DNA of 53,633 nt from an uncultured Caryophanales bacterium (GTDB lineage Bacteria > Bacillota_I > Bacilli_A > RFN20 > CAG-826). Of this stretch, positions 1-53,633 are shown piece by piece. The stretch is taken from the NCBI GenBank assembly GCA_946414655.1, contig CAMKPL010000006.1:1-53633 (forward strand). The letters run 5' to 3'. A model generated the notes under the pieces. It saw nothing but the letters and a program-made list of their open reading frames with translations, was not told the DNA's origin and did not search any database. The position numbers were made by a program, and so were the translations under genes. Each line of letters begins with the position of its first letter. Position 1 is the first letter of the stretch.

Positions 1-268
1 ATGTTGGTGGGGGGTATGTTTTGTCGACCCCCTCCCGGGTCCCAAAATTTTTGGAGTCACCGTCATTTTTGTTTTGATATTAAAATTTTTACAAAAGTTT
101 GTTTTTACTTTTTGTAGTTATTACGTTAATTGCAAAACGCAATAAAGCATGAAAATTAGGTAATCGATGTTAAAGTTTATTAATGTGTTAATCATTAACA
201 ATACCCCACACAAGATTTCAGAACTCAAATGCACCTTAATCCGGTATGGGGTATGAGATTTTGTCATG
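1..268. other. Non-coding end region, possible packaging/cos-side region
   Basis: No credible gene. The first 60 bases hold G- and C-runs (GGGGGGTATG, then CCCCCTCCCGGGTCCC) followed by AT-rich DNA. Such a G/C-run block beside a gene-poor end is often seen near the terminase cut site of HK97-type phages, but I cannot define a cos site. A perfect 13-bp palindrome GTTAATCATTAAC lies at 187-199. Arms ATACCCCA (about 202-209) and TGGGGTAT (about 245-252) are inverted repeats. TTGC-AAAAC-GCAA near 130-143 is another small dyad. These may be operators, terminator parts or packaging signals. Confidence 0.35.
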
Positions 269-526
269 CTATGACGGTTTCTCAACTTTAATTCGATTAC
301 CTGTCAAATTGTAACGCAAAGCGTCTTCGATAGCCTGGTTCCAAGCAAGCTGGTTTTCTCTATCAAAACCCTCCTCATCTGTTTCGGCAACGGTAGCCAA
401 ATAGCCAAGAGTGTTGTAACCCATTGCGAAGTCAAATGCATACCACTCTTTGGGGTGTGTAAAAGGATTCCAAGGATTGTCGCTTGTTGACAACATTAAT
501 TCTTTAACTTTTCTTTCTTCAGCCAT
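269..526 (-). CDS. Hypothetical protein, 85 aa
   Basis: I do not recognise it. It starts MAEERK and is acidic and soluble, with no membrane segment and aromatic-rich stretches (WNPFTHPKEWYAF). An ATG with AAAGGAGG about 9 nt upstream sets the start; a GTG 21 nt further upstream is in frame but lies on the wrong side of that SD. It follows the RNA polymerase-like gene by 17 nt and is the last gene of the series, so it is probably co-transcribed with it. Confidence 0.7.
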   Translation of the reverse strand: MAEERKVKELMLSTSDNPWNPFTHPKEWYAFDFAMGYNTLGYLATVAETDEEGFDRENQLAWNQAIEDALRYNLTGNRIKVEKPS

Positions 527-543
527 TTCAATTTTTCCTCCTT

Positions 544-3357
544 TCACACATGCTTATTCAGGGTAGATACAGAAACACCCAAAGCGTCAGCAACTTCAGC
601 TTGTGTGAAACCAGAATTGAGCATTGCTTTAGCATGAGCAATCTTGGCATCAGTAAGAATTGGCAAAGAAGAGCTCTTAGGAAGAGCCAATTCCTTCACT
701 CTATCCTGGTTAGCTTTGTTGATAATGTCTACAACAGTAGTCTTGTGCAAAGCGCCAGCTTGAATAGCTTCCCATTCGCGATCTTCTATGTCGAACGGTT
801 TAGGCTTACCCAAAATTGCTCTTTGTTGATTGATTACTTGTGTTTTCATCTTGCGAAGATGCGCTTTTCCATCAGTTGTGTTCTTGTCATAACGTTCTGG
901 ATAGGCTGCTATCCTCTGTTTAACTATTACCGTGGCCGTTCTTAGAGCCTGCCTCTCTAATGAGGCTGAGATGGCCGAGTTATCGAGCTTCCTAGTCAAA
1001 GACTTAACCTCATTTGCATAGATCTCGGCAGCTTTCTTAGAGTAAGGTGTGGCTTCTACAGCAAGGCTCTCTTTTCTAGCTTGGTTCCCCAGGGCCCGGG
1101 TCCTATTGGCATAGTCTGCATATACCCTCTCTATCTCATAGTTACCTTTAGAGATAAGATCTCTTGCATCACCACCTTTAACAAAGGCTTCATTCATCTG
1201 ATTAGACTTGATCTTAACAAGCTTTCCTTCTTCCGAATAGCCTTTCTGTTTAGGTGTTAGTTCTTTGTAGTACTTCTTGCCAGTGTTCTCATTGACAAAG
1301 TCTACTTTTCTCTTATCTGTATAGTAGTACTTCTTCTCCCCAGTCTCTTTGTCGATGCCAGCATACTTTCTGTCAGGAACATCCTCTTCACCAGATGCTC
1401 TAGAGATGATAGTACTAGCTCCGCCATAACGACCATTATCTTTCTTTTGGTACTTTTTCTGAAGATCTGCAATTCGATACTCCTCATAAGCACCTTTGTA
1501 ATTCAACTGATGCTTATAAGCATCAATAATGGTAAGAGAATACTTAGTAGCTCTAGCAATCTCATCGTTACTAGCACCCTGAAGAGTCATGTCTGTGATA
1601 AGGTTCGTGACACGTCCCATAAGGTTGTAACCATAAGCTTGCGTAATAGGTTTCATACCTTCATAAGCAGGCCATGTTGCTCTAGGATCAAATCCTCTAA
1701 TAGACTCAATCTCAGGCATGTTCTTAATGTGACCATTGTCATTAGGAATAGCAACGACAGTGTCGCCATCAAAATCTGCACCGGACAAACGATGAGCCAC
1801 TTCAGGATGGATACCTATAGCGTCTTTGGCTGCGCCTGTGATGTATTGTTTACCTTCTTTGATGTTATTATTTACAGTAACAATAGGTATCTCACCTTTA
1901 TTCTGATGAGGATAACGAATTAATGCCAAAGTTGTTCCGTTTGGATACTGAGGACAATATACTTCGTTTGGTTTAGCAGAAGGTAAAGGTAATAACAGCT
2001 TAACTGATTGACCAGGTAAAGCTGCAGCCTTAAGATGTACACATTTCTTATCACATTCATCAGCAAAGTCCTGAAGCATCTTCTGTTTTACAACAGGATT
2101 GGTGATCTTCGTAATGTCTTCATACTCAGAATATGATTTGGAATATGCAAGATCTAATTGTCTCTTAGCTAATGAAGGATCCTGTTTTGACAGGACCTGA
2201 GAAGCTATCGTTTTGTTGGAAGTCCAATCCATCCAATCGCCTTCTTCATTAACTTTGTTTATACAACCGCTTTGTCCACCAGCAATAAGCTGCGCACCAA
2301 ACGGATCTTCAATATCAATAGAACCATCTTCAGATCTTTTCATTGGTTTAAGAACCTGTTTAGCTTTAGGATCATCAACCATGATTGGAGTCTTTTGTGA
2401 TTTGCTAGTATTAAATATAATGTCTACGCCTTCAGGCATATTGTCTGCATAAGCTGCAACACCTTTTAAATAGTGCGTTCCATCAACACCGATTCTTACC
2501 TGTGCATAAAGTGAACCACCAAGATCCAAATCTTCAACACCTCTTCTGATCTGGATAAGTCCATCTCTATCTGCTCCAGGATATCCATCGATTGGATTCT
2601 TATCTTCGGCATGTAATACAAGAACTCTTTTCGAGTCTATAGAAACTGGAGGATATGTTCCAAGAACTGTTTTGTCATCCTGATTAAATTTAACTTCATA
2701 AGGAAGCTGAATATTATCAAGATTTTGCTGAACTTCTTTATAAGCTGCAGCTTTCATCTCTTTTTCTGACATATCTTTCCATTCATCTTTTGGCTTAACC
2801 AAAACTGTCATTTGAGTGTTTTGGCCTGCTTGGGTCATCTGTTTTTGACCCCACTGAACATTTAAATATCCACGATCTTTTAAAACCTGAATGGCAGTTT
2901 CGAATTGTGTTTGGTTTACATTGAGAGCTGTAGCACAACCTTTACCAATATCAATGATTCCCTTTTTATCAAGTTCATCTTCGAGTCTGTCACAAAGTGT
3001 TTCGATTCCTCGATTGGTTTCTTCGTAACCAGGCTTAAGCCAATTGTTGATTGTGCTTTCAGAAACACCCATCTGTTTTGCAATTGCAGAAACAGACATT
3101 TGTCTTGTATCCCTTAATTCTTTAACATGTGCTATTTTCGCTGCTTTCTCAGCCGCAGCACCATAAGAATGTCTATAACGAACTTCTTTCAAACTCATAC
3201 CATAAGCTTCTGCAATTTCTCGTTCGCTCATGGTCTTTCTTAGTTCGCTCCATCCTTTAAACCATTCTTCATCCTGATATGGATGATCACCGGAACCCCA
3301 AGGATATCTACCAGAATGCCTTTTGGTTCCATAGTGCAAAATATAATCGTGGTTCAT
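544..3357 (-). CDS. RNA polymerase beta-prime-like (YonO/DFDGD type) protein with helix-turn-helix domains
   Basis: 937 aa. Residues 527-532 read ADFDGD inside HPEVAHRLSGADFDGDTVV, which closely matches the catalytic loop of multisubunit RNA polymerase beta-prime (HP..C..(F/Y)NADFDGDQMAVH); the three Asp would bind the catalytic Mg. Single-chain relatives such as YonO of phage SPbeta also carry DxDGD, and the length is similar (about 900 aa). Helix-turn-helix segments are seen at about 43-64, 84-108 and 915-936, with a winged-helix-like part at 125-170. Residues 8-27 (HYGTKRHSGRYPWGSGDHPY) resemble the N-terminal tag of five virion-module proteins in this window. The likely role is transcription of phage genes, possibly from a virion-delivered enzyme. 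The alternative is a virion protein that keeps the fold without activity. SD AGGAG lies about 11 nt before ATG. The catalytic motif is seen; promoter specificity is inference. Confidence 0.8.
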   Translation of the reverse strand: MNHDYILHYGTKRHSGRYPWGSGDHPYQDEEWFKGWSELRKTMSEREIAEAYGMSLKEVRYRHSYGAAAEKAAKIAHVKELRDTRQMSVSAIAKQMGVSESTINNWLKPGYEETNRGIETLCDRLEDELDKKGIIDIGKGCATALNVNQTQFETAIQVLKDRGYLNVQWGQKQMTQAGQNTQMTVLVKPKDEWKDMSEKEMKAAAYKEVQQNLDNIQLPYEVKFNQDDKTVLGTYPPVSIDSKRVLVLHAEDKNPIDGYPGADRDGLIQIRRGVEDLDLGGSLYAQVRIGVDGTHYLKGVAAYADNMPEGVDIIFNTSKSQKTPIMVDDPKAKQVLKPMKRSEDGSIDIEDPFGAQLIAGGQSGCINKVNEEGDWMDWTSNKTIASQVLSKQDPSLAKRQLDLAYSKSYSEYEDITKITNPVVKQKMLQDFADECDKKCVHLKAAALPGQSVKLLLPLPSAKPNEVYCPQYPNGTTLALIRYPHQNKGEIPIVTVNNNIKEGKQYITGAAKDAIGIHPEVAHRLSGADFDGDTVVAIPNDNGHIKNMPEIESIRGFDPRATWPAYEGMKPITQAYGYNLMGRVTNLITDMTLQGASNDEIARATKYSLTIIDAYKHQLNYKGAYEEYRIADLQKKYQKKDNGRYGGASTIISRASGEEDVPDRKYAGIDKETGEKKYYYTDKRKVDFVNENTGKKYYKELTPKQKGYSEEGKLVKIKSNQMNEAFVKGGDARDLISKGNYEIERVYADYANRTRALGNQARKESLAVEATPYSKKAAEIYANEVKSLTRKLDNSAISASLERQALRTATVIVKQRIAAYPERYDKNTTDGKAHLRKMKTQVINQQRAILGKPKPFDIEDREWEAIQAGALHKTTVVDIINKANQDRVKELALPKSSSLPILTDAKIAHAKAMLNSGFTQAEVADALGVSVSTLNKHV

Positions 3358-3362
3358 TTTAT

Positions 3363-3941
3363 TTAACGCTCCTCTCTTTTGATCTGCTCTATTAGTTTAT
3401 CGAAATATACGATACGATCCATAATCGGCGCGATGTCATCAACATATGGGCGTTCCACAATGATGTCATCATTTTGATATACTCTTAATTCGATCTCTGT
3501 TTCTCTAAGATCAAAGTCATACTCTAATAGAAAATATGCAGCGTAAACCTCAAGCTGAGGTAGCCTTCCGAGCTTATCCGTTACTGGAGTTACACCTGTT
3601 TTTAAATCGTGTATTCTCAAAAATCCTCTATCTTCATCAAAGCTAATAGCATCTGCGGTACCAAAAGCATTGTCTGAAAAATATAATTTTTGCTCAGGTC
3701 TCATGTTGAACTCTATAGCATCATTCACATACATGTTTAGAGTTCGTCTTATATCTGGCAAAGGCTCTTTTTGAGATATCAATAAAGCAGCAAGTTCGTG
3801 TTTCTTAGTTCCTTCTTTTGCTGCTACAAAACTGTAGTAGGATTTTACTAACTCATCGTCAGTGTAATTGATCCAACTATGCTTGCTTGCGCTTAGAAAG
3901 GCGTGTTGACCTTCCAACCGCGAATGAACGTTCCATCGCAT
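3363..3941 (-). CDS. Cas4/RecB-like PD-(D/E)XK exonuclease
   Basis: 192 aa. The core residues can be placed: GT..H at 44-48, GTADA with Asp97, Asp112-Leu-Lys114 (the D..(D/E)xK pair), then QLEVYAAY with Gln129 and Tyr133. This is the RecB-type nuclease layout used by Cas4-like phage exonucleases, which degrade DNA ends in recombination or replication. The opening (RLEGQHAFLSASKHSW) is the usual phage form. No Cys cluster for an iron-sulfur centre is evident. The ATG was chosen because GAGGAGG sits 6 nt upstream, although this makes the gene overlap the preceding nuclease gene by 65 nt in another frame. It lies just upstream of the RNA polymerase-like gene. Confidence 0.8.
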   Translation of the reverse strand: MRWNVHSRLEGQHAFLSASKHSWINYTDDELVKSYYSFVAAKEGTKKHELAALLISQKEPLPDIRRTLNMYVNDAIEFNMRPEQKLYFSDNAFGTADAISFDEDRGFLRIHDLKTGVTPVTDKLGRLPQLEVYAAYFLLEYDFDLRETEIELRVYQNDDIIVERPYVDDIAPIMDRIVYFDKLIEQIKREER

Positions 3942-4206
3942 CCAGGACCTCCTCTTCATTGTCCGGTTCGATTCTACTTGCAAAAGACATTCTATTGAGT
4001 CTAGCAATATAATAAGGCTGGTTAGGACGATAAGACGCTTTTGAATCTTTCTTCGTTTCTAACACGGCCCAATGATCTTCGTACAAAACGGTAAGATCAG
4101 GTATTCCCTGAATATAATTGGCATCGTTCTTAAGAACCATACATCCAGGAAACCTTTCTTTGATCCGTTTGATCAAACCGGGCTGATATTTGTTTTCGTT
4201 CTTCAT
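3877..4206 (-). CDS. VRR-NUC type nuclease
   Basis: 109 aa. A compact PD-(D/E)XK fold of the VRR-NUC/Holliday-junction-resolvase-like group: GIPDL at 34-38 supplies the Asp, VLETK at 48-52 gives the E-x-K pair, and RPNQ at 60-63 gives the conserved Gln. The likely role is structure-specific cutting of branched DNA during replication, recombination or packaging. The start is the ATG after GAGGTGAT. The gene is preceded by promoter-like element P3 (4259-4278) and a short hairpin with a U-tract, so it may be attenuated. Its 3' end overlaps the next nuclease gene. Confidence 0.8.
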   Translation of the reverse strand: MKNENKYQPGLIKRIKERFPGCMVLKNDANYIQGIPDLTVLYEDHWAVLETKKDSKASYRPNQPYYIARLNRMSFASRIEPDNEEEVLDAMERSFAVGRSTRLSKRKQA

Positions 4207-4229
4207 GCCAATCACCTCATAAAAAATAT

Positions 4230-4263
4230 AATGAGAAGTGATACACTCTCATCCTCTCTCACT
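4230..4263 (-). terminator. Hairpin with U-tract between P3 and the VRR-NUC gene (leader attenuator or small RNA)
   Basis: ATGAGAGTG-TAT-CACTTCTCAT with one bulge, then TATATTTTTT. It follows P3 by only about 10 nt, so most transcripts from P3 might end here. Ends like the small RNA units. Confidence 0.6.
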
Positions 4264-4278
4264 ATAAGAGGTGAAATT
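4259..4278 (-). promoter_or_regulatory. Promoter-like element P3 (AATTTCAC-CTCT-TATAGTGA)
   Basis: Two mismatches to the 20-bp consensus. Located 1 nt after the stop of the SF2 helicase gene. Confidence 0.65.
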
Positions 4279-4279
4279 G

Positions 4280-5503
4280 TTACACAGTCTCCAAAGCCTC
4301 TTCGAACCTCCTTTCGTTAAAGTCTTTCTTGTTTTCTAAACATTTTTTGATCGCGGAATCGATCCAAGATTTCGAAATAATCTTGTAATAATATAAATCA
4401 ACGAACGGAGTATTCAATCTATCTATTCGTCCAATTGCTTGTTCTGTGATCTTATAAGAATGATTCAAGCTGTAAAATATAATTGTGTTGGTTTCAACGC
4501 AATTCCAACCTTCTGCTCCAGCTGTATACTGCACTAGATAACACCATTCATTACGCATATCGCTAGGGAGCTTCTCGTGTTTATGTCCATTCCATTCAGT
4601 ATGAGTAATATTGTATTTTTCACACATTTCTCTAAGCAGTTCAAGCTCATAGTTGAAGTTATAGAATATCAATACACCGTGATGTTTCTTTATAAGCTCA
4701 GCTACTTTCTCAATTCTATTAGAATCGCTATTAACAATGCGACGAAGGACTGACATGAATTCAGCTGAGTTTTGAATAGGTTCATCTTTATAGATGTTCC
4801 AACGTTCTTTTAGAACTTTATTAAACACTTCTTTATCCCAATCTGATTGAATATCAATAATGTGTCTAACAGTTTTTCTGTCAAAGTTCATTTCTACAAG
4901 TATTCTATTTCGCATCTTCTCCAAAACATAAACGTTCACATACCGATCAATTACTGGATAATTCATGAATGGCTTGTAGACAACATGTTTTCTTATGAAC
5001 TCTGTTCTGTTTTTAAAATATCCATTGGCTATGAATACTGGTACATAATCAATCCAACTGTCACCGGGTGTGGCACTAAGTAGAATCCAATCATTACCTT
5101 TTGTGATTTTTAAAAAGTTCTTAACCCATGTTCCAGAGCCAACAACTCTTTGCTCATCAAATATAAAGAATGCGTTTTTTACTGTTGCATACTTTGCTAT
5201 ATTATTCCACGAATCTATAGTCACTTTAATACCACAGATTGAAATATCTTTGTCTGTTGATAGGATGAACAGTGAACATTCGTTTTCCCATTCTCCAGAA
5301 TCTCTTTTTCTAGCAGTTGTTATGATATATAGATCTCTAGGTTTGGTTGGTTTAGAATATAATTCTCCAAATTCACCACCGCACACTTTTATGAAGAAGT
5401 ATGCTAACGCTGTTAGAGACTTGCCAGAGCCGACCCCACCCACAAGGATGGAGCCAGTTCTTAATTTTTCAATGGCAAGTTTCTGATGAGAATATAATTC
5501 CAT
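4280..5503 (-). CDS. Superfamily 2 (DEAD/SNF2-like) helicase
   Basis: 407 aa. Motif I GGVGSGKS at 22-29, motif II DEQR at 116-119 (a DEAD/DEAH variant), motif III SATPGD at 143-148 and motif VI QAIGRIDRLNTP at about 355-366. This is the full set of a two-RecA-domain SF2 translocase. Such short helicases are common in replication modules of clostridial and actinobacterial siphophages and probably remodel replication or recombination intermediates. The start ATG overlaps the stop of the SSB-like gene (TAATG), so translation is coupled. Promoter-like element P3 follows immediately after the stop codon. Confidence 0.88.
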   Translation of the reverse strand: MELYSHQKLAIEKLRTGSILVGGVGSGKSLTALAYFFIKVCGGEFGELYSKPTKPRDLYIITTARKRDSGEWENECSLFILSTDKDISICGIKVTIDSWNNIAKYATVKNAFFIFDEQRVVGSGTWVKNFLKITKGNDWILLSATPGDSWIDYVPVFIANGYFKNRTEFIRKHVVYKPFMNYPVIDRYVNVYVLEKMRNRILVEMNFDRKTVRHIIDIQSDWDKEVFNKVLKERWNIYKDEPIQNSAEFMSVLRRIVNSDSNRIEKVAELIKKHHGVLIFYNFNYELELLREMCEKYNITHTEWNGHKHEKLPSDMRNEWCYLVQYTAGAEGWNCVETNTIIFYSLNHSYKITEQAIGRIDRLNTPFVDLYYYKIISKSWIDSAIKKCLENKKDFNERRFEEALETV

Positions 5504-6003
5504 TAATATTCTTCATCTACAATGTTCTGAGCGGAATCCGGAACATTATAATAACGATCTTCGAAGTCGTCCTGCATGAGAATGACATTCATCGTCTTAA
5601 GATAAGCGCTGATCTTTCCAGGTTCATATTCACGAGGTCTGATCGAAATATCCGCTTTATCGATTTCGGCCCAGTCGAGATTCTGAATGCTGTCTTCATC
5701 CAAAAATGTCTTTCCGGCATTCGTATACTGAGTAACCTTAGGCGGAAATTTGGACGGCTCGCCATAGCGATTCCTGTAACCGACCCGGACCTTTATGTAA
5801 GGTTTCGGTTCGTCGTTCTCGTCCTTCGGCTTAAGATACTTAATGTTGTATCCTTCTTCCGCCATCTCCACAGCATCTCTCGGATCCAATATCAAGCAAA
5901 AGTTGCGATCGCCTTCATTGTTGAAGTTGCCAGCTTTGCCAGCAAAATTCCTAAACTTGATACATTCACCCTTCACATCCAAAAACTTTAATACATCTGC
6001 CAT
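5503..6003 (-). CDS. Single-stranded DNA-binding-like protein
   Basis: 166 aa. It matches from memory a phage SSB-like family: an early IKFRNFAGKAGNFN segment, then RNFCLILD, YNIKYLKP, LDWAEIDKADISIRP and an acidic tail ending VDEEY. The beta-rich, OB-like pattern and acidic tip fit an ssDNA binder that protects replication intermediates and recruits partners through its tail. It sits between the polymerase fusion and the SF2 helicase. SD AAAGGAGG lies 8-9 nt from ATG. Not a classical SSB by sequence, so the function is family-based. Confidence 0.72.
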   Translation of the reverse strand: MADVLKFLDVKGECIKFRNFAGKAGNFNNEGDRNFCLILDPRDAVEMAEEGYNIKYLKPKDENDEPKPYIKVRVGYRNRYGEPSKFPPKVTQYTNAGKTFLDEDSIQNLDWAEIDKADISIRPREYEPGKISAYLKTMNVILMQDDFEDRYYNVPDSAQNIVDEEY

Positions 6004-6041
6004 TTCTTTTTCCTCCTTTGAAATATAATTGTGGCTTGTAT

Positions 6042-9000
6042 TTATTTCTCATCCCACGGCGGCGTGTCATCGTCATCCGTTACGGGAAGATTCATGAAAT
6101 CAGGTTTGGTCCCAAAAGGGACCTCGCCATTGTACGGAGCAGGATTAACGAAATAATCGAAAAATCCATACTCTTCTATCTTCGCTTTGGCTTCATCTGC
6201 CAATTTATCGAAATAGGAAATATCAATGTCATTGACCTTATCACTATTTCTAATCAGTTCTTCATCGATCCACTTATAACCTTTGGCTCCTGTAACGCTA
6301 CTATATTTCTCATTATTGAGACATACAAGCTCACCGCCACCACAACCAGGCAAGATTGGAACAAACGAACCGGTTTTACCAACGAAAATATAATTATGTT
6401 CGCCTTCTGAAAGTCCTTCATTCATATCGAGATACATAGATCCTTTTGCAACATTCTTTGTTTGACAATAATCTCTAAAGGTGAGATCGGTCTTACTAAA
6501 CAATGTTTTGAATACATACGGTTCTGCGAACCTCTGTCCAGTTGCCGTCCAATTAGTCTTTATCTTCTCGCCGGTATTGAGTTCGAACACATGCTCTTCA
6601 TCACCAGAATATCTAGCAATATACACAGCATCGTTGATCAGGCACATACGATCGTATGTAGCTTCCCATTCAAACGTATATCCATAACGCATACCAAACT
6701 CTTTAACAATTTCCCAGATCTTTTCATCAACATCAGGAACCTTGATAGAGTCTGTTTTGATGTGCGCTACACAATATCCACGTTTTCTTACTTCTTCAGC
6801 AAGATCAACCATAAACAGAGCACCACGTTTTGCAACTATGTTATCTTTGTTACGAATATCACGGAAAGCATTCTCAAACTTTGCTGATGTAAGGCCATAA
6901 ATGGAATTGATAACTGTCTTTAATGCATTAGCCAAGTCTTTAGACCTGATAGTGCCATTATCGATAAGCTCTATGTACTTCGTAAGTCTACCATCGAGAA
7001 TATCATTAATCTCTGTCCAGTCTACATGCTTAACCATAAGTCTACCTTCAACCAGATCCAAAAGTCTCTTCGTGTATCTCGGTCCAAACAAACATTCTGC
7101 AAGAATACTATGAGGATGCATGGAAGCAACATCAAACAAACCTACTTTTCCAAATATCCCAGGCATTGCCTCTACATAACCGCCTTCTCCAACTTCAACG
7201 CCCTTGTAAATGCTTTTTCCATTCTCATAAGAATATCCAGGGAAGTAAGGAAGAAGAGAATCTGTATTCTCACTCCACCACTTCATCATATACGGAAATT
7301 TCTTCCATAAGAACTCAGATACTTCAGGATCAAGCTGTTTAACAGGCTTACTAAGATCCCTATACATGAACTCCACCTGAGGATGTTTAACGCCATCAAA
7401 TATAATTTTGGTGGAGTGCTGGTTTGTAGTGTGGTTTACAGTAAGTCCAGACAAGTCTGCCAATATCTGTCTAGCAACCCAGTCACCTTTAATAGCATCA
7501 AACACTTTCTCTGTACTGATTACGTCATTACAACAGTAATCAGCTACCTTATCCCAGAGTTCTTCAGGAACCTCTTTGTCCCAATCCAGTCCAAGTTCGA
7601 GATGGTGGATGCCCAACTTGATCTCCCATTTCTTAAGTCCCATCTTATTGGGATTCGAAGCCATGTCATACACATCAGTGTATGAAAGATTGTATGCATT
7701 GAGGAATGTTGCATTCGGAGAACCATTAATAAGATTCTGACTGAGTTTATACAACTGGTATTCAGAATATCCAAGCATTCTAGCATACAGTATGTGATTA
7801 TCATACCTGCGGTTATTGAAACCGATAAGCTTTAGCTTAATAATTTTACGAATATCATCAGGAGAAGGATTGATGAGTTTGACGCAAGGCGAATCCTCCC
7901 CTTCAAATTTGTATACCACAACAAATAAGTTTGGTAATACCTCTACATCATAGAATGCTATAGGAGCATTTTCAGAATATCCATCTTCCGGATCCGCTGT
8001 GAACTCATCAGGCTCTGACATGAAATGCATTTTGGACACAAGCCCTACACAGTATTCAGCATGATTGGACGATTCATTAGCAAATGTTAATATCTTTGGT
8101 CTTAGATCTGTAAGATCATAAGCGATGCCAGAATCATATGCTTCTTCTGTAAGCTTGTAAATATAATCCACAAAGCATTTTGTTCCGCCTAAGTTGTACT
8201 CCTTGTTGAGGCACTTCATAACCATGCTGTGTAACATCTCATCATTCTTTATCTTAAAATCACTTACCATTTTATTCTCTCCTTTCTCTTTTAGTGGTAA
8301 CCCCGAATTTATGGTGGCTATCGGTAAGTTAACACATTGGGTAAGCATTCGTCTACAGCTTGCTCCTCCATTAAACACTTTCACCTCAATATCATCTCCA
8401 TACACAGTACTAAGTTCAAGCGGATCACCATCATAAATATAATGCAGGTGTATGCCTTGTCCACTCTTACTAAGTTCCGCATATGTTGGAGGAAACTTAT
8501 TGGCTGCTGCCATATTGAGTGCTAAAGACTTCTCTCCAGTTATGGGATCCTTAATATCAAAGTCGATCACTATGTGATTGAGTGGTAACTTCAAGAAATG
8601 TAATTTTGTAGTATTCAAATCTCTCAAGAACTTATTACAGTTCTCCCATTTGACATTTGGTACGCCATCTAAATTAGCATATTGAGCCTGATAATCTTTA
8701 CACATAATATCAAGTATGCTCTTATCAGTCTGATCGAATTTTAACCATGTCTCAACAATATCATTGTTATGATTGATACCAAGACCAAGCTTTCTGTATC
8801 TAAAACCAGAATAGTAATTATACAAACGCTTTCCATTACGTTCTGTGTCGGCGTAAAATTTATCAAAGTAATCTTTAAGCTCAAGCTTAAATCTGATCTT
8901 ATTAAAAGTATACTTCATATCAGACAATTCACAATATCTTTTGTAACTGTCCCAAGCATCAACTAATTTACATCCATCCTCATCATCCAGAATATCACGA

Positions 9001-10085
9001 TAGCATTCTTCAACGAAGTTATACATATCGTTGGTAGCTCTTATCATCTTAACCGGATAATACTTGTTGTAATATCCAGGATCTTCTTTAAACACCTGTA
9101 AACACCTATTGGCTATCTTACCATACTCAAAAGGTATGTGATCCATAATGTCATCATACTCACTTCTACTAAAGGTCTCACCTGTAGGTTCAATATCAAT
9201 GATTCTACGAAGAAGACCAGACCTAGCATCTGTAATCTTTACTTCTCTATTAGCTCCTGCAAATATCAATGTCCTGAACTTTGCCTGATAGATCTTTTTA
9301 TGCTTCTCATTAACCATTAATGTCTCATGAGATATAATACTGTTAAGTCTAGCATTCTCGCTAATCTTATCAAGCTCTACATCATCCTGAATAGCTATCA
9401 AAGGATTGTCTGTAAGAGATTCCAAAGCAAAATCCTTACCCATACCAATTGACTCAAGATTAATACCACTTGTGTATCCTCTAAACATGTCATCTATGAT
9501 GCCAAGAATCGTAGACTTACCAGTTCCAGCATCGCCAACAAATATAAAGAACTTCTGAAGATCTTTTGAAGCACCAGCTATAACTGATCCTATACCATAC
9601 TCAATCTTTCTTCGCTCTTCATTAGAATATAAACGATGAAGTAATTTGTTCCAATACGTAGGTTCACCCTCTTCCATTACATACGGAAGTTTGAATGTTG
9701 CATAATCTTCCTTCGTAGTCTTATCATCTCTAAATATAATTTTGCCATCAAGCCATTTGTAATAATCTATGGAGTTGTTCTTAATCCACTTATTAAACTC
9801 GTCAATACCTTTGGACGTAGTAGTACTTAAATCTTTAACAGTCACATACATACCATCGAACTGATGGTTTTCTTTTGTCTGTTTTTCATAAGAATATAAT
9901 TCTTTGTCAATCAGCTTTATGGCATCTCCCTGACTCTTTGACCATAATCCACTTTCCTCGTTCCACACAGCATAAAAACTTCCGCCCTTAAGCATAATAT
10001 CTTTAAAGCCGTATGTACGATAATTAGCCTCTATTCTGATCTTGCGGCCAGGTAATTGAACTTCTATTGGTTTGAAGAAATCCAC
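6042..10085 (-). CDS. Replication fusion: SF3/D5-like helicase + AEP-type primase + exonuclease + family B DNA polymerase
   Basis: 1347 aa. In order: Walker A GDAGTGKST at 184-192, Walker B LIAIQDDVE near 229-237 and an arginine-finger region at 278-298 (SF3/D5-like helicase); VIDFDIKD at 506-513 and SKSGQGIHLH at 539-548 (archaeo-eukaryotic primase motifs); 3'-5' exonuclease motifs YDVE near 712-715, GFNNRRYDN near 755-763 and YCCND near 850-854; family B palm motifs DVASMHP at 985-991 (A), KTVINSIYG at 1056-1064 (B) and HIKTDSIK at 1108-1115 (C). Motif C has KTD in place of DTD but keeps the second, catalytic Asp. The start is GTG with GGAGG 7 nt upstream. A strong internal SD precedes in-frame Met606, so a 742-aa polymerase may also be made. 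These domains are usually separate genes. Confidence 0.9.
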   Translation of the reverse strand: MDFFKPIEVQLPGRKIRIEANYRTYGFKDIMLKGGSFYAVWNEESGLWSKSQGDAIKLIDKELYSYEKQTKENHQFDGMYVTVKDLSTTTSKGIDEFNKWIKNNSIDYYKWLDGKIIFRDDKTTKEDYATFKLPYVMEEGEPTYWNKLLHRLYSNEERRKIEYGIGSVIAGASKDLQKFFIFVGDAGTGKSTILGIIDDMFRGYTSGINLESIGMGKDFALESLTDNPLIAIQDDVELDKISENARLNSIISHETLMVNEKHKKIYQAKFRTLIFAGANREVKITDARSGLLRRIIDIEPTGETFSRSEYDDIMDHIPFEYGKIANRCLQVFKEDPGYYNKYYPVKMIRATNDMYNFVEECYRDILDDEDGCKLVDAWDSYKRYCELSDMKYTFNKIRFKLELKDYFDKFYADTERNGKRLYNYYSGFRYRKLGLGINHNNDIVETWLKFDQTDKSILDIMCKDYQAQYANLDGVPNVKWENCNKFLRDLNTTKLHFLKLPLNHIVIDFDIKDPITGEKSLALNMAAANKFPPTYAELSKSGQGIHLHYIYDGDPLELSTVYGDDIEVKVFNGGASCRRMLTQCVNLPIATINSGLPLKEKGENKMVSDFKIKNDEMLHSMVMKCLNKEYNLGGTKCFVDYIYKLTEEAYDSGIAYDLTDLRPKILTFANESSNHAEYCVGLVSKMHFMSEPDEFTADPEDGYSENAPIAFYDVEVLPNLFVVVYKFEGEDSPCVKLINPSPDDIRKIIKLKLIGFNNRRYDNHILYARMLGYSEYQLYKLSQNLINGSPNATFLNAYNLSYTDVYDMASNPNKMGLKKWEIKLGIHHLELGLDWDKEVPEELWDKVADYCCNDVISTEKVFDAIKGDWVARQILADLSGLTVNHTTNQHSTKIIFDGVKHPQVEFMYRDLSKPVKQLDPEVSEFLWKKFPYMMKWWSENTDSLLPYFPGYSYENGKSIYKGVEVGEGGYVEAMPGIFGKVGLFDVASMHPHSILAECLFGPRYTKRLLDLVEGRLMVKHVDWTEINDILDGRLTKYIELIDNGTIRSKDLANALKTVINSIYGLTSAKFENAFRDIRNKDNIVAKRGALFMVDLAEEVRKRGYCVAHIKTDSIKVPDVDEKIWEIVKEFGMRYGYTFEWEATYDRMCLINDAVYIARYSGDEEHVFELNTGEKIKTNWTATGQRFAEPYVFKTLFSKTDLTFRDYCQTKNVAKGSMYLDMNEGLSEGEHNYIFVGKTGSFVPILPGCGGGELVCLNNEKYSSVTGAKGYKWIDEELIRNSDKVNDIDISYFDKLADEAKAKIEEYGFFDYFVNPAPYNGEVPFGTKPDFMNLPVTDDDDTPPWDEK
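8279..8285 (-). promoter_or_regulatory. Internal SD inside the replication fusion (start Met606)
   Basis: AAAGGAG lies 8 nt before an in-frame ATG at 8270, exactly at the primase/polymerase boundary (after the primase domain, before the exonuclease). Initiation here would give a free exonuclease-polymerase covering 6042-8270. The strength and spacing match genuine starts elsewhere in the window. Confidence 0.6.
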
Positions 10086-10120
10086 ATTTCGTCCTCCTTT
10101 TTAGTAATTTTTTGAACACT

Positions 10121-10148
10121 AATTTTCCCCTATTTTCCCTATTTTCCG
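10121..10148 (-). repeat. Three tandem GGAAAATAG-type units (possible iterons)
   Basis: The minus strand reads GGAAAATAG, GGAAAATAGG, GGAAAATTAG head to tail, starting about 35 bp upstream of the replication fusion start. Short direct repeats here could bind a replication initiator or a repressor. Confidence 0.5.
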
Positions 10149-10201
10149 TATATATCAAAACTTTTTAAAAATTTAAAGTAATATATAAAAAGTATGAAGT
10201 C

Positions 10202-10234
10202 AAAAAAACCGCGTTTTTCGGGAAAAAATACGTG
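10202..10234 (-). terminator. Possible intrinsic terminator after the 77-aa gene
   Basis: The minus strand has CGTATTTTTTCCCGAAAAACG, able to pair its T- and A-runs under a CG clamp, then CGG and seven T. The stem is AT-rich and imperfect, so only moderate support. Confidence 0.4.
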
Positions 10235-10248
10235 GAAAACACCCAAAA

Positions 10249-10482
10249 TTAACACCCCTTATTATCACAACCCAAATCACAGACAGTGGAAACCGGGGAA
10301 ATCGGGGAAGGCTCTAAACCTCCATTTTTCCTCATATAATAGTTCGCGATGTCCTGAACAGTCCTCATCGCCAAAATATCATTCAGATCTTTTCCATGGT
10401 CATTCTTACCAGATCTGGTCAGACGCTCAACATAGTCATGAAACTCTGCATTTGTCTTATACAGCTCCATATAGTCAATCAT
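10249..10482 (-). CDS. Hypothetical protein, 77 aa
   Basis: Not recognised with confidence. An alpha-helical N-terminal part (MIDYMELYKTNAEFHDYVER) is followed by TVQDIANYYM and a Cys-containing tail (CDLGCDNKGC). Similar short proteins with a VxEYY-type element occur in gut phages. The start is set by GGAGGA 7 nt before ATG. It lies between the two small RNA units and the replication fusion. Confidence 0.65.
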   Translation of the reverse strand: MIDYMELYKTNAEFHDYVERLTRSGKNDHGKDLNDILAMRTVQDIANYYMRKNGGLEPSPISPVSTVCDLGCDNKGC

Positions 10483-10506
10483 AATACAGTCCTCCAATCA
10501 AAGAAA

Positions 10507-10518
10507 AAAATATAATGA
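10507..10518 (-). terminator. U-rich terminator tail of RNA-A
   Basis: The RNA ends ...CTCTC-ATTATATTTTTTT; the CTCTC strand pairs with the RNA 5' end. The same CATTATATTTTT tail ends the other small RNA units. Confidence 0.55.
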
Positions 10519-10587
10519 GAGCTATGGACGGGACTCGAACCCGCACTCCAGGATTTCCGCCTGCTCCAACCATTGGCCATTCCTCTC
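10517..10587 (-). tRNA. tRNA-like 71-nt RNA, degenerate or unusual tRNA (RNA-A)
   Basis: The minus-strand RNA folds as a cloverleaf. A closing stem GAGAG/CTCTC plus ATGG/CCAT is interrupted by G-G and A-A mismatches. A small D-arm analogue is CCAA-TGG-TTGG. An anticodon-arm analogue has stem CAGG/CCTG and the 7-nt loop CGGAAAT. The T-arm is canonical: GCGGG-TTCGAGT-CCCGT. The loop lacks U33 (G instead); if read as a tRNA the anticodon would be GAA (Phe). The D-arm is too short for a normal tRNA and no CCA is encoded. P2 (10586-10605) abuts its 5' end and CATTATATTTTTTT follows its 3' end, so it is an independent unit. It could be a decayed tRNA or a tRNA mimic. Confidence 0.5.
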
Positions 10588-10605
10588 ACTATAAGATGTG
10601 AAAAA
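10586..10605 (-). promoter_or_regulatory. Promoter-like element P2 (TTTTTCAC-ATCT-TATAGTGA)
   Basis: One of 12 copies of the 20-bp element TTTTTCAC-N4-TATAATGA. The -10-like part is TATAGT. RNA-A begins directly after it. Confidence 0.7.
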
Positions 10606-10611
10606 TATAAT

Positions 10612-10682
10612 GAGAGCGTTAGCGAGTGGTCAGCTCAATAAACCACCTTTGATTATACATTTAAGTATAACACTCTACTCTC
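10612..10682 (-). ncRNA. Small structured RNA, 71 nt (RNA-B)
   Basis: It lies between P1 and P2 and is the same length as RNA-A, with the same closing stem (GAGAG at 5', CTCTC at 3') and the same CATTATATTTTT tail. Internal hairpins: GTTATAC-TTAAAT-GTATAAT and GTGGT...ACCAC, the latter competing with GAGTG...CACTC. There is no T-arm and no tRNA features. Function unknown; an antisense or regulatory RNA is possible. Confidence 0.6.
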
Positions 10683-10700
10683 ATTATAGTGTGTGAAAAA
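10681..10700 (-). promoter_or_regulatory. Promoter-like element P1 (TTTTTCAC-ACAC-TATAATGA)
   Basis: A perfect copy of the 20-bp element, directly after the stop codon of the 192-aa gene. RNA-B begins at the G after TATAAT. Confidence 0.75.
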
Positions 10701-10701
10701 A

Positions 10702-11280
10702 CTACGCATAGTAATAGTTGTACCACCATGACGCCTGTACCCACAGTTCAACTTCTCTTAGATCGTCGTTACATCCAGGTATGACAAAGATGTTTCCGTT
10801 ACTTCCATCATACTCATATTCTCTGTCCATAAAAATATCAAGAGCATCTTCAACACGATCTTCGGCTTCAACACTCCATTCACTATCATCATACTGCCAA
10901 ATATCCATACCCTCGAGCATAAACTTAACCAGATCAGATGTGTTTAAGTCTCCGTCATTAAACATGTCCCTTGTCAGACGATAAGCAAATCCGACAAGGA
11001 ACTCAAGCATAGTACAAGCTCCACCTTCAATGACAGAATCAGAATCAACAGCAGATTTACCAAACTTAAATATCCATCGTTCATCCCCTTTTGCCAAATC
11101 CATGAATTCTCTACGCATGTCCATTCCATCATACATACGATTCTCATCCCGATCAAGAAGATACTCATAAGGTATGGAGTTTAAATATCCAGCTAATTCT
11201 TTGTGATAGGAATCGTCGAAGCCAACTTTGTAAAGAAAGTCAAAATATCTAATTGGCTCTTTCGTTCTTCCCAATCTCAT
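10702..11280 (-). CDS. Conserved hypothetical phage protein, 192 aa
   Basis: A family often seen in gut and Firmicute phages but without a known function: YFDFLYKVGFDD near the start, then LLDRDENRMYDGMDMRREF, a middle CTMLEFLVGFAYR segment, and a Trp/Tyr-rich end (ELWVQASWWYNYYYA). It is acidic and soluble. ATG was chosen because GGAGGAGG lies just upstream; an upstream in-frame ATG (MEEV) is an alternative. It overlaps the previous gene by 32 nt. Element P1 follows its stop. Confidence 0.75.
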   Translation of the reverse strand: MRLGRTKEPIRYFDFLYKVGFDDSYHKELAGYLNSIPYEYLLDRDENRMYDGMDMRREFMDLAKGDERWIFKFGKSAVDSDSVIEGGACTMLEFLVGFAYRLTRDMFNDGDLNTSDLVKFMLEGMDIWQYDDSEWSVEAEDRVEDALDIFMDREYEYDGSNGNIFVIPGCNDDLREVELWVQASWWYNYYYA

Positions 11281-11644
11281 CACCTCCTCCATACTCAACG
11301 TTGTAAAATAGCGCCGGAATATCATACTTAAGAGCCACAAAACGCTCTACCAGACATCCATTAGCATGCTCCCAGCCCTCGTCGAAATATACTGCGTCTG
11401 CCCGGCTCATCTTCTGTAAAGCTCCACCAAGATAGAACACACATGGCTCTTGTACAGGCATATCAGGATTATCTTCTATTTTTGCATGATCCCAGAAGTT
11501 GTCAATGGTCTTTATATCGTCCCATTTCCAACCAAACTTCTCAACACAAGCTTTTTTCACAGCTCCGTTTATGCTACACAACCGATGGCCGATTTCTTTA
11601 TCAGTCTTTCCAGACATTGGTAAAGATATAAATACGAATTTCAT
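11249..11644 (-). CDS. DUF4406-like protein (nucleoside 2-deoxyribosyltransferase fold)
   Basis: 131 aa. It begins KFVFISLPMSGK, the Rossmann-like opening of DUF4406 proteins, with a later ALQKMSRADAVYFDEGWEHANGC segment that matches the conserved substrate-pocket region of this fold. Relatives are proposed to act on nucleosides or nucleotides, so a nucleotide salvage or anti-defence role is possible but not shown. It overlaps both neighbours by a few bases in a coupled small-gene operon. Confidence 0.72.
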   Translation of the reverse strand: MKFVFISLPMSGKTDKEIGHRLCSINGAVKKACVEKFGWKWDDIKTIDNFWDHAKIEDNPDMPVQEPCVFYLGGALQKMSRADAVYFDEGWEHANGCLVERFVALKYDIPALFYNVEYGGGDEIGKNERAN

Positions 11645-11922
11645 TCTTCATCCTCACTTTCTTCTTTTTCCGCATACAAAGAGCTCATTAAAGTATTAGG
11701 GTCGTCAAAATCGTGCCGGAATTCAGTATTCGGAAAAATCTTTGTTGCCAGATGATATAAGGCCAAATATAATTCACCTCTATCATCGTAGCCAGGAATA
11801 ACAATTTCTCCATCCTTAACCTCAAATTCAGGTGTATCTTCCGGCAATCTAACACCCAATGTCTCCAGCAAAATATGAAATGCCTGAGCCTCATCTAAAT
11901 TCATAGATACATTTACTTTCAT
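11641..11922 (-). CDS. Hypothetical acidic protein, 93 aa
   Basis: No family recognised. Beta-rich start (MKVNVSMNLDEAQAFHILLETLGV), then a helical stretch, with a very acidic tail (EKEESEDEE). No membrane segment. SD AGGAGG 8 nt before ATG. It overlaps the DUF4406-like gene by 4 nt, so translation is coupled. Confidence 0.68.
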   Translation of the reverse strand: MKVNVSMNLDEAQAFHILLETLGVRLPEDTPEFEVKDGEIVIPGYDDRGELYLALYHLATKIFPNTEFRHDFDDPNTLMSSLYAEKEESEDEE

Positions 11923-11933
11923 TCTTATTCCTC

Positions 11934-12206
11934 CTATTCAGATATTTTTATTTTTTCTGAGTAATAATGACGCGACATTCCGTTTATCATCTTAGAGCCA
12001 CAATTACTGCAATAATGATACTTTATATCTGCCTGATAATTGCAGTTTTTGCAAATATAAATGTCTTTTGGCTCGATAGATCCTCCAGCGTATGTAATCT
12101 CCTGCCATTCTGACTCGTATTCTTTATTGTTTATAAGAGAAGTTACATAAGCAGTTGTAAAACATCCAATCAGTAATATAATTGTTACTAACAACCATGT
12201 CGGCAT
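11934..12206 (-). CDS. Membrane-anchored zinc-ribbon protein, 90 aa
   Basis: An N-terminal hydrophobic helix (WLLVTIILLIGCFTTAYVTS) anchors a short domain with a Cys4 zinc ribbon: ICKNC near 48 and HYCSNCGSKM near 63. Probably an inner-membrane protein with a cytoplasmic metal knuckle. The start MPTWLL was chosen because AAAGGAG lies 8 nt upstream. It sits in a run of small early genes with several other zinc-ribbon proteins. Confidence 0.7.
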   Translation of the reverse strand: MPTWLLVTIILLIGCFTTAYVTSLINNKEYESEWQEITYAGGSIEPKDIYICKNCNYQADIKYHYCSNCGSKMINGMSRHYYSEKIKISE

Positions 12207-12210
12207 ATTT

Positions 12211-12408
12211 TCATCTCCTTTCATTATCCGCTATGAATGCCAAACTTCTCGATATATCGCACAATACCATAGTAATATTCAATAGGTGAGCATCCATTTT
12301 TCCCAGAGAATCAATATCCGTTTCTCCAAGTATTTCAATATTTTCTTTAACCGCTTCCAACACCTTACAATTCACTTCTTTTCTACTAATATCTTCTTCA
12401 TTAGTCAT
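12211..12408 (-). CDS. Hypothetical protein, 65 aa
   Basis: No family recognised. Mostly helical, starting MTNEEDISRKEVN and ending SRSLAFIADNERR. The start is set by GGAGGG 5 nt upstream, inside the end of the previous gene. Very close spacing to both neighbours suggests one operon. Confidence 0.62.
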   Translation of the reverse strand: MTNEEDISRKEVNCKVLEAVKENIEILGETDIDSLGKMDAHLLNITMVLCDISRSLAFIADNERR

Positions 12409-12409
12409 A

Positions 12410-12838
12410 TTAACCCTCCAATTCTTCAACGACTTCGACTTTTTCAGTCTCTGTTACTTTTACAATAGCATATTTCCCTTCCGGAAAGTCCGCTGACAAA
12501 TGATTTGCTTTAAACCACGCCCTAATCCCTTCTTGAGAATGCTGATTATCAAACGGAGTTACCATCTGATAGTTATGTGTCTTATTTCTAAGCTCATAAT
12601 GAATTCGTGTACCAGAGAATACAATATCAGTTTTATCCTCCTCTAGATTTTTCACCGCAATACCTAAAGCTTCACACAAATCTGAATCACAAGGCTCTTG
12701 CTCTAGTGCCTTAATTGCATTCTGCAACGCATCAATAGTCTTTTCGCCTTCGCTCTGATCGCATATCTTTTCGGATAAAAGGCGTTTCCAATGCTCTAAA
12801 TGCTCGTTTAATGTTGTGATATTTTCTTCTTTAGTCAT
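12410..12838 (-). CDS. Hypothetical protein, 142 aa
   Basis: No family recognised. The N-terminal half is helical (ITTLNEHLEHWKRLLSEKI, TIDALQNAIKALEQEP) and resembles short helical arrays often found in phage accessory proteins. The C-terminal half is more beta-like and ends in a charged VEVVEELEG. A start at MTKEEN follows GGTGATTGT; a longer reading upstream would overlap the neighbour in another frame and lacks a good SD. Confidence 0.62.
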   Translation of the reverse strand: MTKEENITTLNEHLEHWKRLLSEKICDQSEGEKTIDALQNAIKALEQEPCDSDLCEALGIAVKNLEEDKTDIVFSGTRIHYELRNKTHNYQMVTPFDNQHSQEGIRAWFKANHLSADFPEGKYAIVKVTETEKVEVVEELEG

Positions 12839-12842
12839 ACAA

Positions 12843-13154
12843 TCACCATCCATTCTTTTTGCACTCGTAGCAAAGTGCACCTTTCTTAATAGGTTTCCCA
12901 CAAATATCACAATGAAAATTGGCTTTAGCCAGCTTTTCTTTCTTCTTTTTCTTTTCAGGCACAAATTGTACCTCTTCAAAGTCCTGACGCTTCTTCATCT
13001 CAAGCAACCATTCGTAATATTCTTTCTTTTCAGCCCATTCTTCACCTTCATCTGCTCTGCCGTTTTTATACCCCCAAACGTACGAAGTAACCATAGTAAT
13101 GAGCCATAATATTGTGATGATTATCAATTTGAATGTTAACGCACCGATATACAT
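12843..13154 (-). CDS. Membrane protein with C-terminal zinc ribbon, 103 aa
   Basis: An N-terminal hydrophobic helix (LIIITILWLITMVTSYVWGY) is followed by a charged helix, a Lys-rich linker (EKKKKKEKL) and a Cys4 knuckle: CDICGKPI and CYECKKNGW. Likely membrane-anchored with a small cytoplasmic metal domain. SD AGGAGG overlaps the end of the previous gene and has 9 nt to ATG; that spacer contains GATATTT. Confidence 0.68.
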   Translation of the reverse strand: MYIGALTFKLIIITILWLITMVTSYVWGYKNGRADEGEEWAEKKEYYEWLLEMKKRQDFEEVQFVPEKKKKKEKLAKANFHCDICGKPIKKGALCYECKKNGW

Positions 13155-13156
13155 TA

Positions 13157-13492
13157 TTAAATATCCTCCTTTCTAATGTCTCTCATGGAATCATACAGAT
13201 CGTTTGGTTGACACCAATGACCGTAATTATTATAATTCTCTTCTATCTGTTCCCAAAGTGCAGGACCACTGATTTTGCCAGATGTGAAAAACGCAAAATC
13301 GTCAGAATAAAAGAAATATCTAGCCTTATCTTTTGCCGCCTGAATTATTACCGACATACAAAGAAGTTCCCAACCATGTTTCCAATAGAAATCTTGTTTT
13401 TGGAGTGTAGGCCCCTCCGATTTAGGAGCAGGCCCACCTCCACTTGTGACTCCGTATTTATTCCCCTTCGGGAATCGATTTCTTTCCGCCAT
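13157..13492 (-). CDS. Hypothetical protein, 111 aa
   Basis: No firm family. The Gly/Pro-rich start (RFPKGNKYGVTSGGGPAPKSEGP) is followed by a helical middle (ELLCMSVIIQAAKDKARYFFYS) and an aromatic tail. It overlaps the 3' end of the next-upstream gene by 35 nt. Start choice MAERNR is based on GGTGAGA upstream; a start 9 codons earlier is possible. Confidence 0.6.
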   Translation of the reverse strand: MAERNRFPKGNKYGVTSGGGPAPKSEGPTLQKQDFYWKHGWELLCMSVIIQAAKDKARYFFYSDDFAFFTSGKISGPALWEQIEENYNNYGHWCQPNDLYDSMRDIRKEDI

Positions 13493-14453
13493 ACCAAATC
13501 TCACCCCCACATGCTGCATAACCCGCCAGATCTATAAAGCTGTCTCCGCTACCTCCACCGTTTCTGATCCTGGCAATCTTCATCAATGCCATCATCATTG
13601 CTACATCTGTAGGAGTGATCGTAATATCATTTTTACTACTATTAAATAAGTAATCATTCCACAGATCCGCAATAAGCTGGAAGTTACTCTCCGGTGTACC
13701 GTAGTCCTGTTCCCGCTGGCCACAGACGCACATCTCTGCAGCTTTCAAAATATCCCTCCGGCTAGTAGGTTCTTTATCTGCAAACGTGGGAGTTTTCGGT
13801 CTTTTTAAGTTATTTATCCTATTTCTAAGTTTCTTGTTTTCCTCTGCGACTTTATCAAATTCCTCTCGCAGTTTATCGTTTGCTTCTAATATTGCCTCCC
13901 TTTCCTGTTCGAGGTCGTCGTTCATTTCTCTTAGCTCCTTAATCTTTAGGTCCTTCTCCCAACCATTAAGCAGACCTGCTTTCTTACAACTCTGAAGAAG
14001 ATCCGGACCTTCAAACTCAAACTCGAAAATATCATCGTCCGTACTTGCTACGATGGTTATTTTGCTTTCCATCTCTACAGGATAGTTTTCAATGGTAACT
14101 GAAATATCCTTCACATTTTTAATTGTTTGTGTACTAGTGGCCTTCATTTCTTTATCCTCCTTCTTCTTTCGATAAGTTTTCGGTAAATACATATCTGGCA
14201 AAACACCCTTAGTAGACATCTGATCTGCTATATGCTCTTCTTCCGTGTATCTGTAGTTACACGGCTTTGGTACATCTCTTGTACAAATATCTCTTTTCAT
14301 GCAAAATTCACAATCCGGATGCATGGTGGCTTCCTCCAATCTTTTTATATGGCTACGTACAATCTTGGTTATTTCAGTATCAATCATTATTCCATAATGG
14401 CTATTTTCATTAAGCCTGTCTAACTTCTTTCGAAGAATTTCCTCTTCGGTCAT
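13458..14453 (-). CDS. DUF6378-type protein with N-terminal extension, 331 aa
   Basis: The C-terminal part (about 235-318: ILKAAEMCVCGQREQDYG, LIADLWNDYL, TPTDVAMMMALMKIARI, DSFIDLAGYAACG) matches the DUF6378 family of phage proteins, of unknown function. The middle is a coiled coil (about 165-220). Residues 1-100 form a separate segment with a Cys cluster (CEFCMKRDICTRDVPKPC). AAGGAGG sits 8 nt before the in-frame Met103 (14147), so the ORF may be two genes fused in frame, or give two products. Confidence 0.75.
   Translation of the reverse strand: MTEEEILRKKLDRLNENSHYGIMIDTEITKIVRSHIKRLEEATMHPDCEFCMKRDICTRDVPKPCNYRYTEEEHIADQMSTKGVLPDMYLPKTYRKKKEDKEMKATSTQTIKNVKDISVTIENYPVEMESKITIVASTDDDIFEFEFEGPDLLQSCKKAGLLNGWEKDLKIKELREMNDDLEQEREAILEANDKLREEFDKVAEENKKLRNRINNLKRPKTPTFADKEPTSRRDILKAAEMCVCGQREQDYGTPESNFQLIADLWNDYLFNSSKNDITITPTDVAMMMALMKIARIRNGGGSGDSFIDLAGYAACGGEIWYGGKKSIPEGE
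14156..14162 (-). promoter_or_regulatory. Internal SD inside the DUF6378 ORF (start Met103)
   Basis: AAGGAGG lies 8 nt before an in-frame ATG at 14147. It gives a 229-aa product made of the beta-like, coiled-coil and DUF6378 parts without the Cys-rich N-terminal segment. Confidence 0.6.
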
Positions 14454-14818
14454 CCATCCACCCCCTCTATCCAGTATACATAGACGTAGTCACCCCATTC
14501 GCCTATCCAGTCCCAAGCACGGTCCATATCATTTCTAAAAATATCTATGGCCGTGCCATTCCTGAGTTTACGGTTACCACCAATGTCACGACATTCGAAG
14601 AAGCCAATAAACTCTCCGTCTACAGAATATAATACTGCGACATCTCCTAAATGGTCCCTGTTGCTAGCACAGATCCCTTCATACGGTACAGTCCCGTCAG
14701 CTGTTTTATTGCCTGTGGGTAGGTAACACGTACAACGTACTTTCTGAAGATCATCACCCCAAGGAGTTACTGGCATCCTACCAAGCAGATGAGCAACTGC
14801 CAGGATTTCAAATATCAT
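14450..14818 (-). CDS. 3D-domain (RlpA/MltA-like beta-barrel) protein, 122 aa
   Basis: It contains CTCYLPTGNKTADGTVPYEG and later ECRDIGGNRKLRNGTAIDIF, followed by a Trp-rich end. This is the layout of the 3D (three Asp) domain found in clostridial cell-wall enzymes and in gut phage early genes. In other phages it lacks a signal peptide, as here, so the substrate is unclear. A peptidoglycan-related or unrelated binding role is possible. GGGGG upstream of ATG serves as SD. It overlaps the tiny membrane gene by ATGA. Confidence 0.72.
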   Translation of the reverse strand: MIFEILAVAHLLGRMPVTPWGDDLQKVRCTCYLPTGNKTADGTVPYEGICASNRDHLGDVAVLYSVDGEFIGFFECRDIGGNRKLRNGTAIDIFRNDMDRAWDWIGEWGDYVYVYWIEGVDG

Positions 14819-14886
14819 ACTTTTACCCCCATTCTTCCGAGGATCCAGCCAATGATAACTCCTGCTTTAAATATAAAGTTTTTCAT
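14815..14886 (-). CDS. Tiny membrane peptide, 23 aa
   Basis: A 23-codon ORF starting MKNFIFKAGVIIGWILGR: one short hydrophobic helix flanked by Lys/Arg. Support: AAAGGAGG is 7 nt before ATG; its ATG overlaps the stop of the 103-aa gene (ATGA), and its stop overlaps the ATG of the 3D gene. The two 4-nt overlaps on either side are hard to explain unless it is translated. Probably an inner-membrane peptide; function unknown. Confidence 0.7.
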   Translation of the reverse strand: MKNFIFKAGVIIGWILGRMGVKV

Positions 14887-15194
14887 TTCTTTTCCTCCTT
14901 TACGAGTGATAACAATCCAGTAACATCCTCGGCCAAACCTTTTGTGAGATCACATAATGAATTTATCATTGTAAACTGTAACATAATAGTCTGGCTCATT
15001 TTATCGAGGCATTTTCTATGTTCGACGTCTTGCTGCTCAAGCTTATCTACTCTTTGTCTAAGAATATAAAGCTCATACTTCAGATCGTGTTTTTCCTTTT
15101 TAAGTTTCGTGATCTTATCTTGAGCGACCTGCTGAGCCTCTGTGGGTTTAGATGCAAATATAAACTCTTTTATGCTCTTTTCTTCATCAGTCAT
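14883..15194 (-). CDS. Coiled-coil protein, 103 aa
   Basis: A long charged helix (about 20-60: EAQQVAQDKITKLKKEKHDL, YELYILRQRVDKLEQQDVEH) and a second helix at the end. Probably oligomeric; no enzyme motif. The start MTDEEK follows GAGGAGG by 6 nt. Stop and next start overlap as ATGA. Confidence 0.66.
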   Translation of the reverse strand: MTDEEKSIKEFIFASKPTEAQQVAQDKITKLKKEKHDLKYELYILRQRVDKLEQQDVEHRKCLDKMSQTIMLQFTMINSLCDLTKGLAEDVTGLLSLVKEEKK

Positions 15195-15567
15195 CTTCGT
15201 CCTCCTCAAGTTTCTGTCTAACACTATCAACAGCAATTTTTGCTGTTCTTTTATCTTTTGCATGAACCTCAGCGATAGCTGTCATATCTTTTCCGACATA
15301 TATCTTTGTGGTTTCTATTACGTTATCATTCTTAAAATCCAACGCACGTCCACAGAAAGGACAAAATCGAATCTTCTTCTTTTCCTTAACCAGATAGTCA
15401 TCACCCATCATAACGCACAGTTCAAGCTCATTATCATCTGTAATGAACACTGTTACGTCAGGATTGTAGTCGTTGTCTTCTTTCTCAAGACCAAACATTG
15501 CCGGAAGCCAATTGAAGAAAATATCTTTATTCTCTTCAGCATCACAAAATCTACATCTATAGTCCAT
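15187..15567 (-). CDS. Zinc-ribbon protein, 126 aa
   Basis: CRFCDAEE at the N-terminus and RFCPFCGRAL near residue 70 give a split Cys4 zinc ribbon of a type common in gut phage early proteins (function unknown). An acidic tail ends EEDEDD. SD AAGGAGG 8-9 nt before ATG. A terminator hairpin (15606-15632) separates it from the preceding gene, so it probably starts a new message. Confidence 0.7.
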   Translation of the reverse strand: MDYRCRFCDAEENKDIFFNWLPAMFGLEKEDNDYNPDVTVFITDDNELELCVMMGDDYLVKEKKKIRFCPFCGRALDFKNDNVIETTKIYVGKDMTAIAEVHAKDKRTAKIAVDSVRQKLEEDEDD

Positions 15568-15597
15568 ATCTATATCCTCCTTATTTATTGTTAATAG

Positions 15598-15634
15598 AGT
15601 TAAAAGGCCCCGTAAGGTGGTACGAGGCCTAGGT
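15598..15634 (-). terminator. Intrinsic terminator after the 217-aa membrane gene
   Basis: The minus strand forms AGGCCTCGTA-CCACC-TTACGGGGCCT, a GC-rich stem directly followed by TTTTAAC. Confidence 0.8.
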
Positions 15635-15643
15635 TACAAAATA

Positions 15644-16297
15644 TCAGTCAGCCATATCACCAGGTTCGTAATCGTCATCTTCCCCACCCTCTTCAGAGTA
15701 AGCAATCTCTTTGTATACGATCTGGTAATCGGATGTCAAAGCAATGTTTCTGATAAACAAATTGCTTCTGCGGAAGTTGTGATCCTCAATCCAATTGAGA
15801 ATATCATTACCGAACAGCTGCTGCCAGTTGTCAACAGTAATGCCATCTTCCGAAATGAATGTGCTATCCCCATCATAGAATATAATGGTCTCCTTAGTCC
15901 ACTTCGTATTACCATCGTTGAACGTCTTCTCATCGATCTTCTTAACCAGATCAACTTCTTCTTCCGGAGCATCGTCGTAGATCGGATTTACATCACTGTA
16001 AATATCTTCTTCCGGTTCAACTTCCTCATACTCACATCTTAACCCCACACCACTCTTCTCGAGAAGATCAATAAGAAAATCAATCTTCTTATCAGAATCT
16101 TCCCCGAGCAGTTCGTTAATGAAGTTTTCGATGTACTTAAGCTGATCGTCTAAGGATGTTGTTAGCTCCTCCGCAACCATAAATTCTGCCTCATCACGAA
16201 TATCTTTTTCTTTCTTCTTAAAGATCTTACGTGTAATGAAATATGTTACCACGGCGCCGCCAATAGCTCCAATTGCAAATGTGAGGTATTTGTTCAT
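15644..16297 (-). CDS. Membrane-anchored acidic protein, 217 aa
   Basis: Starts MNKYLTFAIGAIGGAVVTYF, a single N-terminal Gly/Ala-rich membrane helix followed by a basic patch (RKIFKKKEK), so the bulk is probably cytoplasmic. The remainder is very acidic with a helical DDQLKYIENFINELL region. No family recognised. It opens the run of small membrane proteins that extends to 24.7 kb. SD GAGGAGG before ATG; a strong terminator follows the stop. Confidence 0.7.
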   Translation of the reverse strand: MNKYLTFAIGAIGGAVVTYFITRKIFKKKEKDIRDEAEFMVAEELTTSLDDQLKYIENFINELLGEDSDKKIDFLIDLLEKSGVGLRCEYEEVEPEEDIYSDVNPIYDDAPEEEVDLVKKIDEKTFNDGNTKWTKETIIFYDGDSTFISEDGITVDNWQQLFGNDILNWIEDHNFRRSNLFIRNIALTSDYQIVYKEIAYSEEGGEDDDYEPGDMAD

Positions 16298-16299
16298 TG

Positions 16300-16512
16300 T
16301 TACTCCTCCTCTTCATCTCCATAGAAATAATCGTTCGAATTGCATCTCACCGAAGTGGAAAATCTTACGCACTTCTTGCCATTTTCATCAACAGCATTCC
16401 ACTTATCGACACAGACAGACTGAACATCCGAATATCTCATGACGTCCTTGATCTGCTCCATGGGTCTCTGTAATCTCCTCGTTGCCGACGGAATATCATA
16501 GAAATCACTCAT
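16300..16512 (-). CDS. Hypothetical protein, 70 aa
   Basis: No family recognised. Basic/polar start MSDFYDIPSATRRLQRPMEQ, a DVMRYSDVQSVCVDKWNAV middle and an acidic tail GDEEEE. SD GGAGG before ATG. It overlaps the cold-shock gene stop by ATGA and is 2 nt from the next gene. Confidence 0.65.
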   Translation of the reverse strand: MSDFYDIPSATRRLQRPMEQIKDVMRYSDVQSVCVDKWNAVDENGKKCVRFSTSVRCNSNDYFYGDEEEE

Positions 16513-16721
16513 ACTGCCACCTCCACATTAACTGCTACTGTACCTTTCTCATTCTCAGAGATCTGATACGTCACCTGCTGCCCTTCTTTGAGTTTCTTAA
16601 ATTTGTCCTCGGAGATGATCCCACTCCAATGAACAAAAATATCGGCTCCATCCTCCCCTGTGATGAAGCCGTAACCTTTCTTATCGTCAAACCATTTGAC
16701 TGTGCCTTTAAAAAGTCCCAT
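16509..16721 (-). CDS. Cold-shock domain protein (CspA-like)
   Basis: 70 aa, the full length of a bacterial cold-shock protein. KGTVKWFDDKKGYGFI carries RNP1 (KGYGFI at 15-20) and DIFVHW at 27-32 is RNP2. These five-strand OB folds bind single-stranded RNA and DNA and melt RNA structure. In this phage it may act on viral mRNAs or the structured small RNAs (inference). The gene is close to the host type, so it may have been acquired. SD AAGGAGG. Confidence 0.92.
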   Translation of the reverse strand: MGLFKGTVKWFDDKKGYGFITGEDGADIFVHWSGIISEDKFKKLKEGQQVTYQISENEKGTVAVNVEVAV

Positions 16722-16722
16722 T

Positions 16723-17793
16723 TTAAATTCCTCCTTGCGAAATATATTTGCCGCCTCTACGAACTTTTACATTGTCCTTAGGTGCCTGGCCGATGCTGTC
16801 ACGAACTTTAGAGATGTTTGCAAAAGAGATCATCGTGAAGTTCGGATCTATGTACGGAACCTCAATATTTTCTCCTTCGAATGTCGTGGTTCCAACAAGC
16901 TTCAATTCAGGAACCTTAGAACCACGTCCGTCATCTACATATTCGAAACAACCGAGATCGATGTACGGCTGATTGAGAGCCTCTTCGGATGCTTTATCGT
17001 ACTTGCATCTGCCTGATAATGCTCCAATATCAGTCTTGCCCTGTCCAGCAAACATGTCCTTGATAAGGTTTTCGTTGTAGTTTACGTAGTCACCTCTCTG
17101 ATAAAGACGATTGTACTCTGACTGGAATACGATAAGCTGCTGCTTGATCAGTTCCTTGTCTCCATGATACTTGTCCCACAAATATGTTCCAGGACAGATC
17201 AGTCTGAAATATGCACCGTTCTGATCTACCGGATCAATGAGAACTTTCTTCTCTTCGGTCACGGTCTCACGCTTTTCTTCGCCGGTTTCCGGATCAACGG
17301 TTACTTTCTCATATGTCGTCTGCTCTCTCCAGATACCAGTCTCACCGTACTCATCCGCAATATCACCGAACTTATCACGGATACGATCACGATATCTTCT
17401 GTGCACAGCTTCAAGAGATGCGTACGCCGATGTCACAAGCAAATATCTTCCCTTCAGAATCTTGAAACCTACCAAGATCGATGCGATAGATGCTACTCCA
17501 ATTGCTACCGGGATTGCATAAAGTTTAAATATCTTAATCCTCGTCTGCATCGTGTGAAGCTTGATGTCCTTCTTACGATCTGATTCAGAATACTCAACAT
17601 CTTCAAACTCGTCCGGATCGAAATTCTCGATCTTATCCCGCTTTTCTTCAGCCTCATCTAAAATATCTTCCAGCTTTGTTGTGGCCTTGCAAGCCAAAAC
17701 GATGGTGGTTACAAATCCAACCACACCAGCCCCAACTAAGATCTCAGGTGAATGCTCGCTGCAAAATCCTTTGATTGCCGTTAATGCGCTCAT
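16723..17793 (-). CDS. DUF6353-like membrane protein, 356 aa (paralog 1)
   Basis: It has the DUF6353-type layout: a short cytoplasmic start, then HSPEILVGAGVVGFVTTIVL (membrane helix 1), a charged coiled segment, a second pair of hydrophobic stretches (IPVAIGVASIASILVGFKIL), a helix, and a large polar C-terminal domain with KVTVDPETGEEKRETVTEEK. Related genes lie at 21570-22484 and 22551-23312. Function of the family is unknown; it should be in the inner membrane. The start MSALTAIK follows AAAGGAG by 7 nt. Confidence 0.75.
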   Translation of the reverse strand: MSALTAIKGFCSEHSPEILVGAGVVGFVTTIVLACKATTKLEDILDEAEEKRDKIENFDPDEFEDVEYSESDRKKDIKLHTMQTRIKIFKLYAIPVAIGVASIASILVGFKILKGRYLLVTSAYASLEAVHRRYRDRIRDKFGDIADEYGETGIWREQTTYEKVTVDPETGEEKRETVTEEKKVLIDPVDQNGAYFRLICPGTYLWDKYHGDKELIKQQLIVFQSEYNRLYQRGDYVNYNENLIKDMFAGQGKTDIGALSGRCKYDKASEEALNQPYIDLGCFEYVDDGRGSKVPELKLVGTTTFEGENIEVPYIDPNFTMISFANISKVRDSIGQAPKDNVKVRRGGKYISQGGI

Positions 17794-17993
17794 TTTGTTA
17801 CTCCTTTCTTTTTGTAAAACTTTAAGGAACAAATATCCCATACACCAGGTCCTATGTATGTAAATATAAGTTCCTTACCATTAGTTGTTGTGACCAAAAG
17901 AGACCTGTCAGAGTCCCTCATGGTCTTGTACCTCTCTACAGAGATGTTAGGCATTGCTATCTTCAATTGAGCAAAAATATCATTCGCCGTCAT
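17790..17993 (-). CDS. Hypothetical protein, 67 aa
   Basis: No family recognised. Starts MTANDIFAQLKIAMPNISVE and continues as a beta-rich segment (GKELIFTYIGPGVWDICSLK). Basic tail. It overlaps the previous gene by 14 nt and the DUF6353-like gene by 4 nt, so it is probably translationally coupled. The SD is weak. Confidence 0.6.
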   Translation of the reverse strand: MTANDIFAQLKIAMPNISVERYKTMRDSDRSLLVTTTNGKELIFTYIGPGVWDICSLKFYKKKGVTK

Positions 17994-18342
17994 CTTCTAC
18001 CACTTTCTCAACCGGATCTTCTTCATTTACTTTTTTGTAAACGCCCGGCTTGTTCTTGACCTTCTCAAACCGTTTCATATCTTCGATATTCTTCATGATG
18101 ATCTTACTGCCATCGCCAAACACAACATCACATATCTTTCTCATGCAGTTGTTGCAAATATCATTCGCAGAAGCGATGTTCTTCCACTTGTTCTTCCTCG
18201 TCCAGTAACCGATTCTGATAGCATTTACCGGAAACTCCTCTACCTTATCATTATCTTTGGTTACCTGTACGTACTTGTACACCTTATCCTTAGACGGCAT
18301 GTAGTACTCGCCACACCGTTCGCACATCTTTACATCTGCCAT
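17980..18342 (-). CDS. Zinc-ribbon protein, 120 aa
   Basis: MCERCGEYYMP at the start and ICNNCMRKICDVVF near residue 75 form a Cys4 metal knuckle around a beta-rich insert. Similar two-CxxC proteins occur in phage early regions, function unknown. The start MADVKM follows AAGGAGG by 9 nt; the longer upstream reading is only the antisense of nothing and overlaps the next gene in another frame. Confidence 0.66.
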   Translation of the reverse strand: MADVKMCERCGEYYMPSKDKVYKYVQVTKDNDKVEEFPVNAIRIGYWTRKNKWKNIASANDICNNCMRKICDVVFGDGSKIIMKNIEDMKRFEKVKNKPGVYKKVNEEDPVEKVVEDDGE

Positions 18343-18346
18343 AATA

Positions 18347-18598
18347 TCATACCTCCTTATTAGCCGGTTTCTTATGACCGTTTCTCTTCCAGCGCTTTTC
18401 GCCGAATTCTCCAGCCTGCTTCGTCTTCTGCAGGTAATCTTTCCAATGATGCGAGAAGAAAGATCCATCCTTCGAATAATACTTCCGTCCGAACGCATCA
18501 GTTCTCGCCTGCTTGGGGTTGTCGTTCACACGAGAATATCCACCCAATCTCATCCGGTGATGTGCAACTCCTCTTCCTAAGCTTCTCATTACGCTCAT
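18347..18598 (-). CDS. Basic hypothetical protein, 83 aa
   Basis: Strongly basic with no membrane helix (starts MSVMRSLGRGVAHHRMRLGG; later KKPANKEV). It could bind nucleic acid (inference from charge only). SD AAGGAGG 8 nt before ATG. A terminator lies directly upstream. Confidence 0.62.
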   Translation of the reverse strand: MSVMRSLGRGVAHHRMRLGGYSRVNDNPKQARTDAFGRKYYSKDGSFFSHHWKDYLQKTKQAGEFGEKRWKRNGHKKPANKEV

Positions 18599-18625
18599 CT
18601 TTGTTTCCTCCTTGTTAATTGTTTA

Positions 18626-18663
18626 AAATATAATGGAGCCCGAAATCTCTTTCGAACTCCATT
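18626..18663 (-). terminator. Intrinsic terminator after the 47-aa gene
   Basis: Stem ATGGAG...CTCCAT with an inner TTCGAAAGAGATTTCGGG loop, then TATATTTT. The tail matches the CATTATATTTT end of the small RNA units. Confidence 0.65.
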
Positions 18664-18669
18664 TACTTA

Positions 18670-18813
18670 CTACTTAATTTCTCGGTAGGAGCAGCCTTTC
18701 ACCCCAACCAGGTTTCTTCCGATGAATGTGAAGAACTCTTCCTTACTTTTAAACTTCCAGTAAAGAACCTTCTCCAATCCTTCCTCAGTTACCCAACATA
18801 CTCTTACTTTCAT
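18670..18813 (-). CDS. Small hypothetical protein, 47 aa
   Basis: 47 codons, MKVRVCWVTEEGLEK... ending CSYREIK, with AAGGAGG 8 nt before ATG. It is a complete stand-alone unit: P4 (18841-18860) upstream, terminator (18626-18663) downstream. No family recognised. It is too short for most gene callers. Confidence 0.68.
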   Translation of the reverse strand: MKVRVCWVTEEGLEKVLYWKFKSKEEFFTFIGRNLVGVKGCSYREIK

Positions 18814-18840
18814 ACTACAATCCTCCTTAAAATTAATACT

Positions 18841-18860
18841 TCATTATACTGTGTGAAAAA
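18841..18860 (-). promoter_or_regulatory. Promoter-like element P4 (TTTTTCAC-ACAG-TATAATGA)
   Basis: A perfect copy of the 20-bp element, starting 1 nt after the stop codon of the 41-aa gene. It would drive the 47-aa gene with a leader of about 25 nt before the SD. Confidence 0.75.
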
Positions 18861-18861
18861 G

Positions 18862-18987
18862 TTACTTCCACCCTTGTACAGAGGATTCGTATTCGTTAGC
18901 AAGTTTGTCCTGAATGGTTTCAGGAAGATCAAGATACATGTCCCAAGTCAGCTTATACATTCTTAAAAGCCACGTATCAAATTTCAT
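18862..18987 (-). CDS. Small hypothetical protein, 41 aa
   Basis: 41 codons, starting MKFDTWLLRMYKLTWDMYLD and ending SSVQGWK. Its ATG overlaps the stop of the upstream 281-aa gene (ATGA), implying coupled translation. Aromatic- and Trp-rich with amphipathic character; no family recognised. P4 follows its stop. Confidence 0.62.
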   Translation of the reverse strand: MKFDTWLLRMYKLTWDMYLDLPETIQDKLANEYESSVQGWK

Positions 18988-19829
18988 CGTCTCGGCCTCC
19001 CATCTCTGTCATAGTCCGGATTCTGTCTGTAACGAGGCATGTCCAAAATATAACCGCCTCTGACTTCTCTTATGATGGCTTTACGAAGATCATCAGGATA
19101 CCAAACCTTAAGAATCTCCGTGTATTCTATTCTCCCTTTGTAGTCCATGGCGATAAGAAGATCTTCAGCAGTAGCCCAATCATAGTCATCTGCTCTGCGT
19201 TCCATTTCTTTAAGAACACGTTTACAGTTTGAATATGTCATGGGCTTTACTCTTTCCCAAGGTTCTCTGTCCTCGTCATCGTAAAAATCATCATCGTCAC
19301 GACGTATGTCACGATCACGAACCCGTTCTCTTCTATACATAGAAGAATATCCAGCTTCTCTTATGGATCTACCACCATACCTTCTGCCAGAAGACTCTCC
19401 GAAGAAGAACATCTCAAGTCCTCCAAAGAGCCCATCGAACATAACAGCTTTGAAACCAGGAATAAATCCTTCAAGCCACATCTTCTCAGCACATTCTCCA
19501 AAACCGCCATCACCAAACATCGCTCGTTTAGTTTTGGCCCAAAGAGAATTATCTTTCTTTGCCACTTCCGTAGGAGTATCCACAACAGAAACCATTTTGG
19601 GACGAGTAGATTCCTTCTTGCGTTCTTCTTCCTGTTTCTTGATCATTTCGAATACGTCATTACCAAAAGGAGAAGATGCAGATATCTTTTCGGTTTCATT
19701 TGTTGTTTCCTCCTCGATTACCGGAGTTTCGTACTCTTTCTTTTCTTCCGGTTTCTCGTTCTTAGTGGGAACTGAAGGGCCAGTTCTTTTCGGATCCCGG
19801 CCCTCAATTATAAGTTTGCGTTCAGCCAT
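18984..19829 (-). CDS. Conserved hypothetical phage protein, 281 aa
   Basis: A disordered acidic N-terminal third, then a hydrophobic Gly/Phe-rich patch (FIPGFKAVMFDGLFGGLEMF), a basic SYSSMYRR-type segment, and a folded C-terminal domain (about 190-265). I recognise this combination as a family seen near capsid-unrelated early genes of gut phages, without known function. The patch may associate with membranes. Overlaps the next gene by 8 nt. Confidence 0.68.
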   Translation of the reverse strand: MAERKLIIEGRDPKRTGPSVPTKNEKPEEKKEYETPVIEEETTNETEKISASSPFGNDVFEMIKKQEEERKKESTRPKMVSVVDTPTEVAKKDNSLWAKTKRAMFGDGGFGECAEKMWLEGFIPGFKAVMFDGLFGGLEMFFFGESSGRRYGGRSIREAGYSSMYRRERVRDRDIRRDDDDFYDDEDREPWERVKPMTYSNCKRVLKEMERRADDYDWATAEDLLIAMDYKGRIEYTEILKVWYPDDLRKAIIREVRGGYILDMPRYRQNPDYDRDGRPRR

Positions 19830-20211
19830 TAGTCACCACCTCCGCTGCTTCAGGAATCTCGATCACCTCTTTAAGACAACCGAGATCCTTCAAAATATCC
19901 TTCGCCACGATGATCGCATTCTCGCTTGTGAGGATCAGATCATGCTGCAAATCGCCAAGTCCGTATGTAGGACCATAGATACCGATCTTGTAGCCATCCT
20001 CAATCAAAGAATATCTTAATTCCGCCGGAGCTCCACTTACAAACCCAGCAGCATGTACGCCCATCTCATAACCACGCTTGACACATGTCTTACTGATGAT
20101 CTTAATGCCAACAACTGTCAGAACCGCGCCGCCACCGAAGAGCAAAATATCAGTCTTATGATCAGATACAAATTTCTTTACCTTGTTCTTAAAAGATGTC
20201 TTAACTTTCAT
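19822..20211 (-). CDS. Single-helix membrane protein, 129 aa
   Basis: Basic amphipathic start (MKVKTSFKNKVKKFVSDHKT) then DILLFGGGAVLTVVGIKIIS, a Gly-rich membrane helix; the rest is soluble. This start-then-helix layout matches the N-termini of the DUF6353-like paralogs, suggesting the same membrane insertion. The start follows AAGGAGG with a GATATTT-containing spacer. Function unknown. Confidence 0.66.
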   Translation of the reverse strand: MKVKTSFKNKVKKFVSDHKTDILLFGGGAVLTVVGIKIISKTCVKRGYEMGVHAAGFVSGAPAELRYSLIEDGYKIGIYGPTYGLGDLQHDLILTSENAIIVAKDILKDLGCLKEVIEIPEAAEVVTNG

Positions 20212-20236
20212 TTTAAATATCCTCCTTAGATTGTGT

Positions 20237-20271
20237 AAAAAGCTATGGAGCGTGATATTACTACGCTCCAT
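20237..20271 (-). terminator. Intrinsic terminator after the 112-aa gene
   Basis: Stem ATGGAGCGT/ACGCTCCAT with a 9-nt loop, followed by AGCTTTTTACAC. Confidence 0.75.
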
Positions 20272-20285
20272 GCCAGAAATATCCA

Positions 20286-20624
20286 TTACAGTACAGAACT
20301 TGCCTCGTTGATAAATTCCCCAACTTCTTCGGCTGCTTCCATCGTAGGTGCCGCTACATTCTTCGCCGCTTCCAGTGCCTGCTCGAGTTCTCCAATACGC
20401 TTCAATAACTGCATATTGGTTAACGCGAGTTTGCCGAAACCGAAGATCGTAATGCCACCTGCAACAATACTTGCACCGAAGATGATCTTTTTCTTAATAC
20501 CTTTCATCAGCTCATCCTTAGCCTGCATTTTCAGATACTCCTGGTCGATGACCTCATCTGCCTGCTCCATAACTTCGTTAACTACCTCGTTAACCTGTTC
20601 CATGTTCTTTGTTTCTTTAGCCAT
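20286..20624 (-). CDS. Small membrane protein with coiled coils, 112 aa
   Basis: A long acidic helix (about 1-45) with heptad-like spacing (VNEVVNEVMEQADEVID), a central Gly/Ile-rich membrane helix (IIFGASIVAGGITIFGFGKL) and a second coiled region. Suggests an oligomeric bitopic membrane protein. P5 lies upstream with a 48-nt leader, and a strong terminator downstream, so it is monocistronic. SD AAGGAGG. Confidence 0.68.
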   Translation of the reverse strand: MAKETKNMEQVNEVVNEVMEQADEVIDQEYLKMQAKDELMKGIKKKIIFGASIVAGGITIFGFGKLALTNMQLLKRIGELEQALEAAKNVAAPTMEAAEEVGEFINEASSVL

Positions 20625-20671
20625 TTTTGTTTCCTCCTTAATTATTATTTTGAATAGCTAAATGTACAGTT

Positions 20672-20691
20672 TCATTATAGCATGTGAAAAA
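20672..20691 (-). promoter_or_regulatory. Promoter-like element P5 (TTTTTCAC-ATGC-TATAATGA)
   Basis: A perfect 20-bp element sitting in the U-tract of the terminator of the upstream gene. It drives the 112-aa membrane gene. Confidence 0.75.
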
Positions 20692-20717
20692 TTTGAGGAG
20701 TGCATATTGCACCCCTC
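20686..20717 (-). terminator. Intrinsic terminator fused to P5
   Basis: GAGGGGTGCA-ATA-TGCACTCCTC hairpin followed by AAATTTTTC; the T-run is also the first part of P5. Confidence 0.8.
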
Positions 20718-20731
20718 TGTTTTGTTGATCA

Positions 20732-21223
20732 TTACTGATCTTCATCTTCATCTACATTGATTCCCAAATCTTTCATATCTGCCATTTCCATCATTTTTTC
20801 TTTTGATTCGTTCAATTTATTGTTCATAACTTCCACAATTACTTCTTTTGATTCGTTCAATTTATTGTTCATAACTTCCACAATTACTTCTTCTACATCT
20901 TTGGTTTCCTCTTTGACTTCCGTGTCTTTCTTCTTTCCTCCAGTAAACAGATCAACCAGCCACTTTGCGTGATCAGCCGTCTTCTCACATTTCTTTGTCA
21001 TACCCTGTCCTGCAAGAGTGCCAATTGCTGCTCCAGCTCCAGCGATCGCTATGGGTGCTGTGAGTTTTGTTAACTTACCCACACCAGCCAAAGGGATCTT
21101 CTTGAGATTTGCAACCGCAATGCTCTCTGCAGACGTTGATGCTACCAGTCCTAAAACGAAACCGGCTGCCGCACCAGCTACTGTTAATCCATCCTTTAAT
21201 GCTTCTCTTTTTTCGTTAGTCAT
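20732..21223 (-). CDS. Gly/Ala-rich membrane protein with a duplicated 15-aa unit, 163 aa
   Basis: Two Gly/Ala-rich hydrophobic segments (GLTVAGAAAGFVLGLVAS and APIAIAGAGAAIGTLAG), as in glycine-zipper membrane proteins, then a charged cytoplasmic tail with two exact copies of VIVEVMNNKLNESKE encoded by a perfect 45-bp tandem repeat. P6 upstream and a terminator downstream make it a private unit. Function unknown. SD AAGGAGG. Confidence 0.7.
   Translation of the reverse strand: MTNEKREALKDGLTVAGAAAGFVLGLVASTSAESIAVANLKKIPLAGVGKLTKLTAPIAIAGAGAAIGTLAGQGMTKKCEKTADHAKWLVDLFTGGKKKDTEVKEETKDVEEVIVEVMNNKLNESKEVIVEVMNNKLNESKEKMMEMADMKDLGINVDEDEDQ
20798..20890 (-). repeat. Perfect 45-bp tandem duplication (about two copies)
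   Basis: The two copies are identical in DNA as well as in protein, so the duplication is recent or kept identical. It lies in the cytoplasmic tail of the 163-aa membrane protein. Confidence 0.85.
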
Positions 21224-21268
21224 TTTGAATTCCTCCTTGATTTGTTAATTTGTTAATGGTTAATACTT

Positions 21269-21288
21269 TCATTATACTGCGTGAAAAA
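21269..21288 (-). promoter_or_regulatory. Promoter-like element P6 (TTTTTCAC-GCAG-TATAATGA)
   Basis: A perfect copy directly after the stop of the 70-aa gene; drives the 163-aa membrane gene. Confidence 0.75.
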
Positions 21289-21289
21289 A

Positions 21290-21502
21290 TTAACCTTTTT
21301 CTTCGGGATTCATAAGACCTGGAAGAATTACAGCCTTAGCAAGATACTGTGCGACTATCGATCTCTTTGTATCAATCGGTAAATTTTTTAGAGAAGTATC
21401 TAACTGCTTCTCATCCATAGCCTCTGTTAATTCAGTGGCCATACGAACAGAATCCAAATATAAACGATCTGTAACTTCTTCTACATGTATTGTTTCTGAC
21501 AT
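21290..21502 (-). CDS. Hypothetical protein, 70 aa
   Basis: No family recognised; helical and soluble (VEEVTDRLYLDSVRMATELT, SLKNLPIDTKRSIVAQYLAK). The ATG follows AGGAGG with a GATATTTGGAA spacer; a TTG two codons earlier is less likely. It shares a message with the upstream DUF6353-like gene; P6 follows its stop. Confidence 0.62.
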   Translation of the reverse strand: MSETIHVEEVTDRLYLDSVRMATELTEAMDEKQLDTSLKNLPIDTKRSIVAQYLAKAVILPGLMNPEEKG

Positions 21503-21569
21503 TTCCAAATATCCTCCTTTTGATGAAAGATAAGCTGCAGCACCTAGTCAAACCGATACCACAGCTCTT

Positions 21570-22484
21570 CTAAAAAACCTTATCGTCTAATGTATGAATA
21601 TCAGTATCTGTATATACCAATGTGCACATATGACCTCTATGCTCACCTATTACTGGTCTGAAGAATGTTCTCTTATCAATCCTGCTTTCGAAAGGTCTCG
21701 ATGCGAAACCAAGATGCGCTGCGGATGCAGGAAAATCATTATTCTTATCACCAGCGAGTTCGAGGAATGTACAAATGGATACAAAATCTTCTCCACCACC
21801 GCCTGTACGAATATCCAGCAAGTTCTCAACCTCATCGATCGCACGGTATGCTTGTTCGTATGTAGCAACCCAGCGATGCCCAGTAGTTGGCTCTACAAAT
21901 ACGGCAGCTCCAGCTTCGACATCCAGCCTGCTGAGTTCATCCTGTGTTAAAGGTTTCTCTTCCAAAACTCTAAGAACTTTATCTTCCCTGATCTTATCCT
22001 CGAGTTCTTCAAAACGTTTCTTATCGAGGGAATCTCTTACATGTTGGCGATAGTCATCATAGCTGCTCCTAAGAACTTCATAAGATGCCGCCATTGCAGC
22101 TTGCTTGAGACTATTGATTCTTTCAGCACCAACAATGCAAGCAATAGTAACACCACCAGACAGAACAGAAGGTATAAAACACTTCCAAGTAAGTTTAAAA
22201 ATATCTTTCTTAGTAATAGGCTCGTAAACACGTTCATATACCTCCTTGTAATCCTTGTTTAAAATATCATGTTCTTTTGCCGCCCTACGATCCGCCATAG
22301 TTTCTCTGAGTTCTTCCTCTTCCTCAATTATACGAAGCGCTCTCGGCACAGCACGTGCAGCAAGAATTGCTGTGATCACAACACCAGTAACACCAGCACC
22401 GGTTAATACAATAGGAGAATTTTCTTTAGCTTTGCTACCAATTCCAAATATAAACTCTCCAGCTTTTTCTACTAATCCTTTCAT
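21570..22484 (-). CDS. DUF6353-like membrane protein, 304 aa (paralog 2)
   Basis: Same layout as the 356-aa protein: NSPIVLTGAGVTGVVITAIL (membrane helix 1), charged helix, second hydrophobic pair (CFIPSVLSGGVTIACIVGAE), then a polar domain. The C-terminal DYRQHVRDSLDKKRFEEL region aligns by eye with the paralog, as do the small conserved KA.P.AL-type residues after the first helix. Function unknown. SD AAAAGGAGG before ATG; a terminator lies just upstream. Confidence 0.75.
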   Translation of the reverse strand: MKGLVEKAGEFIFGIGSKAKENSPIVLTGAGVTGVVITAILAARAVPRALRIIEEEEELRETMADRRAAKEHDILNKDYKEVYERVYEPITKKDIFKLTWKCFIPSVLSGGVTIACIVGAERINSLKQAAMAASYEVLRSSYDDYRQHVRDSLDKKRFEELEDKIREDKVLRVLEEKPLTQDELSRLDVEAGAAVFVEPTTGHRWVATYEQAYRAIDEVENLLDIRTGGGGEDFVSICTFLELAGDKNNDFPASAAHLGFASRPFESRIDKRTFFRPVIGEHRGHMCTLVYTDTDIHTLDDKVF

Positions 22485-22510
22485 TTCGTCCTCCTTTTAA
22501 TAATGGCATA

Positions 22511-22541
22511 AAGATGAGGCTCTGAAATATCAGAACCCCAC
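22511..22541 (-). terminator. Terminator-like hairpin after paralog 3
   Basis: GGTTCTGA-TATT-TCAGAGCC stem, then TCATCTTTATG. The loop region contains GATATTT. Confidence 0.55.
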
Positions 22542-22550
22542 CATTGTTAC

Positions 22551-23312
22551 TTAATAATCCCACCTGTCACCACAGTTATGATCGTACATAATTGCCCGAT
22601 AAGCTTTGTGTTCTACCTCAGAATATACCGAAGTCATCTTTGGTTTCAACGTTTGTACACGCTTGTCTAAACCAAACTGATATGCCGATGCGCATTCCGG
22701 GCACATGTCGTCATTGATGTTGAAACATCCATAAAAGTCCACAAGTGACGGATGCTCTTCTCCAGTCACCATATCTGCCATAAATGCCGCAGCTACGTAA
22801 ATATCATTCTCGCTAGCCCAGAATCGTACGCCTGTGATCGTGTCGATCCACCAAGTCTTTTCGTCCGTTCCCTTATCCTCAATATCATAATTAGGTTCGT
22901 CATCTCCTTCTTCCTGTTTGATACCGAGGCTTTCTTTGATCTGATCTGCTTTCTCTTGACCTACGAGCTCCTTTACTTTCTCACCAAGTTTCTCCTTATC
23001 TGTCTTGGCCAGAGTATAAGCTCCGAGCAATGCTGCGTACTTCTTATCATGCTCAATGTTGAGCGTGATGATCGACGCAATGGTCAGACCGCATATCGTT
23101 ACTGGCGCAATATAATACGGCCATGCCTTCTTGGCTACTTCACCTTTTGTTGCATCTTCACCAAGATCGTAACGAATATCTTTTGTCTTTTTAGCTGCAT
23201 ACCAGCTTGTTACACCGGTTGTTACTACACCGCCAACCGCAGCCATTGTTAGAAGTGTAGTTGAATTCTCAGCTACAAAATCCATTACTTTTGTTACAAT
23301 TCCTACTTTCAT
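22551..23312 (-). CDS. DUF6353-like membrane protein, 253 aa (paralog 3)
   Basis: Starts MKVGIVTKVMDFVAENSTTL, then LLTMAAVGGVVTTGVTSWYA (helix 1) and YIAPVTICGLTIASIITLN (helix 2), a Lys/Glu-rich coiled part, and a C-terminal domain with a CPEC pair and a WWIDTITGVRFWAS strand region. Same topology as paralogs 1 and 2. P7 upstream gives it a private promoter with a leader of about 45 nt. SD AAGGAGG. Confidence 0.75.
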   Translation of the reverse strand: MKVGIVTKVMDFVAENSTTLLTMAAVGGVVTTGVTSWYAAKKTKDIRYDLGEDATKGEVAKKAWPYYIAPVTICGLTIASIITLNIEHDKKYAALLGAYTLAKTDKEKLGEKVKELVGQEKADQIKESLGIKQEEGDDEPNYDIEDKGTDEKTWWIDTITGVRFWASENDIYVAAAFMADMVTGEEHPSLVDFYGCFNINDDMCPECASAYQFGLDKRVQTLKPKMTSVYSEVEHKAYRAIMYDHNCGDRWDY

Positions 23313-23367
23313 TTCTTTTACCTCCTTGTTAATTAGGTTTGTTAAAATATAGTTACATTGAGTTTCC

Positions 23368-23387
23368 TCATAATGCTGAATGAAAAA
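23368..23387 (-). promoter_or_regulatory. Promoter-like element P7 (TTTTTCAT-TCAG-CATTATGA)
   Basis: A degenerate copy (CAT for CAC; CATTAT for TATAAT) that shares its T-run with the terminator of RNA-C. Drives DUF6353-like paralog 3. Confidence 0.6.
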
Positions 23388-23400
23388 TATAATGAAGGAT
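23381..23400 (-). terminator. U-rich terminator tail of RNA-C
   Basis: TCCTTCATTATATTTTTC; the TCCTTC strand pairs with GAAGGA at the RNA 5' end. Confidence 0.55.
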
Positions 23401-23585
23401 GTATCTCAGGTACTAGCCCACAGAAAACTAGCCATTAATCGGATTCCCAAGTGCCTCAAGCCTTTTGTCAAGTTCCAGATCGGATTTCAACCGACCACTC
23501 ACCGCTAACCTTGTCCCCGACACCACGCGGGTAGGAGTTCCACCTACGCATTCGTGTCTCGCGTTTTGCTTTTGATTATTCCTTC
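23394..23585 (-). ncRNA. Structured 192-nt RNA of unknown family (RNA-C)
   Basis: A gene-free stretch with its own P8 promoter and CATTATATTTTT terminator. Closing stem ATGAAGGA/TCCTTCAT joins the ends. 5' domain: nested stems GACAC/GTGTC, ATGCG/CGCGT and TAGG-TGGAACT-CCTA. Centre: hairpin GGTCGG-TTGAAAT-CCGATC. 3' domain: repeated GGCTAG and several G/C-rich pairs. It is far more GC-rich than neighbouring intergenic DNA and has no ORF. I could not match it to tmRNA, RNase P, 6S, SRP or a T-box. Function unknown. Confidence 0.65.
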
Positions 23586-23603
23586 ATTATAGCGCGTGAA
23601 AAA
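23584..23603 (-). promoter_or_regulatory. Promoter-like element P8 (TTTTTCAC-GCGC-TATAATGA)
   Basis: A perfect copy; RNA-C starts right after it. It directly follows the hairpin at the end of the 70-aa gene. Confidence 0.75.
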
Positions 23604-23627
23604 GATGAGGCCTGTTATAGCCCCATC
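23599..23627 (-). terminator. Terminator overlapping the end of the 70-aa gene
   Basis: GATGGGGC-TATAACAG-GCCTCATC-like stem (one mismatch) followed by TTTTTCAC, i.e. the start of P8. The stem begins inside the coding end. Confidence 0.6.
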
Positions 23628-23827
23628 AGTTTCTTTACGATTTTTGGATTAGTTTCCAATGACATAGATGATATGTTGACTACTAGTCTTCCGCCTTCAT
23701 TCACTGTGGCTTCGATGTCTTTAATACTAATATTAACATCTTCACCAAGTGCTTTAGACAATTCCCTTCCTAAAATACTTTCAACAATACCAACCATGAA
23801 TTTTGATTTAAGTTTTAACATATCCAT
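23615..23827 (-). CDS. Hypothetical protein, 70 aa
   Basis: Starts MDMLKLKSKFMVGIVESILG; amphipathic N-terminal helix, then a beta-rich end (GGRLVVNISSMSLE). Possibly membrane-associated, no family recognised. The SD AAAGGAGGT lies only 1 nt after the TATAATGA of P9, so the transcript must start at or before the SD, a useful limit on where P9 initiates. Confidence 0.65.
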   Translation of the reverse strand: MDMLKLKSKFMVGIVESILGRELSKALGEDVNISIKDIEATVNEGGRLVVNISSMSLETNPKIVKKLMGL

Positions 23828-23841
23828 GTTCGTACCTCCTT

Positions 23842-23861
23842 TCATTATAGTAAGTGAAAAA
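23842..23861 (-). promoter_or_regulatory. Promoter-like element P9 (TTTTTCAC-TTAC-TATAATGA)
   Basis: A perfect copy fused to the upstream terminator T-run and to the downstream SD. Confidence 0.78.
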
Positions 23862-23889
23862 AAAGGATAGTGTATGAATATCATACACC
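23855..23889 (-). terminator. Intrinsic terminator after the 126-aa gene
   Basis: GTGTATGATATTCATACAC hairpin then TATCC and eight T that run into P9. Confidence 0.8.
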
Positions 23890-23908
23890 AGAGCCTTTGT
23901 ATTCTTTC

Positions 23909-24289
23909 TTACTTAAGTAGGCCCATCAAATCGAGGGCTGCTGTTTTGCTCATTCCTTCTGTCATCAATTGATCCAGCTTAATCTGCTCGGATGTCTTGA
24001 GTGGTCTACGAAGCTGTAAATACTCGCCTCTACGCGGATCCCATGCCATACACAATCTGTGATGTTCCTCCATTCCCTTACTGATAGTCCCGCAAATGCT
24101 TTTAGTAATCTTAACAGTCGCAGGAATAGCAATAGTGATTACTGGAATACTGATCTCAGGATGTGCTACACACCAATCCACTCCTTCTTTTGTTTTTCGC
24201 TTAATAGTCCACCAAGCATCATCCATCTTCTGCTTGAAAGATCTCTTGTCCAGAGTTTCCTGAAAAATCCTTTTCTGTTCCTCGTACAT
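23909..24289 (-). CDS. Single-helix membrane protein with conserved DPRRGEY domain, 126 aa
   Basis: Amphipathic basic N-terminus, then HPEISIPVITIAIPATVKIT (membrane helix), then MAWDPRRGEYLQLRRPLKTS and a helix ending LMGLLK. The D-P-x-x-G-x-Y/W-x-x-R-R-P segment followed by two helices is a recurrent phage hypothetical family of unknown function. P10 upstream, terminator downstream. Confidence 0.7.
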   Translation of the reverse strand: MYEEQKRIFQETLDKRSFKQKMDDAWWTIKRKTKEGVDWCVAHPEISIPVITIAIPATVKITKSICGTISKGMEEHHRLCMAWDPRRGEYLQLRRPLKTSEQIKLDQLMTEGMSKTAALDLMGLLK

Positions 24290-24322
24290 ACTAATACCTC
24301 CTTAATTGTAAGTTTGTTGTTT

Positions 24323-24342
24323 TCATTATAGTCTGTGAAATA
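24323..24342 (-). promoter_or_regulatory. Promoter-like element P10 (TATTTCAC-AGAC-TATAATGA)
   Basis: One mismatch in the T-run. Drives the 126-aa membrane gene. Confidence 0.72.
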
Positions 24343-24374
24343 AAAAAGGATACCACGTGAAAATATCAACGTGG
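24336..24374 (-). terminator. Intrinsic terminator after the 102-aa gene
   Basis: CCACGTT-GATATTTT-CACGTGG-type stem, then TATCCTTTTTTATTTC. The loop holds GATATTTT. Confidence 0.8.
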
Positions 24375-24393
24375 CAGAGCCTTTCTTTTGAGG

Positions 24394-24702
24394 TTAAGGT
24401 GTTTTCGGTTTAAAAACATTCAATATTGCTTTTGCCATTTCCCGATAAAAAATGTCTGGTGGTGTTTCCGTGTTCATCAGACCTCGCATGATCATCAGAC
24501 CGATCCAACCGAGAATAGGAACCAGAATCGGAACCGCAAACTTGACAATGATTTCCAAAATACCTCTTTTGTGTTCGTTGTTCAGCTTTTGCAGCTTCTC
24601 GATCTGTTCAACCGTAGTCTTTCGTTTGACCGGATCTTTTTCTTTTAATGCCTCTTCATAAGACACCTCCAGAAGTTTCTTACCTAGTTCTTTGTTGCTC
24701 AT
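24394..24702 (-). CDS. Membrane protein, 102 aa
   Basis: A charged helical N-terminal half (LLEVSYEEALKEKDPVKRKT) then IIVKFAVPILVPILGWIGLM, a Pro-containing membrane segment, and a short tail. Pro-rich single segments like this can form kinked helices or hairpins. No family recognised. P11 upstream, terminator downstream. Confidence 0.66.
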   Translation of the reverse strand: MSNKELGKKLLEVSYEEALKEKDPVKRKTTVEQIEKLQKLNNEHKRGILEIIVKFAVPILVPILGWIGLMIMRGLMNTETPPDIFYREMAKAILNVFKPKTP

Positions 24703-24732
24703 ATTGTTTCCTCCTTTAAAAATATTTTAACC

Positions 24733-24752
24733 TCATTATAGAAAGTGAAAAG
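24733..24752 (-). promoter_or_regulatory. Promoter-like element P11 (CTTTTCAC-TTTC-TATAATGA)
   Basis: Near-perfect copy, fused to the upstream terminator tail; drives the 102-aa gene. Confidence 0.72.
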
Positions 24753-24776
24753 TAAAGAGGCATGAATAAGCCTCTC
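24745..24776 (-). terminator. Intrinsic terminator after the 61-aa gene
   Basis: AGAGGC-TTATTCAT-GCCTCT stem then TTACTTTTC, running into P11. Confidence 0.75.
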
Positions 24777-24798
24777 ACTTTGGGATATACACTCATTA

Positions 24799-24984
24799 TT
24801 AATATTCAACCTTAACACATTTTATACTTGCTCCATTTTGTTCTTTCTTGTTTATTGCTACTATCTCACGCAAGATCGACATTTGTAAACCATTCGATAA
24901 ACGTTCGTCGATTTCGATCTCATCGCATTTGTACCACTTATCCTTTTCAGAATCATAATATCTTATCTCATACATTTGTGTCAT
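24799..24984 (-). CDS. Hypothetical protein, 61 aa
   Basis: A short soluble protein, starting MTQMYEIRYYDSEKDKWYKC, with a beta-hairpin-like start and a helix. No family recognised. It is the first gene after the tail module and opens the private-promoter cluster (P12). SD AAAGGAG with a GATATT-containing spacer. Confidence 0.63.
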   Translation of the reverse strand: MTQMYEIRYYDSEKDKWYKCDEIEIDERLSNGLQMSILREIVAINKKEQNGASIKCVKVEY

Positions 24985-25020
24985 AATATCTCTCCTTTCA
25001 TAATTGAAAGTGTACTATCC

Positions 25021-25039
25021 TATAATATAAAGTGAAAAA
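25021..25039 (-). promoter_or_regulatory. Promoter-like element P12 (TTTTTCAC-TTTA-TATTATAG)
   Basis: The most distal copy; TTTTTCAC is exact, the second half diverges (TATTAT). It marks the boundary between the tail module and the early region. Confidence 0.6.
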
Positions 25040-25108
25040 CTTATATGATATGAAATACGGACCGGCCCCAGCAATAAGCCAGAGCCAGCCCAAGAAAGGA
25101 AAGGTAAG

Positions 25109-26632
25109 TTACAAGCAGAAACCAATAGGACATCCAGGAGAACCAATAGCTGGATTCATATCATTATATGAATTAAAAGAAACTTCAAATATTTGATGAG
25201 GTCTTGTTCTAAATACAGTTCTTGTTAGAATACTGTTAGCTGGATATGTAGGCATATATACAGCTGTGTAATCTATTCCTGTGGGTTCTGCATAGCCATC
25301 ATATTCATCATGATGACCGCGAGTAGCCATATAAGAATATAATTCCTTGTAAGAAGGTACCCATATTTTTTCGGTTGACGGTTTATAAATTCTCGTCATA
25401 GACGGGGTATCTGACGGAAATGCCAAATGATAAGGTAACAAATTATATGTACCTGTAACTTTATTAACAGATTTTATAGTCTGTCCAAGACATTCAGGAA
25501 TATTTTCAATAAGATAATTATTTAAATATTCCCTTCTAGGATTATCGATCCAGTCAGTATATACACTATTATCAAATCCAGCATCACTAGGATCTAATTT
25601 AGTACGATGTACCAATGCTGTCGGACCATCACTACCAGCAGAGCCAACGTGCATACCACCTTCTCCATTATCCCAAGTAGGAAATACAGGTATTACACCA
25701 GTACTAAGCCAGGTTGAAGTAGTACCATCTTCTCCCTCTGCTACTTTTACCATATGCATGGCAATATTTATGGCAGCTTGATTTATAATATTAGCACTGT
25801 ATCTAGGACCAGCATTAACTGTATTCCACGTTAAAGCTCCTTCTGCTGTTCTAGCAGGAACATTAACCACCAATGCTTTATAAGACCCAAGAGGATATCC
25901 AGCACCACACCTTGCACAAATAGTTTCCCAACTATCTTGGATTTCATTAGGATCGATGACTACGTCACCAAACTGCGGATAACACTTCATATCTCTTGTA
26001 ATATTAGTAGGCACAGGATTCCAACCAGTGAAATACTGACCGTTATATGTAGTACCATCATAAATCGTGCACGAAGCTTTACCACCTTTCGGAACTAATT
26101 CCGTATATATAACTGTTGTTTTTGTGTTATCATAAAACTCAACCTGGAAAGGACCGTCTCCGCCACTGCCTTGTACATTGACAGTAATAGTCCTAAGACC
26201 ATCTACACCCCACTCAGTAGCTGAGTAGGTGCCATTCTGCTCGATCACAACCTCGTCCATCTCAATCTGGTTAGCAAGCTGAGGGACTTTAACTTTAACT
26301 TTCTTGTAATAACGGTTTTCTGTAGATGAGTCATAATCTTCCTCATCTGTAGGATACTCACCGTTTTCAGTGATAGTAATATCTTTTAGAGTTGTAGACT
26401 TACCACCCGATCCAGCCTGTCTGACATAAATCTCGCTGACAAGTTTAGGCGGGTTGAAAGGGATTGTAAGATCTGAGCCACCGGGCATATCTGCTGTGAC
26501 ACGCTCGGGATTACTCATATCTGCAGGTACGTCGTTGTTGATGTCTCTGAGAGCACCAATGATAGCGTCTCTTACATCTTCTCCACGCTCTGCAGACTTG
26601 ATCTTATCAAGTTTTGATGAAATATCAGCCAT
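25109..26632 (-). CDS. Tail fibre/receptor-binding protein with DUF6273-like domain
   Basis: 507 aa. The N-terminus has SAERGEDVRDAIIGAL, a motif seen at the start of siphophage baseplate and fibre proteins. The middle has an InlB-like repeat region (VEFYDNTKTTVIYTELV, GKASCTIYDGTTYNGQYFTG). The C-terminal 200 residues match DUF6273-like phage fibre ends: TDWIDNPRREYLNNYL, KIWVPSYKELYSY, VFRTRPHQIFEVSF. Probably displayed at the tail tip for host recognition. It ends the late operon; P12 follows about 70 nt later. Confidence 0.78.
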   Translation of the reverse strand: MADISSKLDKIKSAERGEDVRDAIIGALRDINNDVPADMSNPERVTADMPGGSDLTIPFNPPKLVSEIYVRQAGSGGKSTTLKDITITENGEYPTDEEDYDSSTENRYYKKVKVKVPQLANQIEMDEVVIEQNGTYSATEWGVDGLRTITVNVQGSGGDGPFQVEFYDNTKTTVIYTELVPKGGKASCTIYDGTTYNGQYFTGWNPVPTNITRDMKCYPQFGDVVIDPNEIQDSWETICARCGAGYPLGSYKALVVNVPARTAEGALTWNTVNAGPRYSANIINQAAINIAMHMVKVAEGEDGTTSTWLSTGVIPVFPTWDNGEGGMHVGSAGSDGPTALVHRTKLDPSDAGFDNSVYTDWIDNPRREYLNNYLIENIPECLGQTIKSVNKVTGTYNLLPYHLAFPSDTPSMTRIYKPSTEKIWVPSYKELYSYMATRGHHDEYDGYAEPTGIDYTAVYMPTYPANSILTRTVFRTRPHQIFEVSFNSYNDMNPAIGSPGCPIGFCL

Positions 26633-26828
26633 TGTTTTCTTCCTCCGTTTCTTCGTCTATGATATGACCCGAGGGATCATCGTCCCCCGGACCATAAGGT
26701 GGCAATCGGAACATCTTTTTATGATGCTCTGTGTTCACGGCACTTAAGAATGATAAGAGAGAAGACCTCACTTCTTCGCCTGTGAACGCTGCTTGAAAAT
26801 TTGGTATCAAGTCTAAATATAAGTTCAT
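26625..26828 (-). CDS. Small tail-associated protein, 67 aa
   Basis: Starts MNLYLDLIPNFQAAFTGEEV; the FTGEEVRSSLLSFL segment resembles the RGEDVRDAIIGAL motif at the N-terminus of the adjacent fibre, so it may dock at the same site or be a diverged fragment. An acidic, flexible tail. It overlaps the fibre gene by 8 nt. SD AAAGGAG. Confidence 0.65.
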   Translation of the reverse strand: MNLYLDLIPNFQAAFTGEEVRSSLLSFLSAVNTEHHKKMFRLPPYGPGDDDPSGHIIDEETEEENNG

Positions 26829-26841
26829 GATCTTCTCCTTT

Positions 26842-29800
26842 CTAAGATAATTTGGTGTATTGGAGTGTTAAGTAACGAACATTACAATTATTATCTGGCT
26901 TTATTCCTAACAATGTATGATTATTTCTAGTTGGATCGTAAGAAGCGTTATCATATAAAGTGCCATCATTATTCATAATTTTGCCAGATAGTATTTTATC
27001 CATACTAGAAGAATTTATGTTAAAACCAGTATAATAATTACTGCTAGATATACTTACATTACTTCCAAAATCCCAAGTCCTCTCATACACCGTACTACCA
27101 TCAATCCACGTACCTACAACTTTTTCAGAAGTAGAGTAGTGGTGAGCATACTGACCATCAGGTAAATACTTACCAGAGCCAGGTTGGTCGGTGGTTTTGG
27201 TGTAGGAAAGCGTTAAACGCATTAAATACATAGTAATATTAATTTGAGAATTAACAACAGCATGCGTATGGTTATCTCCGTCAAGAGCAACATATAAATT
27301 AAATGATGTACCATGATAGTCTACACATTCTGCTTTTATAATCTCTGACATACCAACTGTAGAAACACCACTTAATGTTTGCCATTGATTACCACCATTT
27401 ATTGCAATTGGTGAAGATGAAAAATCCCAAGTCTTCTGATACAACGGCTTTCCATCAGTCCATACACCTACCTCACGCTCTTCCTCAGAATATAAAGCAG
27501 GAAGATAGATCAGATTACCTTTAGTAGGTCCTGTACCAGGTGCATCTGTGGTTTTGGTGTATTGGATCGTTACCCTATTTGTCATCATACCTTCTGCACA
27601 CCAAGCACTACCAGTAGAGTCTACATATATTCTATCGCACCATGTAGCACCGCTTCCAACGCCATAGCCAATAGCATCTACAATCGTATCATACTCTGAT
27701 AAGTTATCAATGTACGAAGCAATACTTGCACCTTGATTAGTTATTGAGATTGATGAACTAAAAATATAAGTCTTCTGATAAATAGGTTTACCATCTGTCC
27801 ACCTACCAACAACCTGTTCCTCTTCAGAGTAGTAGTCGGACATCATTACCATTTGAGGATCTTCTGGTATTACTCCTGAATCCGCGGAGTCGGTGGTTTT
27901 GGTATATTGGATGGTTATGGATTGACGAGATGACCTATGTTCTGGCATATATAACAAAACTCTTAGATATTCGCTATCACGACTATACCATACTGTAAAT
28001 TTGTATGAATTGATGTTATTAATATAATTAGCATTAACTATTTCACTGAATTCGCTAGCATCATATCGATTAGCATAACCTTCTGATTTAATGAATTTGT
28101 CTATATGCAACGAAGTAACATCTATATGATATTCCCCATCCGAAGTCCAATTCTGTAAAAAGGTCTTCTGATATAAAGGTTTCCCATCAGTCCACCGTCC
28201 GATCAAACGTTCTTCTTCAGAGTAAATATCACTGCGGTTGATCAGTTTGTTTTCGAATTTAAGACCATAGACTTTACAAAGTATAGGTTCCACAGCATCT
28301 TCTGATCTAAATGCCAAAGTTTGTATATGAGTTGAATCTGTAAAAGTGAAATTAATACGTCTCATACAATTAGGATCGACAACACCATCATAATAAGAAT
28401 AATTATCAAAACCTTTTAAATAATAATCGTTCTTGAAAACTATTCTTGATGTTATGTTTGTAGCTCCTTGAGAGCTGTAATAATATCCATACATTATTAC
28501 ATATACAGCGTCGTAATCATCTATGGATTTATTTAAAGTATAAGTTCTGGTGACATTTGCAGTACCACTAGTAGGACTCGGCAACGGATCATTCACAAAC
28601 AATACATCACATTTAAACTTCCCATAGTTTGTAGTAGATCCACCACCAGGAATATCATATACCGTATTACCAATCTTTATTGTATTAAGATCGTCCGTAG
28701 CCGACTCAGACGGGTTTGCCTCGACTTCTGTACCTCCGCCAAGGTTATATACAGTACCATCAGCCTTAAGTCTGGTTAAAACTTCCGTAGCAGCTTCTTG
28801 AGTATTGAACTCTATCTGATCCTGTTTACTAGCTACTACAGTAGCCAATGCATTTACAGTCGAAGCATCAGCCTTAGAAGCCACAGTAGTAGCTAAAGCA
28901 TTAACCGTACTTACATCAGCTTTTCCAGCTAAACTAATATTAGCTATTTTATTACTAACAACAGATGTCCCGTCGACTCTTACATCGTGAACTCTGCACT
29001 CCTCACCTTCTCCAGATCCACCACTACCCGATGAGCTACCGCTACTGCTGAGTGTGCTACTATCAGAGTTCGATGCAGATATCTGTGTAAGCTCCTTCTT
29101 AGGAGGTGTACCAAGTGTAACTTTCTTACTACCACTGTTCAAATCACAGCTGAGTTTATACATAGGAAGAAGTCTTGTTTCATAGCTCTCACCAGCCATG
29201 TGAACATCGTCACTAAGCTCTACAATCTGTCCAAGCTTGTACTTAGGCATACCTTCACCAAGCCAAGCAAGCTCAGCTACCTCGACTTCAATAGTTTCGA
29301 TCTTCGTGTTTTTCTCTTCAAGCCACTTTTTAGCCATCTCGAATAACGAATTAGCCACTATCTGGCCTTGTCCGTCTTTCCAAGCAGTCTGAGCATCCGA
29401 GAAATCATGAACCTGTACGACCTGACCGAATTTTGCAACGCCTTCTCTATGCCACAAAATATCTTGGTACTTATCGGTGTAGTGAGTAACGCTCATATCA
29501 GGATAAGTAGTCTCATCAACTAACTCTACATTATTAAGCATTACAGTCTGATCGTTAACCTCCGCACCCCTTGCCAACACACCAGTGCAAATATCTTCTG
29601 CATTAAGGCTAGTGTCGAAATTCAGCAAGTTCAAACCAAACTGAGCAGGCTGACCAGATTCATCTGTAAAATCCTTGATCCAGTCCAAATATAACTTTCC
29701 ATCATCAAGATCCTTACGAACTGACATATATCCGCCGTTCGTATCAATACACATCCTTGTTAAAATATCAAGAGTTGTATCATAGTTTACCTCTCTTGTA

Positions 29801-30258
29801 ACAACTTCCGGATCGACAGTGATGTTACCGATAAAGATGTGTCTATTTGCGTTCTCAGCACCCTCAAATACATTGTGGTTGTCCAAAATATCTTTTAAGA
29901 AATTGTGGACTGTAGGATCTTCAGAAGCAATAGGAAGCGGTGTTTCCCATTTCATCTGTCTGTGAATGGAGTCATTAAAATATGCTAAAGCGCCTTCACA
30001 CTGTACAACGCGCTCATTGTTCCAATTCTTTTCAATACTAGCTATACGGCCAGTAAATATCAAATCTCCGTCTTCATACACATCGATCGTAGACTTGAGA
30101 ACCTTAATATCATCCCAATAAGGATGGCTCGGAGGGAGCGTAAAGTTAAAGCTCCCTGCCGAATTCATCTCAAGATCTAACGAAGGATTTAATAACATAC
30201 AGTTGATGTCTGATGTATGAAGGTCAATAGTATCATCAAGAACAACTCTATATATCAT
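26842..30258 (-). CDS. Tail-associated endopeptidase/tail fibre with four C-terminal repeats
   Basis: 1138 aa. The first about 430 residues look like the siphophage Tal/gp18-type tail protein (LNPSLDLEMNSAGSFNFTLP start; NYDTTLDILTRMC; KYKLGQIVELSDD). A Ser/Gly linker and a helical part follow. The last about 460 residues contain four diverged copies of a unit beginning YSEEE..VG.WTDGKP.YQKT and ending (I/L).YTKTTD. Such units are common in clostridial phage tail fibres and probably bind cell-surface glycans. ATG is set by GGAAGGA; it overlaps the Dit gene by 4 nt. Confidence 0.82.
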   Translation of the reverse strand: MIYRVVLDDTIDLHTSDINCMLLNPSLDLEMNSAGSFNFTLPPSHPYWDDIKVLKSTIDVYEDGDLIFTGRIASIEKNWNNERVVQCEGALAYFNDSIHRQMKWETPLPIASEDPTVHNFLKDILDNHNVFEGAENANRHIFIGNITVDPEVVTREVNYDTTLDILTRMCIDTNGGYMSVRKDLDDGKLYLDWIKDFTDESGQPAQFGLNLLNFDTSLNAEDICTGVLARGAEVNDQTVMLNNVELVDETTYPDMSVTHYTDKYQDILWHREGVAKFGQVVQVHDFSDAQTAWKDGQGQIVANSLFEMAKKWLEEKNTKIETIEVEVAELAWLGEGMPKYKLGQIVELSDDVHMAGESYETRLLPMYKLSCDLNSGSKKVTLGTPPKKELTQISASNSDSSTLSSSGSSSGSGGSGEGEECRVHDVRVDGTSVVSNKIANISLAGKADVSTVNALATTVASKADASTVNALATVVASKQDQIEFNTQEAATEVLTRLKADGTVYNLGGGTEVEANPSESATDDLNTIKIGNTVYDIPGGGSTTNYGKFKCDVLFVNDPLPSPTSGTANVTRTYTLNKSIDDYDAVYVIMYGYYYSSQGATNITSRIVFKNDYYLKGFDNYSYYDGVVDPNCMRRINFTFTDSTHIQTLAFRSEDAVEPILCKVYGLKFENKLINRSDIYSEEERLIGRWTDGKPLYQKTFLQNWTSDGEYHIDVTSLHIDKFIKSEGYANRYDASEFSEIVNANYINNINSYKFTVWYSRDSEYLRVLLYMPEHRSSRQSITIQYTKTTDSADSGVIPEDPQMVMMSDYYSEEEQVVGRWTDGKPIYQKTYIFSSSISITNQGASIASYIDNLSEYDTIVDAIGYGVGSGATWCDRIYVDSTGSAWCAEGMMTNRVTIQYTKTTDAPGTGPTKGNLIYLPALYSEEEREVGVWTDGKPLYQKTWDFSSSPIAINGGNQWQTLSGVSTVGMSEIIKAECVDYHGTSFNLYVALDGDNHTHAVVNSQINITMYLMRLTLSYTKTTDQPGSGKYLPDGQYAHHYSTSEKVVGTWIDGSTVYERTWDFGSNVSISSSNYYTGFNINSSSMDKILSGKIMNNDGTLYDNASYDPTRNNHTLLGIKPDNNCNVRYLTLQYTKLS

Positions 30259-31067
30259 AACGTCCTTCCTTCCGAATAATCTACCGTAACTAATCCATAG
30301 CCAAAGAACGTACACTTGTTTCCGCCTACATTCCAGTTACTTGCAGCAACGACATTATCACCTGTAGAAAGATGGAATGTCTGAGCTCCGAGTACCATGT
30401 CCATAGGATTCGTTACATTTATAGTTACTGATTGAACTTCTTCCAAATATATAGTACGAACCTTGCCGTATGTCTTATCGCTAACGGAGAACTTACCATA
30501 TTTAATGGTGTTACCGAACAGCTCATTCCATTTCCAGTCAAGCATCTTCGTAGAGTTAAGAGGATACTTGTACGGATTTAGGCTGTATTGCAAGGTGATT
30601 TGGATATAGTCCTTGGTGGCTAAACTTGATTTTACGGATATTCTTCCTGTATAAAAATATCCACTGACCAAATTCCCTCTATAGTCGTATTCGTACTCAT
30701 CAGTTAAGATGATCTGATCGAACTTACGGCCATGAAAGAACTTAAGGATAGCTGACTGGAAGGATATGGCGTTTGTTACATTGATGCCAGTAGCCGTAGC
30801 CAGCTTAGAACTTACTTCATAAGGCAAATCCACAATGAAATCGAACTGTCCTGTTCTCATACCATACAGAACGGAGCCAGTAAGGGCCTCCGTGTAATCA
30901 AGAGACCCATCTGCTCCAGGAACATCAATGTAGTTTGTCTTTACAGAAGGTTCGGCAACAAAGGGCCGAGATTTCGGTGCCATATGAAAGTCTTCCCAGG
31001 TATCAAACAATACGCCGTTTTTGAGAAACTTTATTGAATGGCCACCATCATAATTGAACTCACCCAT
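30255..31067 (-). CDS. Distal tail protein (Dit)
   Basis: 270 aa. Placed between tape measure and Tal, as in all siphophages. DFIVDLPYEVSSKLATATG, AILKFFHGRKFDQIILTDE and ITLQYSLNPYKYP match the Dit/phage tail family (N-terminal ring domain with a galectin-like C-terminus). It forms the hexameric hub at the tail tip. SD GGGAGGG before ATG. Confidence 0.85.
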   Translation of the reverse strand: MGEFNYDGGHSIKFLKNGVLFDTWEDFHMAPKSRPFVAEPSVKTNYIDVPGADGSLDYTEALTGSVLYGMRTGQFDFIVDLPYEVSSKLATATGINVTNAISFQSAILKFFHGRKFDQIILTDEYEYDYRGNLVSGYFYTGRISVKSSLATKDYIQITLQYSLNPYKYPLNSTKMLDWKWNELFGNTIKYGKFSVSDKTYGKVRTIYLEEVQSVTINVTNPMDMVLGAQTFHLSTGDNVVAASNWNVGGNKCTFFGYGLVTVDYSEGRTL

Positions 31068-31070
31068 ATG

Positions 31071-34000
31071 TTACACCCTCCCTCTTTTTTGTGTTATTAC
31101 TTTCTTACCCATGACCCTATCTAAAGGCGCAACCAATTCGCCAACCAAAGTATTACCATCGAGTCGTACATACATTCCATCAATCCGGTTACCAAGAGAT
31201 GCAGTATCGGAACGAAGGTTTGCAATTTCGTTTCTAATGGCTCTTTGATCGGCTGCTAAGTTGTTTATAGCATTAGTGATCATGATGGCGTCCTGAGACG
31301 GTCCAGAACGTGAAGCATTTGCTCCGTTTATAGTTCCGCTCAGATTTAAACCACCTAAATTGTTATTAAGACCAATAAGTCCGTTAGAAATATTCGTATC
31401 ATCCCAAATAGGTCTGATAACAGGAGCATAAACATTGTCTTCGAACAGATGCTCGTCCATACCCTCTCCAAACATTTCTGCAATCGTAGTAGCCTGTTCT
31501 TTAGCGGCATCGGCAACAGCAGTATCATTCGCAAGAGGAATCATAGCACCCTCAAGGAAATTCGACATGATCTCTTCTGCAATTATGGAAGGAGAATGAA
31601 CTCCAAGAGCGTCTTTGAACGTATCTACGATGGAAGCTCCAACCTTAGCGATCGAACTACCAACGATAGACGAGTATTTATTAATACCGTTGTTAAATCC
31701 TTCCAAGAAACTCTTAGCTATCTGCATGGTTTTCGAACCAGACAAATATCTTTCCAAAGCTTTGATAGCTGTCTCACCCATAGTATACATGGTTACAGTT
31801 ATCTTCTTAAGAGCAATATCGAGTTGTCCTTCTCTTTCAAGAGTAAAACCATCAACGAAATCCTGACCAATTTCTTCTGCTTTTCTAGAAGGTGAATGCG
31901 AATCAAGTTCGTCTTTAAGAGCAGACAGAGATTTACTACCTAACTGATGCATAATATCATTAGCTGCCTCAGGATCAATACCCTTTACATAACCTTCTGA
32001 TACACCAATACCGGTTTCTTCTGCCTGTAATAACAAATCGTCCTTACCATCTTCTAAACCTTTCTTAAGACCAAGAGAAATGGTAAATCCAGCATCTGCA
32101 TATGCGCTAACAAGTCTATCAGCTACAGCATCCGGCAAAGATATAGATTCTGCATAATATTTATTCGCCAACGCCATCTCATCTGCTGTCATTTTGACGA
32201 AAGCTTCAACTTTGTCTGCCGATTCAGGCCCGGCCTGTCTAAGTTCCTCAACAAGACCTTCGGAGAATCCCATGGAGATCATCTTTCTCAAGTTGTATCC
32301 CCATCCACCGACACGTTTCAAATTCTCTTCCATATTATTAAGAAGATCTTTTGCTTTAAGCTTATCTTTTTCTTCAACTTCAGTAACCTCATCAAACAGA
32401 TTGAGGCTTCCTTTAAGCTGATCTTTTATGTCTTTCTTAAAGAGAATAAGCTTATCCATAATAACTTCGAAGTTCACAGACTTCTGAAGAGCTTCCATGG
32501 ATGTGTAAGCGAGTTTTGTGAAAGCGTTGCTAAGAGTCATCTGTGCGGAGGAAGATTCTGCAGTCTGAGCCCATTTTTCAACGAACTCTTCATCGATCCG
32601 CTTCTTCTCAAGTTCCTCTTCAGCCTCTTCCAAAGCTTTCTTTTCGGATTCAGATATCTTTTCTCCGCTCTCTGCTACTTTCTTAGCTGTACCATCAGCA
32701 ATATCCTCACCAAATTTCTCAGCAGCACTAACTGCCATAGCTCCGTTCTTAACAAACGAGTCTCTGATAGTTTTAGCTGTACCTCGCTCAAGCACAATCT
32801 TATGAGCATACATCTGATTGAATAAGGTGAGTTCTTCCTCAGTCATAGTATACAGAGCATGAATCTGCTCGTACGCTGCCGGACCCTGATCAGCAAGCTC
32901 CTGTAAGAAGTTTGCATTGAATCCTTTTGTAGCGAGTGCTTGTAATTCCTGAGACCAGGTATTAACACCTCTAATCTCGGTCATAAAGTTATACAGAACC
33001 TCTCTACCAGTAAGAGAAGCTTCTTCATTAAACTGTTCGAATACACTGAGTGCATCTTTTATGGAATCTTTAAGCTTGTCGGTCTGATTTGTTGCACTTC
33101 CAGTAGCAGATGACATATCTTCCAAAGCTGAAGAAGCACCATCTGTAGCGATTTCGTAATCCTCCATCTTCGGAGTAAGATCATCCATGGAAAGTCCAAG
33201 ACCAGCCAATGCCTGTTCAAGCATGGAATTCCACTCAGAAGTTTTGTTTCTAGCCTCCATCTCGTTGGCCATAGCCTGAGCAGACTGATAACCTGATAAC
33301 TGCCATGCATATTTCTCGGCCTCAGCATCCCATGTGTTTGCGATTGCCAGATAGTCCTTATTAGAGATGCTACTAAGATTCATCATACCAGTAACACCGC
33401 TCAATAAGTTCTGAGAATTGAATTTGGATGTGAATGCATCAACACCAGCTTCTGCAAGATCTGACATCACATCTTCGAACGAATATGTCCCGTCCTGAAT
33501 ACCTTTGATCAAGCCTGCGATTGTAAATTCGGAAGACTCTATGTATTCTCTTGCAGGAGAATGAATACCGAGTTCATCTCTGTAAGCCTCAAGACCCCTA
33601 GCAGCAAGTTCTCTGTTCACATCTTCCACAGAATACATACCGTTTTCAAGGCCTTGCTTAAGACCGGCAACCATTTGTTCTGCTGTGATTTGTCCGGCAA
33701 GGTACATATCCATGTTCTTGACCATAACATTACTTACGGCCTGAGCAACACCTTCCGCCGCCTTTCGAGATTCCTCTTTCATGGTATCGCCATAGAGTTT
33801 ATCCCAAATTGCAGCACCAATACCTGTCAAGCCACCGATAATACCGTCGAACAGCACTTTACCTATTTGGAAACCAAAGTCGTATACACGTTCTTTGTTG
33901 TTCTCAAAGAAGGTTCCCATAGCTTCCATTGCTGTAGCAAGAACTTCCAATATCTCAGGGAGTTGTGTTAAGATACTCTTGCAGAATAAAAGAACACCAA

Positions 34001-37000
34001 GACCACCATACGCCGCCACAGATATAGTGATTGATCCAACAACAGCAGCTATCTGCATACCAACGATCGATAAGGCATTACTCCAAGTAGGAGCAGTCTT
34101 CGCGATACTAAGAGCAACACTTTCGAGACCCAATATAAATCGATTCATGTTGTTTATAGCCATATCAATGGTTTCTGAAGATGTTTCACCCCATCTTATC
34201 ATTGTGTTAGTAAACTGGTCGAAGGCGTCTGCTACCATTTTGATGGAAACAGCAATCGTAAGAGCGGTAACACCAAGAGACAGTAACACAACAGAAATAA
34301 CCATCAAACCGCCAGCAATAAATGTGAATTTACCAACGATAGCAGCCAATCCAACCATTGCAGCAGTAACTAAAGTAAGTGCTAATATAGCTACACCAAC
34401 ACCAGCCCAATCACATTGTGCAAGAAGTGAAACGCCTCCAGCTAATACAGTAAGGCCCACTGCCATAATAGCGAAAGATCCTGCAGTTTTTAAATCAAGT
34501 CCACTACTAGACAACAAATGACTAGCGATCGCTAATTCAATAGCCAACGTTCCGATAGCCAATGCCGAAGCAAGTATAGAAGCAATATCTAACTGAGCCA
34601 AATATGCTATTATCAAACTAAGAGCACCAAGAGATGCCGCCATAATTGCAAAACCGTTAGCGTTTTCATAACCAGCCTTCAACTGATTATTTGCAGTAGC
34701 TATCGCAATAGCCAAAACAGATACCATAGTGACCGCTAACATCGCTTTTTCTGTAGGAAGGAGTGTAAGAATAGCCACAGCACCAGACAGTACTAATACA
34801 CCCGCGGCAAGCATTACCAAACCTTTAGTTGCCAAAGGTAATGTTTCTTTATCCAATCTACTCATAATATAAACAAGCTCGCCGGTAAGTATACCAACTG
34901 CAACAACAGCAAGATACATATCCATAATATCGTCAGCGCTCTTCAGAGCAGAAGCCAAAAGATTAACGGCAAACGATAGTGCAATTACAGCAACGCCAAG
35001 ATGCATGAATACACTACCGTCCATTTCATTTATACCAAGCCATTGTGCTATCTTGGCCATGGCAACAACCAAAGCCCCAAGAGCATACATAGCATACACA
35101 CTATTCTCGAGTACTGTAGGATCCTGTATCTTTGCGATAGACTTAAGTGCTATAGACAATATACCAAGAATCAAAGCAAAATTGGTAAACGGTTTGGTAT
35201 TTAAACCTTCTGTGTTAATTTCTGTAGCTATTCTAACCAGAAGAGTTATTAATATGGATAAGAAAGTTATAGCATAAACAGCTCTCTTAAGACCGGCAGC
35301 GTCAAGTTTCGACAGATATCCCATGGTTCCAGACAGGATCGCAAGCACGGTACCAAATATAATAAAACCAAAAGGTTTCATCGTCAAGCACAATCCAGAA
35401 CAGAACTGCATGAATAATATCATTTTAGTCAAGGAATTGAGAGCCGTCAAACCTCTATCGATCTCAGACTGATCGATGTATTTGAATACATATAACGATC
35501 CAACCAAAGTAGCAAGTAACACACTAAGAGATGTAAATCCCTTGGGTTTTAATGCGAATGCAAGGAGAGAAGCCCATATAAGTTTCTTAATTATGTCCGT
35601 TAAAGCTTTCATAGCATTGATTGCTTTATTGAGATCGTTTTCTGGTATTGTAGCGAGTACAGTCATCGCATAAGACAAAGCAACAATCATAGCACCAAAA
35701 GCAATGAAATCCAAGAACTTAAGACTTAATGGTATTAATGTAGCCAACAAAAGCGCCAAACCAGCAACAACAACCATACCCATCATCGCACGAGTCGCAG
35801 ACGCAATGTTTGATGAATCCATGCCTTTCAAGTTCGAAATGGCTTTTGAAAGGAGTAGGGTTGCGATACTAAGCGATACTATACCAGACAATTTTGCAGT
35901 GCCGGCAAGGTGAGATATAGCGACTAACAATCCAGCTATAGCATACAGCGTTATTACACCTTTCAGAAGTTCGTCCACACTCATTTTGCTGAACACTTTT
36001 ATAACAGCAGCCATCGTAGCAAACGCTATAGAAAGTGCAATAAACATTGCAGATAAACCAAATACTTTCGCAGAAGCAGAAATAGATACGTCAGCTTCTG
36101 ATATGATTTTATTTAAATACATAAGCAAAATCGCAAGAGCACCGCCAACGAATGCTAATGCTATACCAGCTTTAATAAGATCATTAGATGGTATTGATGC
36201 CAAATATCCTAACGAAAGAGCAAGAATACCAACACTTAAAGCGAATTTTAATATTACATCCGCCATGATACCAAATTTCATTCGGTCGAGAGTAGTTCTC
36301 AAAGATTTAAGAACCCCAACAGCGTTTGTGAACATCTGTCCAAAACTTTTAGCGGCATTCCATAACAAACCGAAAGTATCTACAAAACCTCTCCACGCAA
36401 AGAATAATTTCTGTCGTAAGAATTCAATAACGAATACCATAGACAAAATGAACGCGATAGTGGTAACACTAGTCCAATTTATGTTGGACGCAGCAGTTTT
36501 CAAGCCTTCGGATAAGGCAACTAACTTCTGTTTGAATGCATCTATGAAATATATAACTTTTTCATTATTTGCAAGTTGATCCATATTATTCTTGAATCCT
36601 GCCAAGAATATCCCAACTGTATAAATACCTTGAGCTATCGCAATGATGAGTTTATCAAGGATGTTTGTTTTGTTAATGAATTCAATAATAGGATCTATAG
36701 TATCTTTAAGTCCGACAGCGACCTTCATCAAACCGCCAGCAAACCTAAATATCAGCAAGCTAACAGACGCAACAATTTCAGCAAACTTACCAAGAAGTAT
36801 TATGACGACTCTAAGTACAATGAGCAACGTCTTTACGATCTCTTTAAATCCTGCCAAAGCTTCGTTTGATGGTATAAGAGATAACATTATGGATCTGAAT
36901 ACACCCGAAAGATTCTTCGTATTAGGAAATACTTCTTTTATGGCGTCGATCACGGTGAATAATATCTTCGCTAACGCTATAAAACCATAACGTAATCCGT

Positions 37001-38042
37001 CCAAAACATTAGGAAGTGCTGTCTGACGAAATGCTTGTAAGAAATTCACAGAAATAACCTGAAGCATTCTTGTGAATACTTGAAAATCTTTAACTGTTGG
37101 CTGCATCACCTTACGAATATCGTTGATCGTCGATTTCAGTTCATGAAAAACGGGAACGACATCTGTAATGATCGGAGTTGCGAAATCCGCACCAATTCTA
37201 GAAAGTGCAGCCTTAACGTTTGATATGGCACCTTGGAAAGTGTTATCGGCATCCTTAGCGTGAGCGCCAAATGCTTCTTCCATGGCCTCCGCAAATGTCT
37301 TGAAATCGATCTTACCTTTCGTCACCATCTCTTTTACTTGAGCCTGCGTAACGTTGAGTTTCTTAGACAAAGCGTCAAGTACATTAAGACCTCTTACGTT
37401 GAACGAGTCTACGTAAATGCTAGTCAACTTACCGGTTGCTGCGATCTTTGTATAAATATCAGCAATTTCTGAATAACTTCTGTTGGTCATGGCTGCTACA
37501 CCAGATACACCAAGCAAAGCCTTCTTCATTTCATCGCCAGCTTTTACGCCAGCAGTACCAAACGATGCAGCGGCTTTCGCAGCCTCATCAAAACCATAAG
37601 CTGTGTCTTCCACTGCATACATCGCATCTTCTTTGATCTGTTTAACATCCTGTTTCATACCTTTCAGCATGAATTCGGCCTGTTCAATATTCAAAGCTCT
37701 GGTCATACCGCCAGACTTCATCTGTCCGAAGGAGATATTCCACAATCTCTGACCAAAGTTCATGAAAGCATTAGTCAGTCTGGTGATTACTGCAATACCA
37801 GCAATCTCCATAGTACTAAAGCCTTCTCTTACAGCATTAGCGGCGGCAATAGCACCAGACAAATCTATACTATCGGCAGCCGCAGACATCGACGAAAATA
37901 TCTCACCAGATCCATGACCTTCCAAACTATCAAGAGCCGATGTCAACTTTTTAATAGTGCCCATTGAGGTGGATACATTTTTCTCAAATTCAGCATTATC
38001 GAAATGCATCGACACTATTCTGTCATCTATTTGCTGACTCAA
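31071..38042 (-). CDS. Tail tape measure protein
   Basis: 2323 aa, the longest gene, next to Dit as expected. The N-terminal part has the tape measure signature FNVRGLNVLDALSKKLNVTQ and KIDFKTFAEAMEEAFGAHA. A very long hydrophobic, probably membrane-active middle (about 360-1330) is followed by coiled coils and three HSP(S/A)-type repeats (about 1480, 2060, 2160). The length would give a tail of roughly 350 nm using the usual 0.15 nm per residue (rule of thumb). TTG start with GGAGGTG 7 nt upstream. Confidence 0.93.
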   Translation of the reverse strand: MSQQIDDRIVSMHFDNAEFEKNVSTSMGTIKKLTSALDSLEGHGSGEIFSSMSAAADSIDLSGAIAAANAVREGFSTMEIAGIAVITRLTNAFMNFGQRLWNISFGQMKSGGMTRALNIEQAEFMLKGMKQDVKQIKEDAMYAVEDTAYGFDEAAKAAASFGTAGVKAGDEMKKALLGVSGVAAMTNRSYSEIADIYTKIAATGKLTSIYVDSFNVRGLNVLDALSKKLNVTQAQVKEMVTKGKIDFKTFAEAMEEAFGAHAKDADNTFQGAISNVKAALSRIGADFATPIITDVVPVFHELKSTINDIRKVMQPTVKDFQVFTRMLQVISVNFLQAFRQTALPNVLDGLRYGFIALAKILFTVIDAIKEVFPNTKNLSGVFRSIMLSLIPSNEALAGFKEIVKTLLIVLRVVIILLGKFAEIVASVSLLIFRFAGGLMKVAVGLKDTIDPIIEFINKTNILDKLIIAIAQGIYTVGIFLAGFKNNMDQLANNEKVIYFIDAFKQKLVALSEGLKTAASNINWTSVTTIAFILSMVFVIEFLRQKLFFAWRGFVDTFGLLWNAAKSFGQMFTNAVGVLKSLRTTLDRMKFGIMADVILKFALSVGILALSLGYLASIPSNDLIKAGIALAFVGGALAILLMYLNKIISEADVSISASAKVFGLSAMFIALSIAFATMAAVIKVFSKMSVDELLKGVITLYAIAGLLVAISHLAGTAKLSGIVSLSIATLLLSKAISNLKGMDSSNIASATRAMMGMVVVAGLALLLATLIPLSLKFLDFIAFGAMIVALSYAMTVLATIPENDLNKAINAMKALTDIIKKLIWASLLAFALKPKGFTSLSVLLATLVGSLYVFKYIDQSEIDRGLTALNSLTKMILFMQFCSGLCLTMKPFGFIIFGTVLAILSGTMGYLSKLDAAGLKRAVYAITFLSILITLLVRIATEINTEGLNTKPFTNFALILGILSIALKSIAKIQDPTVLENSVYAMYALGALVVAMAKIAQWLGINEMDGSVFMHLGVAVIALSFAVNLLASALKSADDIMDMYLAVVAVGILTGELVYIMSRLDKETLPLATKGLVMLAAGVLVLSGAVAILTLLPTEKAMLAVTMVSVLAIAIATANNQLKAGYENANGFAIMAASLGALSLIIAYLAQLDIASILASALAIGTLAIELAIASHLLSSSGLDLKTAGSFAIMAVGLTVLAGGVSLLAQCDWAGVGVAILALTLVTAAMVGLAAIVGKFTFIAGGLMVISVVLLSLGVTALTIAVSIKMVADAFDQFTNTMIRWGETSSETIDMAINNMNRFILGLESVALSIAKTAPTWSNALSIVGMQIAAVVGSITISVAAYGGLGVLLFCKSILTQLPEILEVLATAMEAMGTFFENNKERVYDFGFQIGKVLFDGIIGGLTGIGAAIWDKLYGDTMKEESRKAAEGVAQAVSNVMVKNMDMYLAGQITAEQMVAGLKQGLENGMYSVEDVNRELAARGLEAYRDELGIHSPAREYIESSEFTIAGLIKGIQDGTYSFEDVMSDLAEAGVDAFTSKFNSQNLLSGVTGMMNLSSISNKDYLAIANTWDAEAEKYAWQLSGYQSAQAMANEMEARNKTSEWNSMLEQALAGLGLSMDDLTPKMEDYEIATDGASSALEDMSSATGSATNQTDKLKDSIKDALSVFEQFNEEASLTGREVLYNFMTEIRGVNTWSQELQALATKGFNANFLQELADQGPAAYEQIHALYTMTEEELTLFNQMYAHKIVLERGTAKTIRDSFVKNGAMAVSAAEKFGEDIADGTAKKVAESGEKISESEKKALEEAEEELEKKRIDEEFVEKWAQTAESSSAQMTLSNAFTKLAYTSMEALQKSVNFEVIMDKLILFKKDIKDQLKGSLNLFDEVTEVEEKDKLKAKDLLNNMEENLKRVGGWGYNLRKMISMGFSEGLVEELRQAGPESADKVEAFVKMTADEMALANKYYAESISLPDAVADRLVSAYADAGFTISLGLKKGLEDGKDDLLLQAEETGIGVSEGYVKGIDPEAANDIMHQLGSKSLSALKDELDSHSPSRKAEEIGQDFVDGFTLEREGQLDIALKKITVTMYTMGETAIKALERYLSGSKTMQIAKSFLEGFNNGINKYSSIVGSSIAKVGASIVDTFKDALGVHSPSIIAEEIMSNFLEGAMIPLANDTAVADAAKEQATTIAEMFGEGMDEHLFEDNVYAPVIRPIWDDTNISNGLIGLNNNLGGLNLSGTINGANASRSGPSQDAIMITNAINNLAADQRAIRNEIANLRSDTASLGNRIDGMYVRLDGNTLVGELVAPLDRVMGKKVITQKRGRV

Positions 38043-38058
38043 TTGCTTTCACCTCCGT

Positions 38059-38463
38059 TTAATTATTTAATGCTTCCATGAGTTCATCTGTTAATTTGTC
38101 GAGTATCGGATTTATGGTTTTCTTAACGAAAGGTCTACCTTCAACCCAATTACCAGACCTTGTGGCATGTCCATTTTCCAAAAGGACAACCATATTATAA
38201 GAATATCCTCTACTGTTGAATACTCTGTTTGTATTAAGCCAAGATATTGTAAACGATTTATCTTTATTCTCGACAATCTGGTATGTCCAAGATTCTGCAG
38301 TTGTCCCAGTATCTCTAGGAGTTTCTTCCGACAAAACTTGAACACCTTTTCTACCATATGTATCAAGAATGTTTCGATAATCTTTGTTTATCAACTTATT
38401 GAAGAATCTTAATGTTGCTGAGAAATCTCCAGTATGTTTGAAAGTGATTACATCTTTACTCAT
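38059..38463 (-). CDS. HK97 gp10-like neck/tail completion protein
   Basis: 134 aa. GRKGVQVLSEETPRDTGTTA and GHATRSGNWVEGRPFVKKTI are the hallmarks of HK97-gp10-like proteins, which join head and tail. Its place between the tape measure and a tagged protein is unusual, since it normally follows the portal/connector genes. Overlaps the upstream gene by 4 nt. Confidence 0.82.
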   Translation of the reverse strand: MSKDVITFKHTGDFSATLRFFNKLINKDYRNILDTYGRKGVQVLSEETPRDTGTTAESWTYQIVENKDKSFTISWLNTNRVFNSRGYSYNMVVLLENGHATRSGNWVEGRPFVKKTINPILDKLTDELMEALNN

Positions 38464-39368
38464 GATTGAATACCGAGAACTTTTCGTCCGTATGTAACAA
38501 ACTGAGACATTCTTTTATCTGACATTTTGATTCTTTCAGCTTCCTTGATCATCAAGTTGTCCATATCAAAAATTATAACAGGAGCTTTTGCTTTAAAGCC
38601 ACCATAGATAGCGTCGTTTGTATCAAGCAAACCACCGTATCCTTCTTTCTGGAGAGCTTTAAAGAATTTGTTTCTCTGATTAGCAACGTCCTTAGCACGT
38701 CTTTGATCACCGCCGGCATCGGACGGGATTACATAATTAAACATTCTATACACAGTTCTCAGATCCTTATCCGTTGGCTTATAACCAGGATTTTTCATCT
38801 TATCGAGAACGTGTTTTGCTTCTCTATAACCTCTAAACTTGTATTTATCTTTGACGAAATGTGACTCCATTCTGTTCTGATCAGTTACAAAATTATAGAA
38901 GTCACGATCTTTCTCATACAAGTTTCTAAATACATTCACAGAACTGTCTTCGGAAGCGATATTCATCTTATCTTTGACTTTTGAATCTATGTTGTATTTA
39001 AGAACTTTTCTAGTTCCAGCGGGCTGCCCATTCGAATCATATAACTGTTCGTCTATGGACTTGTTAAATAACGCTTTATACAACATCTTATCCGTCTTTT
39101 CCGTATTGGCATAAAAATAATCAGTACTTTTGAGACGATCCTTATCATAGGATATGGTAGAAATTACATCTTCCTTACCGATTTCTTTGTCGAAGTGTTT
39201 TTTATTGTAAATCGAGTGTTTCTTCTTTCTCTCTTTGTAAATTTTTTCTTTCTCAACTCTTGAATAATCCCCACCGCCGAGAGGATAAGGAGGGCCATTA
39301 CGATGACCCCATTTTTGTCCTAATATACCATGATGGTAGAGTTCGCTTAATTCTCTATAATCATTCAT
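38460..39368 (-). CDS. Tagged virion-module protein (HHGILGQKWG), possible ADP-ribosyltransferase-like domain, 302 aa
   Basis: Tag YHHGILGQKWGHRNGPPYPL at 11-30, then GGGDYS. The tag and what follows (PYPLGGGDYS) bridge the tandem tagged proteins and the RNA polymerase-like N-terminus (RYPWGSGDHPY). The C-terminal part (ALQKEGYGGLLDTNDAIYGG, APVIIFDMDNL) recalls the end of ADP-ribosyltransferase-like folds, but I cannot place catalytic residues with confidence. An injected effector is possible. Coupled to both neighbours by 4-nt overlaps. Confidence 0.68.
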   Translation of the reverse strand: MNDYRELSELYHHGILGQKWGHRNGPPYPLGGGDYSRVEKEKIYKERKKKHSIYNKKHFDKEIGKEDVISTISYDKDRLKSTDYFYANTEKTDKMLYKALFNKSIDEQLYDSNGQPAGTRKVLKYNIDSKVKDKMNIASEDSSVNVFRNLYEKDRDFYNFVTDQNRMESHFVKDKYKFRGYREAKHVLDKMKNPGYKPTDKDLRTVYRMFNYVIPSDAGGDQRRAKDVANQRNKFFKALQKEGYGGLLDTNDAIYGGFKAKAPVIIFDMDNLMIKEAERIKMSDKRMSQFVTYGRKVLGIQS

Positions 39369-39925
39369 CGTTTTGCCCTCCCGGCTTTCATTTTAGCAAG
39401 TCTTTGAGCGTTTATTCTTGCGTTTTCTGCTGCTAGGTCTTTCTTACTCATCTTCTCGGGATTGTTTTTAGCATTGCAAACCCTGATCAATGTTGTTAAT
39501 CTATTCAAATGCCATTTCTGAAATTCTATAGGTATCTGCAGAGCTATCATCTGCCAATAGATTACTTCAGAGGTCAATATTTCTCTGTTAATTTTCTTTT
39601 TGTTGTTGTCTTCCTTAAACCACGTTGCTGTCATCGGATCGTTTATGTAATCCACAATCTCTTTTATGTGATTCTCTGTCAAACACAGATACACATTCGG
39701 ATCTGGTTTCTGTGGAGTTATTGTCATACAACGAATATAGTCAATCACTTTTTCATCAGAATCAAGTGCATGTTCTACAAGAAACGGTTTCTTCCACTTA
39801 GCTTCCCATTTAGAGATTGAAAGCAAGGAATGTTCAAGTACTAATTCCGTTTCTTTAACGGTGATGATTCTGCTATTCGCTTCGTCGAATAGGTCAGTCT
39901 GCGGTATTGTTATCGTCTTGGACAT
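39365..39925 (-). CDS. Tail assembly chaperone-associated protein (second TAC-type gene)
   Basis: 186 aa. I recognise a family downstream of the first tail assembly chaperone in many siphophages: LEHSLLSISKWEAKWKKPF, DYIRCMTITPQKPDPNVY, NDPMTATWF, WQMIALQIPIEFQKWHLNRL and a Lys/Arg/Ala-rich tail. The start MSKTITI follows GGAGG by 7 nt. The frame is closed just upstream, so no programmed frameshift from the preceding gene is possible here. Confidence 0.78.
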   Translation of the reverse strand: MSKTITIPQTDLFDEANSRIITVKETELVLEHSLLSISKWEAKWKKPFLVEHALDSDEKVIDYIRCMTITPQKPDPNVYLCLTENHIKEIVDYINDPMTATWFKEDNNKKKINREILTSEVIYWQMIALQIPIEFQKWHLNRLTTLIRVCNAKNNPEKMSKKDLAAENARINAQRLAKMKAGRAKR

Positions 39926-39984
39926 CCCTTTGCCTCCATTCCCACACAATCATGTTATTTTGTTGTATAGTTAAACCTTATGGT

Positions 39985-40425
39985 TTAGCTTTCCGTTGAC
40001 GGTGCATCAAAACCTACAAGATTACTAAATTCCTTCTTTTTGTCGACTTTTGACATGGCTTCAGCGACATCCTTCGGAACTACTGCGTTGATGAAAGCAG
40101 CCATAGCCTTATCCCCACCTTCGATGAATTCCATCATCAAAATATCATACGCCGGATGACACTGGAATCTCTCACGAACATCATCATTCTTAATGAATGA
40201 TTCACCATCAGTAGATTTCTCACCATAGCAAGCCAGCACAAACTCTTCAAAGAATTTGAACAACTGTCTGGTGTCGTCTGTCTCGATCATCTTCTTCAAA
40301 TGATTCTGCAGACCTCCATTTTCAAACTGAAGCTTTGTGAGCTCCGTCTTTGTGAGGTTGAAATAGAAGTTCTTTGTCTTCTTATCTCCGTTGTAGTCCT
40401 CATAAGGGATAGTTTTCATATACAT
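39985..40425 (-). CDS. Tail assembly chaperone (TAC1)
   Basis: 146 aa. Pattern YEDYNGDKKTKNFYFNLTKT, EEFVLACYGEKSTDGESFIK and AAFINAVVP matches a siphophage TAC family that binds the tape measure and controls tail length. A 6-bp hairpin (TAAACC/GGTTTA) overlaps the stop codon. SD GGAGG is 10 nt before ATG. Confidence 0.82.
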   Translation of the reverse strand: MYMKTIPYEDYNGDKKTKNFYFNLTKTELTKLQFENGGLQNHLKKMIETDDTRQLFKFFEEFVLACYGEKSTDGESFIKNDDVRERFQCHPAYDILMMEFIEGGDKAMAAFINAVVPKDVAEAMSKVDKKKEFSNLVGFDAPSTES

Positions 40426-40461
40426 GGTGACATTTCCTCCTTTACTTTTTGTGTCACTTTT

Positions 40462-40495
40462 AAAATGGAGAGGCCCGATAAGGACCCCTCCACTT
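40462..40495 (-). terminator. Intrinsic terminator after the capsid gene
   Basis: GGAGGGGTCC-TTAT-CGGGCCTCTCC stem then ATTTTAAAAG. It lets capsid mRNA end here, so the tail genes may be read through at lower level. Confidence 0.75.
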
Positions 40496-40508
40496 CCATT
40501 TTGATGTT
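40496..40508 (-). repeat. Recurrent AACATCAAAATGG word (5 copies in late region)
   Basis: Copies: 40496-40508, 42382-42394, 48270-48282, 49802-49814, 51461-51473. Four lie just after a stop codon; the copy at 42382-42394 contains the start codon of the protease-capsid gene. Confidence 0.6.
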
Positions 40509-40513
40509 TAAGA

Positions 40514-42385
40514 TCAGCTGCGTGCGATCTCGATAACGATTGCAGACTTCGGACGAACCAGAGCGCCGGAGATACGAGTCTCCATCAGGTACTTCTGCTG
40601 GTTGTAGTCGATGTCGAACTGCTCGAAGCTGTTGATCTCGCCACCACGATCGGTACCTACGTTGTAGTCGGTCGGGTTGAAGATGATCGCTGCCAGATCG
40701 TAAACCGTTGTGGTGCTTTCCACGGTCTCAGAACGGTTTACACCCTGCAGGATCTCAACTTCCTCAACTTCCTTTACGCGGCACTTGGTAGCCAGCTCAT
40801 TCTCAGTCTTGTACAGCGGATAGCCCTGGGAATCTTCCAGAAGCAGCATGTCGGTCTTAACCTGAGCGGTGGTGTACATCGTCGGGTTACCGGATCCCTT
40901 GTAGTCGATACGAGCCTTGATAGCTGCCTTGATGATTCTCTTAGCGCGGGCATCTTCAGACTCACTTGCAACGTACGGCAGCTTCACGCGGATGGTGAAC
41001 AGCTCAGCATCGTTGTATACCGGCTTGATGTGATCTTCGGAGATCTTATCTTCATATGCTGCAGAACGGCCGTCACCAACCAGGATCGCGCGCGCGATTT
41101 CCTCGTTAAGCATACCTCTCATTTCCTGCTTAACCCATGATACAACGTCGAAGTCAGTGATATCAACGATGTCATCACGATCAAACTTCTGTTTCTTGTA
41201 CACGGTCTGCGGATCGATCTTTCTCTTCAGCAGGGTGAATACTTCCTCATACTTCAGGTTACCCTTGATGTAACCTTTTGCACGGGCTTCATCAGCAGTG
41301 ATGTCAGCGAACATCATCTTTACGCGGCTGAACGGTGTGTGATGTACTGCACCAAGCAGCTTGTTAGCCCAACCCTGATCTCTCATGATGAATTCCGGAG
41401 CACCACTCTGGAAATTCTTTACATCCGGGAACAGCCAGTCGATGTTTGCGATACCATAGGTCTGGGTAGATCCGTCCGCATTCTTCGGGTAGTTAGCCGG
41501 CGTGATGGTATGAGCCAGAACACCGTCATCGTCAGACATATGATGTTTGATGGATTCGGACAGAGAACCATATCTCTTGATGTCCTTCAATACCTGCTTA
41601 CGAGCTTCCTGGGAAACAACCGGAGCGGTGTATCCATAATCGTCAGCTTCAAATACGTTGTGCTTCATTTCTTCTTCCTCCTCGTCAGAATCGTCTTTGC
41701 CTTTGGCTTCTTCAAGAGCAGAACCGATGATGGCATAGCATGCCTTCTTCTGTTTCTCACTCAATGTGTTCCATACATCACCGACGGTTTCGCCGTCTTC
41801 GTCTTCTTCAGATGCCACTTTTTTCTTAGTGTCTTCATCTTCAGTAGCAGCATGTTTAAGTGCCATGTCTTCTTCCTCCTCTTCATCTTCCAACTCGATC
41901 TCAACCGAGTCAATACTGTGATAAATATACGCACCAACCTCATCGAGCTCGTCGTCATCACAAATATCCATGTCGATACCATGATTCAGAGCGACAGTAT
42001 TTCTGTCAATCAGAGCTCCAGGGTTACAGCCACCAAGAACAACGCTAACCTCACGAATAGTTCCGTGTTTAACGTCCGACCCAACTCTCTGAAGCTTGTT
42101 CGCATAGATCGAAAGAGCATCAAGATCATCGTTGGCCAGGCATTCTCTTGTGTGTTGTGCTTTCTTGGAATTGTTGAGTTTACAATGTGCGTAAACACAA
42201 TCATTCCTTTCCTCAAGGATGGCGTGTCCGATCACGTTCTCTACGTCGTTATGACCGTGATTCCAAACGAGAGGAACTTTCTTACCGTTGCAGCCTCTAA
42301 ATGCCCCGGGTGCGAGCACAAGACCATCTTCGCAACGGATTCCGTACTTTGTGGCGATTCCGCCAAAATCGTACTTTCCTGCCAT
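40514..42385 (-). CDS. Prohead protease-scaffold-major capsid protein fusion
   Basis: 623 aa. Residues 1-170 form an HK97-type prohead protease (GLVLAPGAF, VPLVWNHGHND with catalytic-type His, REVSVVLGGCNPGA). Residues 174-239 are an acidic scaffold-like linker with NTLSEKQKKACYAIIGSALE. Residues 240-623 are an HK97-fold major capsid protein (NFQSGAPEFIMRDQGWANKL, YEEVFTLLKRKI, LVRPKSAIVIE). Usually these are two or three genes. Two strong in-frame internal SDs precede Met174 (41866) and Met240 (41668), so separate scaffold-capsid and capsid products are likely. A fully fused product would also need self-cleavage. Confidence 0.88.
   Translation of the reverse strand: MAGKYDFGGIATKYGIRCEDGLVLAPGAFRGCNGKKVPLVWNHGHNDVENVIGHAILEERNDCVYAHCKLNNSKKAQHTRECLANDDLDALSIYANKLQRVGSDVKHGTIREVSVVLGGCNPGALIDRNTVALNHGIDMDICDDDELDEVGAYIYHSIDSVEIELEDEEEEEDMALKHAATEDEDTKKKVASEEDEDGETVGDVWNTLSEKQKKACYAIIGSALEEAKGKDDSDEEEEEMKHNVFEADDYGYTAPVVSQEARKQVLKDIKRYGSLSESIKHHMSDDDGVLAHTITPANYPKNADGSTQTYGIANIDWLFPDVKNFQSGAPEFIMRDQGWANKLLGAVHHTPFSRVKMMFADITADEARAKGYIKGNLKYEEVFTLLKRKIDPQTVYKKQKFDRDDIVDITDFDVVSWVKQEMRGMLNEEIARAILVGDGRSAAYEDKISEDHIKPVYNDAELFTIRVKLPYVASESEDARAKRIIKAAIKARIDYKGSGNPTMYTTAQVKTDMLLLEDSQGYPLYKTENELATKCRVKEVEEVEILQGVNRSETVESTTTVYDLAAIIFNPTDYNVGTDRGGEINSFEQFDIDYNQQKYLMETRISGALVRPKSAIVIEIARS
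41677..41683 (-). promoter_or_regulatory. Internal SD before Met240 (capsid part)
   Basis: GAGGAGG 8 nt before ATG at 41668. It would give a 384-aa major capsid protein alone. The SD is also part of a run of Glu codons, so chance cannot be excluded. Confidence 0.55.
41875..41881 (-). promoter_or_regulatory. Internal SD before Met174 (scaffold part)
   Basis: GAGGAGG 8 nt before ATG at 41866; would give a 450-aa scaffold-capsid protein. Also inside a Glu run. Confidence 0.5.
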
Positions 42386-42403
42386 TTTGATGTTTCTCCT
42401 TTC

Positions 42404-43657
42404 TTAATAATCTTCTTCCTCATTGTACCCTTCATCTTCATCGTCGTTGGTCATAATTGGATTGGCCAGCTCTTCTTCAGACTTGTTCAAGTTAGGATTG
42501 CTTAGTTCATTCGCTCGCTCGTCGTCTACCGGCTTGTATCCTATAATAGATCTAACTTCGTTAGACGAAAGAACCTGTGCTCTCGTAAACTTATCTGCAA
42601 TGTCTGCGATGTTCTGTGTAGGTATCAGTTTGAACTGGTTCTGGATAAAGAATACACGCTGTCCCTGTGAGATAGCTGTAACGGACAAGAATTTTCTCGT
42701 CATTTCTTCGGTTATGGCCGTCAAGATGGGCTCAAGAACATTGTTCCTGTAGTTCAGCATCATCTTTTCATCAGCCGTACCCTTAAGAATCTCTTCACAG
42801 ATACCAAGTTCGGAGTAAAACATGTTCGTAAGATACTCAATCTGCGTCATCAGGTTGTTTTCAAGCGGTCTGTTAAGCTGTATGATCTTTTCGGTACCGT
42901 CAGCATACGCCACGCCGTACTTAGAATTGTTAAGTTGATCTTCCAGATCTTTTCTTCTCGCTTCTGCCTGCTGTTTCTTAAGCGGAGACTTAACTACATA
43001 AGGAAGCTGAATGATTACATCCAATTTTCCAGCGCCAAGCTGCTCGTCGATAACATCAAGCAAATTCAATTTACTGATAAGACGCCTACCGATAGAATTC
43101 GGTTCATTCATAACCGCATAAAACGGATTCTCAATGATAGCAACCGCTCTTTTCGGAAGAGTAACCTCACGTTTTTGACCAGTCTCATCGTCATACATCT
43201 CAACCCGCACATGCTTCGGAAACCATTGTTTGATTTTAGCCGTTCGCATTTCATAGATTTTGAAATTGTCTTCGCGGATTATGTTTTTCGAAGTAGAAGA
43301 CGGAACTACAGCGATTACACCCTCATCGAACATCGACATAACGATGTCTTTGATCAAGTTCCTACCGGTCTGATCGATATTTGCAGATAACGTAAGACAA
43401 GTATTAAGATCATCCGTTATAGTTTCTTCAAAGAAACCGTCGGCATTTTTCCTAACATGTTCTATGTCAACTTCTGCAACGTCAATGGCAATTCTGTTAT
43501 AAACCGCATTAACTATCGATCTCTCTCCTCCGAAAGCGATGTATGATTTATCTGGTCTCCTCGAATAACCAGGACCATAGTTCATTTTGTAGTCTGTGGG
43601 ATCTCGTCCACGAAACACATCCCAAGCACGTCTTGCGCGATCTGCTAATGACGACAT
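42404..43657 (-). CDS. Portal protein
   Basis: 417 aa, between terminase and protease-capsid genes. Motifs of HK97-type portals: ERSIVNAVYNRIAIDVAEVD, LDVIIQLPYVVKSPLKKQQA, YLTNMFYSELGICEEILKG and a C-terminal SNEVRSIIGYKPVDDERANE. It forms the dodecameric DNA entry ring at the capsid vertex. Highly acidic tail. SD AAAGGAG before ATG. Confidence 0.9.
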   Translation of the reverse strand: MSSLADRARRAWDVFRGRDPTDYKMNYGPGYSRRPDKSYIAFGGERSIVNAVYNRIAIDVAEVDIEHVRKNADGFFEETITDDLNTCLTLSANIDQTGRNLIKDIVMSMFDEGVIAVVPSSTSKNIIREDNFKIYEMRTAKIKQWFPKHVRVEMYDDETGQKREVTLPKRAVAIIENPFYAVMNEPNSIGRRLISKLNLLDVIDEQLGAGKLDVIIQLPYVVKSPLKKQQAEARRKDLEDQLNNSKYGVAYADGTEKIIQLNRPLENNLMTQIEYLTNMFYSELGICEEILKGTADEKMMLNYRNNVLEPILTAITEEMTRKFLSVTAISQGQRVFFIQNQFKLIPTQNIADIADKFTRAQVLSSNEVRSIIGYKPVDDERANELSNPNLNKSEEELANPIMTNDDEDEGYNEEEDY

Positions 43658-43673
43658 TGGTTATCTCCTTTCA

Positions 43674-45419
43674 TCATTCGAATTGATCTTTGTTTACCTT
43701 ATATGCAACCCAAGCATCCATAAGTGCCGCTACGTTATCGATCTTTTCCTCGTAACGTTTCTTAAGTAACTTGCGATTACCGTTTGTATCTTCCAGAGTA
43801 ACACAATTACCCATAGCGAATTGCATAAGTTTCTGATCAAAGATCAACTTTCTATCTTCGGCCAAATCCTTAAGTTCACCAAGGGGAACCGACTCTGTTT
43901 TAACTCCTTGTGGAACCTTTTCGATGCCAAATTCTCCATGTTCCGTAGCCCATCTTTGCATAAACTCTTTAGCATTGTAAGGGTCATATCCTATGCATTC
44001 AACATCATACTCATTATCTTCAATATATTTCTCAAGATCGTCATAAACTTCCATCATGTTAAGAACAGTTCCATCCATAATAATCAAACTGCCCTCGTTC
44101 ATAAACTCTTCATACTTCTGTCTAGGGGATCTTGGAAGATTAACAAGTGTTCTAGATGTTATGTAACTTCTTGTCTTGATTCCATATTCATCTCTTCCGA
44201 GAGGGAATAGGAATGTAAATGCACAAAAGTCATCACCTTGTGACATATCTGCGCCAAGGGAACAAGGCATCTGCCAAAAATCTCTAGCATAATCGAAAGG
44301 TATCGTTTCTTCAAACGTAAAGAAGTATGTGTATCCTTCCATCGGGATTCCAAATCTCTTTGCAAGAATATCATTCCTTGCTGCGGGAGTGTTCTCAGCT
44401 CGTTCTTTATCCAACTGATAAACTTCGTAATCAACCGTTATCCCAAGGTTAGGATTTGCCTTAACCCACATCTCTGGGTCTGCAACTTCCTTAACATCAT
44501 CCAAACAATAATACCAAATCGATACATGCTGCGCAGGATACTTGCCATGAAGTATGTCCAAAAGTTCCATTTTGATTGTATCGCCAACGCCATTTCGAAT
44601 AGTTCCTTCGGAAGACGCCGCGACGATAAGCCAATCCTCAAGTTTGGATGCACCCTGTGCGATCGCATCTATAGGGTCCTCTCTAATGTCGCAAGAAAGC
44701 CACTCGTCGATTGTCGCTATCTTACAGCGTAGACCTTGCAGTTTTTCTATTGACATAGGTAAGACTCTAAGTAAAGAATTGGTAAGACTGTTCACTATAC
44801 CAGCTTTAGAAGAGTACAATTTCTTTCTAAGATCCCTATTACCGGTAGTGTTCTGAAGTGAACCTTCAGTTAAGAACTTAAATAGACGTCCATTAGCTCT
44901 AGCGATAGCAGTTCTAAACGGACCAAGCACTTCTTCAGCTTGTCTCATCGTCGGTGCTGTGGTTATCTGATCTGTTGTATCTGGATCGCAGGTCAAATGA
45001 TATGCCTGAATAGCTTCCAAATACATAGTCTTAGCAGCACCACGAGCAACTATGAGAAATTGTTTGTTGATCAAACGTTTCTTAATTCGTTTTTGTATGT
45101 ACCTTCCTGGTCTTCCATCTTTACCAGGTATAAACACAGAACGTTCGACAAAGTAATACCAGCCGTAGATCTGTTCGGCCCATAACTTAAACGAATCCAG
45201 CAACTCAAGCGGTGAACCGTCGGTTAGAGTAAGCTCCTCGTTGCAAAACCTGATGAATTTTTCGACTGGTGTATCATCATACCAGTATTTAGGATTATCG
45301 ATCAGATCGTCAATCCTTTGCATTTCTAAAGATACGTATTCATTAACCGGTATCTCTCCGCGAAGTACTCTTTCCCTAAATTCTCCGTAGTATTTAGGAG
45401 TCGCTGTATTTGATAACAT
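43674..45419 (-). CDS. Terminase large subunit
   Basis: 581 aa. ATPase: VARGAAKT at 124-131 (deviant Walker A), IATIDEW at 234-240 (Walker B with catalytic Glu). Nuclease: SLGADMSQGDDFCAFTFLFP and GYDPYNAKEFMQRW carry the acidic metal ligands. Packages DNA into the prohead through the portal. I find no small terminase next to it. SD AAGGAG, 6-7 nt. Confidence 0.93.
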   Translation of the reverse strand: MLSNTATPKYYGEFRERVLRGEIPVNEYVSLEMQRIDDLIDNPKYWYDDTPVEKFIRFCNEELTLTDGSPLELLDSFKLWAEQIYGWYYFVERSVFIPGKDGRPGRYIQKRIKKRLINKQFLIVARGAAKTMYLEAIQAYHLTCDPDTTDQITTAPTMRQAEEVLGPFRTAIARANGRLFKFLTEGSLQNTTGNRDLRKKLYSSKAGIVNSLTNSLLRVLPMSIEKLQGLRCKIATIDEWLSCDIREDPIDAIAQGASKLEDWLIVAASSEGTIRNGVGDTIKMELLDILHGKYPAQHVSIWYYCLDDVKEVADPEMWVKANPNLGITVDYEVYQLDKERAENTPAARNDILAKRFGIPMEGYTYFFTFEETIPFDYARDFWQMPCSLGADMSQGDDFCAFTFLFPLGRDEYGIKTRSYITSRTLVNLPRSPRQKYEEFMNEGSLIIMDGTVLNMMEVYDDLEKYIEDNEYDVECIGYDPYNAKEFMQRWATEHGEFGIEKVPQGVKTESVPLGELKDLAEDRKLIFDQKLMQFAMGNCVTLEDTNGNRKLLKKRYEEKIDNVAALMDAWVAYKVNKDQFE

Positions 45420-45438
45420 GTCTTACTCCTTTACTATT

Positions 45439-46044
45439 TTACATACCCAAAGCTTTCTTAGCAGCGTACTCTTTGAATTTCTTCTTGTAATGCTCGTAAG
45501 CTGCTTCTTTCATCTTAGCTCCACCAGCCTCATAACCTTTCTTATAAGCATTTTCCGAAGCCTTCTTTGTGAGTTTCTGAATAGCTTTATAAGCGGCTTT
45601 CTTACCAGCAGCATAACCCTGCTTTCGACCAAGTTCGAGACCTTTTGCTATACCTTTCTTGTTACCACCGTAATAACTTATAAGAGCGGTTCCGCCAACA
45701 ACGACTAATGCGGCTGCCGCGATCTTTGCACCCTTCTTGATCTTCTCTTTCTCGATCTGTTTGTCGAGATAATCTTCACGTTCTTTCTGCTTATCAGGCT
45801 TCTGCTGATTTGCATACCTTCTAAAGTCTCCGATAATCTTTCCTTTGTTGTTCGGTCCACCTTTATACCCAAGAGCTTCACGCCATTTCTGCTCGTGTGC
45901 GCTAGAATCTCTGGTGTCACCGTAACCATAGTGCTGTCTACCAAGAGGTGTCAAAGATCCGTCCTCATTCTGATAACGTCTGTCGCCCCACGACATGCCT
46001 TTTACTCCATGATGGTACAGTTCATGCATTTCTCTGTAATCCAT
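45439..46044 (-). CDS. Tagged virion-module membrane protein A, 201 aa
   Basis: Tag HHGVKGMSWGDRRYQNEDG at residues 11-29, then a Lys-rich helix, a membrane helix (IAAAALVVVGGTALISYYGG) and repeated Tyr/Gly/Lys-rich segments (GYAAGKKAAYKAIQ, NAYKKGYEAGGAK). The tag plus a membrane helix suggest a virion protein that inserts into the host membrane during DNA entry (inference). Function otherwise unknown. Confidence 0.68.
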   Translation of the reverse strand: MDYREMHELYHHGVKGMSWGDRRYQNEDGSLTPLGRQHYGYGDTRDSSAHEQKWREALGYKGGPNNKGKIIGDFRRYANQQKPDKQKEREDYLDKQIEKEKIKKGAKIAAAALVVVGGTALISYYGGNKKGIAKGLELGRKQGYAAGKKAAYKAIQKLTKKASENAYKKGYEAGGAKMKEAAYEHYKKKFKEYAAKKALGM

Positions 46045-46056
46045 GTCTATTCCTCC

Positions 46057-46659
46057 TTAATGACCATAATATGCTCTAAGACGTTTATCCTGATACTCGG
46101 ATTTAGCATAATAAGCACCAGATATAAGACTACTAACTGCGGCAGCCCCAATGGTTGCATAATTTGCTACATCTGCTACTTTTTTGCCAGCAACTTTTTC
46201 CAGAGCTTCTTTACCGCCTCCAAAATTCAAATATGCAGCAGCAGTCCAAGCAGTTGCAGAAATCCTAGAAGCCATAACTGCTTTTGATTGATTTTGAAGA
46301 ATTCGATCACCGTTTTTATAAAGCTGTTTACCCTCATCAGCAAGTTTATCCTGCTTGAGTTGTTTGTAATGTTTGTTCATTTCAGCCTTAGCTGCTTTTC
46401 TTTCATTCTTTGCCGCTTTGATTTTGTCTTTTGCAGCGTTCCATGCCAGCATATCGTGACCACTAGCAAGTTCTCTTTTCTCAGCTTTCGCTGCTTTTAC
46501 TTTGGCGTCAGCTGCATCGTATTTTGATTCAGCCTCACGATATCTCGCAAGTCCTTTCTGCGTATATGTTCCGTCATAATTCTGATAACGACGGACGCCC
46601 CACTTCATACCTTTTACACCATGATGATAGAGTTCATGCATTTCTCTGTAATCATTCAT
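46057..46659 (-). CDS. Tagged virion-module protein B, 200 aa
   Basis: Tag HHGVKGMKWGVRRYQNYDG at 12-30, a long Lys/Ala-rich coiled coil (about 45-110: AKVKAAKAEKRELA, KNERKAAKAEMNKH), then a hydrophobic segment (YATIGAAAVSSLISGAYYA). Same plan as protein A. Coupled tightly to the next gene (GGGGG used as SD). Confidence 0.68.
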   Translation of the reverse strand: MNDYREMHELYHHGVKGMKWGVRRYQNYDGTYTQKGLARYREAESKYDAADAKVKAAKAEKRELASGHDMLAWNAAKDKIKAAKNERKAAKAEMNKHYKQLKQDKLADEGKQLYKNGDRILQNQSKAVMASRISATAWTAAAYLNFGGGKEALEKVAGKKVADVANYATIGAAAVSSLISGAYYAKSEYQDKRLRAYYGH

Positions 46660-46663
46660 AGTT

Positions 46664-47185
46664 TTACGCCCCCGTCGTCCTTTTGATCATGTATATCGTC
46701 GCTGCGATGGTTGCGATGGAACCTGCTATGGATACCGCGTCACCAACGTCACGCAAAATATCTCCGACATACTGTTTTCCAGCGCCAACATCCTGAGTAG
46801 CAAGATCTTTATACTGCCGCTCAAGATTCATTCTGTTTACTTTCTGTCTGATTTCGTCATCAGTCTGATTCGACAGATCTATATTAGCTTTTGCTTTTGC
46901 TCTTTCTCTAGCAGCTGCTCTATCGGCAATGTTTCCACCACGAGAAGCCGCCTGAGATGCTGCATTGGCAGCTTTGGATGCATTCTGATAATCCGTCGAT
47001 ACGGCCAAATTAGCTTTTCTGCTAGCATTAACACTATCGAGATTTTTAGCATTTTCCTCACTTAATCCATACCTAGCTCTTCCTTCAGGAGTAAGAGTTC
47101 CATCCTCATTCTGATAACGTCTAACTCCCCATTTCATGTTTTTTATTCCATGATGGTACAGTTCGTGCATTTCTCTGTAATCCAT
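46664..47185 (-). CDS. Tagged virion-module protein C, 173 aa
   Basis: Tag HHGIKNMKWGVRRYQNEDG at 11-29, an Ala-rich helical middle and a C-terminal membrane helix (AVSIAGSIATIAATIYMIKR). Smallest of the four tandem tagged genes. Function unknown. Confidence 0.68.
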   Translation of the reverse strand: MDYREMHELYHHGIKNMKWGVRRYQNEDGTLTPEGRARYGLSEENAKNLDSVNASRKANLAVSTDYQNASKAANAASQAASRGGNIADRAAARERAKAKANIDLSNQTDDEIRQKVNRMNLERQYKDLATQDVGAGKQYVGDILRDVGDAVSIAGSIATIAATIYMIKRTTGA

Positions 47186-47197
47186 GTCTCTTCCTCC

Positions 47198-48220
47198 TCA
47201 CTTACTGTTTATCATGTCGCACAGCATTTGGTAACTATCGTAAGCGTTATACAAATCGCTCATATCAGGTTTATGTTCATCCATATAATCCTGGAACTCA
47301 TAGTCAGCAAACTCAAGTGTTTCCCACACTTTATCGTAGTCTTTATGCTGACCGTTATATGCTTCGTCTTCGAGTTCATCGTAAGTTTTACCAGTTTGTT
47401 TCTTACAGAAATCGTCAACGTGTTTCCAAGCATCTTTCTCAATTTTCTCTGTTTCTTTAGATCTTTTACTCCATTCTTTATCCAAGTTATCGTAAAAAGT
47501 ATCTCTCAAAGATTCCAAATCGCCGTCAGCACCTTTTGTGTATTTGTTAAAAGCATCTTTGAAATCTTTTGTGATATCCTCATCACCGAAGTTATCGTCC
47601 AAGTATTTCTCGAACTCTTTCTTGCTAGCATTACCTTCATCGGATTTCGATTCTTTCGTTTTTGTTGTTTGTGATAAATACCAAGCCTTCTCGGCATCTC
47701 TATAGTCATCAGGATCTTCGGAATCTAATAAATTCTTAAACTCCGAATACTTGTCAGCCATTTCCATATACACTTCGTCATAGTCGACGCCTTTTTCTTT
47801 CATCAAATCTTTAATCTTTTGGTTACTGATTGTCGTATTTCTAGCAGAATTAATTAGATCAGCACCAGATTCCGTTTTTGGATCTTTATGTTTTTTCAAA
47901 TATTCTTCTCGTTCTTTTTCTCTTTGTTTTTCTTTTTCAACAGCTCTTCTATTAAATTCATCAGCTAACGATTTATGTTTTCTTGCTGCTTTTAAACCTT
48001 CTTCGTTTGGATTACCATCGTTATTCAAATATCTTTTCTTACCAGCTTCAGTAAGTGTTCCGTCTTCATTCTGAAAACGTCTGATGCCCCACTTCATACC
48101 GAGTATTCCAAAATGCTTTAACTCGTCAGGATACGGTTTGTTTACCAAATCAAACCTAACGATTTCTTCGGGGTCAGGTTTATTAACCAAAGCGTAAAGT
48201 TGTTCGTTTGTGAAAGGCAT
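47198..48220 (-). CDS. Tagged virion-module protein D, 340 aa
   Basis: The tag is displaced by a 30-residue leader with a duplicated KP(D/Y)P-E motif (LVNKPDPEEIVRFDLVNKPY), then HFGILGMKWGIRRFQNEDG at 37-55. The rest is highly charged and helical, with no membrane helix, unlike proteins A-C. It may be scaffold-like. SD AAAGGAGG. Confidence 0.68.
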   Translation of the reverse strand: MPFTNEQLYALVNKPDPEEIVRFDLVNKPYPDELKHFGILGMKWGIRRFQNEDGTLTEAGKKRYLNNDGNPNEEGLKAARKHKSLADEFNRRAVEKEKQREKEREEYLKKHKDPKTESGADLINSARNTTISNQKIKDLMKEKGVDYDEVYMEMADKYSEFKNLLDSEDPDDYRDAEKAWYLSQTTKTKESKSDEGNASKKEFEKYLDDNFGDEDITKDFKDAFNKYTKGADGDLESLRDTFYDNLDKEWSKRSKETEKIEKDAWKHVDDFCKKQTGKTYDELEDEAYNGQHKDYDKVWETLEFADYEFQDYMDEHKPDMSDLYNAYDSYQMLCDMINSK

Positions 48221-48235
48221 CTCGTTCCTCCTTTA

Positions 48236-48282
48236 AAGTAAATGGGAGCCCCATAAGGAGCCCCCACTACCATTTTGATGTT
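48236..48282 (-). terminator. Intrinsic terminator after the major tail protein gene
   Basis: GGGGGCTCC-TTAT-GGGGCTCCC stem followed by ATTTACTTT; AACATCAAAATGG precedes the stem. Confidence 0.8.
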
Positions 48283-48290
48283 TTTGGCTA

Positions 48291-49139
48291 TCAGCCGCCT
48301 ACAGTAACACCAAACTGCTCGATGATCTCATCCGGCAACGGCAGACGAGCATCTGTTCCAGGATGAGTAATCTTCTTGTAGTACGTCTTACTAACTGTAA
48401 CAGTTTCGTCGTCGGTGAGAGTGTATACGTACGGATCTTCCGTAGTACCAGTACCAGATCTCTCATACAGGCCTTCAGTTTTCGGATTCGTCGTAGTCGG
48501 CTCTGTTGCTTCATAGGTATCTGCAGACGCATCGGTACCGTACAGCTGAGCTTCCAACCACTTCCAGTTAGCGTTCTCAACGCCGCCTTCGAAATCGGTA
48601 CTATCCAGGGTTACCAGACAGGTCGGCTTAGCATTCTTTACTGCTACCGGGATACCCTTCATTTCCCAGCTGAACTCGATTGCTTCCGGGCTATCGTTTA
48701 CGGTCTTGTAGGATCTCTCAGACGGAGAAGCGGTCAAACCGTATACCAGATGCAGTCTTACGCCGTGATCATTACCGTCGGTATCATTACCGATGATCGA
48801 TCTGTAGCTGAAACCGAAGGACTTTCTTGCCTGCTGATAGATACGAACGCCGTTGATCTTTGCAGAACCATCCAGCTTAGCAAACTCTTCCGGGTATGCA
48901 TAAGCGGTTACGGTCTGTCCATATTCCTCTGCAGAACGCAGGGACAGGTACTTGATGTTATCTGCATACAGTGCGGTTTCCTCTGCACCAGACGGAGACT
49001 CGGTTACACCAGTAATACCGGACCAAGCATATCCGTGATTGTATGCTTTCGCATCGGAGTCGTACGGGTATACGACGGCATGGTCATCACCTGTTTCAAA
49101 CAAGTGTTCACCAACTTCATCCCAAGTTAATACTGCCAT
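48291..49139 (-). CDS. Major tail protein
   Basis: 282 aa. Phi13/lambda-V-like tail tube: AVLTWDEVGEHLFETG start, AYAYPEEFAKLDG and ARKSFGFSYRS, GVRLHLVYGLTASPSERSYK, SWEMKGIPVAVKNAKPTCLV, and a C-terminal part with TYYKKITHPG. High expression is suggested by the clean SD (AAGGAGG) and the terminator after it. Its position before terminase is unusual for HK97-type phages. Confidence 0.88.
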   Translation of the reverse strand: MAVLTWDEVGEHLFETGDDHAVVYPYDSDAKAYNHGYAWSGITGVTESPSGAEETALYADNIKYLSLRSAEEYGQTVTAYAYPEEFAKLDGSAKINGVRIYQQARKSFGFSYRSIIGNDTDGNDHGVRLHLVYGLTASPSERSYKTVNDSPEAIEFSWEMKGIPVAVKNAKPTCLVTLDSTDFEGGVENANWKWLEAQLYGTDASADTYEATEPTTTNPKTEGLYERSGTGTTEDPYVYTLTDDETVTVSKTYYKKITHPGTDARLPLPDEIIEQFGVTVGG

Positions 49140-49152
49140 TTGTTTTTCCTCC

Positions 49153-49476
49153 TTAGAAATGTGTTGTAAATACATAATGATGCAAACCATCAGCGACATA
49201 AGGACGTTCCAAACTAAGAACTAATCCTTCATCGTTATATAAAAACTTATCAGGCAAGTCATCATCAGCATCTTCGAAAATTACAATTATCTCATATCTA
49301 TTTTTTCCGAGATAGATTTTGTTATCCGCGAATACAGCGTCTATGTTAGATCTCTTGTATCGGATACAGGGGTATTTCATGATCAACGAAGCCGGAGGCT
49401 CAAAATATACATTTGTGCTCCCAAGGATCCGTCTAAGTTTTTCGTCAAGAATCAACCGGCGGTCCAGAGTTGCCAT
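49153..49476 (-). CDS. Neck/tail terminator-like protein
   Basis: 107 aa. NVYFEPPASLIMKYPCIRYK, NRYEIIVIFED, then FLYNDEGLVLSLERPYVADG matches a known phage neck family placed just before the major tail protein. Likely the tail terminator ring. Overlaps the upstream head-closure gene by 32 nt. Confidence 0.78.
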   Translation of the reverse strand: MATLDRRLILDEKLRRILGSTNVYFEPPASLIMKYPCIRYKRSNIDAVFADNKIYLGKNRYEIIVIFEDADDDLPDKFLYNDEGLVLSLERPYVADGLHHYVFTTHF

Positions 49477-49780
49477 TGTAAACCCCTCCTATCTCTAATA
49501 TGAGCTTTGGCGGCTCGACGGTAATAGTGTTTACTTTCCACTTAGTACCCATCCAAACCACATATTTAATGTTTGAAAAGTTTTCAAAGGCGAAAGCATC
49601 TGCTAAGATCTCGATCTCATTGCTAACTGTTATGTTATCTGTAACAGCATCTGTAGATTGAAGTCTTCTAGAGCATCTGTTAACATCTCCTCGATACTTT
49701 CGCTCAGTGATTATCGATTGCCAATTACTTGGCCGAACTTCTATCAAGGTTTCGAAGCCAACCGCACCAGCAAACTTCAT
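49445..49780 (-). CDS. Head-closure/neck protein (DUF7253-like)
   Basis: 111 aa. ERKYRGDVNRCSRRL and KYVVWMGTKWKVNTITVEPP and ending LEIGGVYNGNSGPP resemble a connector family in gut phages. Sits in the neck cluster. The start MKFAGAVG follows GAGGTGG. Confidence 0.72.
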   Translation of the reverse strand: MKFAGAVGFETLIEVRPSNWQSIITERKYRGDVNRCSRRLQSTDAVTDNITVSNEIEILADAFAFENFSNIKYVVWMGTKWKVNTITVEPPKLILEIGGVYNGNSGPPVDS

Positions 49781-49813
49781 ATCTTCCACCTCTTCCTACT
49801 TCCATTTTGATGT

Positions 49814-50209
49814 TTACATCATATTCAACGTTTCCATAAGCCTTTGGCGTACCTGCTCGTTGGGAGCATTATTCATCAATTCCTGGAGATCTGCTCGAAA
49901 GTCTCCGGCACTTGTGTAACGTCCCATGCTATCTCTCCTAGCATTACGTCCTCTAGCATACGATCCGTAAGAACCATCATTTGCATATGAGCCAGCCATT
50001 CGGAAATGAGGCATAGATCTATAAGATCCTCCGCCCATAGCTTCACTGTACTGCTCTTCTTCGCACGCTTCGATAATCTTGCACACGTTCTTTCCAGCGT
50101 GAGCCAATTTATCGATAATGTCGAGAGTCTGGAGGTCGAGCGTCTGATTGTCAGCATATCTCTCCAGTTCCTTAACCAAAGTTTCCTTAAGTTCATAAAG
50201 TTTATGCAT
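49814..50209 (-). CDS. Virion-associated low-complexity protein, 131 aa
   Basis: An N-terminal helix (LYELKETLVKELERYADNQT) and a second helix, then a Ser/Gly/Tyr/Arg-rich repeat region with GRNARRDSMGRYTSAG, then a C-terminal helix. This 'RRDSMGRY' type protein is common in gut siphophages and usually placed near structural genes; role unknown. Confidence 0.7.
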   Translation of the reverse strand: MHKLYELKETLVKELERYADNQTLDLQTLDIIDKLAHAGKNVCKIIEACEEEQYSEAMGGGSYRSMPHFRMAGSYANDGSYGSYARGRNARRDSMGRYTSAGDFRADLQELMNNAPNEQVRQRLMETLNMM

Positions 50210-50223
50210 TCTTGCTCACCTCC

Positions 50224-50688
50224 TTATGCAATTCGTTCGATGTCCAGACTACCATCAATTACGCTGATAGTCGGTGTAGGTACAGCCGTAGGATCACCAA
50301 CAATACCACTAATGTACTCTACGGAAATTGTAAAGCAACATCCGATAGGTACATCGATTGTAGCAACCGATTCAACTGCTCCATATGTTTCTACCGCTGC
50401 AGGCGTGAAGATACTTCTGCTTCCCTGCCAAACTTCGCCATTAACAAGAATCCCCGTAGCGATCGGGGTGATAGCTCCTCCTGTAGGAATGGCAATGTTA
50501 CCAGTAAAGTCCAGTTTATACCTAGCAAACCTTGCACACGGACTTGTGGATCGACCACGCAGAATAAAAATCCCAGTTCCAGACTGATGAACTACGTTAC
50601 CAGCCGGACACTTGATAGAATCCAGAAAACTGATCGGATTGTTGAGAGCAATTGTCTCTACCTGATCTCTGGTTAAATAAACTGCCAT
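50224..50688 (-). CDS. Putative virion decoration protein, 154 aa
   Basis: Mostly beta: NPISFLDSIKCPAGNVVHQS, GTGIFILRG, FAIPTGGAITPIATG-like strands, and a Pro/Thr-rich end. Consistent with an exposed beta domain on capsid or tail. Exact family not known to me. SD AAGGAGG. Confidence 0.6.
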   Translation of the reverse strand: MAVYLTRDQVETIALNNPISFLDSIKCPAGNVVHQSGTGIFILRGRSTSPCARFARYKLDFTGNIAIPTGGAITPIATGILVNGEVWQGSRSIFTPAAVETYGAVESVATIDVPIGCCFTISVEYISGIVGDPTAVPTPTISVIDGSLDIERIA

Positions 50689-50700
50689 AGTCTTACCTCC

Positions 50701-51411
50701 TTACATTCCGCATCCGGTATACTGCTGGCAGCAATTCGGATTCTGTACGATGTAAGCCGGTCTCGGAGTCGGCAGAACATACTGCTCAACTTCATTGGCC
50801 AGTGCTCTCTGACCTGCCTGAATAGCTGCGGTCTGAACATCCTGGGATGCCTGGCCACGAGCATACATAAGCTCAGAACGAAGCTGCGCGATGAGGTCAT
50901 TCTTCTCTTCGATCTTGTCCTGGCAAAGCTGATCCTTGATCGCCTGGGTATTTGCATTCTGGTTCTGAATGATGCTGTTAGCTGCCTGAGCAATTGATGT
51001 GTTCAGGTTTGCTGTAGCCAGTCTGTTCTCACAGCAACAATTGCCGAACTGTGTTGACAGATCGAACATCTGCTGCATGTTGGCCATCTGACGAGCGTTT
51101 GCGCCAGACTCTACAGCCGCAAAGCTGTTGCACAGCTGATTGCTGATACCACTGATGGTGCTCTGAATGCCACTGAGCTGTGAAGCAAGCTGAGCATTCT
51201 GGAATCCGGCATTGGTAGCATCGAGCTGGTTCATCCACGGATAGAGATTGTTTCCTCCGCCATTTCCGCCGAAACCATTGTTGTTCCAGCCAAGCAGAAG
51301 TAACAAGACGATCCATCCCCAGTCGCCGTTGTTGCCACCAAACATTCCGCCATTACCATTACCATACATAGGTCCGACCGGCATCACCATGTTGTTAGCA
51401 TCTGTTACCAT
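50701..51411 (-). CDS. Gly/Asn- and Gln-rich phage protein, 236 aa
   Basis: A Gly/Asn/Met-rich start containing a single hydrophobic run (GWIVLLLLLGW) followed by a long helical Ala/Gln/Asn-rich region (GFQNAQLASQLSGIQSTISG) and Cys clusters (NCCCEN, NCCQQYTGC). Frequently found in gut phages, near structural genes; possibly a fibrous virion protein. SD AAGGAGG. Confidence 0.65.
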   Translation of the reverse strand: MVTDANNMVMPVGPMYGNGNGGMFGGNNGDWGWIVLLLLLGWNNNGFGGNGGGNNLYPWMNQLDATNAGFQNAQLASQLSGIQSTISGISNQLCNSFAAVESGANARQMANMQQMFDLSTQFGNCCCENRLATANLNTSIAQAANSIIQNQNANTQAIKDQLCQDKIEEKNDLIAQLRSELMYARGQASQDVQTAAIQAGQRALANEVEQYVLPTPRPAYIVQNPNCCQQYTGCGM

Positions 51412-51440
51412 TTTGTGTACCTCCTTGTAGGATTATTTTA

Positions 51441-51473
51441 TGGTGAAGTACATTTGTACTACCATTTTGATGT
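51441..51473 (-). terminator. Weak terminator-like hairpin after the 71-aa gene
   Basis: AGTAC-AAAT-GTACT stem inside GGT...ACC, then ATAAAATAATCC; preceded by the AACATCAAAATGG word. Confidence 0.4.
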
Positions 51474-51688
51474 TATCCCCGAGGTCCAATCATCTGCTGA
51501 ATCATCCGGGCTTTCTGACAAGCTACTTCGTATTGCTGCTGTGTGATTTTACCCTGATTCATAAGATTCTGAATCATTTGTTCGGGGTTCATACCTGTGG
51601 CCTTAAGATTGTTAAGGTCATTTTGGAACTTCTGGATGTCAAATCCATTGTTCTGTTGCCCCGTCATACCAAACATTGTACTAGCCAT
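51473..51688 (-). CDS. Small Gln/Asn/Met-rich protein, 71 aa
   Basis: MASTMFGMTGQQNNGFDIQK, two helices (NPEQMIQNLMNQG and YEVACQKARMIQQMIG). Similar short proteins precede the Gly-rich gene in many gut phages. Overlaps the upstream gene by 8 nt. Confidence 0.68.
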   Translation of the reverse strand: MASTMFGMTGQQNNGFDIQKFQNDLNNLKATGMNPEQMIQNLMNQGKITQQQYEVACQKARMIQQMIGPRG

Positions 51689-52091
51689 TAATCACACCGT
51701 CCTTTCTCAAGTTTCCAACAATGGAATTGAGTCTGTTAATCTGCCGCTGGAACTTATCATCCAGTTTGTCGATCGCCTCCTGGAAATCGGGCTGCGGTTG
51801 AGCTTGCATCGGCTGAGTAGTCCCGCGCTCGGTGTAATCGAATGTGCGAATAGTTACATTACCCGCCTGATCAGCTGTCTTCATATAGAAGATGTCCGCA
51901 GTATCATCCCAAAGCCTTAATGTTGATCCAGGCTGTATCGGATAAGACTGTGCTGCTTGCTCTCCGTGAACGTAAACATCGTTCTGTTGTGGAGCCTGTA
52001 CCAATGGCTGCTGATATGGCTGAAACGAAGAATACCCTACAGGTGGGTATTGGTATGCAGTAGGGTTGTAATAAGGATTGGTTGGTGGCAT
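51681..52091 (-). CDS. Pro/Gln-rich phage protein, 136 aa
   Basis: Pro/Tyr/Gln-rich start, a strand-rich middle (VYVHGEQAAQSYPIQPGSTL, LWDDTADIFYMKTAD) and a helical tail (IDKLDDKFQRQINRLNSIVG). Recognised as a common gut-phage hypothetical family near structural genes; probably oligomeric through its C-terminal helix. SD AAAGGAGG. Confidence 0.68.
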   Translation of the reverse strand: MPPTNPYYNPTAYQYPPVGYSSFQPYQQPLVQAPQQNDVYVHGEQAAQSYPIQPGSTLRLWDDTADIFYMKTADQAGNVTIRTFDYTERGTTQPMQAQPQPDFQEAIDKLDDKFQRQINRLNSIVGNLRKDGVING

Positions 52092-52104
52092 TTTCTTTCC
52101 TCCT

Positions 52105-52836
52105 TTACATAAATGGTGGTCTTTGTTTAGTTTCTATTTCTGTCTTTCCTATCACTTTGTAGTGGTAGTAGTACATCTGCCAGTTGTCCCCAAACACTGA
52201 GTCCAGATCCTTATAGGCAGCTCGGTATTTACGAACGTCAAAGACATTCGGATCGAGTACGTCCGAAATATCCACGCCTTCTACCATAGCTTTAGGCCAT
52301 GGTTCGAGCTTTTCTTCCTTGGTCGCAACTACAGACCAGTTAGGTTTACCATAGCCTGCGATGCTCTTATCCTTTAAGGAATACGAGTGATTCTGAACAT
52401 TGTTTGAAGAATTACCTTCAATAGTGTAAACAGTTGTATCACTGACATTTACCACAATACCAGTGTGGTTGATACGTTCAGAATTCTTAAAGAATATCTG
52501 ATCGCCTACAGCGGGAGACTGGTAGAATCTCTTAGCTTTTCTGTACAAATCTACTGAGGTAGGAGTGTATGCTGACCATCCGCCCAACATCTTTTTGGCG
52601 TTGTCTTTGCCGAATGTCTGGACGAAACACCAGTCAACAAACATGTCACACCATGCAACTCCTTGCACATACGGAGATCCGATAAGTTTAACCAGATCTC
52701 TCGCATACTTGGTATAGTTGCCTTTTCCAGCGTTGGCTGTCTTGTCATCGAGGTTTTTGTTCGATGCTTTTTCCATGTATCCGATCTCAGCAGAAGCTGT
52801 TGAAATCAGTTTCTTTATAACCTGGTCTTCTGTCAT
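52105..52836 (-). CDS. CHAP-domain endolysin
   Basis: 243 aa. CHAP amidase/endopeptidase fold: catalytic Cys63 in GVAWCDMFVDWC, His124 in RINHTGIVV, and an acidic/amide residue in VYTIEGNSS. A short C-terminal domain (about 180-243, WQMYYYHYKVIG) may bind cell wall. No signal peptide. Position after a small membrane protein fits a lysis cassette. Overlaps its neighbour by 4 nt. Confidence 0.88.
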   Translation of the reverse strand: MTEDQVIKKLISTASAEIGYMEKASNKNLDDKTANAGKGNYTKYARDLVKLIGSPYVQGVAWCDMFVDWCFVQTFGKDNAKKMLGGWSAYTPTSVDLYRKAKRFYQSPAVGDQIFFKNSERINHTGIVVNVSDTTVYTIEGNSSNNVQNHSYSLKDKSIAGYGKPNWSVVATKEEKLEPWPKAMVEGVDISDVLDPNVFDVRKYRAAYKDLDSVFGDNWQMYYYHYKVIGKTEIETKQRPPFM

Positions 52837-53216
52837 CTTTGCTCCTCCCTAAACCAGACATATACTGGTTTCTCATTTGAAGAGTCCCAGGAATCGTAAA
52901 TATCACCATTGACAATAGTACAACAATGACCTCCGAAACCCAGAACGAACGTACCTTTAGGATTGTCTTCTGCAAAGTCAGCTGCAGAATATCCTATTGG
53001 AGTGGTGTCAGGGACGATGACTCTATGAAAGCCGTTAGCTCTGAGTACAGCGCCCCAAACCCAGTCCTTATGTGCCATATCGCACATATTCTTTGCAAAT
53101 TCACTTAGAATGTCGTGAGCGTCATCCCACGAAATGTTTAAAGCTTTAGAGATAGCCCTAACCGTGCAGTCACCAGTAGACAGACCACAAGGATTCGGGT
53201 TGTATGGTACGTACAT
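52833..53216 (-). CDS. Papain/C39-like cysteine peptidase family phage protein
   Basis: 127 aa. I recognise this family: MYVPYNPNP start, GDCTVRAISKALN (candidate catalytic Cys), VWGAVLRANGF, GFGGHCCTI (candidate His), and IYDSWDSSNEKPVYVW (candidate Asp). A cysteine-peptidase-like fold is plausible; the substrate is not known. Start after AAGGAGG. Placed in the lysis cassette. Confidence 0.72.
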   Translation of the reverse strand: MYVPYNPNPCGLSTGDCTVRAISKALNISWDDAHDILSEFAKNMCDMAHKDWVWGAVLRANGFHRVIVPDTTPIGYSAADFAEDNPKGTFVLGFGGHCCTIVNGDIYDSWDSSNEKPVYVWFREEQR

Positions 53217-53229
53217 GGTTAGGACCTCC

Positions 53230-53571
53230 TTACTTTTTAATATAAGCAACTAATGCAACTACTAAAAATGTCGTTCCAATCTTTAAAACAGATTCTGCAA
53301 TTTTATTAGTCCATTCGGCCTCTGTTTTAGGAACTGACTCATCAAAGATAAACTTGTTATGTCCTACTATCTCAATTTCTTTAGCATCTAAGAATGCCAC
53401 ATCAAAATCGTGATCATTAGTTTCCGGATTAATCTTTTCCGGATTTGTTTTCTTAAAAGTTATTATACATTCCTCATCGGAAAATTCTTGTTTAACATAA
53501 TCAGCTTGTATTCTATAACAAGCTCCAGACTTTGTTTTAACATACCAACATTTTTCAGGATTATTTTCCAT
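53230..53571 (-). CDS. C-terminal membrane-anchored protein, possible holin, 113 aa
   Basis: A soluble beta-rich part (residues 1-85) followed by one C-terminal membrane helix (ESVLKIGTTFLVVALVAYIK) with a two-Lys end. Tail-anchored topology, adjacent to the endolysin cassette, makes a lysis role possible; but a single helix with a large domain is unlike a typical holin. SD AAGGAG. Confidence 0.55.
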   Translation of the reverse strand: MENNPEKCWYVKTKSGACYRIQADYVKQEFSDEECIITFKKTNPEKINPETNDHDFDVAFLDAKEIEIVGHNKFIFDESVPKTEAEWTNKIAESVLKIGTTFLVVALVAYIKK

Positions 53572-53581
53572 AATTTACTCC

Positions 53582-53633
53582 TTAATTCCAGCGAGATCCC
53601 CACGGGGCATCGTTCGTAAAACTGCCCTTTAAT
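53582..53633 (-). CDS. Possible 3' end of a truncated gene
   Basis: An open frame runs in from the window end and closes with a TAA that is followed at once by the AAGGAG SD of the next gene; the last residues read TNDAPWGSRWN. The tight stop-SD coupling suggests a real end, but only 16 codons are visible. Confidence 0.35.
   Translation of the reverse strand, partial: LKGSFTNDAPWGSRWN

Follow-up and report, generated by a model that had tools for sequence, protein, structure and literature searches.

A structured phage RNA family with a T-arm-like hairpin, encoded behind a recurrent promoter-like motif in phages with YonO-like RNA polymerases

DUF3800 RNAs, GOLLD and ROOL are structured RNAs of mobile elements whose function is unknown, and 6S RNA and tmRNA are stand-alone RNAs closed by a long terminal stem. 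The tRNA elbow and the T-loop motif have been described (PMC4810234), and YonO has been demonstrated to be a DNA-dependent RNA polymerase that transcribes late genes, in work that left its promoter open (PMC5467207). The locus analysed here is part of a 53.6-kb contig whose tail, polymerase and exonuclease genes give it a phage character; a 16S fragment (L321) suggests, with low confidence, a Bacillota-like host. We call the whole contig (53,633 nt) the window, and comparative evidence places a structured RNA of ~199 nt on its minus strand, running from 23587 to 23389. The evidence is comparative because folding of the single sequence gives little support (z = -1.36); a plus-strand RNA was dropped (z = +0.18). 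An earlier note, made from the sequence alone, had proposed a structured RNA at this place. Covariation and covariance-model matches bear this out on the minus strand, on which all motifs listed in that note are read, and its impression of a raised G+C content likewise holds (0.477, vs 0.346 in other intergenic DNA).

The RNA belongs to a new phage family that is absent from Rfam, real and structured. Rfam 15 gives 0 matches across the whole window at the gathering threshold and at a permissive threshold no match to the RNA itself, for which the earlier note had found no known class either; a weak caiA match (permissive, E 0.15) was rejected, since it adjoins the RNA and does not cover it. Rfam searches of six relatives gave none at the RNA, and neither ARAGORN nor the Rfam tRNA model (window and six relatives) finds a tRNA there; the acceptor, D, anticodon and T arms of a cloverleaf are not all present. 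No earlier description of the RNA was found in the literature searched, a body that omits most subscription papers.

Approximately 40 distinct relatives occur in Gordonia, Rhodococcus and Arthrobacter phages and in metagenomic phage contigs. A blastn search of phage genomes matched intergenic regions that carry no annotation in Rhodococcus phages ReqiPepy6 and ReqiPoco6 and Gordonia phage Secretariat, where core, promoter, closing stem and U-run are the same as in the window; further copies came from three pattern scans of IMG/VR and additional BLAST, and carriers also include Gordonia phages Fazel, Tanis and Perkunas and Arthrobacter phage Qui, those of Tanis and Perkunas being first detected by covariance model. 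In Qui (L222:2518-2715) the annotated start of gene 80 falls inside the RNA and is probably misplaced. A covariance model, R1, built from 18 sequences with the window excluded (alignment A4), matches the window at 23564-23504 (54 bits, E=5.1e-12) and, separately, in the same strand and order, at 23464-23409 (20.5 bits, E=0.002), with an enlarged P4 arm between the two matches. Most matches of the first pattern scan (143 of 196) had TTC[AG]A loops, mostly tRNA T-arms, and were discarded, as were reverse-strand R1 matches in Makai and Truckee (32 bits), which had no promoter motif in the stretch examined. Plasmids gave no match to the RNA, no other genome in the family of the source bin carries it, and single-sequence IMG/VR searches with the polymerase or a neighbouring protein gave no close relative of the window phage.

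The conserved fold is a closing stem, P1 carrying a T-arm-like P2, P4 and P3, with P5 in one subgroup. In the window its parts are as follows.

23389-23587, minus strand: the RNA (~199 nt), matched by R1; predicted start within or just after TATAATGA
23580-23587, minus strand: closing stem, 5' strand AUGAAGGA, pairing with 23399-23392; compensatory changes in other members
23392-23399, minus strand: closing stem, 3' strand UCCUUCAU
23525-23564, minus strand: P1 (ACGCG 23564-23560 / CGCGU 23529-23525), enclosing the loop and P2; covariation in two alignments
23559-23548, minus strand: conserved 12-nt loop AGACACGAAUGC, joining P1 and P2
23531-23547, minus strand: P2, T-arm-like hairpin GUAGG-UGGAACU-CCUAC (U54, R57, A58, G53-C61)
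23522-23524, minus strand: P5, 5' strand GGU, pairing with ACC 23411-23409; GGY/RCC covariation in the group B alignment
23409-23411, minus strand: P5, 3' strand ACC; group B covariation
23438-23521, minus strand: enlarged P4 arm; same helices with changed bases in the window-like relatives L293 and L304
23521-23517 and 23442-23438, minus strand: P4a (GUCGG/CCGAU), within the P4 arm
23513-23510 and 23451-23448, minus strand: P4b (CAAG/CUUG), within the P4 arm
23478-23496, minus strand: second T-loop-like hairpin GGUCGG-UUGAAAU-CCGAUC in P4; window only, from single-sequence fold prediction
23413-23431, minus strand: P3, hairpin CUAGUUU-UCUGU-GGGCUAG with conserved tandem U-G pairs; R1 match and alignments

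In A4 (14 pairs) 92.4% of cells are paired and covariation is 0.596, vs 0.241 when shuffled and at most 0.104 with slid partners. The corresponding values in A7, 24 sequences outside the R1 training set, are 94.6%, 0.541, 0.185 and at most 0.119, and P1, P2 and P3 all covary there; P2 is paired in 100% of A7 cells, to be read knowing that A7 was fetched by a pattern that fixed three P2 G-C pairs, U54 and A58 and nothing of P1 or P3. P1 is paired in 100% of cells with compensatory change in 4 of 4 pairs in both alignments. Group A (8 sequences; closing stem, P0, P1, P2, P4, P3) is 95.8% paired with double changes in 20 of 34 pairs, and RNAalifold reached nearly identical helices independently for this group; P5 (GGY with RCC) is an additional helix of group B. 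The loop AGACRCKAAUG is near-constant across very diverged phages.

Several of the pairings first read by eye coincide with these helices: the proposed closing stem covaries in other members, the TAGG/CCTA stem is P2 (GUAGG/CCUAC), and the duplicated GGCTAG represents the two strands of P3, both covarying. The proposed GACAC/GTGTC and ATGCG/CGCGT stems must be given up, as they compete with P1, and the hairpin GGTCGG-TTGAAAT-CCGATC can form but is particular to the window copy. That copy groups with L293 and L304, with which it has the P4a position in common (GUCGG/CCGAU in the window and L293, AUCAAA/UUUGAU in L304), and it has a 5' segment, AAUCAAAAGCAAAACG, in common with L304. It is long because its P4 arm is enlarged; core members measure ~110-130 nt. 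The earlier suggestion of a new class of large RNA with a regulatory or effector role is supported as to the new class, by the lack of an Rfam match, the ~40 homologues, strong covariation, promoter motif and terminator-like end.

In 42 of 43 copies a G-C pair closes the 5-bp stem of P2 on a 7-nt UNNRANN loop (U54, R57, A58, G53-C61), U54 being fixed by all three search patterns and A58 by two. A58 was unforced in the copies found by BLAST and by the first pattern, position 57 is a purine in 42 of 42 with no pattern forcing it, and some members have the exact loop UUCGAAU. The P3 loop also has a conserved GG, which the predicted helix pairs with UU, so that any D-loop partner of the T-loop stays hypothetical; a D-loop reading of P3 was dropped, since UUU pairs with GGR.

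The flanks of the RNA resemble a promoter and a terminator, both of which the earlier note had anticipated.

23584-23601, minus strand: promoter-like motif TTTCAC-GCGC-TATAATGA, directly adjoining the RNA (motif counts)
23383-23393, minus strand: terminator-like AUUAUAUUUUU tract, 3' of the closing stem (sequence)

The copy before the RNA reads TTTCACGCGCTATAATGA (23601-23584), and the closing stem and U-run together span 23399-23383; nearly every member has a U-run after its closing stem. The motif, also written TTACATGCCTTATAATGA, occurs in the form TTTCACNNNNTATARTGA ten times in the window, always on the minus strand (0.01 expected), and only twice in the rest of the bin, both in contig C7, which also encodes a polymerase. 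In 23 phage records TTWCANNNNNTATARTGA occurs 101 times forward and 0 times in reverse, and never in a reversed-pattern control. Motif scores of at least 10/13 precede 39 of 42 RNA copies, vs 2.7% of random stretches; the Fazel copy lacks a separate motif and comes after a tRNA-like RNA. Because closing stems that start right after TATAAT covary, transcripts are predicted to start nearer TATAAT than is usual for host sigma-70 promoters.

Other small RNA units follow the same motif. Window positions 10511-10603 (minus strand) hold a tRNA-like unit with the promoter motif, closing stem GAGAG/CUCUC, a T-arm (GCGGGUUCGAGUCCCGU) and a U-run, which neither ARAGORN nor the Rfam tRNA model calls; directly upstream, at 10604-10698 (minus strand), is another promoter-closing stem-U-run unit with no evident ORF, and at 4227-4276 (minus strand), at the end of a helicase-like gene, the motif precedes a short hairpin and U-run. 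Contig C7 (L285:10505) has a tRNA-like unit behind the motif, placed about as those of the window. Fazel (L262:1408-1474) and ReqiPepy6 (L002:3899-3971, annotated 'tRNA-OTHER') carry tRNA-like RNAs that score ~42 bits with the tRNA model and in which a GNRA-type tetraloop replaces the anticodon loop (CCGC-GAAA-GCGG; GUCA-GCAA-UGAC). In Arthrobacter phages Gordon (L269), Truckee (L270) and Makai (L271) this promoter precedes small RNAs arranged in tandem, among them a ~60-nt RNA made up of acceptor and T-arm and a divergent one that combines GACACGAAUG with a T-loop.

The window also encodes a polymerase that could read this motif.

544-3357, minus strand: YonO-like single-chain RNA polymerase (phrog_4291, E=6.3e-275; ADFDGD motif)

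The protein has both the phrog_4291 match and the DFDGD catalytic motif of YonO-like enzymes, and is provisionally named from motif and size. The source bin has three contigs with such a polymerase (C5, C6, which is the window, and C7); public phage records (L249, L256, L253 and others) label YonO-like polymerases 'structural protein', 'tail fiber protein' or 'DNA-binding domain protein'. Polymerase homologues occur in only 250 of 50,697 phage records, and are encoded by 7 of 7 complete named RNA-carrying phages tested, a count that includes Truckee and Phaby through a weak, divergent form of the RNA; among IMG/VR contigs with the RNA, mostly fragments, the figure is 19 of 34 (7/14 and 12/20). 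Polymerase, motif and RNA could co-travel merely through phage kinship.

The computations show a new family with a conserved fold, placed behind a recurrent promoter-like motif in phages with YonO-like polymerases, and on balance we lean towards a stand-alone non-coding RNA. The phage polymerase would transcribe it from the motif, with which the early start implied by the closing stem right after TATAAT fits, the closing stem and U-run would end the transcript, and the RNA would act in trans. Given its T-arm and the neighbouring T-arm RNAs, our first choice of function, held tentatively, is a mimic or decoy of the tRNA elbow, aimed at a host factor that binds tRNA, for example RNase P, the ribosome or a tRNA nuclease belonging to a defence system. 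More speculatively, and we regard this as doubtful, the phage lineage may run a dedicated system of tRNA-mimic effectors directed against RNA processing or tRNA-based defence in the host: a battery of small T-arm RNAs (this family and the anticodon-less tRNA-like RNAs) produced with a YonO-type polymerase and promoter of its own.

The RNA might instead be a 6S-like partner or regulator that binds the YonO-like polymerase of the same phage, as its position behind the presumed promoter of that polymerase and the co-occurrence in all complete named carriers would suggest; this is unlikely, however, since many polymerase-bearing phages have no copy detectable at the sensitivity of the R1 search and the fold has no conserved bubble resembling an open promoter.

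Whether the RNA acts in cis bears on its neighbour.

22551-23312, minus strand: downstream gene for a membrane-like protein; no promoter motif between RNA and gene

In the window and most members the RNA is preceded by the promoter motif and followed, with no second promoter in between, by an ORF that has a Shine-Dalgarno site, an arrangement expected of a riboswitch or attenuator leader in which closing stem and U-run form a regulated terminator for the gene downstream. The ORFs 3' of the RNA nevertheless belong to several unrelated families, giving no consistent downstream gene; a promoter separates RNA and next gene in 6 of 20 members (Gordonia and Rhodococcus phages and L210 among those with a separate promoter), the Fazel RNA follows a tRNA-like RNA, and no alternative antiterminator pairing is seen. 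A cis-acting leader is thus improbable, the 13 of 20 members with no separating promoter leaving it some room, and the unrelated downstream genes and separate promoters favour an RNA that probably acts stand-alone and in trans.

The T-arm-like P2, and the tRNA genes and tRNA-like RNAs nearby, could also mark a degenerate tRNA or tRNA-derived gene with no function of its own; compensatory changes throughout and a near-constant loop across diverged phages point to selection, and with no tRNA match to the RNA in Rfam or ARAGORN this is very improbable. A transposon-associated guide RNA of the omega RNA type, prompted only by a loose resemblance that the earlier note saw in the 3' half, can be discounted, as the relatives are phage genes in which T-arm, P1 and P3 are conserved, the conserved 3' end is closing stem and U-run with no variable guide, Rfam matches no such family, the neighbours are phage tail and small membrane proteins, and no TnpB or IscB gene occurs in the neighbourhoods read or among the window proteins scanned.

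For phage biology the family is a well-supported addition to the known RNAs, and one branch of YonO-like polymerases gains a concrete candidate promoter motif; both are open to testing in Gordonia, Rhodococcus and Arthrobacter phages that can be cultured. Should the T-arm RNAs prove to be mimics or decoys, they would interfere with the way the host handles tRNA by an RNA-based route of a new kind. Like DUF3800 RNAs, GOLLD and ROOL, the RNA is a structured RNA of mobile elements, yet it has no Rfam match to any of them. It resembles 6S RNA and tmRNA in its terminal stem, a likeness compared through Rfam, and differs from them in having no Rfam match, no tag reading frame and no promoter-like bubble. 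Bacillus phage SPbeta also has a non-coding RNA region near the YonO transcription start (PMC5467207), but this YonO-transcribed leader is a 1.7 kb region that contains Rfam DUF3800-VIII (RF03075) and has another fold. R1 found nothing on SPbeta, from which the promoter motif is also absent, and a short string that DUF3800-VIII shares with the RNA core was set aside as explained by DUF3800-VIII's own fold. The SPbeta DUF3800-VIII RNA (L240:9410-9475, minus strand) lies within a long non-coding stretch between yonN and yonK. From tRNA the RNA differs in its arm order, its 12-nt P1-P2 loop and its lack of a CCA acceptor end and anticodon arm, while P2 shares with the tRNA T-arm (PMC4810234) a 5-bp stem closed by G53-C61 and a 7-nt loop with U54, purine 57 and A58.
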